From Candidatus Mnemosynella biddleae (GTDB taxonomy: Archaea; Halobacteriota; Archaeoglobi; Mnemosynellales; Mnemosynellaceae), in assembly GCA_002011165.2 (NCBI GenBank), contig MTMI02000009.1, positions 1-64,000 on the forward strand: a stretch of 64,000 nt of DNA, given 5' to 3'. The translations under genes were made by a program, and so were the position numbers. Positions 1 to 64,000 of the stretch are shown here, one piece after another (positions within the stretch are counted from its first letter, which is position 1; every line of letters begins with the position of its first letter). A model generated the notes under the pieces. It did no database searches. It was given only the letters and a program-made list of their open reading frames with translations, and had not been told where the DNA came from.

Positions 1-2
1 AA

Positions 3-440
3 CCTATCGACCTAAAACTTCCACGACTTCGAACGATTAACGGTCAGAAAGTCAATATTTGTGACATCGACCTCGTCCTTGAGGTTGGGGGAGAAATAAA
101 AGCCATTGCCGAACTCAAGAGATACAAAAACGCAGACATTTATCCCGAATTCTGGATCCCAGCCCATGAATTTGTGTTGATGAAGAGAGTTGCCTTAGCT
201 CTAAACGTTGATCTCTTCTTGATAATCGAAAACGGAAAAGAATTCTATCTCACCGAGATTGACCCAAACGAGAGAAAACCGGGTGTTTTAAATTTCTACA
301 GTAGAAAGCACATTATTTTCGATAAAAGCGAATTCGCCCGATTTCAAAATTGGGAACTCGAGAGATTTTTGAGAGAAAGATATGGAGATGATCACGCTCC
401 TCTCTCAAAAGAAAGGAAGAAGGAGGTGATATTAAAATGA
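3..440 (+). CDS. PD-(D/E)XK nuclease-like protein, 5' end outside window
   Basis: The reading frame is open from the first bases of the window, so the N-terminus is missing. The visible 145 residues contain an acidic beta-strand ending in ICDIDLVLEV, then AELKRYKN. This D...E-x-K spacing is that of PD-(D/E)XK nucleases and Holliday-junction-resolvase-like folds. A helix (FWIPAHEFVLMKRVALALN) and a strand (DLFLIIENG) follow, also fitting the fold. It lies inside the integrated element and is translationally coupled (ATGA overlap) to the next small gene. A DNA-processing role in the element is inferred; the specific family is not recognised. Confidence 0.55.
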   Translation, partial: PIDLKLPRLRTINGQKVNICDIDLVLEVGGEIKAIAELKRYKNADIYPEFWIPAHEFVLMKRVALALNVDLFLIIENGKEFYLTEIDPNERKPGVLNFYSRKHIIFDKSEFARFQNWELERFLRERYGDDHAPLSKERKKEVILK

Positions 441-604
441 AAATAAAGGAACCCAGAAGAGTTTTAAAAAAGGCACTACGCCCGAGTGATTGTCAAAAAT
501 ACTGTGGAGTGAAATTTGGCGAGTGTGTCTTCCTCCATGAACGGGGAGGGAAATACTACTGTGGAAGGGGGATTGAGGAGTTCCGCCTCCTTACAAGGAG
601 GTGA
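437..604 (+). CDS. Small Cys-rich protein (55 aa)
   Basis: The ATG overlaps the stop of the nuclease-like gene (ATGA), and a near-perfect Shine-Dalgarno AGGAGGTGAT lies seven bases upstream at 421-430. The 55-residue product has cysteines at 19, 23, 30 and 42 plus His34, which suggests a small zinc-binding fold, with a basic N-terminus (KEPRRVLKKALR). Family unknown. Coupling to the nuclease suggests the two are made together. A second GGAGGTGAG lies at its own 3' end, before a possible GTG-initiated 37-codon frame (612-725), which I do not call. Confidence 0.5.
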   Translation: MKIKEPRRVLKKALRPSDCQKYCGVKFGECVFLHERGGKYYCGRGIEEFRLLTRR

Positions 605-761
605 GAATAAAGTGAACTATCCACCCCCTCTCTCCCCCTTTTTTATTAGATTAATCTTGGGGAACGCAAAACTCGGCGGAGAACGGAGATTGGGCGTAAA
701 AAATGGTAATCCTGTGAAGATTTGATTACCTTTTCAAAAAGAAGATAGGAGGTGATGAAAA

Positions 762-1361
762 ATGCCTGAAAAAAATAAAAGAGAAATTGTCTGGGACAAA
801 GGAATTGATTACGAGGAGTTTGAGGAGTATCTCGAACAGAAAATCAACGAACTCTGGCCACCCGAGGGTAAGAGGGAAGAGATACAACTAATGTATTATT
901 CAATCCTCGCCACGCAACTCTTTAACGGAGCTCGAATCTCCGAGACCTTAGAGGCCTTTAAGAAATGGGTTGAAACAGGAGAAAGAGAACAAGAGGTTAG
1001 AGTGAGAAAGAAAAAGAGTAAAAAGCTGAAAAAACACGAGAAGTTTAGAATAATCAAAATTCCAGAGATTCTTCCTGATAAAATGAGAATTTTCTTCAAA
1101 GATCATTTAAATGTCCCCGATGACGTCTTACTGAATCGAATCAAGAAATGGGCATCTCTCAAGGGTTACAACACACACAGTCTAAGATATGCATGGATAA
1201 CTCAAAGACTCAAGGAGGGCTATAACCCCGCTATTGTTGCAAAGATGGTTCGACACGCTCGAACAGATCAGTTAATGACATACACGCAAACTCTCTATGC
1301 CGATAACATTATTCGAAGTCAAAAATGGGGGCAGAGCCGAAAGAAATCACAAAAAGTTTAA
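762..1361 (+). CDS. Minimal tyrosine recombinase (catalytic domain only)
   Basis: The 199-aa product carries the tyrosine recombinase signature: Arg58 in NGARISE, H-S-L-R at 139-142, Arg164-His165 and a candidate nucleophile Tyr174 in MTYTQ. Lys99 in RIIKIP could be the beta-hairpin lysine. At 199 aa it has no room for the usual N-terminal arm- or core-binding domain, so it resembles the short XerA-like catalytic domains of archaeal elements. A GGAGGTGAT Shine-Dalgarno at 749-757 fixes the start. It converges on the 787-aa gene with a 15-bp 3' overlap. This is a second recombinase in an element that already has an SSV-type integrase; it may resolve multimers or invert DNA (inference). Confidence 0.75.
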   Translation: MPEKNKREIVWDKGIDYEEFEEYLEQKINELWPPEGKREEIQLMYYSILATQLFNGARISETLEAFKKWVETGEREQEVRVRKKKSKKLKKHEKFRIIKIPEILPDKMRIFFKDHLNVPDDVLLNRIKKWASLKGYNTHSLRYAWITQRLKEGYNPAIVAKMVRHARTDQLMTYTQTLYADNIIRSQKWGQSRKKSQKV

Positions 1362-3710
1362 ATTCTTCCCCCGCCTATTTTTCTTCGGGGACTTCTTCAA
1401 TCCCTCGAGCTCACGTGTTGGGAACGTGAGACCAAATCCCAGCCTCTCCATCAATTTTTTGTATTCCCTCTTCTTTTCAGGCCTTCTCACCCGTGGGGCG
1501 TATTTGAACATGGCCTCAGTCATCGTAACCGCATACCAGTCAGCAAGAGGTGTGATATTGTGTTTCAGAGAGAATCCAGAGAATTTGAGTTTCTCCCTCC
1601 TCTCCCCCTTCGATCTTCCACCAAAATCGGGGAAGAAGAAAATTGATTTTGGCGGTTTTTTGGGTTCCTCTGTTTTCGTTTTTGTTGCAGCCCTCGAAAT
1701 TGTTAAAGCTCTCTCTTTTGCTTTTTCTCTCACCCTCGATTTAGTTAAACCAAGAGAAGATGTGATCTCGAGATTCAAAAACCCGGGTATTGATTTCACT
1801 GAGCCTCTCCCTTTCTGGAGAGTGTCATATTTTGAAATTCGAATTCTCGCCGTCTCGGGTGTCACTACCTCATCGGTGAGTAACGCCTCGGGAGAAAGAA
1901 ACGTGCTCAGAGGATTTGGAAACACAAAGCTCGGGAGAGGTCTTCTCTTCTGCACCTCTGAGAAGAACCAGAAGTGTGGAGATCTCTCAAAAATGTTCAA
2001 ATCAAAGAAAGGTTCTCTCTCAACGAGAGGCACGAGAGAGTGAAGCTGATAACTCGGTTTCACGAGGGGGGCTTTATCATATTTGATTGCCCAGATCTGA
2101 GTTACGGGCGTTCTCCTCTCTTCGAAAACTGTGAGGCGTGATCTCCTCGGGATGAGCCTCTCACTTCGAGTTTCTTTCACGGCGAGTCTTCTCTCTCTGA
2201 GCTCTCCCGAAAGTTTCACCCGCTTTTTGTTGAGTCTCTCCACACTTTCGATTTTCTTTTCAACATCAACTCGCAATCCAAATCTTTTCCTCACACCCGG
2301 GAGAGAGGACGTTGAAACGAATTTTCCTCGAGCTCCTTCTGGTGTCACCTCAATGAGAAATCCTCCACGATATTTTATTTCCCCCGCACTCGCCTCAATT
2401 CCCCCTCCAACTTTTGGAAGAACCTCAAAGCGTGGTTGTGCTTTCTGTGTCTCAATTTTCCTCTCGGTTTTTGGAGTTATTATTTTCTTAACGTTCCTTT
2501 CTCTGCCAATCTCTTGAATGTATTCAACACGCACCGCTCTTCGTGTTTTTCCTTTAATTTCCTTCACGAGTTGCTCTCGTAAAATCTCCGCTTCCTGTTT
2601 CATTGATTTTCCAATAAACCCGAGTTTCTCTTTTTGAGTCACGACAACTTCGGGGAGCCCCGAGGCACCTTTCCCGATTTCTGCTTTCGTGATTTTCGTT
2701 TCGGGAACCGCTCTGAGGAGACCGTATCCCCCGAGGGTGATTCCGGCAACAAGAGTGCCGAAAGCCTCAGGACGTTCTTTCATTCCCTGAGTGGCGAGCC
2801 TGAACCCCTCGGAAATGGATGATGGAGATGAGCCCCTCACAATTTTCATGTCCTCTGGTGAGGGAATTTCTCGAGCTCTCTTCACGAGCTCTCCAGTAGA
2901 AAGTTTTCTCGCCAAAAACTGTGAGCCCTCGCCGATGTATCGGGGGGTCTTCAAAATCTCCACGGGTGTGGAGATAATTGATGAGACGAAACCACCGGCA
3001 ACTTTCCCGGCGGTCTTCGAGCCCGTGAGAAGAGAGACGAGAGAAGAAGTTTTCTCACCCGTGTATTCACTCGCCCTTGTAAGCCATGAGAACGGTTGCC
3101 TCTCAAACACATCCACGGTTAAGGGTTGAAAACCGCCCCCTCTAACTTTTCTCTCGCTAACAACTTTCCGTTTCTTCTCCCCCTCGATTTCGTATAAGAT
3201 CTCGAGGCCTCTTTCCGTCTCTCGAATTCTGATATTTTGAGCTTCAGAGGGTATGGGTTCCTGAAGTTGATAAACTCTCTGAGTTTTCAGGGAAACAAAC
3301 TTCGCTCCTTTTCTAAGAGCCTCGATTTGAGGAGTTGTGAGTTTTCCCTCGCTTAAAACGTATTTTTCGCCTCTCGGGGTTTCGAGAACTTTCGGACTCG
3401 GGTCTGTCAAAACTCCTCCAACCTTTATCAAGGTCTCTCGAGTCCCCGTTTTTTGGGGGAGAGAATAAACAACCCGTGCTCCTTTTTCTGTTTCTTCAAA
3501 AATAATATTTCGAGCCTCTTTTGGAATTCTCTTAGATAAAGAATAAGTCCGCTTGGTTTTTGGGGAAAATATTTTACCGCCCTCTCTCAAAAGCCTCTCC
3601 TGTGTTTTTGTGAGCTTTTTTCTATTTGCTATGACATATTTTCCCTGTGACGTCTCCACGGTATCCACATTCGGTGATGTGATTACCCCACCAACTCGAA
3701 TAACACTCAT
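1347..3710 (-). CDS. Large element protein with N-terminal tandem repeat (787 aa)
   Basis: I do not recognise this protein. Residues about 4-93 and 94-183 are diverged copies of one unit: VGGVITSPNVDTVET / VGGVLTDPSPKVLET, then a K-L-T-x-x-Q motif, a (K/R)T-x-R-x-Y strand, I-P-x-E-A-x-N-I and an E-T-E-(K/R)-G strand. A Gly/Ala-rich middle contains one likely membrane segment (FGTLVAGITLGGYGLL, near residue 325). A long basic, charged region follows, then an aromatic C-terminal part (FWFF, SIFFFPDFGG). GGAGGTGC at 3720-3727 precedes the ATG. Size, repeats and element context fit a virion or surface protein, but that is inference. Its position beside an SSV-type integrase recalls the large minor structural protein of fuselloviruses only in length. 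Confidence 0.7.
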   Translation of the reverse strand: MSVIRVGGVITSPNVDTVETSQGKYVIANRKKLTKTQERLLREGGKIFSPKTKRTYSLSKRIPKEARNIIFEETEKGARVVYSLPQKTGTRETLIKVGGVLTDPSPKVLETPRGEKYVLSEGKLTTPQIEALRKGAKFVSLKTQRVYQLQEPIPSEAQNIRIRETERGLEILYEIEGEKKRKVVSERKVRGGGFQPLTVDVFERQPFSWLTRASEYTGEKTSSLVSLLTGSKTAGKVAGGFVSSIISTPVEILKTPRYIGEGSQFLARKLSTGELVKRAREIPSPEDMKIVRGSSPSSISEGFRLATQGMKERPEAFGTLVAGITLGGYGLLRAVPETKITKAEIGKGASGLPEVVVTQKEKLGFIGKSMKQEAEILREQLVKEIKGKTRRAVRVEYIQEIGRERNVKKIITPKTERKIETQKAQPRFEVLPKVGGGIEASAGEIKYRGGFLIEVTPEGARGKFVSTSSLPGVRKRFGLRVDVEKKIESVERLNKKRVKLSGELRERRLAVKETRSERLIPRRSRLTVFEERRTPVTQIWAIKYDKAPLVKPSYQLHSLVPLVEREPFFDLNIFERSPHFWFFSEVQKRRPLPSFVFPNPLSTFLSPEALLTDEVVTPETARIRISKYDTLQKGRGSVKSIPGFLNLEITSSLGLTKSRVREKAKERALTISRAATKTKTEEPKKPPKSIFFFPDFGGRSKGERREKLKFSGFSLKHNITPLADWYAVTMTEAMFKYAPRVRRPEKKREYKKLMERLGFGLTFPTRELEGLKKSPKKNRRGKNLNFL

Positions 3711-3758
3711 GAGAGGTGCACCTCCCCGGGGAGTATATGTAAAATTTAATTCACATCA

Positions 3759-3768
3759 TATTTATATG
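3759..3768 (-). promoter_or_regulatory. TATA box for the 787-aa gene
   Basis: Read on the minus strand the sequence is CATATAAATA. It lies about 50 bases before the ATG at 3710, leaving room for a transcription start near 3735 and a short leader holding the GGAGGTG site. No other TATA-like block is closer. Confidence 0.45.
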
Positions 3769-3844
3769 TATCTCACACTCGAAAACAAATTTCTTCATAT
3801 ACAAACATACCACACCCCCCGGTTTTAATGGGGTTTTAACGTAT

Positions 3845-3860
3845 TTACCCCTAGGGGTAA
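3845..3860. repeat. 16-bp perfect palindrome
   Basis: TTACCCCTAGGGGTAA is identical to its reverse complement. It lies in the 275-base gap between the integrase fragment and the 787-aa gene, about 80 bases upstream of that gene's TATA box on the minus strand. A dimeric regulator operator or a replication/recombination site is possible; no regulator gene is visible at this end. Confidence 0.5.
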
Positions 3861-3896
3861 CATGCTGAAAATGCCATTGGAAACGGGTCTCCTGAT

Positions 3897-4003
3897 TTTT
3901 CCACGACTGTGGCGAATAACTGTTTATTTTCCACGATGTCTCTCGATCACTCATCTTTCAGAGAGCTGGATATCTAAACAAATTTTCACTCCAATCGTGG
4001 AAA
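3897..4003. repeat. Three copies of TTTCCACGA near the integrase 3' end
   Basis: TTTTCCACGA occurs at 3897-3906 and again at 3927-3936 in direct orientation. The inverted form TCGTGGAAA lies at 3995-4003, inside the last codons of the integrase. The two direct copies start 30 bp apart, about three helical turns. This could be a binding array for an element protein, but the motif is short and chance is not excluded. Confidence 0.3.
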
Positions 4004-4897
4004 TTTATCGACGATCTGAGTATACCATCGATCGGCGTGGTGAATCATCTCCAGATAATGTTTCGACCCTACGGTAACTCGAGCTCTCCCCTGAATGAAA
4101 TCGGCTATTCTCTCGGGGACTCCACACTCCACGAGGAAGTTATCCGACCACTTCCTGAGTTTCTTCGAGGTGATGTTTACCCCTCTGTCCTTCAGCCAGA
4201 GGAGTTTTTTCACGGTTTCATAATTTGGGAGATCTGCTTTTCTGAGAGACGGGACGAAGAAGCCGGGGAGATATGCAAAGAAGACCCGCTTTGTGCCTCT
4301 CTCCCAATTAATAGGATAGCGGTAAGCCTTTCCGTTTATTCTAATCAAACTCGAGGGGTCGAAGTTTTTGAGCATGTGGACACCCTCCACAACCCGGATT
4401 CCTGAATAGAGAAGCACACAGTAGAGGAGTCTCAATTCCTCTCTTTTGAGAATTTGATAGCCTCTAACTATCTCCTGAGTGGGTGGATACTCCGGGTCGG
4501 CTCCAGTTTTCGGCACGGGAATGGCCTTCCTCAATCTGAAGAGCTCGACATCATCCACATAATCTCTTTCCTCGAGAAATTTGAAGAAGTGGCGGAGAGC
4601 CAGAATAAACCATCTTCTCCCCTTCGGCACGCTCTGAACGATTTTCGATAGCTCATGTTTACTTGAAAAGGGTTTGGCGTATTTATCGAGGTAACGGAGA
4701 TACATTTTAAGTGTCCTCCCCTCAATAAAACCACGCTCTCCTCTCGATTTATTCTTAACCCATTGAATATATTCCTCCCTATAGTCTTTGAAGTTTATTC
4801 CTTGTTTCTTTTGGCTTAAATCGGTTTTTACGCCCCTTGAGAGCCGGTGGTGCTTATGCACCGCGTGGGTTCGAATCCCACCCCCGGCGTTTTTCAT
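3986..4897 (-). CDS. SSV-type integrase, C-terminal part (IntC)
   Basis: The first residues (AGGGIRTHA...) are the antisense translation of the tRNA-Ser core, as in fusellovirus integrases, where attP lies inside the gene. The ATG at 4897 lies outside the core in host DNA, so it is not the natural start; the N-terminal part should sit at the other border. The rest is a tyrosine recombinase catalytic domain: Arg168 in YSGIRVVEG, a conserved YRYPINWERGTKRVFF segment, basic residues in SKKLRKW (245-250), ADFIQGRARV (265-274) and Tyr281 in KHYLEM. The domain looks intact to its end, so the element could be functional if IntN survives. Confidence 0.85.
   Translation of the reverse strand: MKNAGGGIRTHAVHKHHRLSRGVKTDLSQKKQGINFKDYREEYIQWVKNKSRGERGFIEGRTLKMYLRYLDKYAKPFSSKHELSKIVQSVPKGRRWFILALRHFFKFLEERDYVDDVELFRLRKAIPVPKTGADPEYPPTQEIVRGYQILKREELRLLYCVLLYSGIRVVEGVHMLKNFDPSSLIRINGKAYRYPINWERGTKRVFFAYLPGFFVPSLRKADLPNYETVKKLLWLKDRGVNITSKKLRKWSDNFLVECGVPERIADFIQGRARVTVGSKHYLEMIHHADRWYTQIVDKFPRLE
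4835..4889 (+). other. attR: 3' half of tRNA-Ser(TGA)
   Basis: From the anticodon loop CTTGAGA (TGA at 4838-4840) onward this is a normal tRNA-Ser: anticodon 3' stem GCCGG, long variable arm (GGTGC-TTAT-GCACC), T-arm GTGGG-TTCGAAT-CCCAC, acceptor CCCCGGC and discriminator G. The bases upstream cannot pair with GCCGG, and no 5' half exists, so this is not a tRNA gene but the duplicated attachment core. Recombination in the anticodon loop is typical of SSV-type integrases. Confidence 0.85.
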
Positions 4898-5077
4898 AGT
4901 AATTTGCGTATTTCAGAAACTCCAGAAGCTTCTCTTCGAAGAACTGCTTGGGGATGAAGTGAGAGAGCTTAGAGAGAATGATTAAAAATCTATGGAGAAT
5001 GTTCCCGCTCCGTTATGTGTTGAATGCTAATTAAAAGTTTTCCACATCCAGATCGTTAAAAGCAGTAGCACTTCATC
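4898..5077. other. Host-side junction without a clear gene
   Basis: About 180 bases between the element border and the transporter gene. On the minus strand a reading frame (about 5018-4890) gives FIPKQFFEEKLLEFLKYANYYEKRRG and enters the tRNA core, but one frame away from IntC. It could be the remains of a gene, or of another integrase N-terminus, that once ended at the tRNA. No promoter or RNA structure stands out. Confidence 0.3.
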
Positions 5078-5818
5078 TCAAATCTCTTCTGGTTGAATTT
5101 TCTTGCTCAAATAAATGAAAGGTGTATCGAAAACCGCAACTATGAACTTCATAAAGTAGGAAGTTATGAAAATCTCGAATATTCCTGATAATCCAATGGA
5201 GGAGACGAAGGATGGGTTAAACACTATGAAGAAGAGAGTGGTAAAGATCAGATTATCTATAAGTTGAGAGACCATCGTGGATGCATTGTTTCTGAGCCAG
5301 AGATGTCTACCTTCAGTTTTTCTCTTCCAGAATTCGAATGCCCAGACATCGTGAAGCTGGGAGATTATATATGCTGTTAAACTTGCTATAGTTGCATCTG
5401 GCATGAATCCAAAAATCTGTTCCAGAGCTGGACTAAGAGTATCATCAGGATGAGGTATAAAAAGCAAAGTGAGCTTCATTATTATCGCAGTTGCAACTAG
5501 CATGAAGAATCCAATAAAAACAGCTCTTCTCGCAGCTCTAACTCCATATTTTTCAGTAAGAATATCTGTAGCCAGAAATGAGCTTCCATAAATTACGTTT
5601 CCCATCGCAGTAACAAAACCGAAAAAACTGATAATCTTGGCAACTTGAACATTTGCAAGGATGACAGAAACTGCCACCCAAGCATAGAGTCCGTTCTTCC
5701 CGAAAAATTTGTAAGCCAGTGTTATGGCAATGAAAATTGTGAACATCATCACAAACCAGAGAATCTCGTTGAACACGGGAATGAAGTTTTTTGAACTCTT
5801 ATTTAATTTTTGCGTCAC
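5078..5818 (-). CDS. YhhQ-type queuosine precursor transporter
   Basis: A 246-aa membrane protein with about six hydrophobic helices and the hallmarks of the YhhQ/DUF165 (QPTR) family: ILANVQVAKI, GNVIYGSSFLATDILTEKYG, ISQLHDVWAFEFWKR, and RNNASTMVSQLIDNLIFTTLFF. Family members import 7-deazaguanine precursors (preQ0/preQ1 or queuine). It sits downstream of a bacterial/eukaryotic-type tRNA-guanine transglycosylase on the same strand, which supports a salvage role. The exact substrate cannot be read from sequence. About 130 bases separate it from tgt, and a candidate H/ACA RNA on the opposite strand fills much of that gap. Confidence 0.85.
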   Translation of the reverse strand: MTQKLNKSSKNFIPVFNEILWFVMMFTIFIAITLAYKFFGKNGLYAWVAVSVILANVQVAKIISFFGFVTAMGNVIYGSSFLATDILTEKYGVRAARRAVFIGFFMLVATAIIMKLTLLFIPHPDDTLSPALEQIFGFMPDATIASLTAYIISQLHDVWAFEFWKRKTEGRHLWLRNNASTMVSQLIDNLIFTTLFFIVFNPSFVSSIGLSGIFEIFITSYFMKFIVAVFDTPFIYLSKKIQPEEI

Positions 5819-5871
5819 TGAGACTTTTCCGCAACGATTTTATTTGATTTCAGAAAGTAAATTTAAAATGG

Positions 5872-5930
5872 GGCTCCGTTCCCCACGCTCGGGTGAAAAG
5901 CATGATCCCGGGTCGGTTAGCGGAGCCACA
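5872..5930 (+). ncRNA. Candidate H/ACA guide RNA
   Basis: The segment folds as a single archaeal H/ACA hairpin. The lower stem is GGCTCCG (5872-5878) with CGGAGCC (5921-5927), followed at once by ACA (5928-5930). Unpaired arms TTCCCCA and CGGTTAG form a pocket. The upper stem CGCTCGGG/CCCGGGT (with G-T pairs) is capped by TGA-AAAGCA-TGA, a K-turn/K-loop-like motif of the kind bound by L7Ae. The pocket top is about 14 bases from ACA, as required. The implied target would be CUAACCG-UN-UGGGGAA or a partial match. The ACA and the K-turn sense favour the + strand. No homologue has been checked. Confidence 0.55.
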
Positions 5931-5948
5931 TCTCGGATTTTCAGAATC

Positions 5949-7142
5949 TCAAATATATCCTAACCACTCTTTTTTAAATTCGAGAAATTCTCCACATTTT
6001 ATTGCTTCTCTGATTCTCTCCATGAGTCTGAGCATGAAGTGGAGGTTGTGATAAGATGCCAGTCTGAAATAAGTGAGCTCTTCTGAGGTGAAAAGATGTC
6101 TTAGATAAGCTCGTGAGTAATTTTTGCAGACAAAACAATCGCATGAATCATCAACAGGATTATCATCTTCTCTGAATCTCGAGTTCTCGATATTTATTCT
6201 GAATTTATTCTTCGGAGTTCCTCCAGCTTCAGGAGATATGTAAAGATGCCCTCTCCTCGCCCATCTCGTAGGCGAAACACAATCAAACATATCTATTCCC
6301 CTTTCTACGCAGTTGAAGATGTCTTCAACCGCACCTATGCCTAAGAGATGTTTCGGCTTCTCTTCTGGAAGAATTGGAACTACCCACTCCAAGATGTTAA
6401 GCATATCTCTTTTGCTCTTTCCGAGAGATCCACCTATTCCATAACCTGAAACGTCAAATTTTGAAAGAAATCTTGCTGAAGCTTCTCTGAGATCCTTGTA
6501 TTCTCCACCCTGAACTATTGCGAAGAATTCCTGTTTATCGTCCTTATGCTCCAAACACTCCTTAAACCATTTATGACTTCTCTCAAGAGCTCTTGCAGTA
6601 TATTCTTTATCCGCAAGAGGTGATGTGCATTCATCGAGAGCGAAAACTATGTCCGATTGAAGATTCGATTGAATCTTCATGGAGAGCTCTGGAGTTAAAT
6701 GAACTTTCGCACCAGTTAAGGGATGTTTGAAAGTCACACCTTTATCATCTATGAATGCAAATCTTTCTCCCCTCTCTACTTCCCCTTTAAAACCTTCAAG
6801 GAAGATATTATTTGCAATTTTTCCGACTCCATGTTCTTTTCCGTCACCAAGTGAAAAAGCTTGAAAGCCTCCAGAGTCTGTTGCGATAATTCCGTTGAAT
6901 CCCATGAATTTGTGAATCCCTCCAAGTTTTTTTATTACTTCATCTCCCGGCCTTATGTGGAGATGAAGAGTATTCGCTATTATGACCTCTGCTCCGAGCT
7001 TTTTGAGATCTTCAGAGTCCAGAGCTCTAACAGAAGCGAGTGTTGCAACTGGAAGGAAAGCTGGAGTTCTGAAAGATCCCCTTCGAAGTTTTACTATACC
7101 GCATCTCGCATCTCCATCTTCAGCCTCAATCTTGAATTGCAT
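5949..7142 (-). CDS. tgt: tRNA-guanine transglycosylase, bacterial/queuine type
   Basis: This enzyme exchanges a tRNA guanine for a 7-deazaguanine base. It follows the bacterial/eukaryotic pattern rather than the archaeosine pattern: single-domain length (about 397 aa, no PUA extension), catalytic ATDSGGFQ (Asp89), DECTSP, VQGG, GGSLGKS, FDCVSPTR (nucleophile Asp287) and a zinc site C334-x-C336-x2-C339 with His365, followed by the NYSRAYLRHL and HNLHF motifs. Those enzymes act at anticodon position 34. The ATG at 7142 is preferred because GGGGGAAG precedes it; an in-frame TTG at 7163 is less likely. About 15 extra residues (EAGGTPKNKF) lie before the zinc site. The transporter downstream supports salvage. 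Confidence 0.9.
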   Translation of the reverse strand: MQFKIEAEDGDARCGIVKLRRGSFRTPAFLPVATLASVRALDSEDLKKLGAEVIIANTLHLHIRPGDEVIKKLGGIHKFMGFNGIIATDSGGFQAFSLGDGKEHGVGKIANNIFLEGFKGEVERGERFAFIDDKGVTFKHPLTGAKVHLTPELSMKIQSNLQSDIVFALDECTSPLADKEYTARALERSHKWFKECLEHKDDKQEFFAIVQGGEYKDLREASARFLSKFDVSGYGIGGSLGKSKRDMLNILEWVVPILPEEKPKHLLGIGAVEDIFNCVERGIDMFDCVSPTRWARRGHLYISPEAGGTPKNKFRINIENSRFREDDNPVDDSCDCFVCKNYSRAYLRHLFTSEELTYFRLASYHNLHFMLRLMERIREAIKCGEFLEFKKEWLGYI

Positions 7143-7230
7143 TTTCTTCCCCCAACATCTCAACCGAAAGAGATAATTACATGAGCTCTTAAATATAAAG
7201 TGATCTTAAAAAGGGTTTCGAGGAAGAGTT

Positions 7231-7740
7231 ATGACCGAAGAGATTCGGAAGAGAGCGATAAATAAACTGATCCCTCGATGTCCAGTTTGTAAAGCAGAGC
7301 AAGCATTGGATCTTGAAGAGAAGAACATAATAGTTTGTACAAATTGTAACTCGAAGTGGCTGAGGACAAGTGGAATTACGATGAAGCTTCTCGAATCGGA
7401 AAATAAGGATCTCGTAGGAAAACATATGGAGTTCGATGATTGGAACAAAATTGCTTCTGGAAAGAATAAATACATAATAGAAGATCCGAAGAAGGGCTCC
7501 TTTACAGGTTTTAAAAGAAGATTCGCCCGGGCTTATTTCAAAAACCTTAAAAAGATCAACCTCGTGATGGCGGTTATAGGTCTCGTTCTTGGAGTCTATT
7601 TCTTGATTCAGCGCAATTATCTTCTCTCAGCCTTGATGTTCGTAGGTATGTTAGGCTATCTTTATGGACTCTCAAATGAGAGTAAAAGAGGTTCAAGAAA
7701 GATGACGAGAGCTGAGAGAAGAAGGAGAGCGAGAAAATGA
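7231..7740 (+). CDS. Zinc-ribbon membrane protein, unknown function
   Basis: A 169-aa protein. CPVC and CTNC near residues 17 and 36 form a zinc ribbon. A soluble stretch follows, then two hydrophobic helices (about residues 110-127 and 131-147), and a strongly basic tail (KMTRAERRRRARK). No family recognised. Its last codons overlap the ATG of the next gene (ATGA), so the two are probably coexpressed; the partner has a PH-like appearance, suggesting a membrane-linked pair. It starts the plus-strand run that continues through sepS and the MFS transporter, divergent from tgt. Confidence 0.7.
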   Translation: MTEEIRKRAINKLIPRCPVCKAEQALDLEEKNIIVCTNCNSKWLRTSGITMKLLESENKDLVGKHMEFDDWNKIASGKNKYIIEDPKKGSFTGFKRRFARAYFKNLKKINLVMAVIGLVLGVYFLIQRNYLLSALMFVGMLGYLYGLSNESKRGSRKMTRAERRRRARK

Positions 7741-8201
7741 GTGAAAATAACAAGATTATCTCCTGGATACACTACACTATGACAAGTTCAATGCCTGTAC
7801 AACTTTGCGACATTTTTTTCAGAGAAGAAGATGTTCTTCTGCTATATTATTCCAGACACACTCTCGTAACAATGGCAATGAAAATTCCCAAGAGGAATGC
7901 AAGGATGATGAAAATAATCTTGTCTACAGAAGGTCTTGAAAGTGCAAGGAATATGGCAGATAGAGAAATAACCCTTAACTACGAAGATATCGAGGAAGTT
8001 ACCTTAATTGGAGGCAGTAAGAAGAATAAAAATGGGAGGAATATACCGTTTTTGCCACGTTTAAGACCGAGAATTACGATAAAAGCTAAAGGAAAACTCT
8101 ACACTTATGGAATCCATGATAAGGAATTTGATTATGAGAGAACGAAAAATGAGCTTGAGAAGCTTGCAAGGGAGAAAGGATTTAGAGTAATCGTAAAGTG
8201 A
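7737..8201 (+). CDS. PH-like family protein, copy 1
   Basis: 154 aa, unknown function. It is clearly a paralogue of the minus-strand gene at 19639-20157: both have W-I-H-x-M-T, L-C-D-x-(I/F)-F-R-E, a STE-x-LESAR-x-(L/M)-A-x-REI helix, a Y-x-D-I-E-E-(V/I)-T-L strand, a basic beta-hairpin with G-(K/R)-L-Y-x-Y-x-I-H-D and a final E-F-D-Y-E-(R/K)-x-K helix. The strand pattern and single C-terminal helix suggest a PH-like fold (inference). This copy is coupled to the zinc-ribbon membrane protein; the second copy stands alone. Eleven bases lie between it and sepS. Confidence 0.65.
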   Translation: MSENNKIISWIHYTMTSSMPVQLCDIFFREEDVLLLYYSRHTLVTMAMKIPKRNARMMKIILSTEGLESARNMADREITLNYEDIEEVTLIGGSKKNKNGRNIPFLPRLRPRITIKAKGKLYTYGIHDKEFDYERTKNELEKLAREKGFRVIVK

Positions 8202-8211
8202 GGGCTCCTTC

Positions 8212-9819
8212 ATGAAGTTCAATCCAGAGGAGTGGAAAAAATACACTGAAGAAGATTTTGTTTCAGCTTGGTTGAAAAGTAAAGAAATTCTCACGATCGA
8301 AGATGTTAACAGAAGGTATCCGAGAAATAGGATAAAATATGGATTATCTCATCCTCTTTTCGAGACCATTGCAAAGTTGAGAGAGGCTTATCTTCGGATG
8401 GGTTTCTCTGAAGTTGTCAATCCAATTTTCATTGAGGAGATTGAAGTTAGAAGGCAATTCGGTAAAGAAGCAGATGCAGTTCTGGATAGATGTTTCTATC
8501 TCGCAGGCCTTCCGAGACCCGATGTAGGCCTTCCGGAGGAGAAGATTTCTCTTGTGAGTAAACTTCTCGGGAGAGAAATTCTTGATGAGGAAGTTGAAGC
8601 TCTTAGAAAAACGCTTCACGAGTATAAGAAAGGGAGCATTTCAGGAGATGATCTGGCTTATGAAGTTGGAAAAGCTTTGAAAACCGGTGATGATGTTGGG
8701 ACTAGAATAATAGACGAGGTCTTTCCAGAATTTAAAGAAATGAACCCAGAAGCAACGAGAATTACCTTAAGAAGTCATATGACATCTGGATGGTTCTTAA
8801 CCCTTAAAGAACTCTGGTGGAGGTTGGAACTTCCGATAAAGCTCTTTTCAATTGACAGGTGCTTCAGGAGGGAGCAATCCGAGGATGCAACAAGACTTAT
8901 GTCATATTTTTCAGCTTCGTGTATTCTCTTGGATGAAGAAGTGAACGTAGATGACGGAAAAGCGGTTGCGGAAGCCCTTCTCTCCCAATTCGGTTTTGAA
9001 GATTTCAAATTCAAAGAAGATGAGAAAAGATCGAAGTACTACATTCCGGGAACTCAGACAGAGGTCTTTGCCTATCATCCTAAACTAGAGGGTAGTAACA
9101 CGAAATATTCGGATGGTTGGGTTGAGATTGCAACTTTCGGAATTTACTCTCCCACTGCTCTATGCCATTACAATATTCCTTATCCAGTAATGAACCTCGG
9201 ACTAGGTGTTGAGAGACTTGCAATGATACTTTATGGTTATAGCGACGTAAGAGAGCTCGTGTTTCCTCAGTTTTACCGTGAGTGGAAGATGAGTGATCGA
9301 GAAATTGCATCAATGATAAGATTGAAAAAAACTCCAATAACCAAAGAGGGAAGAGAAATTGCACTCGCAATTTACAATGGCTTCTTAAAATACGGAGAAG
9401 AAAGAGGTCCTTGTGAGTTCAAAGTGTGGGAAGGAAGACTCTTTGAAAAGGATGTCGAAGTTAGCGTTCTCGAAGTTGAGGAGGTTAAACTGGCAGGCCC
9501 TGCAGCTTTTAATGAGATCTTGGTACTTGATGGTTCTATAATAGCAGTTCCGAAGGATGAGAAACACAGAAAATACTTTGAAAATGGTGTCTCAACTGGA
9601 ATAATTTTTGCAGAAGCTTTTGCAAATGAGGCATCCGCAGAGATCGAGAAATTTGTGATGAGAGGGGAGGATGGTGTCCATAGAGTCAGAGTTGTAAAAT
9701 CTCCGGGAGATATAAATGTTGAAATCTCTCCTAACGTACAGAGATATATAACTGGAAAAAACAAAAAAATTGACGTTAGAGGTCCTGTTTTTCTCAGTGC
9801 AAAAGTGAAAATTAAGTGA
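8212..9819 (+). CDS. sepS: O-phosphoseryl-tRNA(Cys) synthetase
   Basis: SepRS charges tRNA-Cys with phosphoserine, which SepCysS then converts to cysteine. The 535-aa length fits the family. The phosphoserine pocket motif RSHMTSGWF is at 187-195, class II motif 2 has FRREQSEDATRLMSYFSAS (218-236) and motif 3 has GLGVERLAMILYG (330-342). The enzyme is essentially restricted to methanogens, Archaeoglobi and relatives, which is a useful lineage marker. A SepCysS partner is not in the window. It follows the PH-like gene by 10 bases and precedes an MFS transporter by 21. Confidence 0.95.
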   Translation: MKFNPEEWKKYTEEDFVSAWLKSKEILTIEDVNRRYPRNRIKYGLSHPLFETIAKLREAYLRMGFSEVVNPIFIEEIEVRRQFGKEADAVLDRCFYLAGLPRPDVGLPEEKISLVSKLLGREILDEEVEALRKTLHEYKKGSISGDDLAYEVGKALKTGDDVGTRIIDEVFPEFKEMNPEATRITLRSHMTSGWFLTLKELWWRLELPIKLFSIDRCFRREQSEDATRLMSYFSASCILLDEEVNVDDGKAVAEALLSQFGFEDFKFKEDEKRSKYYIPGTQTEVFAYHPKLEGSNTKYSDGWVEIATFGIYSPTALCHYNIPYPVMNLGLGVERLAMILYGYSDVRELVFPQFYREWKMSDREIASMIRLKKTPITKEGREIALAIYNGFLKYGEERGPCEFKVWEGRLFEKDVEVSVLEVEEVKLAGPAAFNEILVLDGSIIAVPKDEKHRKYFENGVSTGIIFAEAFANEASAEIEKFVMRGEDGVHRVRVVKSPGDINVEISPNVQRYITGKNKKIDVRGPVFLSAKVKIK

Positions 9820-9840
9820 AGAGAAGAAATGTGACCCTTC

Positions 9841-11004
9841 ATGAAAAGAGAGACTCTTTTACTCACCCTCTTCGCAGGAATCTCTTCTCTTGCAGTGAGC
9901 ATGATCAATCCTTACATCCCTCTTTTTGCTCAAGATACAGGTTTGGGAATGAAAGAGATTGGATATGTTGTCTTTACTTATTACATCGTCCAAGTCATCC
10001 TCAGAATTCCTATAGGCTCTCTCTCAGATTATATAGGAGATAACAGAGTGATTCTTACAGGTGCGATTTCAATGCTTCTCTCTCCGATATTTTATTTAAG
10101 CTCTTTATTTTTCCCTCCACTTATCTTCGTAGCTCAAGCTCTTTTAGGAATCGGGCACTCAGTAACTTGGGTAACATCTCCATCTCTCATCACAAAATTC
10201 AGAGGCCCTCTTCATCTCTACACATTTTTCATGGGTCTTGGATGGTTTCTCGGTCCCCCAATAGGAGGTAAATTGAGAGATCTCTTTGGAATGATTCCTT
10301 TATTCTTCGCTCTTCTTTTTCTCTCCATTTCCTCTCTTGTGTTCGCAATATTGCTGTATTCAAGAATAGAGGTTAAAAAGGGGAGAACTAAGACCAAAAC
10401 TATTTTGAAGAGGTCTTTTTTGTCGCTTCTGGATGCATTCAAAATGCTAAAGAGGAAAGAGATTTTAATTGCTTCTTATGTTTCCTTCATCATGTTCATG
10501 AGCTTCGGCTTGGGAGCATCTCTTCTCCCGCTTTATCTTGCGGAAATAGGTTTTTCATCTTTTCTTATAGGAATTATAACCGCAACAAGGATGGGCATTT
10601 CAACGGTGATAAGACTTTTCTCTCAGTCTCTTTTAACCTCCTCGAGAAAAATTATTATACTCATTACCTGCGCTCTTTTAACAGGTTTCTCGATTCTTCT
10701 TATTTCTTTTTCCGTAAACATAATCTTTATAGTCCTACTCTCAACTCTGTGGGGTCTTGGAGTCGGTCTCTATCTTCCAATAGTTTTTTCAATAGTCGCA
10801 GAGAGTACCAAAGAAGATGAAAGAGGAATTGCAATGGGACTTAGAGGAAGTATGGGATCTCTCGGCTCTGCAATAGGAACTTTACTCTTCATGAGCATAG
10901 CAGATTTGTTTTCATTGAGAATTTCACTTGCAGTTTCTGGAATTTCGATAATTCTTCTTTCGATACCTCCCATCTTCAAACTCAGAGATTCAGGAGAGAG
11001 ATAA
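9841..11004 (+). CDS. Major facilitator superfamily transporter
   Basis: 387 aa with about twelve hydrophobic helices in two halves. The N-terminal half has the G-x-L-S-D-x-x-G-x-R loop typical of the superfamily (IGSLSDYIGDNR), then the motif ALLGIGHSVTW. A basic central loop (about residues 175-195, KKGRTKTKTILKR) separates the halves. The substrate is not apparent. It lies 21 bases after sepS and may share its transcript, and its 3' end overlaps the convergent THUMP gene by 23 bp. Confidence 0.85.
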   Translation: MKRETLLLTLFAGISSLAVSMINPYIPLFAQDTGLGMKEIGYVVFTYYIVQVILRIPIGSLSDYIGDNRVILTGAISMLLSPIFYLSSLFFPPLIFVAQALLGIGHSVTWVTSPSLITKFRGPLHLYTFFMGLGWFLGPPIGGKLRDLFGMIPLFFALLFLSISSLVFAILLYSRIEVKKGRTKTKTILKRSFLSLLDAFKMLKRKEILIASYVSFIMFMSFGLGASLLPLYLAEIGFSSFLIGIITATRMGISTVIRLFSQSLLTSSRKIIILITCALLTGFSILLISFSVNIIFIVLLSTLWGLGVGLYLPIVFSIVAESTKEDERGIAMGLRGSMGSLGSAIGTLLFMSIADLFSLRISLAVSGISIILLSIPPIFKLRDSGER

Positions 11005-12019
11005 TTGATGCAGTTATGGCTTGATCAGTTGGATAGGTTATATGGGGTGCAAGATCTAAAACAAAATCAGCAAATCTGAAACAACCGCTTGGAATTCCTT
11101 TATTTGAACCGTTGAAAATGTATATATCTTTGCTCTTGTAAATTCTCTCCTTCAATTCCTCTCTGACCTCATCTAACTTCTTTCCTCTTGGATCAGTGAT
11201 TATTATTAGATTTCTCCCTTTTCTGATATCTCTGAGAAGCTGATAGATCTCATAAATGAAGACTGGAACCTTTTTAACTTTTCTCCCGTAAGATCTCTCC
11301 TGAATTTCGCGTCTTGAACTTATACCATCTTCGATTCCTCTAAGGAAAACTTCAAGCTTTTTAGCACTGATTGGAGAATCAAAAACAATTATGAGCTTTT
11401 TCACCTCAAAAGCCTGAGCTGATCTTCCGATAGACGAAGCAACTCTCTCAACACCTCTAAGATCTTCTGCTTCATAAATCAACTGAACCAAAGTAATCTT
11501 TTCTGTAATTTCTCTGGAATCTCTTTTTCCGATCTTCTTCTTGTAAATTTCTTCTCCCTTTATAACCCCTATTCCAGCCCAGTTGTCTATTATTTCCACC
11601 ATAATTACATAATCAGGATTGCTGAGATTTACCCGAAGATCTTCTCTCTCCTTTAGAACTAACTCCCCTGCAAGAGTTTCGAGGTCTTTAGAAGTGAAAT
11701 TGTGTTTTCCCCTCCTTTTTACCCTTACTGCAAAAGTTGAGTTCTGAGGAATTTCAGAGGATATCTCTCTGCAAATCTCAGCGAGCGTCTCAGTGCTTGG
11801 ATTTTCAACCTCTTTTCTTATCTTTACAATTTTTTCTATCTCTGGAATGCTTTTCAGGAGTTCTTCATTTAATTCCTCTTCAGTCTCCATCAAAATTAAG
11901 CCTTCATACCCTCCTATCTTCGGTTTGAGAGACGGTTCACCTCCGAATAACTCCTCAATCAAGGAAGATGCAATCCTCTCCATTCCTCTCTGTGTCGTTA
12001 TAACATATTTCACGCTCAT
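10982..12019 (-). CDS. THUMP-domain protein with SPOUT-like C-terminus
   Basis: 345 aa. The N-terminal 160 residues have ferredoxin-like and THUMP features (FAVRVKRRGKHNFTSKDLETLAGE, then the VNLSNPDYVIMVEI strand and GVIKGEEIYKKKIGKR). The C-terminal part ends with NGSNKGIPSGCFRFAD and LAPHITYPTDQAIT, reminiscent of SPOUT methyltransferase knots. This matches the archaeal COG1818-type predicted RNA-binding proteins. A role in tRNA or rRNA modification is likely; the target is unknown. Its ATG overlaps the stop of the mutase gene by four bases. Confidence 0.75.
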   Translation of the reverse strand: MSVKYVITTQRGMERIASSLIEELFGGEPSLKPKIGGYEGLILMETEEELNEELLKSIPEIEKIVKIRKEVENPSTETLAEICREISSEIPQNSTFAVRVKRRGKHNFTSKDLETLAGELVLKEREDLRVNLSNPDYVIMVEIIDNWAGIGVIKGEEIYKKKIGKRDSREITEKITLVQLIYEAEDLRGVERVASSIGRSAQAFEVKKLIIVFDSPISAKKLEVFLRGIEDGISSRREIQERSYGRKVKKVPVFIYEIYQLLRDIRKGRNLIIITDPRGKKLDEVREELKERIYKSKDIYIFNGSNKGIPSGCFRFADFVLDLAPHITYPTDQAITASIISLLNL

Positions 12020-13377
12020 TCTCCACTGAGAATCCTTTCTGCAGTCTCCACTCCTATCTGGAGCAACTGCTCTGCTCTCTTCTTACTTTTGGCTTCAGCG
12101 AAAATTCTTGCAATTGGTTCTGTACCTGAAGGTCTTACGAGAATCCATCCACCCTCAAATTCAACTCTTGCCCCATCAGTGAAATTTGCGTCAGGAAACT
12201 CTTTTTTGAGACCTTCGAGGAGCTTCAGTTTATTCTTGCAGGAAATCTTCTTTTTAATCATGTGATACTCTGGTATCTCCTTCACCAATTTCGAGATTGG
12301 TCTCTCTTCCTCTGCAATTAACTCAAGAACCTTTGCAACGCTCATAGCACCATCTCTTGCTAGCTGAAATTCTGGGAAAATTAATCCTCCGTTACCCTCT
12401 CCTCCAAAAATCGCTTTTTTTTCTTTCATCACCTGAGCAACGACAGGAGAGCCCACTGCAGTGTAGATAACTTCTCCTCCAGCTTTTTTAACAACGTCTT
12501 CCACTCTTCTTGAGCTTGAGACAGGAGTTACAACGATTCCTCCTCCATGCTTTTCCACATATCTTTTAGCCATGAGAGCCAGCATAACATCTTCAGAAAT
12601 GAATTTCCCATTCTCATCAATAAAAGTGGCACGATCTGCATCCCCATCATGAGCAACCCCAAGATCTGCAGATGAGAGTTTCACAAGTTCTTTCAAAAGA
12701 GTGACATTCTCTTCAACCGGTTCAGGTTCTCGCTGTGGAAATCTTCCATCTGGATGAGCATTCAAACTTATCACTTTACACTCCAGCTCCTTAAGGAGCT
12801 GAGGAGTTGTGTAACAAGATGCTCCATTTCCACAATCCACCGCAACCGTGAAGTCGCTCTTTCCGATCTTTTCAACATTCACACATTTCTTTATTCCATC
12901 GAGATACACTCTTATGCAATCATCATAAAAGACCATTCCAACTTCGTTCCACTTCACAGATCTGAAGTTTTTACTTTTGTAAACCCTCTCACTCTCTTCA
13001 TCCATCTCTCTTGTGAATTCTGTTCCGTCCGAACTCACGAATTTTATCCCATTGTACTCCCTTGGATTATGACTCGCGGTAACTATTACTCCTGCATTTA
13101 CTGAATCCTTCATCTTAACATAATACTGGAGTGCAGGAGTTGGAGCAAACCCGAGGTCAATTGCATCAGAACCAACGGAAGTGATTCCTGAGATAACAGC
13201 AGATTTGAGCATCTGAGAAGATATTCTCGTATCTGAAGCAACTGCAATTGTTCCCGGTTTGAGAGTGGCTATGGTTCTTCCGAGATTAAGTGCCATCTCA
13301 GCAGTTAACTCTTCGTTTGCAATTCCCCTAACACCATTAGTCCCAAAAAGCTCTCCAGCACCGCCTATACGACTCAT
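12016..13377 (-). CDS. glmM: Phosphoglucosamine/phosphomannomutase
   Basis: An alpha-D-phosphohexomutase of 453 aa. FGTNGVRG lies at the start, the phosphoserine loop TASHNP has Ser102, the metal loop DGDADR is at 244-249, the sugar-binding loop GGEGNGG at 325-331, and the phosphate loop RPSGTEP near 419. The GEGNGG form and FGTNGVRG start are those of archaeal GlmM-type enzymes, making glucosamine-1-phosphate for UDP-GlcNAc; phosphomannomutase activity is also possible. It is coupled to the THUMP gene downstream and follows the thiolase gene by about 33 bases. Confidence 0.85.
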   Translation of the reverse strand: MSRIGGAGELFGTNGVRGIANEELTAEMALNLGRTIATLKPGTIAVASDTRISSQMLKSAVISGITSVGSDAIDLGFAPTPALQYYVKMKDSVNAGVIVTASHNPREYNGIKFVSSDGTEFTREMDEESERVYKSKNFRSVKWNEVGMVFYDDCIRVYLDGIKKCVNVEKIGKSDFTVAVDCGNGASCYTTPQLLKELECKVISLNAHPDGRFPQREPEPVEENVTLLKELVKLSSADLGVAHDGDADRATFIDENGKFISEDVMLALMAKRYVEKHGGGIVVTPVSSSRRVEDVVKKAGGEVIYTAVGSPVVAQVMKEKKAIFGGEGNGGLIFPEFQLARDGAMSVAKVLELIAEEERPISKLVKEIPEYHMIKKKISCKNKLKLLEGLKKEFPDANFTDGARVEFEGGWILVRPSGTEPIARIFAEAKSKKRAEQLLQIGVETAERILSGE

Positions 13378-13410
13378 GAATATCTTTTTTCTCCTGATGC
13401 GTTATAAAGA

Positions 13411-14298
13411 TTAATGAGTCTTTCGCCTCAAAAGTCTGCAGAACTTGCATACCCTCGTTGAAGTTGCATATCCGCAAACTTCACACTTTCTCAATTCTCC
13501 ATCCTTAATTTCCATTTTCTCCTCAATTTTTGAGAAAGAATTAAGGAGATTGAGAAGAGCTCTCGGATTATAGTCTTCGAGTCTCATCACCCAGCTTTTA
13601 AGTTTGAGGGTTGGAGCTCCTGAGGAGAGAGGACACTCATCCTGAGAGAATGGAATGTTATTTGAAAGAACATAAACTAGTGTTTCGCGATCTCTCAGAA
13701 AATAAAGAGGCCTAAATCTGGAAACAAGATTGAACTTCTGATCCCCCGGAAGGACAGGCTTTATACCTCTAAAAGAAGATAACTGGACGTTTATGAGATT
13801 GTTGAGTGCAAAAGTCACCATATCACTCAGATTATGACCTGTGGCTAGATAATCTGCTGAAATTTCGTGAGCGTATCTGTTCATTAAATACCTCTTCACG
13901 GTCCCACAAACTGAGCACGGGGCTCCTTTGCTCTTTTCACTTAACTCAGAAACACCTTTACCGTATTCCTTCTGGAGATCGATGATATCAAGAGGGAGAC
14001 CGTAGCTTTCTGTGAGCTTTTTCGCAATATCTTTCAATTTCATCGAATAGTCTTCAATTCCGAGATCTATGTAGAAGGGTCTCAGCTCAATTTCTCGAAA
14101 ATGGGTCAGAGCTTCAAGCATAGCAGATGAGTCCTTTCCTCCAGAAATAGCAACCGCCACTTCACCTTTCACACCGTATTTGTCGATAATTTTCCTTACT
14201 TGACCCAGAAAATAATTTTTAAAATGCTCTTCACAATAGCTTTTCTCTTTCCATTTCACTGTAATAATTGCATCTCTACTACAATTGGAGCACTTCAA
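13411..14298 (-). CDS. ttuA: TtuA/NcsA-type tRNA 2-thiolation enzyme
   Basis: A PP-loop ATPase of 295 aa with SGGKDS at 52-57. An N-terminal zinc site uses C3, C6, C22 and H25, a central PCSVCGT pair (C-x2-C) fits the family's Fe-S/catalytic cysteines, and the C-terminal zinc site has CEVCGYATSTRVCKFC. This is the TtuA/Ctu1 layout: adenylation and thiolation of tRNA uridine using a ubiquitin-like sulphur carrier. The family covers U54 and U34 enzymes, and I cannot decide the position. It lies just downstream of the small zinc-ribbon gene. Confidence 0.85.
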   Translation of the reverse strand: MKCSNCSRDAIITVKWKEKSYCEEHFKNYFLGQVRKIIDKYGVKGEVAVAISGGKDSSAMLEALTHFREIELRPFYIDLGIEDYSMKLKDIAKKLTESYGLPLDIIDLQKEYGKGVSELSEKSKGAPCSVCGTVKRYLMNRYAHEISADYLATGHNLSDMVTFALNNLINVQLSSFRGIKPVLPGDQKFNLVSRFRPLYFLRDRETLVYVLSNNIPFSQDECPLSSGAPTLKLKSWVMRLEDYNPRALLNLLNSFSKIEEKMEIKDGELRKCEVCGYATSTRVCKFCRLLRRKTH

Positions 14299-14315
14299 AA
14301 ATTCTCACCCTTTTT

Positions 14316-14558
14316 TCATCCAAAGAGAAGATCAAGAATATCTGAAGCGCTCATGCCCTCCTTTCCTTCAATAATACTCTGGTTGTAAACTTCAGTGTAG
14401 CCCCAGGAATTGCATGAGACAAAAAGATATTTGTTCATTTGAATATCGAAAATCTTCGATAGACCAGTGCCAGTCATAGCAAGTTTTTTCACAGTACCGC
14501 CAATCCTTCTACACTTCGGACACTTAAATCTTGAGGCAAATTCTTTCTCGATATTCAT
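14316..14558 (-). CDS. DUF2082-type zinc-ribbon protein with a lost cysteine
   Basis: 80 aa, resembling the small predicted nucleic-acid-binding zinc ribbons of the DUF2082/COG3478 type: CPKC near residue 13, TGTGLSKIFDIQMN in the middle and YTEVYNQ near the end. In that family the second metal pair reads SCxxCGYTE. Here it is SCNSWGYTE, so the fourth ligand is tryptophan (codon TGG; + strand 14403-14405). A single base change would account for the loss. The frame is otherwise intact, so the gene may be recently damaged or bind metal differently. Confidence 0.7.
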   Translation of the reverse strand: MNIEKEFASRFKCPKCRRIGGTVKKLAMTGTGLSKIFDIQMNKYLFVSCNSWGYTEVYNQSIIEGKEGMSASDILDLLFG

Positions 14559-14599
14559 TGATGAGAGAGTTGGAGTGATGCCATTTAAAAATTTTTGGA

Positions 14600-16939
14600 T
14601 TAGCCTATGATCTCCTTTGTTACCTTATCTATTTCCATTCTCCCCACACACCTTATTCCCGGCAGTAAAGACAGCAGAAGTGTAGCAAAGGTCGCAACAG
14701 CGGTCAGGAGATATGTTTTGCCGTATATTATGAATGGCATGTAATACATCTCGCTCTGGAAGGATTCGAAGAAGAGCTTCGCGGTCATGTAACCCAGAGG
14801 GATGCCGACGGCTATACCTATCACTCCTATGATCACGGTTTCAATCAGAAGGCTGTAGGCCACTTCTTTAGTTGTGTATCCCAACATTCTGAGAGTTGCT
14901 ATTTCCCTCCTCCTTTCAAGCACGTTCACAGTAGTTGTGTTGAAGATCGATGCAAAACCGAGAGAGGCTCCAAAAAGTAGGGTGAAATATATGAAGACAT
15001 AGAAGAACGTCATGATCTCATCTATGTACTCCTTTAAATCATCAATGGAGTCAGTCCTTATTCCTTTAATGTCAAGAATCCTATTCTTCCCTTCACTCTC
15101 CATCCCAGTTCTGAATTTCACCAAAATAGTATTGAACTCAATTCCTGCTTTTTTTGAGAAATAGAGAATGTCGGAATAGGATGCCACGGTTAGAGGCTGG
15201 TTGTAGATTTCTGCGATGGTCACTTTCTGCTTCCCGAACTCCGTCAGGACCTCTACATCCTCTCCTCGGGCAATTCTCAGCTTTTCTGCTAGAATTTCCG
15301 GCAAAACTATGCCATCCGGTGGTGGATGATGCTGTCTTCCATTAGCATCGTAGAGGTTAAGAAGGTTCTGATTGTGGCCTATGGCGTAAAGAATGGATGT
15401 TTTTGTAACTCCATCCTTCTCGAAAACGACCCAGGTTTCGATTATCGGTGCAGCTTGCTCAACTTCCGGCATGTTTTTTATCGCTTGATAGATGTGTGGA
15501 CTGGAGTTCGAGATTTTCATATCGTAAGTTGTTATTCTGTCGAACTGCATGGAAATCGCAAACTCATTTGCATCAAGAAACACCATGGATGTTAGAATGA
15601 GCGTAACACTCGCAACAACACCAAGAAGTGAGTAAACCGTCCTTCGAGGGCTCCTGAAGAGATTTCTCAATGCTAAACGTGTAAGCATTGAGATTTTCTT
15701 TACAAAGAATAGAATCTTGTCTACTCTTACCTTCTTCGCCTCAACTTCCAGACCCCTCATAACTGTTGCCGGCTCTATTCTTGAAGCCGTGTAGGCGGTT
15801 GATATACCGGCGATGAGGGGGACGATTACACCAATAACCAGACCCTGAATAAGAACATCTCTGTGCACAATAGCAATGTAATATGGTACGTTCAGCAATT
15901 TGGTGTACTCTGCAGTCATGAAAACTGAGATGATGTAACCTCCCACTGCTCCAGTGATTGAGCCAAAAATCCCAATGACCAAGGAATGAGTAAGATAATG
16001 AAGCAGTATGTCTTTTCTGCTATAACCGAGAGCCCTAAGAATCGCTATGCTACTAGTCTGTTCTCTCACAACTCTTGAAAGGAGTACGTAGACCATCAGA
16101 GCAGATATGAACAGGAAAAAACTGGGAAACATGAACGAAAGCTCTCTAAAGGCATCGAGATCCATCTTAACAAGCTTGTTGCTGGGTTGATCCTCCCTTT
16201 TATACGCTCCAGAGACGCCATAATCGCTGAAAACATCCTTAACTCTGTTAAGAACCTCATCTGCTCTACTATCGTCGTAGATGGTTACGTGCACCTCACT
16301 TATGATATTTTCAACTCCAAGAATCTTCTCCAAGGTTTGTTGTGGAATATAGGTGATTCCGAAGGTTTTTGGAGTGGTCATCCAGCTTCCAGACTCAACT
16401 ATCCAGATGAATTCGGGAGAAAAGGCGAGGCCGGCAACTTTCAGATCCACATTTTTACCATTTATGCTGACCGATATTGACTCTCCTACATTTATATCAT
16501 GGTAGTCAGCGAACTTTTTCAGGAGGATAATGGCTTTTTCTCCAGCCTCAGGATATCTTCCATCAACAATCACGAGCTTGTTGACTGAGAGCTCTTCTGG
16601 AATTGATAGGAGTTTCAGGGTTATTCTGTTGTTCCCCATTTCAAAGGTTCCGTAAGCCGAGAGCCTTCCGTATACATCTTTAACGCCATCGATTTTTCTG
16701 ACTTCTGAAAGCAGTTCTTCAGGAGCTGGATTTGCGGGATTGAGGGTTACTACCAGATCTTCAAAATTCGTTTTCTCGTAAAATGTATCGTAAGTCTTGC
16801 TGAGATTCAGGTAGGACATGTAGAAGGAAGTGTAGAGTGCCACACCAAGAAAAACTAAAAAGATTACCGCTATAAACTGCCACCTTTGGGACTTCAGATC
16901 CCTGAAAACCTTTAAGTTTAGTGTTCTGACTGCTTTCAT
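14600..16939 (-). CDS. FtsX/MacB-type ABC transporter permease
   Basis: 779 aa with two FtsX-type units. An N-terminal helix (about 22-42) precedes a large extracytoplasmic domain; three helices follow at about 265-380 (FFLFISALMVYVLL, then VIGIFGSITGAVGGYII and LIAGIST). A second unit repeats this with helices near 435 and in the last 150 residues (FFYVFIYFTLLFGASLGFASIF, VIIGVIGIAVGIPLGYM). ExxRREIATLRMLGY is the coupling motif. It is the third gene of a minus-strand operon with an ATPase and an exported adhesin-like protein, a typical archaeal MacB-like export or surface-maintenance system. Confidence 0.88.
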   Translation of the reverse strand: MKAVRTLNLKVFRDLKSQRWQFIAVIFLVFLGVALYTSFYMSYLNLSKTYDTFYEKTNFEDLVVTLNPANPAPEELLSEVRKIDGVKDVYGRLSAYGTFEMGNNRITLKLLSIPEELSVNKLVIVDGRYPEAGEKAIILLKKFADYHDINVGESISVSINGKNVDLKVAGLAFSPEFIWIVESGSWMTTPKTFGITYIPQQTLEKILGVENIISEVHVTIYDDSRADEVLNRVKDVFSDYGVSGAYKREDQPSNKLVKMDLDAFRELSFMFPSFFLFISALMVYVLLSRVVREQTSSIAILRALGYSRKDILLHYLTHSLVIGIFGSITGAVGGYIISVFMTAEYTKLLNVPYYIAIVHRDVLIQGLVIGVIVPLIAGISTAYTASRIEPATVMRGLEVEAKKVRVDKILFFVKKISMLTRLALRNLFRSPRRTVYSLLGVVASVTLILTSMVFLDANEFAISMQFDRITTYDMKISNSSPHIYQAIKNMPEVEQAAPIIETWVVFEKDGVTKTSILYAIGHNQNLLNLYDANGRQHHPPPDGIVLPEILAEKLRIARGEDVEVLTEFGKQKVTIAEIYNQPLTVASYSDILYFSKKAGIEFNTILVKFRTGMESEGKNRILDIKGIRTDSIDDLKEYIDEIMTFFYVFIYFTLLFGASLGFASIFNTTTVNVLERRREIATLRMLGYTTKEVAYSLLIETVIIGVIGIAVGIPLGYMTAKLFFESFQSEMYYMPFIIYGKTYLLTAVATFATLLLSLLPGIRCVGRMEIDKVTKEIIG

Positions 16940-16948
16940 GGTCTCATC

Positions 16949-17647
16949 TCACCAAGAAAGCTCTTCAGGTTCTGCAGGCTCCTCGTTGACGATTATTCTG
17001 GAAATTCTTCCATCTTTCAGATGTATTACTCTGTCTGCCATATCTGCTATTACCGAGTTGTGAGTGACAAGGAGAAATGTAACACCCTCGTCTCTGTTTA
17101 TATCCCTCATAACTCTTAGAATCATCTTTCCTGTCTCAAAATCCAGACTTCCGGTTGGTTCATCTGCTAGGATCAGCGGTGGATTCTTAACCAGAGCTCT
17201 CGCAATTGCAACTCTCTGTTGCTCTCCTCCGCTCAGCTCAGAGGGGAAGTGATTCGCTCTGTATTTCAGACCAACGACTTCTAGTACCTCATCCGCATCT
17301 CTTGGATTTTCGACGAGTTCTGAAGCCAGCAGTACGTTCTCTTTTGCTGTCAGAGTGGGGATGAGATTGAAAAACTGAAATATGAATCCTATATATTTCC
17401 TTCTATGAAGCGTAAGCTCATCCTCGCTTATCTCAGATATCTTTTTACCGTCAAAGAAGATTTCCCCCTTTGAGGGTCTATCAAGACATCCTATGAGATT
17501 CAAGAGTGTTGTCTTTCCGCTTCCACTTGGACCAAGGATTACAACAAACTCTCCTTTTTTTACATCCAGAGTTACCCCTCTAAGAGCGGGAACTTCAACT
17601 TTCCCTGCTTTATAGATCTTCCAAACATCTTCGAGTTTCACTCTCAT
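16949..17647 (-). CDS. MacB/LolD-type ABC transporter ATPase
   Basis: 232 aa. Walker A GPSGSGKTT is at 39-47, the Q-loop follows in FIFQFFNL, the signature LSGGEQQ is at 138-144, and Walker B with D-loop is ADEPTGSLD at 161-169; the H-loop is LVTHN. DEPTGSLD and IGCLDRPSKG mark the LolD/MacB subfamily, which works mechanically with FtsX-type permeases rather than as an importer. The ATG overlaps the upstream gene's stop by four bases, and the permease follows nine bases later. Confidence 0.93.
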   Translation of the reverse strand: MRVKLEDVWKIYKAGKVEVPALRGVTLDVKKGEFVVILGPSGSGKTTLLNLIGCLDRPSKGEIFFDGKKISEISEDELTLHRRKYIGFIFQFFNLIPTLTAKENVLLASELVENPRDADEVLEVVGLKYRANHFPSELSGGEQQRVAIARALVKNPPLILADEPTGSLDFETGKMILRVMRDINRDEGVTFLLVTHNSVIADMADRVIHLKDGRISRIIVNEEPAEPEELSW

Positions 17648-18807
17648 CTCTTTCTTCTCCTCCAGAGATAAACTCCGAGGAGAGCAACGAAGATTGCCCC
17701 AATTATTAAAGTTGTGGAACTACCCTTTTCGGGAAATACGTAGATAGATATAACTTCTTCTTCAGTCATCTCCTTCATATCATCATCAAAATATGAGATC
17801 AAAACTTTTGCTTTGTAATTTCCTGATTCTCTAGGTGCAATTAGATCAAAAGTCGCGGTTTTAGCATCTCCTTTCTCTATCGTCCCGAGGAAGTATTCAG
17901 AATCCCCTTTGAACCCTTCTGGGAGAGAGAGTCTAAATGTAACGGATTTGGCATCAGATTTTCCTATATTTTCAGCTCTTATCGACATCGTAAAACTCTC
18001 TGAAGGTGAAATTTTCTGAGGGGTGAAGTAAATCCCTCCAAGTTTTATTACAGGCTCCCCAATTAGCTGAAGTGTGAAGCTGAGAGTATCCACGTATTTA
18101 TTGCTTAAAATATCTTCAGACGAAATTTTCAGCTCAACCGAATAACTTCCTAGTTCAGCTTCATGTTCTGAGATGATAGGAATTTCAATCACCTTCACTT
18201 CATTTTTCTTCCAAGATGGGTAATAGAGCTCTGAGATCTCTGGTGAAATTCCACTTGAAGTTTGCAATTCGATTTTAACGTTTTTGGCATCTCCACCGAA
18301 ATTCAGAATGCTTAGAGAAATTGCCTCTCTCTTACCAATATCAAGTTCCTGAGGACTCAAAGACTCTATTTGGAATTTCGGTCTTTCAATTACTTTTATC
18401 AGAATGTCCTTCTCTATACTCTCGCTGTAAAGAGTCTCCCCACCATACAGATAACTTAAAGTGAGTCTAAGCCTGTAGATCCCGGATTCCGTAGCGAGGA
18501 GTCTGACACTCATCTCCCTCTTACCAGAAGGAAGATTTCCGAGTGAATATTTTTGAGTGAAAGACGAATAGAAATCTCCACTCTTTATGCTCAAGTTTTC
18601 TTCAAACTCTGTTATCTCTGCACTCAAACTCTTAGCAGTCCCTCCAGCGTTCTCAATTGTCACAACTAAAATGAATGGATCTCTAGGTTCTGGAAGTTCT
18701 GGAATCGTCTTATAGGAGATTGAAATTGCTGGAGCGCTTTCAGCCATCACTCCAGAGCTTAGAAGACCTAAAGAAACGACCAGAATTAAAAGCAACTCTC
18801 TCTTCAT
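17644..18807 (-). CDS. Exported CARDB-like surface protein
   Basis: 387 aa. A signal peptide (MKRELLLILVVSLGLLSSGVMA, cut near residue 22) is followed by three beta-rich repeats of the CARDB/NEW1-like type, each with a pattern like F-x-L-x-V-x-I-x-N-x-G-x-A-K-S (ILVVTIENAGGTAKS, SLSILNFGGDAKN, MSIRAENIGKSDAKS). The C-terminus has one helix (STTLIIGAIFVALLGVYLW) and a basic RRRKR end, so it is anchored outside the membrane. It opens the ABC operon and could present substrate to the permease (inference). Confidence 0.8.
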   Translation of the reverse strand: MKRELLLILVVSLGLLSSGVMAESAPAISISYKTIPELPEPRDPFILVVTIENAGGTAKSLSAEITEFEENLSIKSGDFYSSFTQKYSLGNLPSGKREMSVRLLATESGIYRLRLTLSYLYGGETLYSESIEKDILIKVIERPKFQIESLSPQELDIGKREAISLSILNFGGDAKNVKIELQTSSGISPEISELYYPSWKKNEVKVIEIPIISEHEAELGSYSVELKISSEDILSNKYVDTLSFTLQLIGEPVIKLGGIYFTPQKISPSESFTMSIRAENIGKSDAKSVTFRLSLPEGFKGDSEYFLGTIEKGDAKTATFDLIAPRESGNYKAKVLISYFDDDMKEMTEEEVISIYVFPEKGSSTTLIIGAIFVALLGVYLWRRRKR

Positions 18808-18983
18808 TTTTCACAACTCCCTGAAATTTATTATGTCCATTATATTCTCCTCTCTTTCCCCTAAAGCAAATAGATATTTCGCTAATCTTAAATCGTCACC
18901 CCATCCAAAGAGTTTTCAATCTTTAAATATCTCACATTTATAAAAACTGGTCTCTCTTGCTCCCAACTGACCTTCGATAAAAA

Positions 18984-18990
18984 TTATTTA
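18984..18990 (+). promoter_or_regulatory. TATA box for the ferritin-like gene
   Basis: TTATTTA in an A/T-rich block ends 24 bases before the ATG at 19014, so the transcript should be nearly leaderless, as is common in archaea. The 200 bases between the divergent genes hold no other clear feature. Confidence 0.4.
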
Positions 18991-19013
18991 GAAGTAAATA
19001 GTAATAATTTATC

Positions 19014-19472
19014 ATGAATGATTTGAAACCCGAGTTTGAGAGAAATGCTGAGAAAGAATTGGAAAATGCGGAGGGACTGGAAAAAGCTGTTGAAAATATA
19101 CGAAACTCTCTGGTAAAAGAGCTTATACAAAGTATTTCTATGGATTCAAAAAAACACGCCTCGTTTTATCGTGCTATAGTCCAGCATATTGAAAATCCCC
19201 TCGCTCCGATATCAGAAGAGGAATATGAAGAGCTAGAAAGGGCGATAAGGAGGCATATTGAGATTGAAGAAGAGATGATAAAGTTCATTCAAGAGGTGAG
19301 GAAAAGAACAGTTGATAAAAGAGTGGAGTTCATTCTCAAATCCATACTGGTTGATGAGCATAGACATCATGAACTCCTTAGAGACTTGCTAGAGTTGGTT
19401 ATCAGAAAAGAGCTCGTCACTGAAGATGAATGGGAAGATTTGACTTGGAATATAATGCTTGATGGGGTTTAA
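19014..19472 (+). CDS. Ferritin-like four-helix protein
   Basis: 152 aa, almost entirely helical and acidic. Candidate diiron ligands are spread in the ferritin/rubrerythrin manner: SMDSKKHASFYRAIVQH in helix 1-2, RRHIEIEEEMIKF in the middle, and VDEHRHHELLRDL near residue 122. No rubredoxin domain is present. A role in iron or peroxide handling is likely; some archaeal members of this group remain uncharacterised. It is a single gene with its own promoter, and no operon partner is seen. Confidence 0.7.
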   Translation: MNDLKPEFERNAEKELENAEGLEKAVENIRNSLVKELIQSISMDSKKHASFYRAIVQHIENPLAPISEEEYEELERAIRRHIEIEEEMIKFIQEVRKRTVDKRVEFILKSILVDEHRHHELLRDLLELVIRKELVTEDEWEDLTWNIMLDGV

Positions 19473-19638
19473 CAGGCTTAAGGAATTCAGCAGAGAATTC
19501 CGTGTTAATCCATTTGAGATGATCCTGTGGAATTTCCCTTCTTTCAGGAATTACCAGAGAAAAAGGCTATGGCAAAATGAAGGATTCAACTCCTACCTAG
19601 CTTCATTCTCCCCGCGTTTTAGTGGATTTCTGGAAGTC

Positions 19639-20157
19639 TCATTCTGCAATGAATTTAAATCCTTTCGTCTTTGATAGGATTTTGAGCTCCATTTTAGCTT
19701 TCTCGTAATCAAATTCTTCATCGTGAATTCTATACGAGTACAGTCTCCCTCTGACTCGAATTCTGATAGCTGGTTTTAAGTGAAGGAAGAAAAAGATATT
19801 TCTCTCGGCACTCAGAGTGATTTCCTCGATATCACCGTAACTCAGAGAGATCTCTCTATACGCAAGTCTTCTTGCAGATTCTAAATTTCCAGTAGAGAGA
19901 AAAAGTTTCATAGTCATTTCTGCTCTCAGAAGGGCATCTCTCGTAGCTCTCGACGCTCTTCGGGCTCCTCTCTCTCTGAAAGGACGCCACCTCCTGGAGG
20001 AGGATGAAAAGCCATAGTGGAGCATAAGTGCATCGTATTCTCTGAAAATCATGTCGCAGAGGTCAAAAGGATTAAAGCTCGGTGTCATGTTATGTATCCA
20101 AAAAATTATTCTCTCCTCATCTTTTTCATCATTTTCCATTCTCGATTCATTCATCAT
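19639..20157 (-). CDS. PH-like family protein, copy 2
   Basis: 172 aa, paralogue of the gene at 7737-8201. Shared motifs run through the whole length: WIHNMT, LCDMIFREYDALML, LSTGNLESARRLAYREISL, YGDIEEITL, GRLYSYRIHDEEFDYEKAKMEL. This copy has an N-terminal acidic extension and an Arg/Ser-rich insertion (SSSSRRWRPFRERGARRASRA, about residues 56-76) where copy 1 has a shorter basic loop. It stands alone without the zinc-ribbon membrane partner. Function unknown. Confidence 0.65.
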   Translation of the reverse strand: MMNESRMENDEKDEERIIFWIHNMTPSFNPFDLCDMIFREYDALMLHYGFSSSSRRWRPFRERGARRASRATRDALLRAEMTMKLFLSTGNLESARRLAYREISLSYGDIEEITLSAERNIFFFLHLKPAIRIRVRGRLYSYRIHDEEFDYEKAKMELKILSKTKGFKFIAE

Positions 20158-20238
20158 CTTTCTCCTCTTTTATCTCAAAATAATTTTTCTCTGCTTTGCT
20201 TAAAAAGACTTGTCTTTCAAATCATACCTTTCCTTTTC

Positions 20239-20629
20239 TCAGCTCCTAGATCGTACACCCCCATAAAAAGGCTCAATATTTTCCTCGGGTAGTTTACGAA
20301 ACTCTGGAAACTCGTTGATGAATTTTATGAAGAACTCACTCGCACAATAAATGCTTCCTCGTTATAAAGTACTGCATAACTTCCCTTCTGTCTCTCAAAA
20401 ACCCATCCGGTTTTAACAAGAACCTTTAACCACTTCCTGGCCAGAGACTCTCGGAAGCTTCAAACAACCACTTCCATAACTTCTGCCCATGGAATTTTTC
20501 TTAAGCTCCCTCTCCTGAAGAACCTCAAGATAAGCCGTAATGGCCTCCTCTTTACTCCTTTCCTGAGAGATGAAACTAGGAAGGGAAAGACTATGACGAT
20601 ATAATATCCCCCTCGCCTTCCGTTATCAC
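20239..20629 (-). pseudogene. Decayed small gene, winged-helix-like remains
   Basis: Joining minus-strand frames gives one coherent protein: GEGDIIS, then EEAITAYLEVLQERELKKIPWAEVM, then ARKWLKVLVKTGWVFERQKGSYAVLYNEEAFI, then EFFIKFINEFPEFRKLPEENIEPFYGG. Each join needs a frameshift, and in-frame stops interrupt it (for example TGA after EVMEVVV). The K-W-L-K-V-L-V-K-x-G-W-V-F-E-x-x-x-G-S-Y pattern resembles a winged-helix DNA-binding domain (inference). It lies between the PH-like copy 2 and tRNA-Val. Confidence 0.6.
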
Positions 20630-20725
20630 AATCTTAAAGTTTTGTTAATCTAAGTGGAGCGCTCGGGATATATATTTTCCGACCTTCTGAAAATATCTGA
20701 ATCGCCCGATAACAAAAGATTTTTA

Positions 20726-20798
20726 TGGGTCCGCCCGGATTCGAACCGGGGATCACTGCCTCGTAAGGGCAGCGTCATAACCCCTAGACCACGGACCC
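20726..20798 (-). tRNA. tRNA-Val(TAC)
   Basis: On the minus strand the acceptor stem is GGGTCCG/CGGACCC with discriminator A. The D-arm holds TCTAGGGGTTATGAC, the anticodon arm is CTGCC-CTTACGA-GGCAG (anticodon TAC) and the T-arm CCCGG-TTCGAAT-CCGGG. All stems are fully paired. There is no intron, and no CCA is encoded. Confidence 0.95.
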
Positions 20799-20859
20799 TC
20801 AACAAATTCGATTTAACCTCAACCTATATTAATATGATGGCTTTTAAAGATTCTGGAGC

Positions 20860-21762
20860 ATGAAAGCTATTGAAGCCGAAGAAGTGAGAAAATCTTATAA
20901 AGTCTTTTTCAGGAGAAAAGAAGTTTTAAAAGGAATCTCTCTTGAAGTTGAAGAAGGAGAAATTTATGGAATAATAGGACCAAACGGAAGTGGGAAAACC
21001 ACCTTAATCTCCATTCTGTCTACTATTCTAAAACCGGATTCTGGGAATGTCAGAGTCCTCGGTATGGATGTTGAAAAAGATGCGAAAAAGATTCGAGAGG
21101 TTATAAACATCTCTTCGGGCAATCCCAACTTTCTCTGGAGTCTTACTGCAGAAGAGAATTTGAAATATTTTGGAATGGCGTACGGGATTGGTGGAGAGGA
21201 GCTCAAAAAAAGAATAGAAGAGCTTTTGAGTCTACTAGAACTTGAAGAGCACAGAGAAACGAGATTTGACGAAATGTCTACTGGAACGAAGCAGAGACTC
21301 TCTCTTGCAAAGGCTTTGATAAACAGACCCAGAGTTGTATTTTTAGACGAACCGACAACCGGACTCGATCCAGATATAGCGTTGAAGATGAGAGAGACAA
21401 TAAAGAGGATTCATGAAGAGGAGGGTGTTACGATAGTACTTACAACACATTACATGAAAGAGGCTGAAATGCTTTGCGAAAAGCTCTCATTTCTGAGAAA
21501 TGGGGTTGTAGAGCTTGAAGGAACCGTTTCAGATTTCAAAACCAAGTTTAAGAATTTAGAATATGCTTTAATCCGAGTTGAAGGATCTATTGAGGAATTG
21601 AAAATTCCTCATGCTGTTTTAAGCGATGGAAAACTTAGAGTTGATGAAATTGAAAGACTTGGAGAAGTGATAGAATTACTTTCTTCAAAAGGTGTGAGGA
21701 TAAAAGATGTGAAGATAAGGGAGGTAGAGCTCGAGGATGTCTTTATACAGCTCTCTAAATAA
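20860..21762 (+). CDS. ABC-2 type transporter ATPase
   Basis: 300 aa. Walker A GPNGSGKTT is at 40-48; the signature reads MSTGTKQRLSLAKAL, and Walker B with D-loop is VVFLDEPTTGLDP. The STGTKQR form of the signature and the roughly 80-residue C-terminal extension are typical of NatA/CcmA-like exporters. The next gene, overlapping by 26 bases, is its permease. Substrate unknown. The ATG follows tRNA-Val (opposite strand) by about 60 bases, with a TATATTAATATG block in between that could be the promoter. Confidence 0.9.
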   Translation: MKAIEAEEVRKSYKVFFRRKEVLKGISLEVEEGEIYGIIGPNGSGKTTLISILSTILKPDSGNVRVLGMDVEKDAKKIREVINISSGNPNFLWSLTAEENLKYFGMAYGIGGEELKKRIEELLSLLELEEHRETRFDEMSTGTKQRLSLAKALINRPRVVFLDEPTTGLDPDIALKMRETIKRIHEEEGVTIVLTTHYMKEAEMLCEKLSFLRNGVVELEGTVSDFKTKFKNLEYALIRVEGSIEELKIPHAVLSDGKLRVDEIERLGEVIELLSSKGVRIKDVKIREVELEDVFIQLSK

Positions 21763-22528
21763 ATTTCTTGCCTTTGCGTACAAGAACTGGGTTATGAGTA
21801 AAAGAAATGTCTTCACAATCTTCGAAATAGCGTTCTGGCCAGTGGTCAGCTTCATTTCTGTTGGCCTCATGAGCAGATACCTCTCTCTCACGGATAATCA
21901 AACCGCGTTCATTTTGATAGGTGCAATCACCTTCTCTTCAGTGCAGGTTTGTCAACTTGACGTGGGATATGCTCTACTCTTCGATGTCTGGTCAAAGTGT
22001 ATAAAACACACTTTCATCACACCTACAAGCTCACATCACTACATCTTGGGGTCTAGTTTAGTGGGAAGCTTAAGATCCTTTTTGGTCCTTTTGCTTCTTT
22101 CACTTTTTGGGTACATCTTTTTTGATTTCAACATCCTCGAAGTGGGTATGACTCCTCTCCTCTTAATTTTCTTTGCAATAATTCTCAGCGCAATATCGAT
22201 AGGGATGCTCGTTTGTGTCTGTGTTCTCCTTGTGGGTTTACGAGCAGAAGTAGCAGCGTGGTCTATTGTGTGGCTTTTCCTCCTTCTCGCGGGTATCTAT
22301 TATCCACCTTCAATTCTTCCTCCTACTCTTCAATTCCTTTCAAATCTACTCCCGCTCACCCACCTTCTTGCTTATTTCCGCTCTTTCTATCTTGGAGGCG
22401 GTGCAGAATTTGAGATCCTCACAACATATATACTTCTCTTCATTCACATAGCATTTACTTCAGTTCTGCTTCATCTCGCAACACGACATGCAATTAAAAG
22501 TGGATTGCTTTTGAGAATCTCCGAGTAA
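21737..22528 (+). CDS. ABC-2 type transporter permease
   Basis: 263 aa with about six hydrophobic helices. The central conserved segment AWSIVWLFLLLAGIYYPPSILPPTLQFLSNLLPLTHLLAYFRS matches the ABC-2 membrane family motif before the last loop. It overlaps the ATPase gene by 26 bases, so the pair is a simple two-gene exporter. The unusual DVGYALLFDVWSKCIKHTFITP loop lies after helix 2. Nothing indicates the substrate. Confidence 0.85.
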   Translation: MSLYSSLNKFLAFAYKNWVMSKRNVFTIFEIAFWPVVSFISVGLMSRYLSLTDNQTAFILIGAITFSSVQVCQLDVGYALLFDVWSKCIKHTFITPTSSHHYILGSSLVGSLRSFLVLLLLSLFGYIFFDFNILEVGMTPLLLIFFAIILSAISIGMLVCVCVLLVGLRAEVAAWSIVWLFLLLAGIYYPPSILPPTLQFLSNLLPLTHLLAYFRSFYLGGGAEFEILTTYILLFIHIAFTSVLLHLATRHAIKSGLLLRISE

Positions 22529-22560
22529 AGTTTTTCAAAAAGTAAGTTAGAAATTAAAGT

Positions 22561-22704
22561 ATGAGAAATCTCTGTCCGAGATGTCAACATGAAGGCGTGG
22601 AGCTTGGTGTTGTGAACCTTCAGGTAGGGAGAACAAGGAAGCTCAAGAGCTCTGTAAAACTATGTCCGAAGTGTGGACTTGTGTTTCATGAGAAAGAGGG
22701 GTAA
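22561..22704 (+). CDS. Tiny zinc-ribbon protein (47 aa)
   Basis: The start ATG is at 22561, 32 bases after the permease stop. CPRC and CPKC (residues 5-8 and 35-38) form a zinc ribbon around a basic middle (VGRTRKLKSSVKL). The end FHEKEG is followed by a TAA two bases before the stop of the convergent radical SAM gene. Function unknown; it may belong to the exporter transcript. Confidence 0.6.
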   Translation: MRNLCPRCQHEGVELGVVNLQVGRTRKLKSSVKLCPKCGLVFHEKEG

Positions 22705-22706
22705 TC

Positions 22707-23915
22707 TCATTTTTCCAACTCATCAATTCTCACTGGGAGTTTTGCGCCTTCTGGTATCTTTGATATATACTTTCGTCTGAATTCAGGATTCTGCATCCGA
22801 CATTTAGGTAACTTCTTTTTGTACTCTTCATGTTCTCGAATCCTCCTCCAAATGTCTTCCACACTCTCTTCATGAACATTTCCAAAAGATATAGGATGAA
22901 AATCGCATGGGGTGACTTCTCCGCTTGGAGTTATGTGGAGCTGGTTATAGCCTGCAAAACATCCTCCTGAATATGGGGAGTTCACGAAACTCATTGCAGT
23001 CACTCTTGGTAGGGAGCTCTCTTTGATATTCCTGAGATGCAACTCTATTAAATATTCATGATCACTCTCGCTCAGACCTCCAAAACAATGAAGGAGTCTT
23101 CCTGTGTTCACCTGATCGAAAATTGTGATTTCATGAACACCCAGAGATTTTCCAAGTTCGATCATCTTCTCCATATCTCCTCTTTTGATCTTCTCATGAG
23201 TGGCGTAAGTTGATATTCCCGCCATTAAACCGATTCGCACTGCGATTCTGAGAGCTCTGGTTGCGTTTCTGAAAAGACCCGGAACACCACGAAGCGAGTC
23301 ATGAACTTCTTCATGAGGACTATCAATACTCACATGAAGAGCGTAGAGTCCTGCCTTCTTCACTCTCTCCAAATTCTCTTCATTCAAAAAGAATCCAGAC
23401 GTGAAGATTAAGGAAATTGCTTTTTTTGGATTTACAAATTTCACAAGATCGTAAATGTCCTCTCTGGCAAATGGCTCTCCACCTGTAAAAGTTATATTGG
23501 TTGTTCCCATTCTCAACAAATCTTTTATCACCTTTTTCAGAACACTTCTGTCCATTTCAGCAAACTCTCGATTATGGGCACTGCAATGGACACATCTACA
23601 GGGACACTTCTGAGTTACTGCTATCGTCGCAGCATCTGGAGCTCTCAGCTTTCCGAGAAGAGGTCTCAGCTGATTTTTGATGACTCTTTTAAACACCTCA
23701 GACGGAATTGGCGGGAGATAAGTTGTAAAAACTATTTTTCCGTCTTCTGCTTTTATTATTTTCTCATTCTGAAGGGAGGAAAACAGTCTTGTGAGGAGTT
23801 TCCTTGCAAGGGGAGTTAAAGCACCTTCTATCTCAAATCTAACTCTTCTATCTTCTACGTTCCCGTAGATTTTTAATCCGGGGATGGAAAGAATTTTTGT
23901 TCTCTCCATTTTCAT
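22707..23915 (-). CDS. Radical SAM protein with SPASM-like C-terminus
   Basis: 402 aa. An N-terminal domain of about 95 residues precedes the Fe-S motif C104-x3-C108-x2-C111, and the SAM-binding GGEP follows in FTGGEPF. The C-terminal part has cysteines in SGGCFAGYN and TPCDFHP plus KLPKCRMQ, as in SPASM-type auxiliary clusters. Such proteins often modify peptides or cofactors; no precursor peptide is visible nearby. Its start overlaps the stop of the second radical SAM gene by four bases, so the two are coexpressed. Confidence 0.8.
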   Translation of the reverse strand: MKMERTKILSIPGLKIYGNVEDRRVRFEIEGALTPLARKLLTRLFSSLQNEKIIKAEDGKIVFTTYLPPIPSEVFKRVIKNQLRPLLGKLRAPDAATIAVTQKCPCRCVHCSAHNREFAEMDRSVLKKVIKDLLRMGTTNITFTGGEPFAREDIYDLVKFVNPKKAISLIFTSGFFLNEENLERVKKAGLYALHVSIDSPHEEVHDSLRGVPGLFRNATRALRIAVRIGLMAGISTYATHEKIKRGDMEKMIELGKSLGVHEITIFDQVNTGRLLHCFGGLSESDHEYLIELHLRNIKESSLPRVTAMSFVNSPYSGGCFAGYNQLHITPSGEVTPCDFHPISFGNVHEESVEDIWRRIREHEEYKKKLPKCRMQNPEFRRKYISKIPEGAKLPVRIDELEK

Positions 23916-25294
23916 CCACTTCCCAGTTTTGCAAGTGCAAGATGCTTGATAACAGGAATGAATTTCAGGCCATCTCTCTTCAACATTCTCAGAATATTCG
24001 TTGGTTTGAGATAGAATCTTCTCATCATTTCATATCTCATCTCTTCAAGCTCTTCTGGTTCAATTTCTCCACACTTTATCGTTGATTTAAAGAGAGTGAA
24101 ATCATCCCATCTCTCACTTATTATCAAACCTTTTTCTTTCATCTCTTCATAAAACCTCGTTCCCGGATAAGGAGTCGCTATGCTCACTACAAAATAATCG
24201 GGTTTTATTCGGTCTATGAATTTCATTGTTTTTTTCACACTCTCTCTCGTCTCTCCAGGATATCCTATGGAAACTGAAGCTATGCTAAGAATTCCTGTTT
24301 TTCTCATGTTTTCGAATGCCTTTTTTGTTTGGTCTAGAACGACATTTTTTGTTATTCTGTCGAGAATTTCTTGATCTCCAGACTCAACACCTATGAAGAG
24401 AGCGACACAACCGCTCTTTTTCATCTTTCTCAGAAGATCTAGAGACATTCTGTCAACTCTTGCGGTTGCTCCCCATTTGATTTCTATCCCTCTCTTTCCG
24501 ATCTCCTCACAGAATTCTTCAACCCACTTCTTTATCAGCGTAAAAGTATCATCCATGAAAGTTATGAACTCCACATCATAATTTTCGATAACTTCTTCAA
24601 TCTCATCCACAACATTCTGAATGCTTCTTATCCTCAGTTTCTTTCCGTGAAAGGCAGAAGAAGCACAGAAACTGCATCCCATCGGACACCCTCTGCTTGC
24701 TATAATCGTGGTAAACTTGTGGGGCAGTCCAAGAGCTTTGTAACGATCCATCGGAAGGAGGTGTCTTGCAGGAAATGGAAGAGAATCGAGATCTTCTATT
24801 TTCTCTCTCTCGTCAGTTCTCACGAGCTCTCCATTATCAAAGAAAGAGAGCCCCTTCACTTTCTTTAAATCTTCTCCGTTCTCCAAAGCTCTGTATAGTT
24901 CGAGAAACGTTATTTCTCCCTCTCCCCTCACGACGATGTCTGCGCCCCTTCTTAAAGTATCTTCATCGCAAAATGTTGGGTGATTTCCCCCGCAGACTAT
25001 TGGAAGTTCAGGAATCTCTTCTTTAATTCTCCTCATCAACTTCGAAGCGTGAGGCATTATCGGAGTTGTGCAAGTGAGACCCACGAGTGATGGAGAGTCT
25101 TTCTTGATCTCGCTCACAACTTCTTCAATACTCATTTTCAAAGCAGGAGCGTCAATAATTTTTACTGAGATTCCGTTTTTTTCCAGAACTGAAGCTATGT
25201 ATGCAATTCCGAGAGGTGGAGCGAGAACATTGAGAAATCTTTCATATTTATTTGAGCTCTCTGGTGGGTTTATTAGCACCACATCCGTCATCAA
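23912..25294 (-). CDS. B12-binding-domain radical SAM protein
   Basis: 460 aa. Residues about 3-130 form a cobalamin-binding-like Rossmann domain (VVLINPPESSNKYERF, PPLGIAYIASVLEKNG, VGLTCTTPIMPHA, VCGGNHPTF). The radical SAM core has C203-x3-C207-x2-C210 and a TIM-barrel pattern (FMDDTF, GATARVD, GVESGDQEIL, SIGYPGE). The canonical B12 His motif is not obvious. Substrate unknown; lipid or cofactor methylation are the usual roles. It heads the two-gene radical SAM operon, divergent from aspartokinase. Confidence 0.8.
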   Translation of the reverse strand: MMTDVVLINPPESSNKYERFLNVLAPPLGIAYIASVLEKNGISVKIIDAPALKMSIEEVVSEIKKDSPSLVGLTCTTPIMPHASKLMRRIKEEIPELPIVCGGNHPTFCDEDTLRRGADIVVRGEGEITFLELYRALENGEDLKKVKGLSFFDNGELVRTDEREKIEDLDSLPFPARHLLPMDRYKALGLPHKFTTIIASRGCPMGCSFCASSAFHGKKLRIRSIQNVVDEIEEVIENYDVEFITFMDDTFTLIKKWVEEFCEEIGKRGIEIKWGATARVDRMSLDLLRKMKKSGCVALFIGVESGDQEILDRITKNVVLDQTKKAFENMRKTGILSIASVSIGYPGETRESVKKTMKFIDRIKPDYFVVSIATPYPGTRFYEEMKEKGLIISERWDDFTLFKSTIKCGEIEPEELEEMRYEMMRRFYLKPTNILRMLKRDGLKFIPVIKHLALAKLGSG

Positions 25295-25397
25295 TTAATT
25301 TGTGGCATTTCCTCATATTTAATTCCTTAAGTTAGGCAGTGGATGTGAACAACATTTTTATCTTCAGCATTCATGAATAGAAGAGGTGGGGATGATA

Positions 25398-26786
25398 ATG
25401 AGAATTGCAATGAAGTTTGGCGGAACTTCAGTGGCAGACGGAGAGAGAATGAAGCATGTGGCTAATTTGATTAAAGCTTATGAGCATGAGGAAGTTGTAG
25501 TTACAGTCTCTGCCTTAGCAGGAGTTACTGATGGGTTAATTGAAATTGCAAAGAAAGCGTCTACACAAGGAAAAGTCTCTGAAGTTAAAGAATTCGTTAG
25601 TGATCTCCTCAAGAGACACCATGATGTTGCGAATGAAGCAATAAAAAATTCTGAAATAAGGGATGAGGTATTAGAGGAGATTGATACACTGTTAGAGGAT
25701 CTCGAAAGAGCTCTCACCGGTATATGCTACATCGGTGAATTAACTCCAAGATCGCTTGATTACATAGTTTCATTCGGAGAGAGACTCTCGGCTCCAATAC
25801 TTTCGGGAACCCTCAGAGATCTTGGGATTGAGTCAATTTCTATGACTGGAGGAGAGGCCGGAATAATAACTGATGACAACTTCGGTTCTGCTCATCCCCT
25901 TCCAGATGTGGAGAAGAGAATAAGGGAGAAGATCCTTCCCCTTCTTGGAAAAGTTATTCCCGTTGTTACTGGTTTTATAGGAGAGACAGAAGAGGGTCAG
26001 ATTACAACTCTTGGAAGAGGTGGATCCGATTACACAAATTCTCTGATTGGTGCAGCAATAGATTGCGATGAGATTTGGTTCTGGAAAGAAGTTGATGGAG
26101 TGATGACGGCAGATCCAAAGATAGTGAAGGATGCAAAGACGATTCCTGAGATATCTTATGCAGAAGTTATGGAGATGTCTTATTTTGGGGCCAAAATACT
26201 CCATCCAAGAGCTGTTGTACCCGCTATGGAAAAAGAGATACCAATAAGAGTGAAGAACACTTTCAACCCATCATTCGAGGGAACTGTGATAAAGAAAGAG
26301 GGTAAGGGCGAAGAAGTTGTTAAAGCGGTGACACTAATCAAAAATGTTGTGCTTCTCACCTTCTCTGGAGCCGGAATGGTCGGAGTCCCGGGAGTTGCAG
26401 CAAGGGTCTTTCAGTTTCTCGCTGAAAATAACTGCAACATCATAATGATAAGTCAAGGCTCCTCGGAAGCGAACATATCTGTAGTTGTAGATAGGGCGTC
26501 TTTCGAGAGGATAAAGAAGGATCTCAATAAATTTACCGAAAATGGCAACATAACCAGTGCGACATACAATGAGGATGTTGCAGTTGTTGCAGCGGTCGGT
26601 TCAGGAATGGTAGGAGTTCCTGGAGTGGCGGGAAGACTTTTTAGTGCTCTTGGGAAAAGAGGAATAAACATCATAATGATAAGTCAGGGTTCCTCGGAGC
26701 ACAATATCTCCTTCGTTGTCAGCTCAAAAGACTCCGAAGAGGCAGCTAGAGCTGTTCACGAAGAGTTTCTTGGGGGTGAAAAATGA
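25398..26786 (+). CDS. lysC: Aspartokinase
   Basis: The enzyme phosphorylates aspartate for lysine/threonine/methionine synthesis. KFGGTSVADGERM opens the kinase domain, TTLGRGGSDYTNSLIG binds ATP, and WKEVDGVMTADP and SYAEVMEMSYFGAKILHPRA are family signatures. Two C-terminal ACT domains (about residues 310-460) each have an N-I-I-M-I-S-Q-G-S-S-E motif for allosteric control. The start could also be ATG 25392 or GTG 25386; GAGGTG at 25384-25389 fits 25398 best. The last codons overlap purM by four bases, an unusual pairing. Confidence 0.9.
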   Translation: MRIAMKFGGTSVADGERMKHVANLIKAYEHEEVVVTVSALAGVTDGLIEIAKKASTQGKVSEVKEFVSDLLKRHHDVANEAIKNSEIRDEVLEEIDTLLEDLERALTGICYIGELTPRSLDYIVSFGERLSAPILSGTLRDLGIESISMTGGEAGIITDDNFGSAHPLPDVEKRIREKILPLLGKVIPVVTGFIGETEEGQITTLGRGGSDYTNSLIGAAIDCDEIWFWKEVDGVMTADPKIVKDAKTIPEISYAEVMEMSYFGAKILHPRAVVPAMEKEIPIRVKNTFNPSFEGTVIKKEGKGEEVVKAVTLIKNVVLLTFSGAGMVGVPGVAARVFQFLAENNCNIIMISQGSSEANISVVVDRASFERIKKDLNKFTENGNITSATYNEDVAVVAAVGSGMVGVPGVAGRLFSALGKRGINIIMISQGSSEHNISFVVSSKDSEEAARAVHEEFLGGEK

Positions 26787-27787
26787 AACTCAGCTATTCT
26801 TCAGCAGGGGTTGACATATGGAAAGAAGATAACGTGATAAAAGCTCTCTCAGAGCAATTGACATTCAGAAGAAGAGGGTTTGGATCACCTCTTGAGATAA
26901 AATTCCATTATGCAGGATTCATTGATCTGGGAACTTTTGCTCTTGCTATAACAAGCGATGGAGTTGGAACAAAGATTCTGATAGCTGAAGCCTTGAATAA
27001 GTGGGATACAATAGGGATAGATTGCATTGCCATGAACGTGAATGATCTTGTTGCGGTTGGTGCAGAACCATTAGCTTTCGTGGATTATTTGGCTATGGAG
27101 AAGCCAAATGAGGAAGTAGCGAGAGATATAGGAAAGGGACTTAACAAAGGTGCGGAGATGGCAAATATCTCGATAGTTGGAGGAGAGACTGCAACACTTC
27201 CTGATATGATCAAGGGAGTGGATCTCGCTGGAACATGTGTGGGAGTTGTGAAAAAAGGCGAAATAATAACAGGAGAGAAAATAAGAGAGGGAGATGTTGT
27301 GGTAGGTGTGAGAAGTAGTGGAATCCATTCAAACGGTTTGACTTTGGCGAGAAAAGCGATGGAGAGAGCGGGTTTAAGCTTTAAAGATCCACTTCCATAT
27401 GACAAAAATAGAACGATAGGTGAAGAACTTCTCACACCAACAAGAATCTATGTTGATCTTCTTCCAATTATCAGGGAATTTGATGTTCATGGTTTGGTTC
27501 ATATAACGGGAGGGGGATTCCGAAAGCTCATGCGAGTGACAGGATATGGATACAAGATCTACGCTCCTCTGGAACCTCACCCAATCTTCAAGTTTATTCA
27601 GGAGATCGGAGAAATAGAAGATGAGGAAATGTACAGAACGTTCAATATGGGAATGGGGTTTGCGATAATTCTCTCAGAAGATGATGCGAAGGAAGTCGAA
27701 AAAAGAGTTGATGGAAGGATAATTGGGGTCGTCGAGGGAGAAGGAATTGAAATAAATGGTATAAAACCTTTTGAGAAGGGCTCGTAG
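26783..27787 (+). CDS. purM: Phosphoribosylformylglycinamidine cyclo-ligase (PurM)
   Basis: AIR synthase, purine synthesis. 334 aa with the PurM signatures SSAGVDI, DGVGTKILIA, GIDCIAMNVNDLVAVGAEP, VGGETA, GVRSSGIHSNGLTLAR, HITGGGF and FNMGMGFAI. The stop codon (TAG, 27785-27787) lies ten bases inside tRNA-Arg(TCG), so the two genes share 27778-27787. The start overlaps aspartokinase (ATGA). No other purine gene is in the window. Confidence 0.93.
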   Translation: MKLSYSSAGVDIWKEDNVIKALSEQLTFRRRGFGSPLEIKFHYAGFIDLGTFALAITSDGVGTKILIAEALNKWDTIGIDCIAMNVNDLVAVGAEPLAFVDYLAMEKPNEEVARDIGKGLNKGAEMANISIVGGETATLPDMIKGVDLAGTCVGVVKKGEIITGEKIREGDVVVGVRSSGIHSNGLTLARKAMERAGLSFKDPLPYDKNRTIGEELLTPTRIYVDLLPIIREFDVHGLVHITGGGFRKLMRVTGYGYKIYAPLEPHPIFKFIQEIGEIEDEEMYRTFNMGMGFAIILSEDDAKEVEKRVDGRIIGVVEGEGIEINGIKPFEKGS

Positions 27788-27850
27788 GGTAGCGGACTAT
27801 CCTCTCGGGCTTCGGACCCGAGGACCGGCGTTCAAATCGCCGCGGGCCCG
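27778..27850 (+). tRNA. tRNA-Arg(TCG)
   Basis: Acceptor GGGCTCG/CGGGCCC (one T-G pair), anticodon arm TCGGG-CTTCGGA-CCCGA with anticodon TCG, T-arm CGGCG-TTCAAAT-CGCCG and discriminator G. The first ten bases also encode the end of purM, so the tRNA is presumably processed from a purM transcript or uses a promoter inside purM. Confidence 0.95.
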
Positions 27851-27957
27851 TATTTTCCTCTTTCCTCACTTCTTTTTTAATTAGTAGCTTAAAAAACTTT
27901 TAGTGTAATCAATATCAAAATTTAGATCTAGATTGTAATCTGCTGGAGGTATGGAGA

Positions 27958-29223
27958 ATGAAAGAGCTTATGAAGAAGGCAGAAGATCTTATAGTGGAAT
28001 TCAAAGGAAAGAATTATGCTTTTGGCAATGACGTTTTAGAGGTTTCGGGAGATTTTGCAAAAGAGTTCGGAAATAAGGCAGTCATAATTTCAGGCAATAC
28101 TGCGAAGAAGTTCGGAATTCTTGATAGAATTATTGAGAGCCTCGAAAGGAGAGGTATTGAAGTAACTGGAGTATTTGACGGTGCAAGACCAAATTCTCCT
28201 AGGGAGGATGTTTACAGACTGGCGTATCAGCTTGCAATTTCTAAATGGGACTCGGTTTTAAGTATCGGAGGTGGTAGCACTATAGATGCTTCTAAAGCTG
28301 CAGTCGTTTTGAGAAACTGCGGAGGAATTATAGATGATTATTTCGGCACAGGAGAAGTCACAAAAAGATGTAAAACCTTGAGATTTCCGCTCATAGCCAT
28401 TCAGACTGCAAGCAGTTCTGCAGCCCATCTAACCAAATATTCAAATATAACTGATCCGGTGTCAGCCCAGAAAAAGCTGATTGTTGATGAAGCCATAGTA
28501 CCCCCAAAGGCAATTTTCCAGTATGATGTAACTGTGCATATGCCTGAAAAGCTTACCCGAGAAGGTGGTTTAGATGGAATAGCTCACTGCTGGGAGGTAT
28601 GGATGGGCTCTAAAGATAATGAGAAGATTGAAGAAGTTGCAAAGACTGGAATCAAACTTATCGTTTCTCATCTTCCAAGAGCAATTGAAGAGCCGTTGAA
28701 TCTCGAAGCGAGATACGCCCTTGGCCTTGGGACAGATTTAGGAGGATATGCGATTATGATTGGAGGAACCAGTGCTGCACATCTCGGAAGTTTCTCTCTC
28801 GTGGATATTCTGTCGCATGGAGAGGCTTGTGGAATATTGAATCCGTATTTCACAGTGCTATTTGCACCTGCAATTCAGAAGCAACTGAGAGAGCTTGGAA
28901 AGATCTTCAGGGAGGAGGGATACATAGAGGAAGATGTTGAGAAATTCAGTGGAAGAGTACTTGCTGAAACAGTTGCTGATGGTATGTTTGAGTTTCTTAA
29001 AGCCATAAAATCTCCAATCTCTTTGAAAGAGGCTGGAGCAACGGAGGAACACGTGGAGAGGATGGTTAAAGCTGCAAAAGATCCTAAATTGAAGATGAAA
29101 CTCGAAAACATGCCTATCCCAATGTCTGCTGAAAAAGGTGATGTCGAGCGTTATCTTAAGCCAGCAATAGAAGCTGCTTATGAAGGGGATATTTCGTTGA
29201 TTCCAGAAATCTCACCGAATTAG
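27958..29223 (+). CDS. Iron-containing alcohol dehydrogenase family protein
   Basis: 421 aa. The NAD(P)-binding motif is GGGSTIDASKAA (near residue 103), and family markers TASSSAAHLTKYS and PKAIFQYDVT follow. Metal ligands are expected in GLDGIAHCWE (Asp/His) and GGTSAAHLGSFSLVDILSHGEA (two His). The fold is shared by butanol/lactaldehyde dehydrogenases and glycerol-1-phosphate dehydrogenase; the long iron-ADH form here argues against the latter. GGAGGT lies just upstream of the ATG. It is a lone gene, convergent with the EamA gene (overlap 12 bp). Confidence 0.85.
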   Translation: MKELMKKAEDLIVEFKGKNYAFGNDVLEVSGDFAKEFGNKAVIISGNTAKKFGILDRIIESLERRGIEVTGVFDGARPNSPREDVYRLAYQLAISKWDSVLSIGGGSTIDASKAAVVLRNCGGIIDDYFGTGEVTKRCKTLRFPLIAIQTASSSAAHLTKYSNITDPVSAQKKLIVDEAIVPPKAIFQYDVTVHMPEKLTREGGLDGIAHCWEVWMGSKDNEKIEEVAKTGIKLIVSHLPRAIEEPLNLEARYALGLGTDLGGYAIMIGGTSAAHLGSFSLVDILSHGEACGILNPYFTVLFAPAIQKQLRELGKIFREEGYIEEDVEKFSGRVLAETVADGMFEFLKAIKSPISLKEAGATEEHVERMVKAAKDPKLKMKLENMPIPMSAEKGDVERYLKPAIEAAYEGDISLIPEISPN

Positions 29224-29649
29224 GCTTATTCCAGCAACCACGAGGAGAACTCCCAAAATCCTCTGAAAGGTGAGATGTTCTCCTAAAATTAAAATTGCAA
29301 GGAGAAGAGCAATCAGGGGATAAGTACTGCTCACCGGAACCACAAGACTTACATCACCGCCTTTCAAAGCGTGATAATATGCGAGAGTTCCAAGAGCGGA
29401 TCCCAGAATTCCACCAATTGATAGATAGAGAAGTGTTCTCGTGTCCAGAGTCACTATTTCTTTCCACTCTCCAGTGAGCACGGATATTGCAAATACTATT
29501 ACAGCAACTACTGTAGTTCTGACCACAAGTCCAGCAAATGGAGAGACACTCTGGAGTGCGATCTTCTCTACTATAGGTGCGAGACCCCAAATTAGGGCTG
29601 CAAGTAATGCAAAGAAAAATGCATCCATTTTCTCACCCTTCATCACCAT
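29212..29649 (-). CDS. Single-domain EamA-type transporter
   Basis: 145 aa, one EamA repeat with five hydrophobic helices: FFFALLAALIWGLAPIVEK, VVRTTVVAVIVFAISVL, LYLSIGGILGSALGTLAYY, SLVVPVSSTYPLIALLLAIL and FQRILGVLLVVAGISLI. The motifs WGLAPIVEK and STYPLIALLLAILILGEHLT are typical. Single-repeat members work as dimers. The start may be the ATG at 29628 (MDAFFF). Substrate unknown. Confidence 0.85.
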   Translation of the reverse strand: MVMKGEKMDAFFFALLAALIWGLAPIVEKIALQSVSPFAGLVVRTTVVAVIVFAISVLTGEWKEIVTLDTRTLLYLSIGGILGSALGTLAYYHALKGGDVSLVVPVSSTYPLIALLLAILILGEHLTFQRILGVLLVVAGISLIR

Positions 29650-29792
29650 GAATTCCGATAATCTTCATATAACTTTTCCGAAAGTTACATTTTATGTGAG
29701 GGTCTCCAGAAGTGCAATCGTCTTGAGGAAACTAAAAATATTTAAAAAGTATCTTAGACTTCTTAGTCATAAAATCGAGTGCTGGTGAGTGG

Positions 29793-30956
29793 ATGAGAGA
29801 GAGGAAGTTGTTAATGATACCCGGGCCTGTAGAGAATTCCCCCGAAGTCCTCATGGAACTTGGAAAACCTCCGATTTCACATATGGATCCACAGTTTGCA
29901 GAAATTTTCGGAGAGGCTCTGAGAAATCTCAGGAAAGTTTTTCAAACAACTGGACAGCCATTCGTTGTTGCGGGTTCAGGGACACTTGCAATGGAGATGT
30001 CTTTAGTTAATGTTATTGAGAAGGGAGAAAGAGTTCTCATAATCTCCAATGGAGTTTTTGGAGATAGATTCGTGGATATCTGCGCAAGATACGGATATGA
30101 ATACGATTTACTACGTGCCACTCTAGGTGATTGCGTCTCTTTGGACGAGATCTCGGAAAAAATGGATGAGAGAGACTATAAAGCAATTATGGTAACCCAT
30201 GTAGACACGAGCACAGGCGTTAGAGTGGACGTAGAAGCAATGGGAAAACTCATTAAGAAAAGCAACGCTCTGTTTATCGTTGATGATGTCTGCGGAACTG
30301 GTGGGGAAATGATGAAAATGGATGAATGGAACGTGGATGTTGTTTTTACTGGATCTCAGAAAGGTCTCGGAATTCCCCCAGGACTGGCGATTACAGCGTT
30401 TTCAGAAAGAGCTCTTGAAGCTTGGGAAAAGAGAAAGACTCCAGTTCCCTCATACTACTGCGACATAGGGCTTTGGAAACCAGTAATGGAAGCTTATGAG
30501 AATGGTGAAGCCAAATACTTTGCAACTCCCGCGACCAACATGATATGTGCTCTTGGAGTGAGCTTGAAGATTCTTCTTCGAGAAGGAATTGAAGAGAGAG
30601 TCCGAAGACATAGGATTGTAGGAGAGGCTTTCAGAGAAGCAGTGAGAGCGATGAATCTGAATATTCTCCCCAAGAACGATGAAATTGCTGCTAACACACT
30701 TACTGTAATCTCGCTTCCAAATGGAATCGAGGACTCTATGTTGAGAGCTGAAGTTAGAAAGAGAGGAGTTGTCTTAGCTGGAGGACTAGGAGAACTGGCT
30801 GGAAAAACTACGAGAATAGGACATATAGGGTTGGTAGACGGAAACGATGTTTTTGCAACGATTGGAGCGCTAGAAGGAGCACTTCAGACACTTGGACATG
30901 AGTTCGAAGTGGGCAAAGCTCTTGAAGTCGTTTCAAAGAAGTTGTTGGAACTCTGA
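29793..30956 (+). CDS. Class V aminotransferase (alanine-glyoxylate type)
   Basis: 387 aa PLP enzyme. IPGPVENSPEVL at the start, AGSGTLAME for the phosphate loop, HVDTSTGVRVD, LFIVDDVCGTGG (Asp164 on the pyridine N) and Lys190 in TGSQKGLGIPPG define the class V small-substrate group (serine-glyoxylate/alanine-glyoxylate aminotransferase). Some archaeal members act on phosphonopyruvate-like or methanofuran-path substrates, so the reaction is open. It is followed one base later by the kinase gene, so the two may share a pathway. A TATA-like AAATATTTAAA block is about 45 bases upstream. Confidence 0.85.
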   Translation: MRERKLLMIPGPVENSPEVLMELGKPPISHMDPQFAEIFGEALRNLRKVFQTTGQPFVVAGSGTLAMEMSLVNVIEKGERVLIISNGVFGDRFVDICARYGYEYDLLRATLGDCVSLDEISEKMDERDYKAIMVTHVDTSTGVRVDVEAMGKLIKKSNALFIVDDVCGTGGEMMKMDEWNVDVVFTGSQKGLGIPPGLAITAFSERALEAWEKRKTPVPSYYCDIGLWKPVMEAYENGEAKYFATPATNMICALGVSLKILLREGIEERVRRHRIVGEAFREAVRAMNLNILPKNDEIAANTLTVISLPNGIEDSMLRAEVRKRGVVLAGGLGELAGKTTRIGHIGLVDGNDVFATIGALEGALQTLGHEFEVGKALEVVSKKLLEL

Positions 30957-30957
30957 T

Positions 30958-31542
30958 ATGTTTGTCGTAAAAATTGGAGGCAGTTTGTTCAGAGAAGGAA
31001 GGAGACTTGTGAAATATTTGAAAGATCATTCAAAAGAAGTGAACGAAAGAATACTTTTGGTTCCAGGAGGGGGGATTTTCGCAGATTTCGTAAGATCTCT
31101 CGAGCTCGATGAAGAAACCTCACACTGGATGGCGATTTTGGCAATGGAACAATATGGCTATTATCTTTCCTCTGGAATTGTACCCGCATATCCGGAATTT
31201 ACAGAGGAGAAAATCTATTTACTCCTTCCTTATAAGCTTATGAGGGAAAGAGACCCATTGCCACATTCTTGGGATGTAACAAGTGACAGTATAGCTGCTT
31301 GGATTGCCTCCTTAACGTCATCGAAGTTCATAAGAGCGACGAATGTTGACGGGGTCATCATAAACGGAAGAGTCATACCACAAATCAAAGCTTCCGAGCT
31401 TCCTAAAGGTGCAACAGATAACTTCTTACCAAAATTTCTTATGAAGGAGAAGATGAGTTGTGCTGTAGTAAACGGAAGATTTCCTGAAAGGGTTATTGAA
31501 GCGATGAAGGGAAACATAATAGGAACTTTAATAACTCCGTAA
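30958..31542 (+). CDS. Amino-acid-kinase family protein, MfnE-like
   Basis: 194 aa. Kinase-fold motifs are VVKIGGSLF at the start, [13 protein letters not shown] for nucleotide binding, [25 protein letters not shown], and ATNVDGVI. The short archaeal form resembles MfnE, which phosphorylates aminomethylfuran-methyl-phosphate in methanofuran synthesis. An organism with SepRS and MptE would need methanofuran, so the role is plausible; assignment within this superfamily is by resemblance only. The gene begins one base after the aminotransferase stop. Confidence 0.6.
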
Positions 31543-31579
31543 ATCTGCTATATTCACAAAAAAAAACGGGAGGGATGAA

Positions 31580-31750
31580 ATGGTACTTAAAGAACCAAAA
31601 AGATGCACGTCATGTAATGCGTTGCTTGTTGAAGAAGGTTTTACAAGATTCCCGTGTCCTTCGTGTGGAGAGATAATAGGAAGATGCGGATTTTGCAGAA
31701 AAAAAGGTAATCCGTACACATGTCCTTCTTGTGGATTTACTGGACCATGA
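31580..31750 (+). CDS. Archaeal Zn-ribbon protein, HVO_2753-like
   Basis: 56 aa with four CxxC-type pairs: CTSC, CPSC, CGFC and CPSC, giving two zinc sites. This matches the archaeal COG2888 family, predicted RNA-binding proteins linked to translation. The neighbour nine bases downstream is aEF-1beta, the usual partner in archaeal genomes. GGGAGGGATG precedes the ATG. Confidence 0.85.
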
Positions 31751-31759
31751 GGTGAGAAA

Positions 31760-32029
31760 ATGGGAGAAGTACTTGCAAGAATAAAAATCATGCCGGAAGG
31801 TACGGAAGTGAATTTAGAGGAGCTCAAAGAGAGGATGAGAAGAGGGATGCCAAGTGGAGCAAAATTGCAAAAGGTAGCTGAAGAACCAGTTGCATTTGGT
31901 TTAAAGGCTTTAATCGCTGATGTGATTGTTGAGGATGCAGAAGGCGGAACAGATAAGATCGAGGATTTCATCTCGTCCTTGGAGGGGGTCTCAAGCATTC
32001 AAATCGTCTCTCTCACGAGACTTTTATGA
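31760..32029 (+). CDS. ef1b: Elongation factor 1-beta (aEF-1beta)
   Basis: Exchange factor for aEF-1alpha. 89 aa, archaeal minimal form with MGEVLARIKIMPEGTEVNLEEL, EEPVAFGLKALIADVIVEDAEGGTD and the final VSSIQIVSLTRL strand. It directly follows the Zn-ribbon gene, a conserved archaeal pair. Confidence 0.95.
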   Translation: MGEVLARIKIMPEGTEVNLEELKERMRRGMPSGAKLQKVAEEPVAFGLKALIADVIVEDAEGGTDKIEDFISSLEGVSSIQIVSLTRLL

Positions 32030-32069
32030 GACCCAAATCTTTTAACTTTTTAGTCTAAATCTAATTTCA

Positions 32070-33005
32070 GTGAGAGGAATAAGGGAAGAGTTCTCGAAAG
32101 CACTGGAAGAGTTGAAAGCTGAGTTTGGAGAACTTTGGAGTGAAGAAATCGAAGGAGAACTTGTTGAGCTTGTGAAAAGGTATAAAGTTCCTATAAGCGA
32201 AGCATCTTCGGTTTTAAGACGAAAACATCTGAAGGAAAAAAAGTTGAGAATTTCTGAATTATCTCTTGGGTTCCACGAAGAGCCAATAAGAGTCAGAGTT
32301 CTTAATGTTAAGAGAGGAGGGAACAAAAAGAGAGTTTCAGGGATTTTTGGAGATGAAAGTGGACTGATACCATTCATCTCGCATATAGAATATCAGCTAG
32401 AAGAGGGCAAGTGTTTTGAGCTCAGAAATTTTTTAGTAAGAAGATGGAAAGGCATTCCAACGATAGAATTGGTAAAAGATAGCTCTCTTCAGTTGTCTAG
32501 CCCTGTAGAGATCCGAAATCCTCTCTTAAAAATTTCCGAGTTATTAAAAAGGAATGTAAATTTCAGAGTGAGATTGATCGGATGCATTCTATCTCTGAAA
32601 ATGCCTTCAGGAATAGTTCGAAGATGTTCTCTCTGTGGGAGAATTCTCCGTAATGGTCGATGTAAAGAACATGAAAACTCAAAAAGTTACCTCGATATGC
32701 GTTTGAAGTTCATTCTCGATGATGGAAGTTCTTCAATTCTTGCCATCGCAAGTAGAAAGATCAGCGAAGAGATTCTGGGAATGTCTTTAGAGGAGTGTAT
32801 ATCTGAGGGATGGGAAAAGAGGAGAGAAAAAGCAGAAATAGAGTTAAAAAAGAGGTTACTCGGGAAATTCATCTCTATTGAAGCATCTCTCATTAGAGCT
32901 TCAGAGGAGATTCTGAAGATTGAAAGAGTGGAAGTTCCTTCAGACATTCCTTCGATTTTAATTGAAAGATTTTTCGAGGTGTATACACATGCGGATAATT
33001 CGTGA
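32070..33005 (+). CDS. rpa: Replication protein A-like ssDNA-binding protein
   Basis: 311 aa starting at a GTG. An N-terminal helical region is followed by OB-fold segments (PIRVRVLNVKRGGNKKRVSGIFGDESGLIPFISH, then VRLIGCILSLKM) and a zinc finger CSLCGRILRNGRCKEH. The layout OB-OB-zinc finger and the operon with COG3390- and COG1407-type genes match archaeal RPA. The ssDNA-binding role follows from the family. It overlaps the next gene by 17 bases. Confidence 0.85.
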   Translation: MRGIREEFSKALEELKAEFGELWSEEIEGELVELVKRYKVPISEASSVLRRKHLKEKKLRISELSLGFHEEPIRVRVLNVKRGGNKKRVSGIFGDESGLIPFISHIEYQLEEGKCFELRNFLVRRWKGIPTIELVKDSSLQLSSPVEIRNPLLKISELLKRNVNFRVRLIGCILSLKMPSGIVRRCSLCGRILRNGRCKEHENSKSYLDMRLKFILDDGSSSILAIASRKISEEILGMSLEECISEGWEKRREKAEIELKKRLLGKFISIEASLIRASEEILKIERVEVPSDIPSILIERFFEVYTHADNS

Positions 33006-33678
33006 ACCCGCTATGAGAATATTTTCAGTTGAACTTAAACTCTCGGAAATCTTCGAAAGAGGTGATAACTCTTTTTATCTTCTTACACCTCTCGGAAGTG
33101 CTTGCAATAGAGTTTACATTACGGGAGTTCTTGCGGAGAAAAAAAGGATGAAAGAGCACTGGAAACTTGAAATTGATGATGGACTTGGGATTGTCGAGTG
33201 TCTTTCAACAAAATACAGCTCTATTCAGAATAGGATTATCGAAGGTTTGAAGACTACAGAGCTTATCGGAGTTGTAGGAAAACCGAGAAAATTTGGAGAG
33301 GATGTAAAACTCAGGTTGGAAGAGGTTTTCTCCATAAGAGAGCTTGACCGTAAAATATGGGTGATTGAAGCAATTTGTTCTGCAGAAAATAGACTTAGAG
33401 CGATAGAGTCCAGAAGAGAGTTGCTTGAAAGTCATTATCCGGATCTTAAAAAAAGGATTGAAGAGCTTAAGGCCTCAATTGGAGAACTTGCATCGATAAT
33501 ATCCTCAGAACTCCTATATCTAGCAATCAAAAAACTTCTGGAGGAAGAAAGATCTCACAGAGAACTTTTAACAGAACTAAACGTTCCTGAAAATATCTTA
33601 AACGAAGTCATTGAAGAGTTACTCCTAAAAGGAGAGATATATGAACCAAGAGCTGGAATTTATAAGAGGGTAGCATGA
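32989..33678 (+). CDS. RPA-associated protein (COG3390 type)
   Basis: 229 aa. It begins inside the RPA gene (ATG 32989, with GAGGTG at 32978-32983). An OB-like N-terminal part (VYITGVLAEKKRMKEHWKLEIDDGLGIVEC) is followed by a helical C-terminus with a winged-helix-like end (LNVPENILNEVIEELLLKGEIYEPRAGIYKRV). Haloarchaeal homologues are encoded beside RPA and copurify with it. It overlaps the phosphoesterase start by four bases. Confidence 0.8.
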   Translation: MRIIREPAMRIFSVELKLSEIFERGDNSFYLLTPLGSACNRVYITGVLAEKKRMKEHWKLEIDDGLGIVECLSTKYSSIQNRIIEGLKTTELIGVVGKPRKFGEDVKLRLEEVFSIRELDRKIWVIEAICSAENRLRAIESRRELLESHYPDLKKRIEELKASIGELASIISSELLYLAIKKLLEEERSHRELLTELNVPENILNEVIEELLLKGEIYEPRAGIYKRVA

Positions 33679-34376
33679 AATTAGTCCCAGTATTCAATAA
33701 ACCTGCACTTTTCTGGGAGGAGAGAAAAACTCTGCTGATTGCAGATTTGCATATAGGGATGGAAAAAGAGTGGACAAGAAATATTTCGAGAAGGCTTATT
33801 GAAAAGATGAAAAATGAAGTTTTCGAGCTAATGAAAATTTCTGGAGCAGAAAGACTCATAATCCTTGGAGATTTGAAGCATACTGTGGAAGGACTTCGAA
33901 GAGATGAGGAAAGAGTAATAAGAAGTTTTCTAGAAGATCTGAGCTCCCACACCGAGATCATTTTACTTAAAGGGAATCACGATGGGGATATAGAAGAGGC
34001 AGTTCCTTCAAACGTAAGAGTTTACGATTCTAAGGGCATCAGAATTGGAAAGCTTGGACTTATTCATGGTCATGCTCTTCCAAAAGAGGAAGTATTAAAT
34101 GCTAAAATCATTATCATGGGACATTTACATCCTGTGATCTCGTTTAGGGAGAGAAGTGGAGCAAATATTTTGGAGAGGGTGTGGGTAAGAGGAAAAGGCG
34201 AAAGAGAATGTGTGATAATGCCAGCTTTCAACGAAATTTGCGGTGGATTGCCTGTAGAAGAAATTAGAAAAGAGCAATCTCCAGTTTTTAAAGTTCTTGA
34301 TGAAATTGGAGAACTTGAGATATACCTAATGGACGGAATTAAAGTAGTTGCAGGGGGATTTAAAGATGGTATTTGA
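33675..34376 (+). CDS. RPA-operon metallophosphoesterase (COG1407)
   Basis: 233 aa calcineurin-like phosphoesterase. Metal-binding motifs are DLHIG (24-28), GDLKH, GNHD, GHAL and GHLHP. The COG1407 group is repeatedly found in archaeal RPA operons and beside Lhr-type helicases, as here. A nuclease or phosphatase role in repair is inferred. Overlaps with both neighbours (4 and 11 bases) show tight coupling. Confidence 0.85.
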   Translation: MKLVPVFNKPALFWEERKTLLIADLHIGMEKEWTRNISRRLIEKMKNEVFELMKISGAERLIILGDLKHTVEGLRRDEERVIRSFLEDLSSHTEIILLKGNHDGDIEEAVPSNVRVYDSKGIRIGKLGLIHGHALPKEEVLNAKIIIMGHLHPVISFRERSGANILERVWVRGKGERECVIMPAFNEICGGLPVEEIRKEQSPVFKVLDEIGELEIYLMDGIKVVAGGFKDGI

Positions 34377-37107
34377 ACTCCTCAATTCTGAGGTTCGAAG
34401 GGCTCTCTCCAAAGCTGGCTTCCAATTTCCTACAGAACCACAGAAATTTGCTATAGAGAGAATTCTCCAAGGGAAGCATGTTCTGCTTATTGCGCCAACT
34501 GGAAGTGGTAAAACCGAAGCTGCAATTCTTCCAATTCTCAGTAAAATGGTAGAGATAAAAGGAGATCCAATCTCTCTCATTTACATTACCCCTCTCAGAG
34601 CTCTTAATCGGGATATGTTACGAAGATTGAAGTTTTGGTGTGAGGAGCTCAGATTTACTGTTTCTGTAAGACATGGAGATACACCTCAAAATGAGAGGAA
34701 AAGACAAGTTGAGAGACCTCCAGATATTCTCATCACAACACCAGAAACCTTTCAGGCAATTTTGGTAAACAAAAAAATGAGACGACATCTGAAAAATGTC
34801 AGGTGGGTCATCGTAGATGAAGTTCACGAATTGGCATCTTCGAAAAGAGGTTCTCAACTAAGTATTGCGCTAGAGAGGCTTGTTGAAATTTCTGGAGAAT
34901 TTCAGAGGATTGGACTCTCAGCAACGGTCGGCAACCCCAAAGAGATCTCAAACTTTCTTTTTGGAGTAGATAGAGAAGGAGACGTCATAAACGCTTTTTA
35001 CGAGAAACCATTTGAATTAAAAGTTTTAACTCCAGAAATAAAAAATGAGGATTTAGAAAACGCTGAAAGCATCGGAACATCTCCAGAAATTGCTTCTGCA
35101 ATTCGAGAAATCCGAGAAATAATGGAAAAGAGTAAGTCAACATTAATTTTTGTGAATACCCGTCAGACTGCAGAACTTCTTGGATCTAGGATGAAACAAC
35201 TCGGAATTTCTGTTGCAGTTCATCATGGGTCTCTCTCTAGACAAACGAGAGTAGAAGTCGAAGAGACCTTCAAAAAAGGAGAAATAAAAGCGATGATATG
35301 CACGTCTTCAATGGAGCTTGGGATAGACATCGGTTCCGTGGACACCGTTATCCAGTTTGGATCGCCCAGAGAGGTCTCTCGACTCATCCAGAGAGTTGGA
35401 AGATCAGGTCACAGATATTCAGAAGTTTCGAAAGGTTTCATTATAGCGCTTACACCAGATGAAATTCTCGAATCTGCTGTAATAGCTAAAAGAGCTTTAG
35501 AGAAGCGTGTAGAAGCAATAAAGATTCATGAGAAAGCTTTTGATGTCCTTGCAAATCAAATAGCATCAATTGTCAACGAGTATGGAAAAATTTCGATAGA
35601 TAGACTTCTAAGAATTGTGAGAAGGGCATATCCGTTCAGGGAGGTCTCAAAAGAAGACCTCATTAATATTTGTGAGATTTTAGAAGAAGCTTCTTTGATT
35701 TCGAAAAGAGAGAACAATCTCCTGAAGAGAAGAAAGTTGAAAATTTATCATCACGAAAATCTTTCGATGATTCCAGATGAGAGGAGGTTTGAGATTCTCG
35801 ATCTTTCAACGAGGAGGGTCATAGGATATCTGGATGAGTCTTTTGTTGTAAATCTGAAAGAAGGAGATGCCTTCATAACAAAAGGTGAGACGTGGAAGAT
35901 TGTGAGAATAGGGGAAAGAGTTGAAGTTGAACCGCTTCACTCCAAAATTGCTGAGATACCAAGTTGGGTCGGAGAAGAGATACCAGTTCCCTTTGAAGTT
36001 TCGAGAGAGGTTGGAGTTCTGAGAAGAGAGCTTTTGAGAGGGATGGAAAAAATACTCAAGAAGTATCCGGTTGAAAAAGAAGCGCTTGAAGAAGTTTTGA
36101 AAGTTCTTGAAAAGCACTTGGAAAGAGAGTTGCCGATTCCTTCTGAGAAAGAGATAATAGTCGAAGACGGAGAGAACATCGTAGTGAACATCTGTGGAGG
36201 CCACAAACTCAATACCGCTTTTGCTTGGAGTCTCAGCTCTTTACTGTCTTCAAAGCTTGGTGGAAGTGTGGGAATAGAGATTGATCCATATAGAGTCATT
36301 CTTGTCCCTCCGAGGAGAGTGAAAGCAGAAGAGGTTGTAAGGCTGATAGAGGAATTGAATCCCAACTATATCGAGGGAATTTTGGAGATTGTTCTTAAAA
36401 ATACAACACTTTTCAGATGGAGGTTCATGCATGTTGCCAGAAGATTCGGATTGATAAGGAAAGATATGGAATACGGAAAAATGAGCATTTCTTCTTTCAT
36501 AGAAGCTTATAAAGAGACTCCAGTTTATAAAGAGACTTTAAGAGAGATATTTCATGAAAGAATCGAGCTTGATAATCTTAAGAGATTGATTGAGGATGTG
36601 AAAAGAGGCCTCATTAAAATAAAAGTCTCTGAGCCACTTCCATTGACTTCCACGGGATATTATGGCGAATTTGGTCTTTTGATACCTCCAAGAAGTGAGC
36701 AATCTGTACTCGAAGCTGTGAAAAATAGAATCTTAAGTGAGAAAGTAATACTTGCATGCCTCTCCTGTGGGAAATGGAACATAAGCAAGAGAGTTCAAGA
36801 AATTCGGAGAGAAAAATGTCCTATCTGTGGATCAAGCATGATAACCATGCTAAAGTTATACGAAAGAGATAAACTGGAAGTGGTGAAAAAGAAGAAGCCT
36901 AGAGAGGAATTTGAAAGACTACAGACTATAGCAAAGATTCTAAATGTGTATGGAAATAAAGGTGCTATGGTTCTTGCAGGAAGAGGTATAGGAGCGAGAA
37001 CTGCAGTGAGGATTTTAAGAAAATATTTCCGAGATGAGATTGACTTTCTGAGAGAGATCGTCAATGAAGAAAGAAAGTTTGCGCTCTATCATCATTTTTG
37101 GGATTGA
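34366..37107 (+). CDS. lhr: Lhr-type superfamily 2 DNA helicase
   Basis: About 913 aa. Motif I APTGSGKTE (about 43-51), motif II VDEVHELASS, motif III SATVGN and motif VI with RVGRSGHR mark a DEAD/H helicase. Beyond the helicase core are the Lhr winged helix and a long C-terminal domain; a zinc-like pair (CLSCGKWN...CPICGSS) lies in the last 130 residues. ATG 34366 follows GGGGGAT closely; an in-frame TTG lies 18 bases earlier. Lhr proteins act in repair and replication restart. Confidence 0.88.
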   Translation: MVFELLNSEVRRALSKAGFQFPTEPQKFAIERILQGKHVLLIAPTGSGKTEAAILPILSKMVEIKGDPISLIYITPLRALNRDMLRRLKFWCEELRFTVSVRHGDTPQNERKRQVERPPDILITTPETFQAILVNKKMRRHLKNVRWVIVDEVHELASSKRGSQLSIALERLVEISGEFQRIGLSATVGNPKEISNFLFGVDREGDVINAFYEKPFELKVLTPEIKNEDLENAESIGTSPEIASAIREIREIMEKSKSTLIFVNTRQTAELLGSRMKQLGISVAVHHGSLSRQTRVEVEETFKKGEIKAMICTSSMELGIDIGSVDTVIQFGSPREVSRLIQRVGRSGHRYSEVSKGFIIALTPDEILESAVIAKRALEKRVEAIKIHEKAFDVLANQIASIVNEYGKISIDRLLRIVRRAYPFREVSKEDLINICEILEEASLISKRENNLLKRRKLKIYHHENLSMIPDERRFEILDLSTRRVIGYLDESFVVNLKEGDAFITKGETWKIVRIGERVEVEPLHSKIAEIPSWVGEEIPVPFEVSREVGVLRRELLRGMEKILKKYPVEKEALEEVLKVLEKHLERELPIPSEKEIIVEDGENIVVNICGGHKLNTAFAWSLSSLLSSKLGGSVGIEIDPYRVILVPPRRVKAEEVVRLIEELNPNYIEGILEIVLKNTTLFRWRFMHVARRFGLIRKDMEYGKMSISSFIEAYKETPVYKETLREIFHERIELDNLKRLIEDVKRGLIKIKVSEPLPLTSTGYYGEFGLLIPPRSEQSVLEAVKNRILSEKVILACLSCGKWNISKRVQEIRREKCPICGSSMITMLKLYERDKLEVVKKKKPREEFERLQTIAKILNVYGNKGAMVLAGRGIGARTAVRILRKYFRDEIDFLREIVNEERKFALYHHFWD

Positions 37108-37147
37108 TAGATAGAATTAAATATTCTGATAATTCACTTGAATCTCT

Positions 37148-37633
37148 GTGAAGGAGTTGCAATATACAATTGCTCAAGTTTTCAAAATACGAGGAAAAGA
37201 AGAAATAACCGTCAGAGAGTTTATATTTGCTTTATCTTTTGATTTAAAGTGGTTCTCTCCTGAAGATGCTAAAAAAATTTTGTACATGGCAAAAAGAAAC
37301 AATTTGGTTAAGATAGATGGAGATAAAGTTTATCCGAAATTCAAAGTCTCTTCGATATCAATTCCTTTTGGTTTTACGCCCAGCGAAGAAATATGGAAAG
37401 AGAGATCACTTATTGAAAAAATAAAGGAGAGAATTATGGAGAACTCAGGAATGAGCAGAGAAGAAGTTGAAAGAGAAATAAAGAGGAAAATGGAGGAATT
37501 TCGTAATTTGATCATACCAGAAGTCGCAGCACTGTTGGTCGCATCAAAATACTGTGATGTGAAAGATTTGAAAGAGGAGGTTATGGAGCTTCTTTTTTCT
37601 TCATCGAGCAAAGCCGAGCAAGAAACGCATTGA
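37148..37633 (+). CDS. DUF2240-type archaeal protein
   Basis: 161 aa starting at GTG. The pattern YTIAQVFKIRGKEEITVREFIFALSFDLKWFSPEDAKKIL, then a short strand and PFGFTPSEEIW, matches archaeal DUF2240 proteins, which look like winged-helix proteins. Function unknown. Its 3' end overlaps the convergent RFC gene by 53 bp, an unusually long overlap. Confidence 0.75.
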   Translation: MKELQYTIAQVFKIRGKEEITVREFIFALSFDLKWFSPEDAKKILYMAKRNNLVKIDGDKVYPKFKVSSISIPFGFTPSEEIWKERSLIEKIKERIMENSGMSREEVEREIKRKMEEFRNLIIPEVAALLVASKYCDVKDLKEEVMELLFSSSSKAEQETH

Positions 37634-38549
37634 GTTGGATGAACTCATTAGCTCCCTCTGTTATTCGAAAATCTATCTCTCCGAGTGCATCTATAATCTC
37701 TATCATCATTTCATCATCTATTGACCTTCTGATAAGCTCGCGGTAAAGCTGAGAGATCAGGTCGCTTCCAGAAAGACCGTATTCAAGCAGTATTTCCTCA
37801 AGTTTATTCCTCGCCTTTGAGAAGTCTCCTTGAAGAGCTGTATCAACAAGCTCTAAAATCTCTTCAGGCCTCGCAAATGAGGCGATTCTGTGAACAACCT
37901 CACTATTCACTTCTGTTCCGAGTGATGCACACGCTTGAAGAACGTTTATGGCTCTCCTCATATCTCCGTTGGAGATGTAAACGATTGCCTCCAACCCATC
38001 TTCAGTTATATTAACGTTTTCATTTTCAGCAATGAAAAGAAGTCTTTTTCTCATCTCTTCATCAGGAAGTGGAGAGAATCTGTAAACTGCACATCTAGAT
38101 TGGATTGGCTCTATAATTTTCGAAGAATAATTGCACGAGAGGATAAATCTGCAGTTTGATGAGTACATCTCCATCGTCCTTCTTAAAGCGGATTGGGCAT
38201 CAGGCGTTAATGCATCTGCTTCATCAAGAAAGATTATCTTGAATTCTGCCCCTCCTATAGGGGCCAATCGAGCAAAGTTTTTGATTCGATTTCTAACAAC
38301 ATCAATCCCCCTCTCATCACTCGCATTCAATTCTATGAAATTTGATTTCCAATTCTCTCCAAAAAGCTCCCGAGAAAGGGCAATGGCACATGCAGTCTTT
38401 CCGGTTCCAGGAGGTCCCGAAAATAGAAGATGCGGAAGAGTTCTCGATTTGACATAAGATTTCAAGTGATTTACAACGTGTCTTTGATCAACAACTTCAT
38501 CCAGATTCCTTGGTCTGTATTTTTCCACCCATATTTCAGAGGTCATCAT
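37581..38549 (-). CDS. rfcS: Replication factor C small subunit
   Basis: Clamp-loader ATPase. 322 aa with RFC boxes: WVEKYRPRNLDEVV, Walker A GPPGTGKT (45-52), NASDERGIDVVR, Walker B FLDEADAL (107-114), SCNYSSKIIEPIQSRC (SRC motif) and the C-terminal oligomerisation helices. The large subunit is not in the window. Divergent from ileS. Confidence 0.95.
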   Translation of the reverse strand: MMTSEIWVEKYRPRNLDEVVDQRHVVNHLKSYVKSRTLPHLLFSGPPGTGKTACAIALSRELFGENWKSNFIELNASDERGIDVVRNRIKNFARLAPIGGAEFKIIFLDEADALTPDAQSALRRTMEMYSSNCRFILSCNYSSKIIEPIQSRCAVYRFSPLPDEEMRKRLLFIAENENVNITEDGLEAIVYISNGDMRRAINVLQACASLGTEVNSEVVHRIASFARPEEILELVDTALQGDFSKARNKLEEILLEYGLSGSDLISQLYRELIRRSIDDEMMIEIIDALGEIDFRITEGANEFIQLNAFLARLCSMKKKEAP

Positions 38550-38632
38550 GAGGTAAATTGAGGATGAGGTTAATAAAAACTTCTCCAGGAGTTGTGATGT
38601 TAGATTTTGTGAATCTGATATGTGAAGGAGAA

Positions 38633-38644
38633 AAATATTAAAAG
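38633..38644 (+). promoter_or_regulatory. TATA box of ileS
   Basis: AAATATTAAAAG lies 47-58 bases before the preferred ileS start at 38691. It supports that start over the upstream in-frame codons at 38622 and 38661, since these would lie upstream of or close to the expected transcription start. Confidence 0.4.
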
Positions 38645-38690
38645 AGTGAAGAAATATGGAATGAAGGAGTTTTCAAGAGGAGGACGGAAG

Positions 38691-41600
38691 ATGTTCAAAG
38701 ACGTGAAACCACAGTACAATCCAAGAGAAATAGAAAAAGAAGTGCAGGAATTTTGGAAGAGAGAGAAGATCTATGAGAGAACAAGAGATTTGAGGAGGAA
38801 AGAAAAGGAGTTCTTTTTTGTTGATGGTCCTCCTTATACCACGGGAGAAATTCATCTTGGAACTGCATGGAATAAAGTCATTAAAGATTCTATTCTCCGT
38901 TTTCTGACAATGAAGAAATATAAAGTTGAGGATCGTCCCGGGTGGGATATGCACGGATTGCCAATAGAAGTTAAAGTAGAGAACGTTCTGAATTTCAAGA
39001 GTAAGAAAGAGATAGAAGAGTATGGAGTAGAAAAGTTCGTTGAGACATGCAAAAAATTTGCGATTGAACAGAAGGATAGGATGACGGAGCAGTTTAAGAG
39101 TCTAGGAGTCTGGATGAGATGGGACGATCCTTACATGACGATCACAGATGAGTATATTGAGGCGGTTTGGTGGACTCTTAAAGAGGCTCACAAAAAGGGG
39201 CTTCTTGAGAGGGGGCTAAGAGTTGTTAACTGGTGCCCAAGATGCGAAACAGCAATTGCTGATTCTGAAGTTGAATACTGGGATGAAGAAGACCCTTCAA
39301 TCTATGTGAAGTTCCCGATTAAAGGTGAGGAGAGAACATATCTTGTTATTTGGACTACAACTCCGTGGACTATTCCCGGAAATCTTGCGGTTGCAGTTCA
39401 TCCATCTCTAGAATACGCAAAAGTGAGAGCGAAGAAGGGAGGAGAAGAAGAATATCTCATTCTTGCTTCAACTCTTATTGATGAAGTTCTTTCACTCGGA
39501 GGTTATGAGGAGTGGGAAATTGTCGAAACAATGCTTGGTGAGGATCTCGAAGGTCTGAGTTATGAACATCCCCTGAGTGAGGAGATTCCGATTCAAAAGA
39601 ACTTCGATCATAGGGTTTACGTTGCTGATTTTGTGACTGCTGAGAGGACAGGATGTGTGCACTGTGCTCCAGCTTACGGTCAAGAGGACTTTGAGCTTGG
39701 AAAGAGGCACAATCTCGAAGTTTTGAATCTTCTGGATGAAAGAGGTGTCTACATCGAAAAGGCAGGAAAGTATTCAGGAAAAAGTATTAGAGAGAGCAAT
39801 CCATTGATCACAGAAGACCTCCGAAAAAAAGGACTCCTTCTTCATGATTCAAAAATTATCCACAGATACGGTCATTGCTGGAGATGTAAAAATCCGATAA
39901 TTTACATGGCAACTGTCCAGTGGTTTCTGAAGATATCTCAGCTTAAGGAGAAGATGCTTGAAGAGATAAAGAAGGTGAAGTGGTATCCTCCTTGGGCAGG
40001 AGAATCAAGATTCAAAGACTGGATAGAGAATGCTCATGATTGGTGCATCTCAAGACAAAGATACTGGGGCGTTCCGATACCAATATGGGAGTGCAAAAAT
40101 TGCGGAAAAATAAAGGTTTTCGGAAGCAAAAAAGAGCTTCTTGAGAATGCAATTGAGAAAGTTGAAGATGTGGAACTTCACAGACCCTACGTGGATGAGA
40201 TCCACGTGGAGTGTGAGTGTGGAGAGCTAATGAAGAGAGTCGAGGACGTCTTTGATGTTTGGTTCGATTCTGCTGTAGCCTCTTGGGCGACTCTAAGATT
40301 TCCAAAGGAAAAGAATAGATTCGAAAGGCTATGGCCTGCGGACTTCATTACAGAGGGCCACGATCAAACCAGAGGCTGGTTCTATTCCCAGCTTGGAGCT
40401 TCAATGGTAGCTTTTGGAAAAGCCCCCTACAAATCAGTTCTTATGCATGGATTTACTCTGGATGACGAAGGAAGGAAAATGAGTAAATCTCTCGGCAACT
40501 ATGTATCTCCTGAGGAGGTCATTTCGAAATACGGGGCCGACGTTCTTAGAGCTTACGTTCTCTCTTCGAGTGCTCCTTGGGATGATCTCAGATTCAACTG
40601 GGAAGAACTTGTTAATGTCTATAGAACATTTAACATCTTCTGGAATGTCTATAGGTTTCCTCTTCCCTATATGATTCTCGACGACTTCAAGCCAGAGGAT
40701 TGGGATATGGAAAAGATTAAGAATCACTTGAGGATAGAGGACAAATGGATTCTCTCGAGAGTTGACTCCACAGCGAAGAAAGTTGAAGAATTCATGAGAG
40801 GTTATGAGCTCCACAAAGCTCTGAGAAGTATTTTTCACTTCATAACAGAAGACCTCAGTAGATGGTATATCCAGCTTGTGAGACCTAGGACGTGGATAGA
40901 GAAGGACGATCCCGACAAATTGGCTGCTTATAATGTTCTTTATTATGTTATTAGAAAGGTTGCTCTTGTCCTTGCTCCTTTCGCACCTCACGTAACTGAA
41001 ATCATCTTTCAGAACATAAGAAGGAAAGATGATCCACCCTCGATTCACATGTGTGAGTGGCCTAGGGAGAGCAGATACATCGATGAAGAGCTTGAAAAAA
41101 TGATGGAACTAGCCAGAGAGATCGTAGAAGAGAGCTCAAATCTAAGACAGAAGATAAAGAGAAAACTCAGATGGCCAGTGAAGAGGATTTTGATCGTGAG
41201 TGATGAAAATACGTTGAAGAATCTTGAAAAACTAGTTTCGATTATCTCCACTCAGACAAACTCCAAGAAAGTGGAATTGAAGTTGAAAGATGAACTTGAA
41301 AGAGAGTTGAAATACAAACCCTCTCCAAAGTTTGATGTTATAGGGCCCAAATTCAAAGATAAATCTAGAGAAGTTGCAGAAATCATAAGGAGACTCAACT
41401 ATGAAGACGTGAAAGACAAAGAAATACTGGAGATTGATGGCTACAAAATAACTCCAGAGATGTTCTCAATTGAGAGAATCCTCCCTGAAAATCTTGTAAG
41501 AGGGAAATTTTCAAAAGGAGAGATCTATCTCGACGCAGAACTGGATGAAGATATCGAATCAGAAGGATATGCGAAAGAAATCATCAGAAGAATTCAGGAA

Positions 41601-41816
41601 ATGAGAAAGAGAATGCAACTTGAAGTGAATGAAATAATACTAACCTCCATAAAGATAGGAGATGGAAGAGTTGAAGAGCTTGTGAGGAGGCATGAGGAGT
41701 TTATAAAGAATGAAACTCGCTCAAAAGAGTTGAACTTCGGAGAAGTGGCAGGTGAATTCTTAGAAGAGTGGGATATCGAGGGAGTGAAAGTTAAAATAGC
41801 CATTTCGAAGGGATGA
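38691..41816 (+). CDS. ileS: Isoleucyl-tRNA synthetase
   Basis: Class I synthetase, 1041 aa from the ATG at 38691, which has AGAGGAGG at 38676-38683. The HIGH-like motif is in GEIHLGTAWN, the KMSKS motif in GRKMSKSLGNY, and PGWDMHGLPIEVKVE, WTTTPWTIPGN and EGHDQTRGWFYSQL are IleRS signatures. Zinc pairs CWRCKNP, CKNCGK and CECGE are present. The C-terminal region matches archaeal/eukaryotic-type IleRS. It overlaps nothing upstream and is followed two bases later by mptE. Confidence 0.95.
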   Translation: MFKDVKPQYNPREIEKEVQEFWKREKIYERTRDLRRKEKEFFFVDGPPYTTGEIHLGTAWNKVIKDSILRFLTMKKYKVEDRPGWDMHGLPIEVKVENVLNFKSKKEIEEYGVEKFVETCKKFAIEQKDRMTEQFKSLGVWMRWDDPYMTITDEYIEAVWWTLKEAHKKGLLERGLRVVNWCPRCETAIADSEVEYWDEEDPSIYVKFPIKGEERTYLVIWTTTPWTIPGNLAVAVHPSLEYAKVRAKKGGEEEYLILASTLIDEVLSLGGYEEWEIVETMLGEDLEGLSYEHPLSEEIPIQKNFDHRVYVADFVTAERTGCVHCAPAYGQEDFELGKRHNLEVLNLLDERGVYIEKAGKYSGKSIRESNPLITEDLRKKGLLLHDSKIIHRYGHCWRCKNPIIYMATVQWFLKISQLKEKMLEEIKKVKWYPPWAGESRFKDWIENAHDWCISRQRYWGVPIPIWECKNCGKIKVFGSKKELLENAIEKVEDVELHRPYVDEIHVECECGELMKRVEDVFDVWFDSAVASWATLRFPKEKNRFERLWPADFITEGHDQTRGWFYSQLGASMVAFGKAPYKSVLMHGFTLDDEGRKMSKSLGNYVSPEEVISKYGADVLRAYVLSSSAPWDDLRFNWEELVNVYRTFNIFWNVYRFPLPYMILDDFKPEDWDMEKIKNHLRIEDKWILSRVDSTAKKVEEFMRGYELHKALRSIFHFITEDLSRWYIQLVRPRTWIEKDDPDKLAAYNVLYYVIRKVALVLAPFAPHVTEIIFQNIRRKDDPPSIHMCEWPRESRYIDEELEKMMELAREIVEESSNLRQKIKRKLRWPVKRILIVSDENTLKNLEKLVSIISTQTNSKKVELKLKDELERELKYKPSPKFDVIGPKFKDKSREVAEIIRRLNYEDVKDKEILEIDGYKITPEMFSIERILPENLVRGKFSKGEIYLDAELDEDIESEGYAKEIIRRIQEMRKRMQLEVNEIILTSIKIGDGRVEELVRRHEEFIKNETRSKELNFGEVAGEFLEEWDIEGVKVKIAISKG

Positions 41817-41817
41817 G

Positions 41818-42453
41818 ATGAAGTTTCCAGAATGGGAGCCATATTACGAGGAAATTTTGAAAGATTTCAACTTCAGTAGAGAGAAGGACGAACTCTCTGC
41901 TGAAACTCTTTCAATGATTTTAAGGGAAATGGGGGAAGATGCTATAGAAGAGCTTAAAGAGTTGATTGAAGGAAGAGCAGTAGTTATTTGCGGAAAAGCT
42001 TTATCTCCAGAAGATTTGAAAGATCTTAGCTGGGACGTCCTCATGAGTGCAGACGGAACAACGAGCACCCTCCTTCGTTTGGGACTCCTTCCAGATATCG
42101 TCGTAAGCGATCTCGACGGAAAGATAGAGGACTTAGAAAAAGCAAATGCAAATGGAGCGCTTATGGTTATTCACGCCCATGGAGACAATATTGGAAGAAT
42201 TCTTGAGTATGTAAAGAGATTTAAAAGAATTGTTGGAACAACTCAATCAACTCCTCTTTACAATGTTCACAACTTTGGAGGGTTTACAGATGGAGATCGT
42301 TGTGTATTTATTGCAGTAGAAATGGGTGCTTCTTCCATCATCCTCGTCGGTTTTGATTTCGAGGATAAAAACGTTGGAGAGCTTAAAAGGAAAAAATTGA
42401 AATGGGCGGAGAGACTAATTTTTGAAATTCTTCCGAAAAGTATTAGAATTTAA
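41818..42453 (+). CDS. mptE: 6-hydroxymethyl-7,8-dihydropterin pyrophosphokinase (MptE)
   Basis: 211 aa DUF115-type protein. ADGTTSTLLRLGLLPDIVVSDLDG is the core motif, then VIHAHGDNI and VGTTQSTPLYNVHNFGGFTDGDRC. MptE makes the pterin diphosphate for tetrahydromethanopterin. That the gene is present suggests this organism uses the H4MPT pathway. It converges with the YkgJ-like gene (11-bp overlap). Confidence 0.88.
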   Translation: MKFPEWEPYYEEILKDFNFSREKDELSAETLSMILREMGEDAIEELKELIEGRAVVICGKALSPEDLKDLSWDVLMSADGTTSTLLRLGLLPDIVVSDLDGKIEDLEKANANGALMVIHAHGDNIGRILEYVKRFKRIVGTTQSTPLYNVHNFGGFTDGDRCVFIAVEMGASSIILVGFDFEDKNVGELKRKKLKWAERLIFEILPKSIRI

Positions 42454-42913
42454 ATCCAAACTTCAGTGCCACATTATAGCACTCTTCAACAATCTTCTTT
42501 CTATCCTGTTTTTCTCCTTTTCCAATCCCAAGGCAGGCCTCATCGTAGATTATGATGAAGAACTTCCCTCTATGCTCTACGATATCTCTATCATCAAAGT
42601 TGATGCCCATTTTTTCTGCAACCTCTTTTCTCAGAATAGAAAAAGGAAATATTCTGCATGAATCTGGTCTATTTTCGTAAATCCTGCAAATTCTCTTTTT
42701 TTCATCGTAAAATATACAAAAACCATCAAATCTTCTTTTTATTCTCCTCCTCCCATTATCTAAAATTTCAACTTCATCTCTTTGAAATCTTTCAACCTCC
42801 CCTTCATGAAGTTCAACTGCATATCTTCTGCAACACTCACCACATCTGAGACATCTCCAGCTCTCACCTTCTCTGAAGACGCTTATCCATCTCTGATAGA
42901 GAGGGAGATACAT
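42443..42913 (-). CDS. YkgJ-type Zn/Fe cysteine cluster protein
   Basis: 156 aa with WRCLRCGECCRRYAV (C-x2-C-x2-CC) near the start and RFDGFCIFYDEKKRICRIYENRPDSCRIFPF, the full set of cysteines of the YkgJ/CxxCxxCC family. These bind a metal or Fe-S cluster; function is generally unknown. Confidence 0.8.
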   Translation of the reverse strand: MYLPLYQRWISVFREGESWRCLRCGECCRRYAVELHEGEVERFQRDEVEILDNGRRRIKRRFDGFCIFYDEKKRICRIYENRPDSCRIFPFSILRKEVAEKMGINFDDRDIVEHRGKFFIIIYDEACLGIGKGEKQDRKKIVEECYNVALKFGFKF

Positions 42914-42930
42914 TTTTACCGAATGATTCT

Positions 42931-42953
42931 TTGATTTTCAAGAAGAAAATCAT
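42931..42953. repeat. Inverted repeat upstream of the leuA-family gene
   Basis: GATTTTC-AAGAA-GAAAATC forms a 7-bp-arm hairpin, nested in a longer AATGAT...ATCATT pair. It lies about 55 bases upstream of the leuA-family TATA box and just past the start of the divergent YkgJ gene. It could be an operator or a transcript end. Confidence 0.3.
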
Positions 42954-43007
42954 TTCGAAAACTGATTTCTGCTTTAGATACCCAAATGAAAATACAGAAG
43001 CCAAAGA

Positions 43008-43015
43008 TTTATATC
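43008..43015 (+). promoter_or_regulatory. TATA box of the leuA-family gene
   Basis: TTTATATC is centred about 27 bases before a predicted start near 43038. A Shine-Dalgarno GGAGTGAT (43038-43045) and the ATG at 43050 follow in ideal spacing, so translation should begin there even though that frame closes after 12 codons. Confidence 0.45.
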
Positions 43016-43049
43016 TGAGTTTCTCCATCCATCACTCGGAGTGATAAAA

Positions 43050-44586
43050 ATGGTGAGGGATCGTCTTTTACACCGAAATTCGTGGTGAGAGAATTTTCAT
43101 TTTTGACACAACACTGAGAGATGGCGAGCAAACTCCTGGGGTCTCTTTTACAGTTGACGAGAAGCTTTCGATAGCTAGACAGCTCGATGCCCTTGGGGTT
43201 GATGTGATAGAAGCAGGTTTCCCAGCTTCGTCAGAATGGGAAAAAGAGATGGTGAAGAAGATTGTTGAAGAGAGACCAAAAGCCAAAGTCTGTGGTCTTG
43301 CTAGAATTGTCAAAGAGGATATAGATGCATGTCTGGAAGTCGATGTTGATATGATCCATGTGTTCGTTTCAACTTCAGATGTTCAACTGAGGCATGTGTT
43401 GAAGAAGAGCAGAGAAGAAGTCTCAAAAGAAGCGGTAGAAGCTGTGGAATATGTTAAGGATCACGGCGTCGCATGTATGTTCTCTGCAATGGATGCGACA
43501 AGGACTGAGATGAATTACTTAAAGGAGATTTATTCTAGGGTCATCGAAGCGAAAGCGGATATTGTGAACGTCCCCGATACAGTCGGAATTTCTACACCTT
43601 TCCATATGTTCGAACTTGTGAGAGAGGTCAGAGAGGTTGCAGAAATGGTTGACGTACACTGTCATAATGACTTTGGCCTTGCAGTTGCCAATACAATTTC
43701 AGGAGTCCTTGCAGGAGCCCGAGAAGTTCAAGTAACAGTGAATGGAATAGGGGAGAGAGCTGGAAATGCAGATCTTGCTCAAACCGTTATGATTCTTCAA
43801 TCGATTTTCGGAGCAAAGATGAATATAAAAACGGAGCTCCTCTACGAAACCTCGAAGCTTGTGGAGAGATACAGCGGGATAAGACTCCCTCCCACAACAC
43901 CAATTGTCGGAGAGAACGCCTTTTCACATGAAAGTGGAATTCATTCACACGGAGTTCTTCAGAACTACGAGACCTTCGAGCCCGGCGTCATGACACCTGA
44001 AATGGTAGGACACAGGAGAAGAATCGTGGCAGGAAAGCATGCTGGAAGACATGGAATAAAAGCTATTCTCAGCGAATATGGAATTTATCCAAGTGAAGAG
44101 GAGCTAAATGAGATAATGAGGAAAGTAAAGGAATTGGCTTCCAAAGGAAAACATGTCACGGATGCAGATCTAATAGCTATTGCTGAAATTACCTGCGAAA
44201 TGAGAAGAGACGAGAGACCATTTGTGCTTGAGGAGCTCTCAGTAATGACGGGTAATAGAATAACTCCAACTGCAGTTATTCGAGCAAAAATCAAAGGTGA
44301 GGAGAGGAGAGGTGCAGAAATAGGAGTTGGGCCTGTAGACGCTGCAGTTAAGGCGGTGAGGAGCATTCTAAGAGATCAAATGGATATAAAACTAAGAGAT
44401 TTCAGAATTGAGGCGATTACAGGAGGATCGGATGCACTTGGAGAAGTCGTCATAGGAATAGAAGATGACAAAGGAAGAATATCCACAGCAAGAAGTGCCC
44501 ATGAAGACATCGTGATGGCATCTGTAGAAGCAATGATCAATGCAATTAACAGGTTGATGATGAGAGATGAAAAGAAGAGTGATTGA
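43050..44586 (+). CDS. LeuA/CimA-family synthase with a frame break at its 5' end
   Basis: The enzyme condenses acetyl-CoA with a 2-oxo acid (isopropylmalate or citramalate synthase). The frame to 44586 encodes [42 protein letters not shown] and [15 protein letters not shown], plus a C-terminal allosteric domain that excludes most homocitrate synthases. This frame is open from 43057 but has no ATG, GTG or TTG before 43204, which lies inside the conserved domain. The ATG at 43050, with its TATA box and GGAGTGAT, reads 12 codons to a stop. Dropping one G from GGG (43057-43059) would join them as [21 protein letters not shown]. Either an assembly indel or a real mutation. Confidence 0.85.
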
Positions 44587-45313
44587 TGTCCATTGTCATC
44601 TGGATTTTGACTCTTTCAATAGAGATCGAGAAGAAGTTATACGGAGAGCTTTGGATAGGGGAGTTCTCATGATAAATTCGGGAATAGATCTTCAGAGCAA
44701 CCGAAGATGCCTATCACTCTTCAGAGACCTCGAAGGAATTTGGATAACCTTAGGACAATCACCTAACGATCTAAGAGACCTGAGAGCTGTTGAGAAGAAC
44801 TTGGAGTTTATCGAGAAGCATGTGGAAGAGTTAGTAGCGATAGGAGAGATCGGGCTGGACTTCTATAGAGAGAGAAACGAGAGAAAGAGAGAGATTCAAA
44901 GAGATGTTTTCTGGAAGTTCTTGAAACTTGCAGAGAAACTCGATAAACCAATTGTGATTCATGCAAGAAATGCGGAGAGAGAAGCCTTTGAGATGCTCCC
45001 TGAAGGTATTAGAGCAATGTTTCATTGTTACAGTGGTTCTCCAGAACTTGCAAAGGAGATCGCAGATAAGGGGCATCTCATCTCCATTTCCACTTTGGTT
45101 TGCTTTTCGAAGAAGCATGAAGAGATCGTGAGAGAACTTGGAAGAGGATTTGTTGTGGAGACAGACAGCCCTTTTCTGTCGCCAAGAAGGAGGAGAAATG
45201 AACCTATCTACGTTCTTGATGCAATTGAAAAGATTGCAAAGTTGAAAAAGATTAAAGAGGATGAGGTGAGTAAGATAACTCTCAAAACGGCTGTTAGATT
45301 TTTTGATTTATAA
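44567..45313 (+). CDS. TatD-family metal-dependent hydrolase
   Basis: 248 aa. Metal ligand motifs are [27 protein letters not shown] and ETDSPFLSP, the TatD DNase set. It begins 20 bases inside the leuA-family gene in another frame, so the two are coupled. A 3'-5' exonuclease role is usual for the family. Confidence 0.88.
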   Translation: MKRRVIDVHCHLDFDSFNRDREEVIRRALDRGVLMINSGIDLQSNRRCLSLFRDLEGIWITLGQSPNDLRDLRAVEKNLEFIEKHVEELVAIGEIGLDFYRERNERKREIQRDVFWKFLKLAEKLDKPIVIHARNAEREAFEMLPEGIRAMFHCYSGSPELAKEIADKGHLISISTLVCFSKKHEEIVRELGRGFVVETDSPFLSPRRRRNEPIYVLDAIEKIAKLKKIKEDEVSKITLKTAVRFFDL

Positions 45314-45356
45314 ACTCCGATAAGATTATATTTTTTCTAATTTATCATTATCTTTT

Positions 45357-46430
45357 ATGCGTCTAGAGTTTGGTTGCCATATAATAACTTATGGAGACAT
45401 TCCCAAAACCCTTAAGTATGGAATTTTGGCCGAAAAAGCAGGCTTTGATCTGCTCTCACTCCCAGACCATCTTTTTCATCCCGTTGATGAAAAGGTATTC
45501 AAAGGTCATCCGTGGGACGTCTATACACTCTTAACTGCGATAGGAATGAAGACTGAGAAAATAAAGCTCATGCCCGGAGTTTCAGATGTTCTGAGAAGAC
45601 ACCCAGCAACAGTGGCACACATAATCTCAACTCTAGATCAATTAACTGGAGGGAGAGCAGTATTAGCCCTTGGAGCTGGAGAAGCGTTTCATCTCGATCC
45701 CATTCCTGATGTTAGGTGGGATAATCCCGTAAGAAGACTCAGAGAAGGAATTCATGTGATAAAAACACTATGGGAGTCTGAAGCTGAGAGCCCAGCTTTT
45801 TTTGATGGAAAATATTTCAAGTTGAGAAATGCGTATATGGGGATAAAACCTCTGAAAAAGGTATCAATTCTTGTAGGTGGCTACGGTCCAAAAATGAGGA
45901 AACTTATAGGTGAGCTCGCAGACGGATGGCTACCTTGGATAGAATCTCCAAAAACCTACAAAAAGAGCTTTGAAAGCATAAAAGAGCATGCTAAAAGAGC
46001 AGGAAGAAATCCTGAAGAGTTAATAGGAGGAGCAATAATATTTACGAGCGTCTCAAAGGATGGTGACAAAGCGAAGGAAATCCTCACACCGAGAACAAAA
46101 CTTACTCTTCTTCTGAGAAACAGACTACTTAAAAATTTAGGATACGAAGAGCTCGCAAAAGAGGCTTTTGACCTCTGGAATATGTCTTTCGAAGGTAAAG
46201 AAATTGAGAAACTGCAGGAACTTTCTGAAAAAGTTCCCGATGAAGCTGTTGAAGCTGTAACTGTTGGCGGAACTCCTGAAGAGGCTATAGAGAAGATTGA
46301 GAGGTACGTTAAAGCTGGAGTGAATCTATTCGTTGCATTACCAACTCTTCCGAACTTCGAAGAAACGATTTCATGGTTCGAAAAAGAGATCATACCATAT
46401 TTCAAAGAGTGTGCAGAACACAAAAAATAA
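45357..46430 (+). CDS. LLM-class F420-dependent oxidoreductase
   Basis: 357 aa luciferase-like TIM barrel. DLLSLPDHLFHP, PGVSDVLRRHPATVAHIISTLDQLTGGRAVLALGAGE and VGGYGPKMRKLIGELADGWLPW are the family motifs. It is Mer-like but longer and differs in the active-site strand, so methylene-H4MPT reductase is not assigned. Coenzyme F420 is the likely electron carrier. The C-terminal VTVGGTPEEAIEKIERYVKAGVNLFV is typical. Confidence 0.85.
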   Translation: MRLEFGCHIITYGDIPKTLKYGILAEKAGFDLLSLPDHLFHPVDEKVFKGHPWDVYTLLTAIGMKTEKIKLMPGVSDVLRRHPATVAHIISTLDQLTGGRAVLALGAGEAFHLDPIPDVRWDNPVRRLREGIHVIKTLWESEAESPAFFDGKYFKLRNAYMGIKPLKKVSILVGGYGPKMRKLIGELADGWLPWIESPKTYKKSFESIKEHAKRAGRNPEELIGGAIIFTSVSKDGDKAKEILTPRTKLTLLLRNRLLKNLGYEELAKEAFDLWNMSFEGKEIEKLQELSEKVPDEAVEAVTVGGTPEEAIEKIERYVKAGVNLFVALPTLPNFEETISWFEKEIIPYFKECAEHKK

Positions 46431-46460
46431 ATTCTTAGAACTCCAAAAGAATTTCTGAGG

Positions 46461-46994
46461 ATGGCTGCGGCAAAAGAAGTGGCTGGATCTTTGAAGGATA
46501 GGTTAGCGAGTATTAGAAGTTATTTTGGGAAAAAGAGGGGTAGAAAAAGAAGAAGAATTGCTCTCCTAGTTGATGGACCAAATATGCTGAGAAAAGAATT
46601 CGAAGTAGATCTCGGTGAGATAAAAGAAATGCTTAGAGACTTTGGAGATATAAGAGTAGGAAAGGTATTTTTGAATCAGTTTGCTCCAGAAAAGCTTCTT
46701 CAAGCAGTTGAAAATCAAGGATTCGAAGTAATAATTTCAACAAGCGACGTAGATGTCCCAATGGCAATTGCTGGAATGGAAATGATTTACAATGATAATA
46801 TAGACACTATTGCCCTAGTAACCCGAGATACAGACTTCAAGCCTCTGGTTCTTAAAGCCAGAGAACATGGAAAAACAACGATAGTTTTCGGAGCTGAAGA
46901 AGGTTTGTCACATGCTTTAAGAAATGCAGCAGACTATGTTGTCATTCTCAAAAAGAATAAAGAATTTGAGATTTTCGGAGCTGAAGAAGGTTAA
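46461..46994 (+). CDS. NYN/PIN-domain protein
   Basis: 177 aa. After a basic start (SYFGKKRGRKRRR) the PIN-like NYN domain has LLVDGPNML, a helix with Q-A-V-E-N-Q-G-F-E-V, ALVTRDTDFKPLV and TIVFGAEEG. The acidic residues suit a metal-dependent RNase, and the family (TIGR00288-like) is archaeal. The C-terminus repeats FGAEEG from an exact 21-nt duplication (46885-46905 and 46972-46992). It converges on the prefoldin gene. Confidence 0.8.
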   Translation: MAAAKEVAGSLKDRLASIRSYFGKKRGRKRRRIALLVDGPNMLRKEFEVDLGEIKEMLRDFGDIRVGKVFLNQFAPEKLLQAVENQGFEVIISTSDVDVPMAIAGMEMIYNDNIDTIALVTRDTDFKPLVLKAREHGKTTIVFGAEEGLSHALRNAADYVVILKKNKEFEIFGAEEG

Positions 46995-47360
46995 CTAACC
47001 TCCGGCAGGAGTTCCGAGACCCATAGAGCTTCTTATTTGATTCTCTAGAGTTTTGTATCTTTCATGAAGCTTTTTCTCCTGTCTCTCGAGAGTCCTTACT
47101 CTAACTTCAAGATCCTCCTTTCGTTCTTTAAGCTCTTCCTGAACCTTTCCTTTTTCTACTTTCACAAGAAGACTCCCGAGATTCTTATAAACCTCTGCAT
47201 CATCTTTCAACTCTTCGAGTTCTTTCAGTGCAACGTCAATTTCTCTGACCATCATCTCTATTTGCGTCTTCTGAGAGATTAGTGCTTGAAGCTGATTATA
47301 TATTTGCTGAAGCTGTTGAAGCTTGTGTTGTAATTCTGGAGAGATTTCTTTTGTAGCCAT
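46995..47360 (-). CDS. pfdB: Prefoldin beta subunit
   Basis: 121 aa from the ATG at 47360, preceded by GAGAGGTG. Two long coiled-coil helices (LQHKLQQLQQIYNQLQALISQKTQIEMMVREIDVALKELE and EDLEVRVRTLERQEKKLHERYKTLENQI) flank a beta hairpin, VYKNLGSLLVKVEKGKV. It closes the exosome superoperon. Confidence 0.93.
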   Translation of the reverse strand: MATKEISPELQHKLQQLQQIYNQLQALISQKTQIEMMVREIDVALKELEELKDDAEVYKNLGSLLVKVEKGKVQEELKERKEDLEVRVRTLERQEKKLHERYKTLENQIRSSMGLGTPAGG

Positions 47361-47403
47361 TTTAAACACCTCTCTTACATTTTTCCTTTTTCTTAGATAA
47401 ATA

Positions 47404-47643
47404 CTATTCTTCCAAGATTTGAAGTGCTATGTTGAGCAATCTCCCCCAGGTGTTGAATGAAGCTCTCAAAGAGACCAAATCACGAGATTTTATGAGGATT
47501 CTCAATTTATTACCCTCGTAGAAAAGTTCAACTGTAGATCTTTCCGAGATCTCTTCATTGACTTCTGGGTGGAGAATCCAATATACCCTCTCTGCATTCG
47601 GAGTCTCAACTTCGATCTCAGCTGAGTGAGGGTATGAAGTCAT
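47404..47643 (-). CDS. pcc1: KEOPS complex subunit Pcc1
   Basis: 79 aa. The pattern [23 protein letters not shown], then a strand pair and [22 protein letters not shown], matches Pcc1, the dimer subunit of the KEOPS complex that makes t6A37 in tRNA. It overlaps the L37Ae stop by four bases. In many archaea rpoP lies between these two; it is absent here. Confidence 0.85.
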
Positions 47644-47936
47644 TGCTCTTCTGTTTCAGCTTCTTCAAAGCTTCTCTGAACAGCTCTTGCCGAAATTCTT
47701 CCTGCAGAAGTCTGGGGGACATAAGTTCCGCCTGCAAATGTATATCCACACTTCCTGCATTGCCATATTGCAGTACTTATTCTCTTGACTTTTAGATGAG
47801 CGCATTGTGGACATTTGTGCGGTCTTTTCATTTCCTCTTCTATATCCGCAACTAACTTTCTGATCTTCCTTCCGTATCTCGCTCCAAACCTTCCAGCCGA
47901 TCTTGTCTTATATCCCTTTCTCCTTTTTGTCGCCAT
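47640..47936 (-). CDS. rpl37ae: Ribosomal protein L37Ae
   Basis: 98 aa from the ATG at 47936. [27 protein letters not shown] starts it, the zinc ribbon is [29 protein letters not shown], and the tail is typical. It starts 29 bases inside rrp42, in the usual superoperon order. Confidence 0.95.
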
Positions 47937-48720
47937 TTCCAATAACCCCTAAGAGTTTTTCTCTTAACTCTTCAGCCTTCTTACTTGAAATTTCAACTAT
48001 ATTATAAATTTTTTCAACGTTCAGTCTACCAGAGCCAGTCTTTTGAATCCCTGCAAATTCACCAGAGGAACCGAATATCATAGTTACTTTTGAACTGCAA
48101 ATATGTTCTTCTTCTAAATTAGGGTCAACGAATATTTGAGTTCCGAAATCTGCTGTGGTAACAGCTATCGGAATGTTCTGGATCTTTAGAGGAGTATCTT
48201 CTCCATAACCGAATCTTTCGTTAGGAATCTTTGTTGTCATGAGCGCAGCTATGGCACCGAGAGCAGATGCATCAGTCAAATTTCCGTCATGATCGAGAAC
48301 GTGAACGTCTATGAAGATCATCCAGACTTCTTCACCTTCTTTTATACATAGAGACTCGAGATCGACTGCATTGGACTCTCTTATCCCTCTATCCACAACT
48401 CTCGCAAGTTCTATTGCATTCTCGTCTGGTGGACCAGGTTCAAAAGAAGGAGAAGCTAAAGGAACCTGCTCGACATTTGTGATTATGATTCCCATGTTGG
48501 GGGTATCTGAAAAAGGCTCTCCTGGTTGCATCTTCACACCAACTAGAACTCTGGTGTTTCCAATCATAACTTCCGCAGAACCTTCCGCTTTCTGAATAAC
48601 ATCTGTCTTAATTTTAATATCTCGGTATTCGTCTGCTCTTCTACCGTCTATCCTTTCTCCTCGCCTTGCTAAGTTGTAAATGTAGTCCTTTCTAATCTCT
48701 GCAATAATTTTATCATTCAT
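47908..48720 (-). CDS. rrp42: Exosome subunit Rrp42
   Basis: 270 aa RNase PH-fold protein, catalytically inactive partner of Rrp41 in the archaeal exosome ring. [40 protein letters not shown] and [23 protein letters not shown] are family motifs. ATG 48720 has GGAGGTC upstream and overlaps rrp41. Confidence 0.93.
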
Positions 48721-49450
48721 TTTCGAGACCTCCATATTTGGCCAGTAAGGCCTCTCTCTGAAGCTTATAGATCTGTTTACACCCATCTATCGCCATCTCA
48801 AGAGCCTTTCTGAACTCTTCCTGAGTCATATGGCCATCCATCTGAAGAAAAGCAATCTCTCCTGTATTTGCAACTATAGCAACTGGCATATCCGCTTGAC
48901 CATAGTTGTCCTCTTCTTTGGAGAGGTCGAGCACAAGAGTATCGTCTACTTTTCCAACAGAGCAAGCAGATACAAGTCCTTTCATTGGAATTCCTGCATC
49001 TGCAAGAGCAACAGAAGCTGCATTAAGGGCTGCAACTCTCGTTCCAGCATCAGCTTGAAGAATCTCCACGAAGATGTCTATGGTGGATCTGGGAAAATAT
49101 TCTTTCAGAATCACTGATTCAAGAGCTTCTCTGCTGACTTTAGAAATTTCTATACTTCGTCTGTCCGGTCCGGGTCTCTTTCTATCCTCAACACTGAAAG
49201 GAGCCATATTATAGCGATACCTCACTATCGCATGAGTCACTTCTTGAAGATGTTTTGGGTGAACCTCTCTCGGCCCGTAGACTGCAGCCATAACTTTATT
49301 CTTTCCATGTTCTATGTAGCATGAACCATCTGCTCTGTGAAGCGGTCCCACAACTATCTTTACCGGTCTGAGCTCATCAAATGCTCTCCCGTCCAGTCTT
49401 TTTCCGTCTACAATTAATCTCTCAGGCTTTTGTAGCACTTTCACCACCAC
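48713..49450 (-). CDS. rrp41: Exosome subunit Rrp41
   Basis: Catalytic phosphorolytic RNase subunit, about 245 aa. [44 protein letters not shown] and [30 protein letters not shown] carry the phosphate- and RNA-binding residues. The start is one of three GTG codons near 49450, after an AGGAG site in the end of rrp4; an ATG at 49468 is also possible. Confidence 0.93.
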
Positions 49451-50114
49451 GCAATTTCTCCTTTTCACTCTTTATCAGCGCCTCAACTTTTTCAGTCAAT
49501 CCTATTGTATGAGCTTCTCTCTCTATAAGCGCAATTGCACTTGCAAGAATATCCATACTATTTTCATCTCCTTTAATCCAGATTCTTCCGTTTTGACCTA
49601 CGTAAATCGAGCATCCGGTCTCCTTTTTCAACAAGGAGATCATCGAGCCACCTCTTCCAATGACTCTAGGAACTCTTGTATGAGCTATTTCGATAACTCT
49701 TCCATCTTTTATCTTGCCAAAGAATTTCTCTCCTTTCAAAGTAAGTTCAACTCTCATTGCAGGATCTATTTTCTTAACTCTTCCGATTATCATATCTCCT
49801 ACATTTAGAAACTCGTCGATTTTATTCAGATCTATCTTCCTGTTGACTTCTGTAACGTTAAGAACCCCTTCATATGGTGAGTTTATTTCCACCTTCCAGA
49901 AAGCAAAACCCACTTCTATGATATTACCTATCACTACATCTCCTGGAGAGGGAATGTATCTTCCGGCAAGAGGAATAACTCTAATCTTATCCCTTTTATC
50001 AAGAATACCATAAATTGACGCATAAACTTTGCCCCTCTCTACATAAGTCCCCTCTCCAGCTTTTCTCCTATCATTTGAAAGCAAATCTCCGGGAATGACT
50101 ATTTCCCTTCCCAT
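49422..50114 (-). CDS. rrp4: Exosome subunit Rrp4
   Basis: RNA-binding cap of the exosome, 230 aa. An N-terminal domain ([22 protein letters not shown]), an S1 domain ([24 protein letters not shown]) and a KH domain with [32 protein letters not shown]. It precedes rrp41 with overlap. Confidence 0.93.
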
Positions 50115-50124
50115 TTTTCATCCC

Positions 50125-50823
50125 TCATTTCAGAAGTCTGGTCTCCCCTTCTCCATGCGTTAATTTATTTAGCGTCTCATAGAACTCGTTCTGTAGACCT
50201 GCAGGCATCCTTATTATCGCCATCCACGAACCGTCTGAGCCCCATTCCTCTCTCTCTATCTCCCCAAAATTTCTTAAAGTACCAATGCACTTCCCAACAT
50301 ACTGCGGGGGTACCTTAAAGGCTATTTTGATCTCTTCAAACCTTATTGGGATTATCGGTCTTATCGCTTTGAGAACTTCATTAACAAGCTCATCAAGACT
50401 TTTATGCAGATCTATGTGAACTCCAGCCTCTTCCATTGCCTTCTCTATTCTTGCAGGTGGATGCGGTGCTCCGGTTTGCGGGTTTATGGCGTTTCTCGAT
50501 ATTATTGTCACTACTTGTCTTCTTCTCTCTTCAATCATTCTTCTTCTCTGCTCCGCAGTTATTTGGATGTCTCCTTTTTCTATAATTTTCTTTGCAACCT
50601 CCAAAGCGTCTTTTGTACCGAAAATTGTATTTAGATCTTCTTCTGACGCTCTCTCTCCTTTAGAAGCATCAGTAAATACCTCTTCAACTGCTAAGAGATC
50701 CTCTAGATTTATATCGCTCTCACCTTGCCTAAGCTTAAACGCAAGCTCTGGATCAACAAGTACTTCAAATGTTTTTCCATGGGTTCTCAATCTCGCAATC
50801 ACCGCATCTTCAAGTTTCACCAT
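50125..50823 (-). CDS. sdo1: SBDS-family ribosome maturation factor
   Basis: 232 aa. MVKLEDAVIARLRTHGKTFEVLVDPELA, the AEQRRRMIEERRRQVVTIISRNAINPQTGAPHPPARIE linker and the final ferredoxin-like domain match SBDS/Sdo1, which releases aIF6 from the large subunit. It is ten bases from psmA and from rrp4. Confidence 0.94.
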   Translation of the reverse strand: MVKLEDAVIARLRTHGKTFEVLVDPELAFKLRQGESDINLEDLLAVEEVFTDASKGERASEEDLNTIFGTKDALEVAKKIIEKGDIQITAEQRRRMIEERRRQVVTIISRNAINPQTGAPHPPARIEKAMEEAGVHIDLHKSLDELVNEVLKAIRPIIPIRFEEIKIAFKVPPQYVGKCIGTLRNFGEIEREEWGSDGSWMAIIRMPAGLQNEFYETLNKLTHGEGETRLLK

Positions 50824-50832
50824 ACGAAAAGC

Positions 50833-51555
50833 TCACTCCTTCTTCACCCTTCTCAAATACTCCGCAATCTTCTCTTTCTCTACTTTTTTCAGCTTTTTTT
50901 CTTCCACAGTTATGTATCCAATCTCGATAGTCTCCACAGAAGCTTCACCTTCCGTGGCTTTTACGAGAGCTTCAACTCCGAGAAGTATCGCCTCCTCTAG
51001 AGTCATATCCTCCCGATACCTCTCTTCAAGAAGTTCCATGACAACATTTCTATTCGCACCAATGGCTGTTGCCTTATAACCCAATAGAGCTCCGCTGGGA
51101 TCGGTCTCATAAAGTCTACTCTTGGTGTCCACCCCCGCTATTAGCAAGGAGGTTCCGAATGGTCTTACTCCTCCATATTGAGTGAACTGCTGTTTAAAAT
51201 CACATATCTTCTTTGCAAGAGTTTCAACTTCTATAGGCTCATCATAAACTATTCTATTAATCATCGCTTCTATTCTAGCTCTATCAACAAGAGTTCTTGC
51301 GTCTGCAACAAGTCCTGAAGTTGCAACCCCTATGTGTTCATCAATCTGATAGATTTTCTCAATTGAACTCGGTTCGAGAAGTCTTGAGGTCACTCTTTTA
51401 TCCACAAGAAGAATTACTCCCTCTTTTGTGTTTATTCCTATTGCAGGAGTTCCTCTCTTAACCGCTTCTCGTGCATACTCTACCTGAAAGAGCCTTCCAT
51501 CCGGACTGAAGACCGTTATCGCTCTGTCGTATCCCATTTGAGGTGCCACATGCAT
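50833..51555 (-). CDS. psmA: Proteasome subunit alpha
   Basis: 240 aa. PQMGYDRAITVFSPDGRLFQVEYAREAVKRG is the alpha-subunit N-terminal signature, followed by GVILLVDKRVTSRLLEPSSIEKIYQID and GVRPFGTSLLIAGVD. The C-terminus (AEYLRRVKKE) lacks the usual HbYX-type tyrosine, as expected for alpha. ATG 51555 is preferred with GGAGTG upstream; a GTG lies nine bases earlier. Confidence 0.94.
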   Translation of the reverse strand: MHVAPQMGYDRAITVFSPDGRLFQVEYAREAVKRGTPAIGINTKEGVILLVDKRVTSRLLEPSSIEKIYQIDEHIGVATSGLVADARTLVDRARIEAMINRIVYDEPIEVETLAKKICDFKQQFTQYGGVRPFGTSLLIAGVDTKSRLYETDPSGALLGYKATAIGANRNVVMELLEERYREDMTLEEAILLGVEALVKATEGEASVETIEIGYITVEEKKLKKVEKEKIAEYLRRVKKE

Positions 51556-51603
51556 TTTTCTCACACTCCAAAACTTGAGAACTCATATGAATTCAGCGCT
51601 ACC

Positions 51604-51930
51604 TTATTCTAATAACCTTTTTTGTATAAACTTTTCTGTAGCAGTCTTTATTGTCCCGGATATTCCGAGAATCTGAACACAGATCTCTTTTTCATCCACC
51701 TCTTTCATACACCCGAGAACAGCAGAAAGCATCTTCACAGACTTATGAGAACATCTGATAACGGCAAAAGGATAGTCATAACGAACAACCCTCAAATTCA
51801 TCTTGCTCACACCCAAATCTCCGAGAAGAGAGTAAGCCGAGCTCCACATCTCTTTTACAAATTCTTCCTTTCTAATTTCTTTTTCCGAGTGGATTTTAAC
51901 AGCCAGATACCTAAATCTTTCATCTTTCAT
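51604..51930 (-). CDS. rnp2: RNase P protein component 2 (Pop5)
   Basis: 108 aa. RFRYLAVKIHSEKEIRKEEFVKEM and RYDYPFAVIRCSHKSVKMLSAVL are archaeal Pop5 motifs. It overlaps the Rpp30 gene upstream by 11 bases; these two proteins bind each other in RNase P. Confidence 0.9.
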   Translation of the reverse strand: MKDERFRYLAVKIHSEKEIRKEEFVKEMWSSAYSLLGDLGVSKMNLRVVRYDYPFAVIRCSHKSVKMLSAVLGCMKEVDEKEICVQILGISGTIKTATEKFIQKRLLE

Positions 51931-52561
51931 ACCCTTTCTCCACCACTTCTACTCCCTCTCTAATATAATTTGGAGAAGTTCTTTTTCTAATTCTCTCTGC
52001 ATCATCAGAGAGAGCTCTTAAAGCGTCATCTTCTTCCATATCGAAAAGAGACGCCATGGCAATCATTTCATCTGGAGGTCTCATCGAAAAGATGTTTTTA
52101 GCACCACTTGAAAGAAGAATGGGAATATCCCTCTTTTTGAGAAGAAAATAATTATGTCTCATCCTATAAATAGAGACACTCCTCTGTCGCCCTTTTTCCA
52201 GAAGAGTTGAAAGATCGAAAAGAACAGCTATATTATTCTCCTCGATATCTCTAACGAAACTTCTATCAAATCTGTATCTATGAGCTCCGTAGAGAATGTG
52301 GACAAAATCATTCCTTATAAAAGCTCTATCATTTTTCATATTTGAAGAGAGGATTGCTATTATTGAGGCTTTAGAATGATATTTTGCTATCAACTTTTTA
52401 AACTCCTTTCGATTTAAGGGATTTAAGAGTAATGGGCCACCCTCAAAATTATCGGGTTCGCTAAAAATCCAGATATCTTTGAACCCAAGCTCAAAAGCGA
52501 AACTCTTAACTCTTTCATCCCTGCATCGAATTCCCAGATCGTAGAAATCTCGCCTTTTCAA
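51920..52561 (-). CDS. rnp3: RNase P protein component 3 (Rpp30)
   Basis: 213 aa. A TIM-barrel-type protein: [50 protein letters not shown] and RHNYFLLKKRDIPILLSSGAKNIFSMRPPDEMIAMASL match Rpp30. Part of the canonical RNase P gene pair of the superoperon. Confidence 0.9.
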   Translation of the reverse strand: MKRRDFYDLGIRCRDERVKSFAFELGFKDIWIFSEPDNFEGGPLLLNPLNRKEFKKLIAKYHSKASIIAILSSNMKNDRAFIRNDFVHILYGAHRYRFDRSFVRDIEENNIAVLFDLSTLLEKGRQRSVSIYRMRHNYFLLKKRDIPILLSSGAKNIFSMRPPDEMIAMASLFDMEEDDALRALSDDAERIRKRTSPNYIREGVEVVEKGYER

Positions 52562-52973
52562 TTTTCTCCCTCATCTCCTCTATCACTTTCTCTCTCTTAA
52601 GAGGATAAGTGACGAACTTTACAATCATCATAATAGCATCTGAAGACTCCGTAAGTTTCAATCTTGAGTGCACCGCATATTGTTTATCAAATCTAAGATA
52701 TACATTTCCACTGTCGTCTGTTCTCATTTCAAGAGTTCTCTCAAGCTCTTTTAAATCCTCTTCTTCAAGTTTCAGTAGGAGGTCTACCAGATGTTCTTCA
52801 CATTTCTTTTCTACGGTGGCTTCAAAATAAACTATGGGATTTCCAAAATGCCCTTTGGTTCTGAACTTTTTCACTTGTGTTTTCGAGGGAAGTAAAGAGA
52901 GAAAAATACTTTCCACGAGATCATCATCTTCGGTGACGTGTGCAAGAGCTCGAAACTTCAGGAAGCGGATCAC
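52515..52973 (-). CDS. COG1325-type RNA-binding protein
   Basis: 152 aa. [49 protein letters not shown] and [10 protein letters not shown] match the archaeal COG1325 family, predicted exosome-associated RNA-binding proteins always near Rpp30 and L15e. It overlaps both neighbours (4 and 47 bases). Confidence 0.85.
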
Positions 52974-53572
52974 TTCCCTCGACCCTTGTGAGCTCTTATA
53001 CTCGGAAAGTTCTTTTCTCTCCCTCTACCCTTTCTTTTTCTCATACCTCTGTTCTTCCTTCCTTCAGAAGTCTTCCCTCTGAAAACCCTTCCTTTATGAG
53101 AAGGATGGCAAATCCAATTAAGATTCTTGTCGCTCTTTATTACTGGGTGATATGGATCCACTAGGATGACTTCAAACCACTTGTATCTTCCATCTTCTCC
53201 CACGTAGTATGAGTTCAAAACTTCTAGATTTGGAAATCTCCGTGCTGCCCTCTCTTCTGCAATTCTTTTCAGACTTTTTCCTCTCGTTATCTTATTAACT
53301 CCCATTCTCACCGTTCTTCTACCCTTTCTGAACCTCGATTTTCTAGCTCCGCCCCTTCTCACACGCACTCTCACAACTATTATTCCCTGCTTCGCTTTAT
53401 ATCCGAGAGCTCTCGCTCTGTCTATTCTCGTGGGTCTCTCAACTCGAACAACTGGTGGATCTCTCCTCCACTGAATATAGCGTTCCCATAGAATCTCTCT
53501 CAACGGTTCTTCTGAGGGTCTCTTCCAGAGTTCTCCTATGAAATTATATACTGACTTCACCCCACTCACCAT
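52970..53572 (-). CDS. rpl15e: Ribosomal protein L15e
   Basis: 200 aa, highly basic. [60 protein letters not shown] and [33 protein letters not shown] are strictly conserved features. First gene of the superoperon. Confidence 0.96.
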
Positions 53573-53612
53573 CCGCAGTTTTACGGTTCAGCCAAAATGG
53601 CCACATCCCAGC

Positions 53613-53663
53613 GGGATCTCTCCCGCCACTTCAGTGTTTCAAATGTAATTCTCGAATTTAAAT
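53613..53663 (-). promoter_or_regulatory. Superoperon promoter and leader hairpin
   Basis: A TATA-like ATTTAAAT at 53656-53663 lies about 85-90 bases before the L15e start, so a leader of about 60 bases is expected. On the minus strand that leader has a GC-rich hairpin (GCGGGA-GAGA-TCCCGC, about 53613-53630). A ribosomal-protein autoregulatory role is possible but unproven. The rest of 53664-53815 shows nothing I can name. Confidence 0.35.
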
Positions 53664-53815
53664 GTTACTATTGACGTTCTAGGGAATGTCCAAAGTTTTT
53701 TATTCCTTTGATAAGGACTTTAGAAGACAATGCGATTAAATCACTCAGTATCATCATTCTTTTATCGCTACTAGGAATATCCGATTGAACTTTAATTTTA
53801 GTGTTCCATTTTCAT

Positions 53816-54559
53816 CTAATTGATGTTTAAATGCTTTTTTTTCACGATTTCTTTGAATGCCAAGATGTAGTCTTCTGTCAGCTCCATATCGTAGTATTCT
53901 TGGTTCAGATACCCAGCTATTGCACCTAAAGAAAATATCTTAAATATCTCTTCGGCGTGTGTTCTGTTACGATCGTTTCAATTTTAAAAAACAACTTTAA
54001 AACCACATTTTTCAAGTAGAGATTTATATTCTTCTGCGGTTTCAAGGAAGAACCACGGTTCCTTAAAATGAGAAAATATTTCTTTCGTTCTCTTATCTCT
54101 CTCCACCATTTCGATAGCTTCTATAAAATTGGGGTATATATTTTCTTCGCAGGTGCCTGAATTCCAATTCTTCCATTCCTCCTCAATGCTCTGTAGCAGT
54201 TCTTTATCCGCCTTCTCCGGATCTTTAAACCACTGGAAAGCTGAGTTACAAAAAATGACATCAAAACTTACCTCATACTCCATTTCCTCTGCACTTTTAA
54301 CCTCGTACATTATGTCCAACCCTTTACTTTTTTCAATAGCCTCTCTTATCATCCCTTCAGAGGGATCAATTCACACAACTTTTCCATTCGTCAGACTCCT
54401 TATCTTTCTCGTTAAATGCCCAGTCCCCACCCCAAATCCAAAACATCCTCATTATCTCTGATTTTTCAAGAGTTTCAGCAGTATTTCTGACGCTGATTTT
54501 TGAACGATGGCAAGTTTTTCATATTCTGTCGCAATTTTCGAGAAATCTATTCTACTCAT
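53816..54559 (-). pseudogene. Decayed SAM-dependent methyltransferase
   Basis: Joined minus-strand frames read MSRIDFSKIATEYEKLA, then EDVLDLG-VGTGHLTRKI (SAM motif I), NGKVV-stop-IDPSEGMIREAIEK (motif II), SFDVIFCNSAFQWFKDP (motif IV), LLEKCGFKVV and finally GAIAGYLNQEYYDMELTEDYILAF. At least three frameshifts (near 54450, 54435 and 53985) and one in-frame TGA (near 54375) separate the parts. The order and spacing are those of a class I methyltransferase of the ubiE/trans-aconitate type. Still clearly readable, so decay seems recent. Confidence 0.8.
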
Positions 54560-54602
54560 AAATCTGTTCTCCAGCTGATGCGATGAAATAAACAAGTTGT
54601 TT

Positions 54603-55184
54603 TTAATCTTCATAGTAGAATTTCTCCACCACAGCTCTATTTCCTTTTATCTCAACTCCTTCTAATTCAAGCAAAGCTTTTTTCATTTCTGCTCCACCTT
54701 CATAACCTCCCAAGCTACCATCAGATCTTATGGTTCGATGACATGGAATGATAAGAGGAAAAGGATTTCTTGCAAGAGCCCTTCCCACTGCTCTTACTGC
54801 TCCAGCTCTTCCAAGATGATTTGCTATGAGTTTATACGTGCTTACTTTCCCCCTCGGAATTCCATATTGGGCGATAAGAACCTCTCGCTGAAAAGGCGGA
54901 AGAAATTCTAGAGTAACAATATCGAGATCAAAGCTAACTCTCTCACCTCTCAAAAAAGCTTCAATTTTCTCAACTGTCCTCTCAATTTCATCACAAATCC
55001 CATCTTTAGCCTCAGGGTAAGTTTCCTCTGTAATAACTTCTGCTGAAATTTGTGGTTTGGACAAAATAACTCTAAGAATTTTTGGGTTTTCTTCGAAAAA
55101 TGACCAAATGATGACCACAGAACTGAATTGAGAAGACTTTATTGTGACTTTTTTTAGTTCCTTTTTGATTAACTTCTTCGTCAT
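54603..55184 (-). CDS. ogt: Methylated-DNA-protein-cysteine methyltransferase
   Basis: 193 aa. Repairs O6-alkylguanine. The active cysteine Cys148 is in PLIIPCHR (143-150); the helix-turn-helix RGKVSTYKLIANHLG and RAVGRALARNPFP are typical, as is SLGGYEGG. It overlaps the TPR gene's stop by four bases. Confidence 0.93.
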   Translation of the reverse strand: MTKKLIKKELKKVTIKSSQFSSVVIIWSFFEENPKILRVILSKPQISAEVITEETYPEAKDGICDEIERTVEKIEAFLRGERVSFDLDIVTLEFLPPFQREVLIAQYGIPRGKVSTYKLIANHLGRAGAVRAVGRALARNPFPLIIPCHRTIRSDGSLGGYEGGAEMKKALLELEGVEIKGNRAVVEKFYYED

Positions 55185-56149
55185 TCTTCTCTCTTCTTTA
55201 GATTTTTCCTTGCTTCTTCAGCTTCTTTGGTCATCCCAAGCTTCTCATAAGCTTCTGCAACATGTTTCCACCAAGCATTATCTTTTTCAGCCTCTTTCAG
55301 ACAGTATTCGAGATACTTCTTATAGGCTTCTCTGGCTCTCTCTTCTTCTCCGAGCTCTTCGTAGATCGTGGCAACATCTTCCCAAAAGACTCCTTCTTCC
55401 TCGGCTTCTTTGAGATAATAGTCCAAAGACCTTCTCATCGCTTCCCTCCACTTCCCTTCATCCCCTATCTCTTTCCACAGCTTCGCAACATCTTCCCAAA
55501 ACCATGGTTCCTCTCCAGCATATTTTTCAAGACATTCCGCAGCTCTTTCTTTCTTTTCAGCTCTCTTCCAGAACTCATAAGCTTCTTTCCAGTAGTACGA
55601 ATCCTCATTCTTCTTCGCGAGCTCCTCATAAATTTCAGCGGCTCTCTCAAATTTCTGAGCTCTCTCATAACACCAAGCAGCAGATTCCAGCATCTTCGCC
55701 CTTAAATAACATTCTGCTGCTTTTTCGTAATTTCCTCTTTTCTCGTATTTCTTTCCAGCACTTCTGTAATTTCCGGCTTTTTCCAGTGCTTCCGCACTCC
55801 TTAACCTCTCTGAAATCTTCAAATCCGGTTCTGAGATCCACCAGAAAATGAAAAGACCTATTGCTATGAAAAAGATGATGACATAGGCAACATGCAGAGG
55901 ATTCCAGAAATAGCAGTTGTAGAATCCATAAGAAGAAATTCCTAGAAAGATTAAAGAGAGAGCTGAGAATTTTGATCTAGCATATATCAAGACTCCAGAG
56001 AGGAGGAGGAAAAGAACAAGTAAACTTAAGAAAGCGAGAGCCAAAGTTATTCTCAAGAAGGTGAGAATGCCAAAATAGTGAACTATAGCTCCTGAGACGA
56101 CCAAAACCATTGCGAGAATCCCAAACATAATTGCAGTCAATTTCTCCAT
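55181..56149 (-). CDS. Membrane protein with TPR-like repeats
   Basis: 322 aa. Four hydrophobic helices occupy about residues 5-25, 30-52, 62-80 and 87-107. The rest is cytoplasmic helical repeats with A-x-x-Y-E-x-x-G/R patterns (SAGKKYEKRGNYEKAAECYLRAKM, SAAWCYERAQKFERAAEIYEELAKK). Later repeats are spaced by W-rich turns (EPWFWEDVAKLWKEIGDEG, VFWEDVATIYEELGEEE). This combination is not a family I know by name; a scaffold at the membrane is likely. Confidence 0.7.
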   Translation of the reverse strand: MEKLTAIMFGILAMVLVVSGAIVHYFGILTFLRITLALAFLSLLVLFLLLSGVLIYARSKFSALSLIFLGISSYGFYNCYFWNPLHVAYVIIFFIAIGLFIFWWISEPDLKISERLRSAEALEKAGNYRSAGKKYEKRGNYEKAAECYLRAKMLESAAWCYERAQKFERAAEIYEELAKKNEDSYYWKEAYEFWKRAEKKERAAECLEKYAGEEPWFWEDVAKLWKEIGDEGKWREAMRRSLDYYLKEAEEEGVFWEDVATIYEELGEEERAREAYKKYLEYCLKEAEKDNAWWKHVAEAYEKLGMTKEAEEARKNLKKREE

Positions 56150-56217
56150 GTGCCCAAATATCTTTTAATCATTATTTTAAATTTTTTGTAAGAGAAGATA
56201 AACTGGAGGGAGGGAAT

Positions 56218-56898
56218 ATGAGAGAAGAGATTGAGGTCTTAGCAAAAAATCTTGGAGCAGATTTTATTGGGATTGCAGATTTGAAATTTTTGAAAGAATA
56301 TGAGACTTATCCGGAGAACATTCTTGAACATTACATAAGAGGAATTGTTATAGGAATTAAAGTTGTCGAGGATGTCTTTGATTTCTTTCCAAGTAGGGAG
56401 TTCTATGCAACAGCCTACGAGATTATTAACAGAAAGTTGGATGAAATTGCATACACAATTTCAAAATTCATAGAAAGAAAGGGTTACCGTGCTCTTCCTA
56501 TTCCTGCCTCGAAGAATCTTCAGAAGCTTAAATGGAGAAGTTTCATCTCGCATAAAGCCATAGCAAGAGCCTCTGGAATTGGATGGATCGGGAAGTCTTC
56601 TCTGCTTATCACTCCTCAATATGGTCCGAGAGTCAGATTGGCAAGCGTTTTAACCAATATGCCCCTCGAGGCTGGAGAACCGATGAAGAACAAATGCGGA
56701 GGGTGCAGAAAGTGCGTAGAGAATTGTCCTCCAAAAGCGATAAAGGAAATGGAATTTGAAGATTATCCAGAAAGTAGAGAACTAGTCTTCGATGTTGATA
56801 AATGCGCATCAGAGACTGGAAAATATCTTAAAGATCTGGATATCGGTGCGAGAGTTTGTGGAATATGCATCAAAGTTTGTCCAATAGGAAAAAATTGA
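56218..56898 (+). CDS. QueG-like ferredoxin-domain protein
   Basis: 226 aa from the ATG after GGAGGGA. KAIARASGIGWIGKSSLLITPQYGPRVRLASVLTNM and KCGGCRKCVENCPPKAI, with the last CGICIKVCPIG, are shared with epoxyqueuosine reductase (COG1600). Real QueG is far longer, so this short archaeal form may be a different reductase with two 4Fe-4S clusters. With a queuine-type TGT in the window a link to queuosine is worth testing, but the genes are 50 kb apart. Confidence 0.7.
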   Translation: MREEIEVLAKNLGADFIGIADLKFLKEYETYPENILEHYIRGIVIGIKVVEDVFDFFPSREFYATAYEIINRKLDEIAYTISKFIERKGYRALPIPASKNLQKLKWRSFISHKAIARASGIGWIGKSSLLITPQYGPRVRLASVLTNMPLEAGEPMKNKCGGCRKCVENCPPKAIKEMEFEDYPESRELVFDVDKCASETGKYLKDLDIGARVCGICIKVCPIGKN

Positions 56899-56900
56899 TG

Positions 56901-58070
56901 TTATTTCTTTACGAAAACTATTTTTATTACATCTCCATCACTCAACTCATACTTCTCCCCAAGTCTTCTCTTCGTTTTTGCATCAACCGCATAAAGGAAA
57001 GACTCTCCTATGTCAGTGTGAATTTCATAAGCCAGATCTCTCGCAGTTGAACCTCTGTTCATGAGATAAGCATCTGGAAGTACATTCCCTTCACTGTCCG
57101 TGAATTTATTCTCATCTTCAACAGGATAGACGACGATCATTTCAAGCAGATCTAAAACAAGTTTGTTTATGCACTGCTGAACTCCAGTGCCATTGAATTT
57201 CTTCATAAAACTTCTTATTTTTTCGAGAGCTTTTTCCTGAGCTTTGTTCAATTTTCCGACAATCTCAAAATCATCGTCTCCGGGAATATACTCTATAAGT
57301 CCCTTCTCCTGGGCCATTCTCAATACAAGTTCAGCTTCGGCCATCGTAGGGATAGCATCAAATTCCCTCACTAGTCTCTTTATATTCTCCTCCGGAGCAA
57401 CATCTGCCTTATTTGCTGAGATAACTCTCGGCTTCATTTCAACGATTTTCATACATAAATCCTTTAAATCATCCTCGCTCCACTTTTCCACATTTTTGTC
57501 GAGTTTCAGAGTTTCAAGAGCTCTTCTAATTTCTTCTGCAGTAACTCCAGCACCGTGAAGTTGTGAAGCAAGTGCTTCGTGAACCTCAAGACGCTCTAAA
57601 TTTATTCTTTTCGCCACACGTCCCCAATTTCTCGTGAGAATTCCAAAATACCACATAGCGAACTCCTTTTCAAGAAAAAGTATATCCTCCACTGGATCGT
57701 GCTCTCCTATGTTCACAGGATTTCCCTCACTGTCTGTGCCCCCAGAAGCATCGACGACGTGAATGAAACCATTAGCCTGTCTTAGATTATCAAGGAATTC
57801 ATTTCCGAGACCCTTTCCTTTATGAGCATCTGGGACTAAACCAGCAACATCTATGATCTTTATTGGAACGAATCTCCAATTCTTCACACACTTTCCGCAC
57901 TCAACTTTCAGCTCTCTGCAAACGCAAGGAACTCTAACATGAGTTACACCATTATGAGCATCTATAGTTGTGAAAGGATAATTGGCTATTGGAACGTCAA
58001 CCATCGTCGAAGCTTTGAAAAAGGTTGATTTTCCACAGTTTGGTTTTCCCGCAAGACCTATTGAGACCAT
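56901..58070 (-). CDS. ychF: YchF-family translation-associated GTPase/ATPase
   Basis: 389 aa from ATG 58070. P-loop GKPNCGKST (8-16), IDVAGLVPDAHKGKGLGN (G3), SANKAD for base recognition and a C-terminal TGS domain (RGSTARDLAYEIHTDIGESFLYAVDAKT...GDVIKIVFVKK). The archaeal form keeps a Cys-rich insert (CVCRELKVECGKC). The start at 58070 lies one base after the stop of the small upstream gene. Confidence 0.92.
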   Translation of the reverse strand: MVSIGLAGKPNCGKSTFFKASTMVDVPIANYPFTTIDAHNGVTHVRVPCVCRELKVECGKCVKNWRFVPIKIIDVAGLVPDAHKGKGLGNEFLDNLRQANGFIHVVDASGGTDSEGNPVNIGEHDPVEDILFLEKEFAMWYFGILTRNWGRVAKRINLERLEVHEALASQLHGAGVTAEEIRRALETLKLDKNVEKWSEDDLKDLCMKIVEMKPRVISANKADVAPEENIKRLVREFDAIPTMAEAELVLRMAQEKGLIEYIPGDDDFEIVGKLNKAQEKALEKIRSFMKKFNGTGVQQCINKLVLDLLEMIVVYPVEDENKFTDSEGNVLPDAYLMNRGSTARDLAYEIHTDIGESFLYAVDAKTKRRLGEKYELSDGDVIKIVFVKK

Positions 58071-58071
58071 T

Positions 58072-58326
58072 TTATCCCAACCCGTATTTTTCCCAATCTC
58101 CTCGTTTTCTCTTTCCAAATACGTGAACTCCGTGCTCTTTTATTAGCTCCTTCAAAAATTCCGCTGCGTCTGGAGTGATCTCCTCTTTTCTTTCAAAGAA
58201 ATCTATTATTTCAAAAGCCTCCTCTTCAGTCTCACAAACCTGAAGATGATCGAGAACTGTAGGATAGATTGAGTCGTATCTTTCAAGCTCTTTATAGAGA
58301 TTTGGGAAGAGTTTTTTAAAGCTCAT
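58072..58326 (-). CDS. DUF2095-type archaeal protein
   Basis: 84 aa starting at ATG 58326 (MSFKKLFPNLYKELERYD). The rest (VLDHLQVCETEEEAFEIIDFFERKEEITPDAAEFLKELIKEHGVHVFGKRKRGDWEKYGL) matches small archaeal DUF2095 proteins. Function unknown. It precedes ychF by one base and slightly overlaps apgM's frame upstream region. Confidence 0.75.
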   Translation of the reverse strand: MSFKKLFPNLYKELERYDSIYPTVLDHLQVCETEEEAFEIIDFFERKEEITPDAAEFLKELIKEHGVHVFGKRKRGDWEKYGLG

Positions 58327-58328
58327 TT

Positions 58329-59534
58329 TCAAGCACCAAATTTTTCGCTTCTTCCTGTAAGATCCATTAATATTGGGATAATATCTCTTCCTCTTATTCT
58401 GCAAAGTCCTCCTTTCGCCGCTTCCAACTCGGTAAACCTCTTGACCTCATCTCTTCTCACGCCATCTCCACAGATCAACAGAGGAACGGGATCACCAGTA
58501 TGATCTTTCACGTTCACTGGGGTGGTGTGGTCTGAAGTGATCACAATAAATGCATCAACTCCGAGAAGTGCTTCCAGCGCTTCATCCACTCTCTCTACAA
58601 ACTTCTTCTTCATCTCGAAATTTCCATCATGCCCAGCTTCATCTCCTCCTTTTATGTTTACAAAAACGAAATCGTAGTCTTCAAGAGACTCAACAGCTTT
58701 CTCGATTTTTCCTTTAACGTTTGAATCCACACCTCCAGTAGCACCTTTAACGTGAAGAATATCCATTCCTAAGAATCTTCCTATTCCAAGGACAAGAGTT
58801 GCTGCAGCTATCACACATCCTCTCATTTTTGTCTTCTCCTCAAATCTTTTTAGCTTAGGTGCAACTCCTCCTCCTCTGATGAGAATTACATTTGCCTCCG
58901 GCTCTCCTACTCTCCTCCTCTCCTCATTCAGCGGATGGGAAGATAGAATCTCATGAGCTCTCTTCATAAACTCATTAAGCACTCTGGCAGTCTTTTCAGC
59001 TTTGGGATCGAGAGCTTTAATATCTTTAATCGGATGACCTTCTCTTTTCGGATCAGAATCCATTACTTGATAACTTAATCCCTCTCCCCTGAGAACCAGA
59101 GCTGCTCTATGACCTACGCCAGCTTTAAAAAGAATCTTAACTCCTTCAATCTCTGGTATCTCTCTGCTTATTGCTTCGGCCAAAATCTCTCCGTCTTTTA
59201 TCCTTCCCGCTCTTCTGTCAACTACAATTCCATTCTTCAAAGTTGCAAAATTACACCTGAAAGCGATATCTCCTGGTTTGACCTCTATACCAGCTCCCGC
59301 AGCCTCAAAAGGACCTCTTCCAGTGTAGATCTTCAGAGGATTATATCCCAAAAGAGCAAGATGAGAAGTATCAGATCCCATTCTCATTCCCGGTTTAAAG
59401 ACGTCCACAATTCCAAGAATCCCCCTCTCAGCAAGAACATCCAAATTAGGAGTTGAGGCACTAGAGAGAGGTGTCTTCCCATTCACGGGTCTGTCTGCAA
59501 TACCATCAAGAACTATGAAAATAATCTTGTCCAT
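58329..59534 (-). CDS. apgM: Cofactor-independent phosphoglycerate mutase (archaeal)
   Basis: 401 aa. [30 protein letters not shown] (catalytic Ser), [18 protein letters not shown] and [11 protein letters not shown] are ApgM signatures. Converts 3- to 2-phosphoglycerate. Promoter region is the 43-base gap before the M20 gene. Confidence 0.93.
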
Positions 59535-59577
59535 CGCATCCTTCTAAGCTCTGCATCTAAATAATAATTTTGGCGTT

Positions 59578-60555
59578 TCATAAAAGCTCGTTCAATTTTA
59601 TAAGGACTTTTTTGGCTTTGAGGATTTCCTCAACTTTTATCCTTTCTCGCTCGGTATGAGCGAATTGAAGCTCTCCAGGACCCCAAACAACTGTTTTCCA
59701 TCCTTCTTTTTTCAAATTCACCGCATCTGTCCATGATTTCATTAGTGAATATTCGACTTTAATTCCACATTTTTTGAGAGCGGTCTCGAGTATCTCAAAA
59801 GGTTCTTCTTTAAATCCTTGAGAAGCTTCCACGACATCGAATTCTCCGTATTCTTTGAGGATTTCCTCAATTTCTTTCAGAATATCTTGGGTTTTCTTTT
59901 CGGGTGGAATCAAAAATTCAAAGGACATCTCGCATAGATCTGGTATTCTATGTCTCTCGTCTCCAGAACGGATCATCTTGACAACGCTCTTAACGGGGAG
60001 TTTTTGGAGATCCCTCAAAACTCTTAACGATTTTTCGATTGGATTATCTCCATATTCAGGATAAGATGCGTGGGATGATGTTCCCCTCACTTTTAGAAGG
60101 ATTTCGATAGATCCGTAGTGTTCTCTTGCAATTTTCAGTTCTGTGGGTTCCATCACAATTGCCAATCCTTTAAAGCTCTTGGAGAATTCTAAACTTCCTC
60201 TTCCACCCTCCTCCTCATCACTGAGAAAAGCAATATTGAATTTCAGATCTTCAATTTCATTCAAAGCTAAGAGAAGTGAGACAATGCTACCTTTTGCATC
60301 ACTTACTCCATCCCCGTATGCGAAAGTTCCACCAAAGCTGAAAGGATTGGCCGAAGGCACAACATCAACATGAGTAACAATCCAGAGGTTACTCTCTCCT
60401 AAAACTAGAAGGTTTTTTACATCTTTTCCAAAGATTTTTGGAGAGAATCCGAGATCAAGAAGTTCGTCTTTAAGAAACTGTAAAATCTCGTCCTCCCTTC
60501 CAGAAGGAGATTCTATTTCAACGAGCTTCTTTAGGAGCTCAATCTCTTTCATCAT
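59578..60555 (-). CDS. M20-family amidohydrolase (ArgE/LysK/DapE type)
   Basis: 325 aa. Metal ligands are in THVDVVP (H62, D64), GDGVSDAKGS (D85), SDEEEGGRG (E113, E114) and LQFAHTERE (His). The dimerisation lobe has GTSSHASYPE. Length fits N-acetyl-lysine/ornithine deacetylases of archaea, but substrate is not decided. Its start codon overlaps the start of the divergent GNAT gene. Confidence 0.85.
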   Translation of the reverse strand: MMKEIELLKKLVEIESPSGREDEILQFLKDELLDLGFSPKIFGKDVKNLLVLGESNLWIVTHVDVVPSANPFSFGGTFAYGDGVSDAKGSIVSLLLALNEIEDLKFNIAFLSDEEEGGRGSLEFSKSFKGLAIVMEPTELKIAREHYGSIEILLKVRGTSSHASYPEYGDNPIEKSLRVLRDLQKLPVKSVVKMIRSGDERHRIPDLCEMSFEFLIPPEKKTQDILKEIEEILKEYGEFDVVEASQGFKEEPFEILETALKKCGIKVEYSLMKSWTDAVNLKKEGWKTVVWGPGELQFAHTERERIKVEEILKAKKVLIKLNELL

Positions 60556-61048
60556 GGAAAAATTGAAAAATCACATGGATAAATATTGTTCCGTGATAGA
60601 AATTGCCGATGAGTCTGATGAGGAGTGTTTCGTTGAACTTTATGAGCTCTCCTATAAGGGTCTTGAGGAGTATGCTTATCGTCGCAGACGTGAAATAAGA
60701 AGTTATTTTAGATGGTTGAAGAAGAGAGACGAAGAAGGTATTTTTAAGTTTATCATCAATGGGGAGATCGTTGCTTTTTTAGCTTGCGACTCTAATTGGG
60801 TTAGCTACTTCGATTCTAAGGAAGTTGGCGAGATTCACGAGCTCTTCGTCCATCCAGATTATAGACGTAGAGGAATAGCCAGAAAGCTTGTGAAAAGAGC
60901 CTTCGAATATTTTAGAGATAGGAGACTCGATCTATGCGAACTCTGGGTCGGAGAGAAGAATGATATTGCAAAGAAATTCTATGCTTCAATTGGATTTAGA
61001 GAATTAGGAACATGGGGGAAATGGGTCCGAATGATCAGAGAAATTTAA
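60554..61048 (+). CDS. GNAT-family N-acetyltransferase
   Basis: 164 aa. VGEIHELFVHPDYRRRGIARKLVKRAFEYF is the acetyl-CoA-binding motif (R/Q-x-x-G-x-G/A), then VGEKNDIAKKFYASIGFRELG. Start may instead be ATG 60575. It is divergent to the M20 gene with overlapping start codons and convergent with scpB (four-base overlap). Substrate unknown. Confidence 0.88.
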   Translation: MEKLKNHMDKYCSVIEIADESDEECFVELYELSYKGLEEYAYRRRREIRSYFRWLKKRDEEGIFKFIINGEIVAFLACDSNWVSYFDSKEVGEIHELFVHPDYRRRGIARKLVKRAFEYFRDRRLDLCELWVGEKNDIAKKFYASIGFRELGTWGKWVRMIREI

Positions 61049-61545
61049 GAGCCTTCCTTTCTCAGTTTTTCTTCAATTTTCTTTTTGAGCTCTTCAACAC
61101 TGCTAACTCCGAAATAATCCAGAAAAAGCTTTGAAGTTTTTATTATCTTCGTTCTGCCATATGGTTTGACTTCTATGAGCTTCCTATTTTCAAGCTCCTC
61201 CACATGTCCATACGCTTTATTTCCTCTGATTTTTACGAGTTCTGATTGTTTTATGGGCTGTTTTGAGACAATGACGGCAAGAGTTCTCAAAACCGAACTG
61301 CTGAGGTCTGTTGGGGCAAAATCCTTCACAACCTCTGCATATTCATGAGTGAGTTGCATTACGAATCTTTCATCGATAGATACTATTTCAATTGGAGATC
61401 CTCTCTCCCTATACTCTTCCTTGAGCTCCTCGATTAACCTAAGAACTTCGGACTTTTTCATCGAAAGGAGCTCGCAGAGTTTGTAAATTGGAATGGGTTT
61501 TGAGGAAACAAAAAGGGCGGCCTCTATAACTCTTTTTGGATTCAA
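61045..61545 (-). CDS. scpB: Segregation and condensation protein B
   Basis: 166 aa with two winged helices: EAALFVSSKPIPIYKLCELLSMKKSEVLRLIEELKEEYRERGSPIEIVSI, and LRTLAVIVSKQPIKQSELVKIRGNKAYGHVEELENRKLIEVKPYGRT. It overlaps scpA by four bases and forms the kleisin complex with ScpA and SMC. Confidence 0.9.
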   Translation of the reverse strand: MNPKRVIEAALFVSSKPIPIYKLCELLSMKKSEVLRLIEELKEEYRERGSPIEIVSIDERFVMQLTHEYAEVVKDFAPTDLSSSVLRTLAVIVSKQPIKQSELVKIRGNKAYGHVEELENRKLIEVKPYGRTKIIKTSKLFLDYFGVSSVEELKKKIEEKLRKEGS

Positions 61546-62177
61546 CTATCCGCCCTCCTTTTTATGTAGAGTTCTTTGAAAATTTCAGGTTGTTCCAATA
61601 TTATAGTTCCACGAGAAGCAAGATACAGGAGTGGTAAATATAATGAGATGACCTTCCTTGGATTGTTGTCTTCTGAGATAAGGGAAGAGAATGGGATTGC
61701 GTTCATTTTCTTCAACTTTTCTTCAATTACCTCTTTTACAAATTCTATGCTTTTTTCAACCTCTTCTTCATGGGCTATTTTCGTGACGTCCTCTTTAATC
61801 CCTCTCTCTCTTTTTCTTCTCCTCTCATATCTTCTCAATTCAACTCTTTCCGCAGCCTTTAGTTCTTCAATGAGATCCTGAAGCGTTATGGGACGAGAAG
61901 GAAATCTTTTTACAACAGGTTTTATTTCAGGATACTCAGGGGAATCATAGAAATCTTCTTCAAGCTCTATAATCTCCTCGACCTCTTCTTCCTCTTCTTC
62001 CACTTTCACAAGAACATCGGATTTCATTCTGAGAAGAATTGAAGCATAGAGAAGCGTTCTTCCAGAAATTCTCAGATCGAGTTTTCTCATCTCCTCAAGT
62101 CGTCTCAGAAATTTATCAGTGACCTCGACTATGTCTATGTTCCAAGGATCTATCTCTCCTCTCTCTGCCATTTCCAC
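61542..62177 (-). CDS. scpA: Segregation and condensation protein A (kleisin)
   Basis: 211 aa as called at ATG 62177. RGEIDPWNIDIVEVTDKFLRRLEEMRKLDLRISGRTLLYASILLRMKS is the kleisin N-terminus, an acidic linker follows (EEEEEEVEEIIELEEDF), and the C-terminal winged helix ends the protein. The open frame continues upstream as INEEFEQPIKILVE, matching the usual P-x-x-I-L-V start region, back to a TGA at 62216-62214. The only candidate start codons before 62177 are GTG 62183 or a non-standard ATT overlapping the smc stop, so the true start is unclear. Confidence 0.88.
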   Translation of the reverse strand: MEMAERGEIDPWNIDIVEVTDKFLRRLEEMRKLDLRISGRTLLYASILLRMKSDVLVKVEEEEEEVEEIIELEEDFYDSPEYPEIKPVVKRFPSRPITLQDLIEELKAAERVELRRYERRRKRERGIKEDVTKIAHEEEVEKSIEFVKEVIEEKLKKMNAIPFSSLISEDNNPRKVISLYLPLLYLASRGTIILEQPEIFKELYIKRRADS

Positions 62178-62208
62178 AAGAATCTTTATGGGCTGTTCAA
62201 ATTCTTCG

Positions 62209-64000
62209 TTAATTCAGCTTCACCCCCGTGACTGTTGATTTTCCATCTTCTTGCATCACAACTCCGACGGTTCTATTCGCCGATTCTATCATTGGTCTTC
62301 TCAGTGAGACGACTATGAACTGAGCATCTTTCGAGAGTCTTCTTATCATAGAAGCGACTCTCTCAACATTTGCACCATCCAAAAACATATCTATCTCATC
62401 GAGAACGTAAAAAGGAGCGGGTTTATATCTTTGAATTGCGAAAATGAATGAAAGAGCGGTTAAACTTTTTTCCCCTCCACTCATAGCACTCAATTTGTTT
62501 ATCGTCTTAGCTTTTGGTCTGGCCTTTATGAGAAGGCCACCTTTAAATGGATCTTCAGGATTTTCCAGAATGAGTTCTCCTTCTCCTTCTGAGAGCTCAT
62601 GAAAGATCTCTTTAAAATGCCTGTTAATTTCGTTGAAGGCATCCATAAAAGTCTTCTTTTTCATGGCCTCGTATTTTTCAATTCTCTTGATTATCTCATT
62701 CATCTCCGTGTAAAGCGTATCTCTCTTCTTTTTCTTATCCTCTAATCTTCTTGAAATTTCCTCATACTCTTCTGGTGCTTTCATATTCACGATTCCCAGA
62801 GCTTCCATCTCTCTGTCAATCTCTTCTATCCTCTTCATCAATTCCTCGTAACTTATCTCCTCTTTTAACTCCTCTACTTCCTCTACTTCGTTTTCGCTCT
62901 CCAAAGACCTAACATAATCTCTAAGTTCATCTCTTCGCATCTCAAAACGCTTTATTCTCTCCTCTATCCTGGAGATCTCCGACGAAATTACGTTTTTCTC
63001 AACTTCCATCCTCCTAATACTCTCAATTCTCATGTCTCTCTCTTTTCTGAGTTGATTTACTCTCTCTTCAAAAACGGAAAGTCTCTCCTCAAGATTTTTC
63101 AAGAGCTCTGATCTTTTCTCGATCTCTTCTCTTTCACTCTTTATTGTCTCTTCAAGTTCTCTCACTCTTATATCACTTTCTTCGACGCTCCTTCTCAGAT
63201 CCTTTATGAGCTTCTCCAAATATTCAACCTCAAGTTTTGCAGAGTTAATTCTTGAATCGCTCTGTCTAATCTGTTCTTTTACATCTTCTATCTCTCCTCT
63301 CAGCTCCTCCTCTTTTCTCTTCATTTCTGGGATTTTTGAGCTTTTTATCATTTTTTCGTATTTTTCAAGCTCTTTTGCTATCGAAGAGAGCTCCTCATCA
63401 ATTTTCATTGAATGCTCGTCTATTTCTCCAATTCTGTTCACAAGGAATCTTATTTCCTCCTCGATTTCCTTTATCTCACGCTCAATGAGAGTTCTCTCCT
63501 CTTTCAAATTTTCCACTTCTGATTTCAGTTCCTCAATCCTCTTCGGAACCTCATCGAGCCTCCTCTCATTTGAATAGAGAGCTTCTCTTAAAGATCTGAG
63601 CTCATTTTCTTTCAAAACATATTCCTGTTTTTTGATCTTCAATTTACCTTCAAGCTCCTCTATTTGTTCTTCTATTGCAACAAGCCTCTCTTCATCCTCA
63701 TCTACGAAACTGAACCTTGATCTCGGTGTATAGCCTCCAGTAATTGCACCTCCTTTTTCGATGAGCTCTCCATCAAGTGTTACCATCCTCCATTTTCCAA
63801 TGTGCTTTCTCGCAGACTCAAGATCTCTCATCACCAGTGTATCTCTGAAAACATACCAAAACGCAGATTCAAACTTCTTATCATAAGTGATCAAATTGAT
63901 CGCATAATCTATGGCTCCCTCAACTTCAGGCTTTATGAGTTTCGGAGGGGAATCCCGAATGACATTCAATGGAAGAAACGTTGCTCTTCCCACTCTTTCA
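62209..64000 (-). CDS. smc: Chromosome segregation protein SMC, 5' end outside window
   Basis: The C-terminal 597 residues. The hinge end (RATFLPLNVIRD...IGKWRMVTLDGELIEKGGAITGGY) is followed by about 350 residues of coiled coil and the head with signature MSGGEKSLTALSF, Walker B FYVLDEIDMFLDGANVERVA and a final beta strand. The frame is open to the window edge; the in-frame GTG at 63993 lies inside the hinge domain and is not the start. It leads the smc-scpA-scpB operon. Confidence 0.95.
   Translation of the reverse strand, partial: ERVGRATFLPLNVIRDSPPKLIKPEVEGAIDYAINLITYDKKFESAFWYVFRDTLVMRDLESARKHIGKWRMVTLDGELIEKGGAITGGYTPRSRFSFVDEDEERLVAIEEQIEELEGKLKIKKQEYVLKENELRSLREALYSNERRLDEVPKRIEELKSEVENLKEERTLIEREIKEIEEEIRFLVNRIGEIDEHSMKIDEELSSIAKELEKYEKMIKSSKIPEMKRKEEELRGEIEDVKEQIRQSDSRINSAKLEVEYLEKLIKDLRRSVEESDIRVRELEETIKSEREEIEKRSELLKNLEERLSVFEERVNQLRKERDMRIESIRRMEVEKNVISSEISRIEERIKRFEMRRDELRDYVRSLESENEVEEVEELKEEISYEELMKRIEEIDREMEALGIVNMKAPEEYEEISRRLEDKKKKRDTLYTEMNEIIKRIEKYEAMKKKTFMDAFNEINRHFKEIFHELSEGEGELILENPEDPFKGGLLIKARPKAKTINKLSAMSGGEKSLTALSFIFAIQRYKPAPFYVLDEIDMFLDGANVERVASMIRRLSKDAQFIVVSLRRPMIESANRTVGVVMQEDGKSTVTGVKLN

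Follow-up and report, generated by a model that had tools for sequence, protein, structure and literature searches.

Queuosine has been described as a tRNA modification of bacteria and eukaryotes, and archaeosine as one of archaea (PMC8204110, PMC5372724). What, then, does a bacterial-type tRNA-guanine(34) transglycosylase (bTGT) gene do beside a gene for a queuosine precursor transporter in an archaeal genome? We analyzed such a locus in a 64,000-nucleotide stretch of DNA (the window) from Candidatus Mnemosynella biddleae. A first-pass annotation had read the pair as a means of taking up a 7-deazaguanine and modifying position 34, or as a repurposed enzyme, and had suggested that it might be lineage-wide. 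The tgt gene (5949..7142, minus strand) starts with ATG and encodes 397 aa, whereas a TTG further upstream would give 404 aa. It is followed on the same strand, after a gap of 130 bp, by yhhQ (COG1738, QPTR; 5078..5818, minus strand), which has a GTG start and encodes a 246-aa transporter. The host genome, a member of the Archaeoglobi, comprises 11 contigs and 1.5 Mb and is complete by the listed estimate; among named organisms its closest relative is Ca. Mnemosynella bozhongmuii (79% identity). A contaminant origin of the pair is unlikely, because the 236-kb contig carries archaeal genes such as that for SepRS, the base composition of tgt and yhhQ equals that of their neighbours, and both genes are found again in members of the class whose genome is a single contig.

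Several other features of the window were recorded. An ORF for an archaeal phage-type integrase occupies positions 3986-4897, and its start contains 55 nt (4835-4889) that repeat, without a mismatch, the 3′ portion of the tRNA-Ser(TGA) gene of the same genome; this match points to an attachment site, the integrated element ending beside the yhhQ-tgt pair. The gap between tgt and yhhQ holds a hairpin with a 3′ ACA (5872-5933, plus strand; z-score −2.6), which is conserved behind the tgt gene of Ca. M. bozhongmuii (92% over 51 nt) and resembles an H/ACA guide RNA, the Rfam match to snoR9 being weak (E 0.55). Far from the pair, an eL15-Euryarchaeota ribosomal protein leader (Rfam RF03144; 53580-53625, minus strand) precedes the L15e gene.

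Judged from its sequence, the tgt gene is a bTGT of the G34 type by every test that we used, and chance is excluded. The protein scored 507.7 bits on the tRNA-G34 model TIGR00430 (cut-off 306.75), but only 138 bits on the archaeosine model TIGR00432, below the cut-off of 350. The bacterial/eukaryotic layout noticed at first pass was confirmed: Pfam detected the TGT domain alone, with no PUA domain, and Asp89, Asp287, Cys334, Cys336, Cys339 and His365 (the C-x-C-x2-C...H pattern) were invariant in an alignment of 14 Archaeoglobi sequences. The closest solved structures were those of bacterial Tgts, followed by the animal QTRT1 subunit, while the archaeal TgtA structure 1iq8 was a far weaker match (E 1e-27). 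An AlphaFold model (mean pLDDT 76.7) superimposed on Zymomonas Tgt with a TM score of 0.8-0.9, pLDDT falling below 50 at residues 103-127, where the enzyme carries an insert. In the phylogeny the window Tgt nested among bTGTs, with TgtA as a far outgroup (branch 2.97, 100/100); a placement among the archaeosine enzymes was thus ruled out by profile scores and tree together. The neighbouring gene is indeed of the YhhQ type, scoring 220.7 bits on TIGR00697, the 'queuosine precursor transporter' model (cut-off 50.95), and 172 bits on PF02592.

The window Tgt differs from canonical enzymes at two places. Its pocket loop reads GGSLGKSK (residues 237-244; codons at 6411..6434, minus strand), as assigned by sequence reading and from the invariant residues, and is one residue shorter than the E. 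coli loop GGLAVGEP. An insert of ~28 aa follows the residues SLG (approximately residues 100-127; codons at 6762..6845, minus strand); it is absent from canonical Tgts and present in the short-loop clade. Nearly all of the Tgts of relatives share a GG[SA]LG-type loop and the insert. When a tree was built after removal of the insert and loop columns, the short-loop Tgts, including those of Nocardia, Arthrobacter and Tsukamurella, still fell on one side of a 100/100 branch, which was recovered in 200/200 bootstrap trees. The enzymes of these three bacterial genera also have an insert and the short loop, which is GGALEK in the sequences read. Archaeoglobi sequences form one group inside the clade (100/99), beside sequences of Nanoarchaeota and Woesearchaeota, a topology that fits transfer of the bTGT gene between archaea in either direction. 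Tgts that salvage queuine carry an altered pocket, GG[LS][AS]G (PMC11570991), and in the preQ1 enzymes Val233 is an obstacle to queuine (PMC3660597, PMC11570991). The match of GGSLG to the published motif is partial, as the loop is shortened and its fourth position is Leu, and the missing residue aligns ambiguously: according to where the gap is placed, either Gly or Leu stands in for Val233. The window Tgt shares Cys158 with the preQ1 enzymes (DECT), in contrast to eukaryotes.

We then considered which other 7-deazaguanine genes the host possesses. The archaeosine enzyme that the first-pass annotation advised looking for is present: TgtA (597.6 bits, cut-off 350) and ArcS (532.5 bits, cut-off 440) are encoded in tandem. 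Archaeosine synthesis is therefore kept, and any modification made by bTGT would come on top of that at G15. A second YhhQ is also encoded. By contrast, the best match to the QueC family in the host reached 28.9 bits, against more than 200 in genomes with QueC; QueA was found neither in the host genome nor in any of 40 relatives, and QueH was not found in the host genome. The absence of QueA and QueC rules out de novo queuosine synthesis. An iron-sulfur protein encoded in the window (56131-56898, plus strand) resembles QueG and reductive dehalogenases, but its 73.6 bits lie far under the QueG cut-off of 200, and it was rejected as an epoxyqueuosine reductase. The search for queF, likewise advised at first pass, returned one QueF-like protein, whose score barely reaches the QueF-II cut-off (87.0 versus 86.9). 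Its QueF-II domain is fused to a nucleoside 2-deoxyribosyltransferase-like domain (L111:1683-2405); among the 40 relatives, 12 have a QueF domain, mostly those that lack bTGT. There is no QTRT2-like partner in the genome, where the only other TGT-family matches are TgtA and ArcS. Genes for all four tRNAs with GUN anticodons are present, those for Asn, His and Asp in the tRNA calls and that for Tyr, which contains an intron, by sequence reading.

To characterize the association between enzyme and transporter, we surveyed 59 Archaeoglobi genomes, assigning the YhhQ subtype by tree where the sequence had been fetched and otherwise by profile score and position. Both bTGT and the transporter of the window's type (YhhQ-A) occurred in 34 genomes and neither in 22; the exceptions were one genome with bTGT only, which is 73% complete, and two with YhhQ-A only. 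The Fisher p value for co-occurrence was 7e-13 by genome, a figure overstated by kinship between the genomes; counted by genus, nine have both and seven neither (p 9e-5). Chance adjacency of tgt and yhhQ is ruled out by this co-occurrence, and the suspicion that the pair is lineage-wide was borne out across the Archaeoglobi and extends to DPANN archaea and Methanothrix. YhhQ-A is a single clade (100/100) that contains the Archaeoglobi proteins, the bTGT-adjacent transporters of Woesearchaeota and Nanoarchaeota and that of one Methanothrix, and nothing else. The second transporter, YhhQ-B, was distributed independently of bTGT (p 1.0), but was present in 8 of 9 QueC-less relatives versus 12 of 31 QueC-bearing ones (p 0.02). 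Because YhhQ-B is independent of bTGT and tracks QueC loss, these patterns suggest a division of labour, in which YhhQ-B would serve preQ0 and archaeosine and YhhQ-A the substrate of bTGT. In the set of 40 relatives, 19 of the 24 genomes with bTGT keep QueC and also YhhQ-A. Since these genomes should make preQ0 and yet keep the transporter, the imported base is probably other than preQ0.

The association also holds outside the class. A single scan returned 80 relatives of the bTGT, from Archaeoglobi, Woesearchaeota, Nanoarchaeota, Methanothrix, ANME-1, Patescibacteria and others. A YhhQ-family gene lay near bTGT in 46 of these 80 loci, often within 20 bp; it was the one recurrent real neighbour across lineages, and no other gene was so widespread. 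Clade A (100/100) takes in the bTGT-adjacent YhhQs of many DPANN archaea and of one Methanothrix (L080), whereas a third, divergent YhhQ clade adjoins bTGT in other Methanothrix and in some DPANN.

A survey of 394 genomes of the host's own phylum, 56 of which had a bTGT above the cut-off, provided an internal control. In 8 of the 56, belonging to three families, QueA was encoded directly adjacent to bTGT. Six of these QueA-linked Tgts were read, and all lacked the insert and had a loop of full length, GGLSIGEP; the queA-tgt pairs lie at L150-L155 (genomes G366, G389, G243, G336, G199 and G363), one of them in a single-contig genome. YhhQ was found in none of the 8 QueA-linked genomes versus 47 of the 48 others (p 6e-9), and QueA in none of the 48 short-loop bTGT genomes of the phylum sample. 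At the level of gene content and loop sequence, this one phylum thus contains two kinds of bTGT: a preQ1-like kind with QueA and without the transporter, and the short-loop kind with the transporter and without QueA. A further 47 short-loop genomes included one with QueA, G430, where the gene belongs to a second, canonical queA-tgt pair.

Taken together, the uptake of a 7-deazaguanine and its use at position 34, as put forward at first pass, are supported, and the proposal can be refined: the lack of QueA, the form of the loop and the transporter that accompanies the enzyme point to ready-made queuine more than to preQ1. The genes themselves, their families and clades, their linkage and co-occurrence, the missing QueA, QueC and QueH and the tRNA substrates are observed; which base is transported, that it enters tRNA at position 34 and what clade B does are inferred. 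The host has tgt and QPTR and lacks QueA and QueH, which agrees with direct queuine salvage. Without QueA, preQ1 placed at G34 could not become queuosine. Combined with the altered loop, the kinship to Actinobacterial enzymes (queuine salvage is predicted for most of the Actinomycetota studied; PMC11130926) and the overlap of QueC with YhhQ-A, this makes queuine the best guess. We consider it probable that YhhQ-A and the short-loop bTGT carry out direct salvage of the base queuine and insert it at G34, the wobble position, beside archaeosine. In such a scheme, YhhQ-A would import a preformed Q base shed by bacteria, most likely queuine, and the short-loop bTGT would exchange it for guanine 34 in tRNA-Asn(GUU), tRNA-Asp(GUC), tRNA-His(GUG) and tRNA-Tyr(GUA). 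The inserted base would require no later maturation, making QueA, QueG and QueH dispensable. The archaeosine route (TgtA and ArcS, acting at G15) would run in parallel, with YhhQ-B probably supplying preQ0 in this QueC-less genome.

Of the other explanations, salvage of preQ1 is the most serious, even if unlikely. Either YhhQ-A would import preQ1 or QueF would make it from preQ0, and bTGT would leave preQ1 at G34 without further processing. This has been proposed for Bartonella, a case which shows that the lack of QueA is no proof of queuine use (PMC11570991). The QueF-like protein of the host could convert salvaged preQ0 to preQ1, Cys158 is retained, and traces of preQ1 were reported in tRNA from a bacterium that has tgt and QPTR alone (PMC11570991). 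On the other hand, the loop differs from the preQ1-type GGLAVG/GGLSIG that the QueA-linked archaeal Tgts do have, and among the 40 relatives QueF was found in 4 of 24 genomes with bTGT versus 8 of 16 without, which rules it out as a general source of preQ1 for the lineage and leaves it as a rival for the window's genome.

That bTGT inserts preQ0, whether at position 34 or elsewhere, or serves as a backup for archaeosine synthesis, is more doubtful still. Salvage of preQ0 has been proposed for archaeal COG1738 proteins (Zallot 2017, PMC5372724), and a host without QueC must obtain preQ0 externally; but TgtA and ArcS are intact in this genome, the separate YhhQ-B clade is the one that follows QueC loss (8/9, p 0.02), and bTGT persists in the 19 QueC-bearing relatives. 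Least credible of all is the idea that YhhQ-A and bTGT are unrelated neighbours and that the transporter carries another compound: the two genes do lie apart in several Archaeoglobi, but their co-occurrence is near-perfect even when they are unlinked, and their linkage recurs in DPANN and Methanothrix.

Returning to queuine salvage, we give roughly even chances to the broader proposition that Archaeoglobi, Methanothrix and many DPANN archaea have true queuosine in their anticodons through cross-feeding of bacterial queuine and a dedicated transporter, with archaeosine made in parallel. If true, queuosine would be present in all three domains, queuine would be a micronutrient for archaea, and it would be one more substance that archaea receive from bacteria in anaerobic communities. 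Archaea of the Archaeoglobus and Geoglobus groups that carry the lineage-wide pair can be cultivated, which makes the question directly testable. In the literature searched, which included few subscription papers, we found no earlier report of a QueA-less, transporter-coupled short-loop pair in Archaeoglobi, or of a YhhQ family divided into one clade for archaeosine and another for bTGT; Zallot 2017 (PMC5372724) had noted archaeal COG1738 proteins.

The occurrence of QueA, QueH and Tgt in DPANN and Methanosarcinales is already known from Castelle 2021 (PMC8204110). That report resembles ours in describing a bacterial-type Tgt in archaea, but it concerns a pathway of biosynthesis that includes QueA and QueH, whereas the window's type has no QueA, a different type of Tgt and a paired transporter; among our genomes, the 8 with QueA-linked bTGT are the ones that resemble it. 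The archaeosine enzymes TgtA and ArcS belong to the same TGT superfamily and share a genome with bTGT, but TgtA acts at G15, is a longer protein and is a far outgroup in the tree. Eukaryotic QTRT1/QTRT2 would act alike in inserting salvaged queuine, although the window's genome lacks a QTRT2-like partner. The nearest parallel is direct queuine salvage in bacteria, in Chlamydia trachomatis and, as predicted, in Actinomycetota (PMC11570991, PMC11130926), which has in common with the window's pair a tgt and a COG1738 transporter without QueA or QueH, and an altered loop. The Actinobacterial Tgts even fall in the same clade as the window Tgt and share its short loop and the possession of an insert. 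What sets the archaeal pair apart is a host with archaeosine enzymes, a distinct transporter clade, and a loop that reads GGSLG instead of GG[LS][AS]G or GGALEK.
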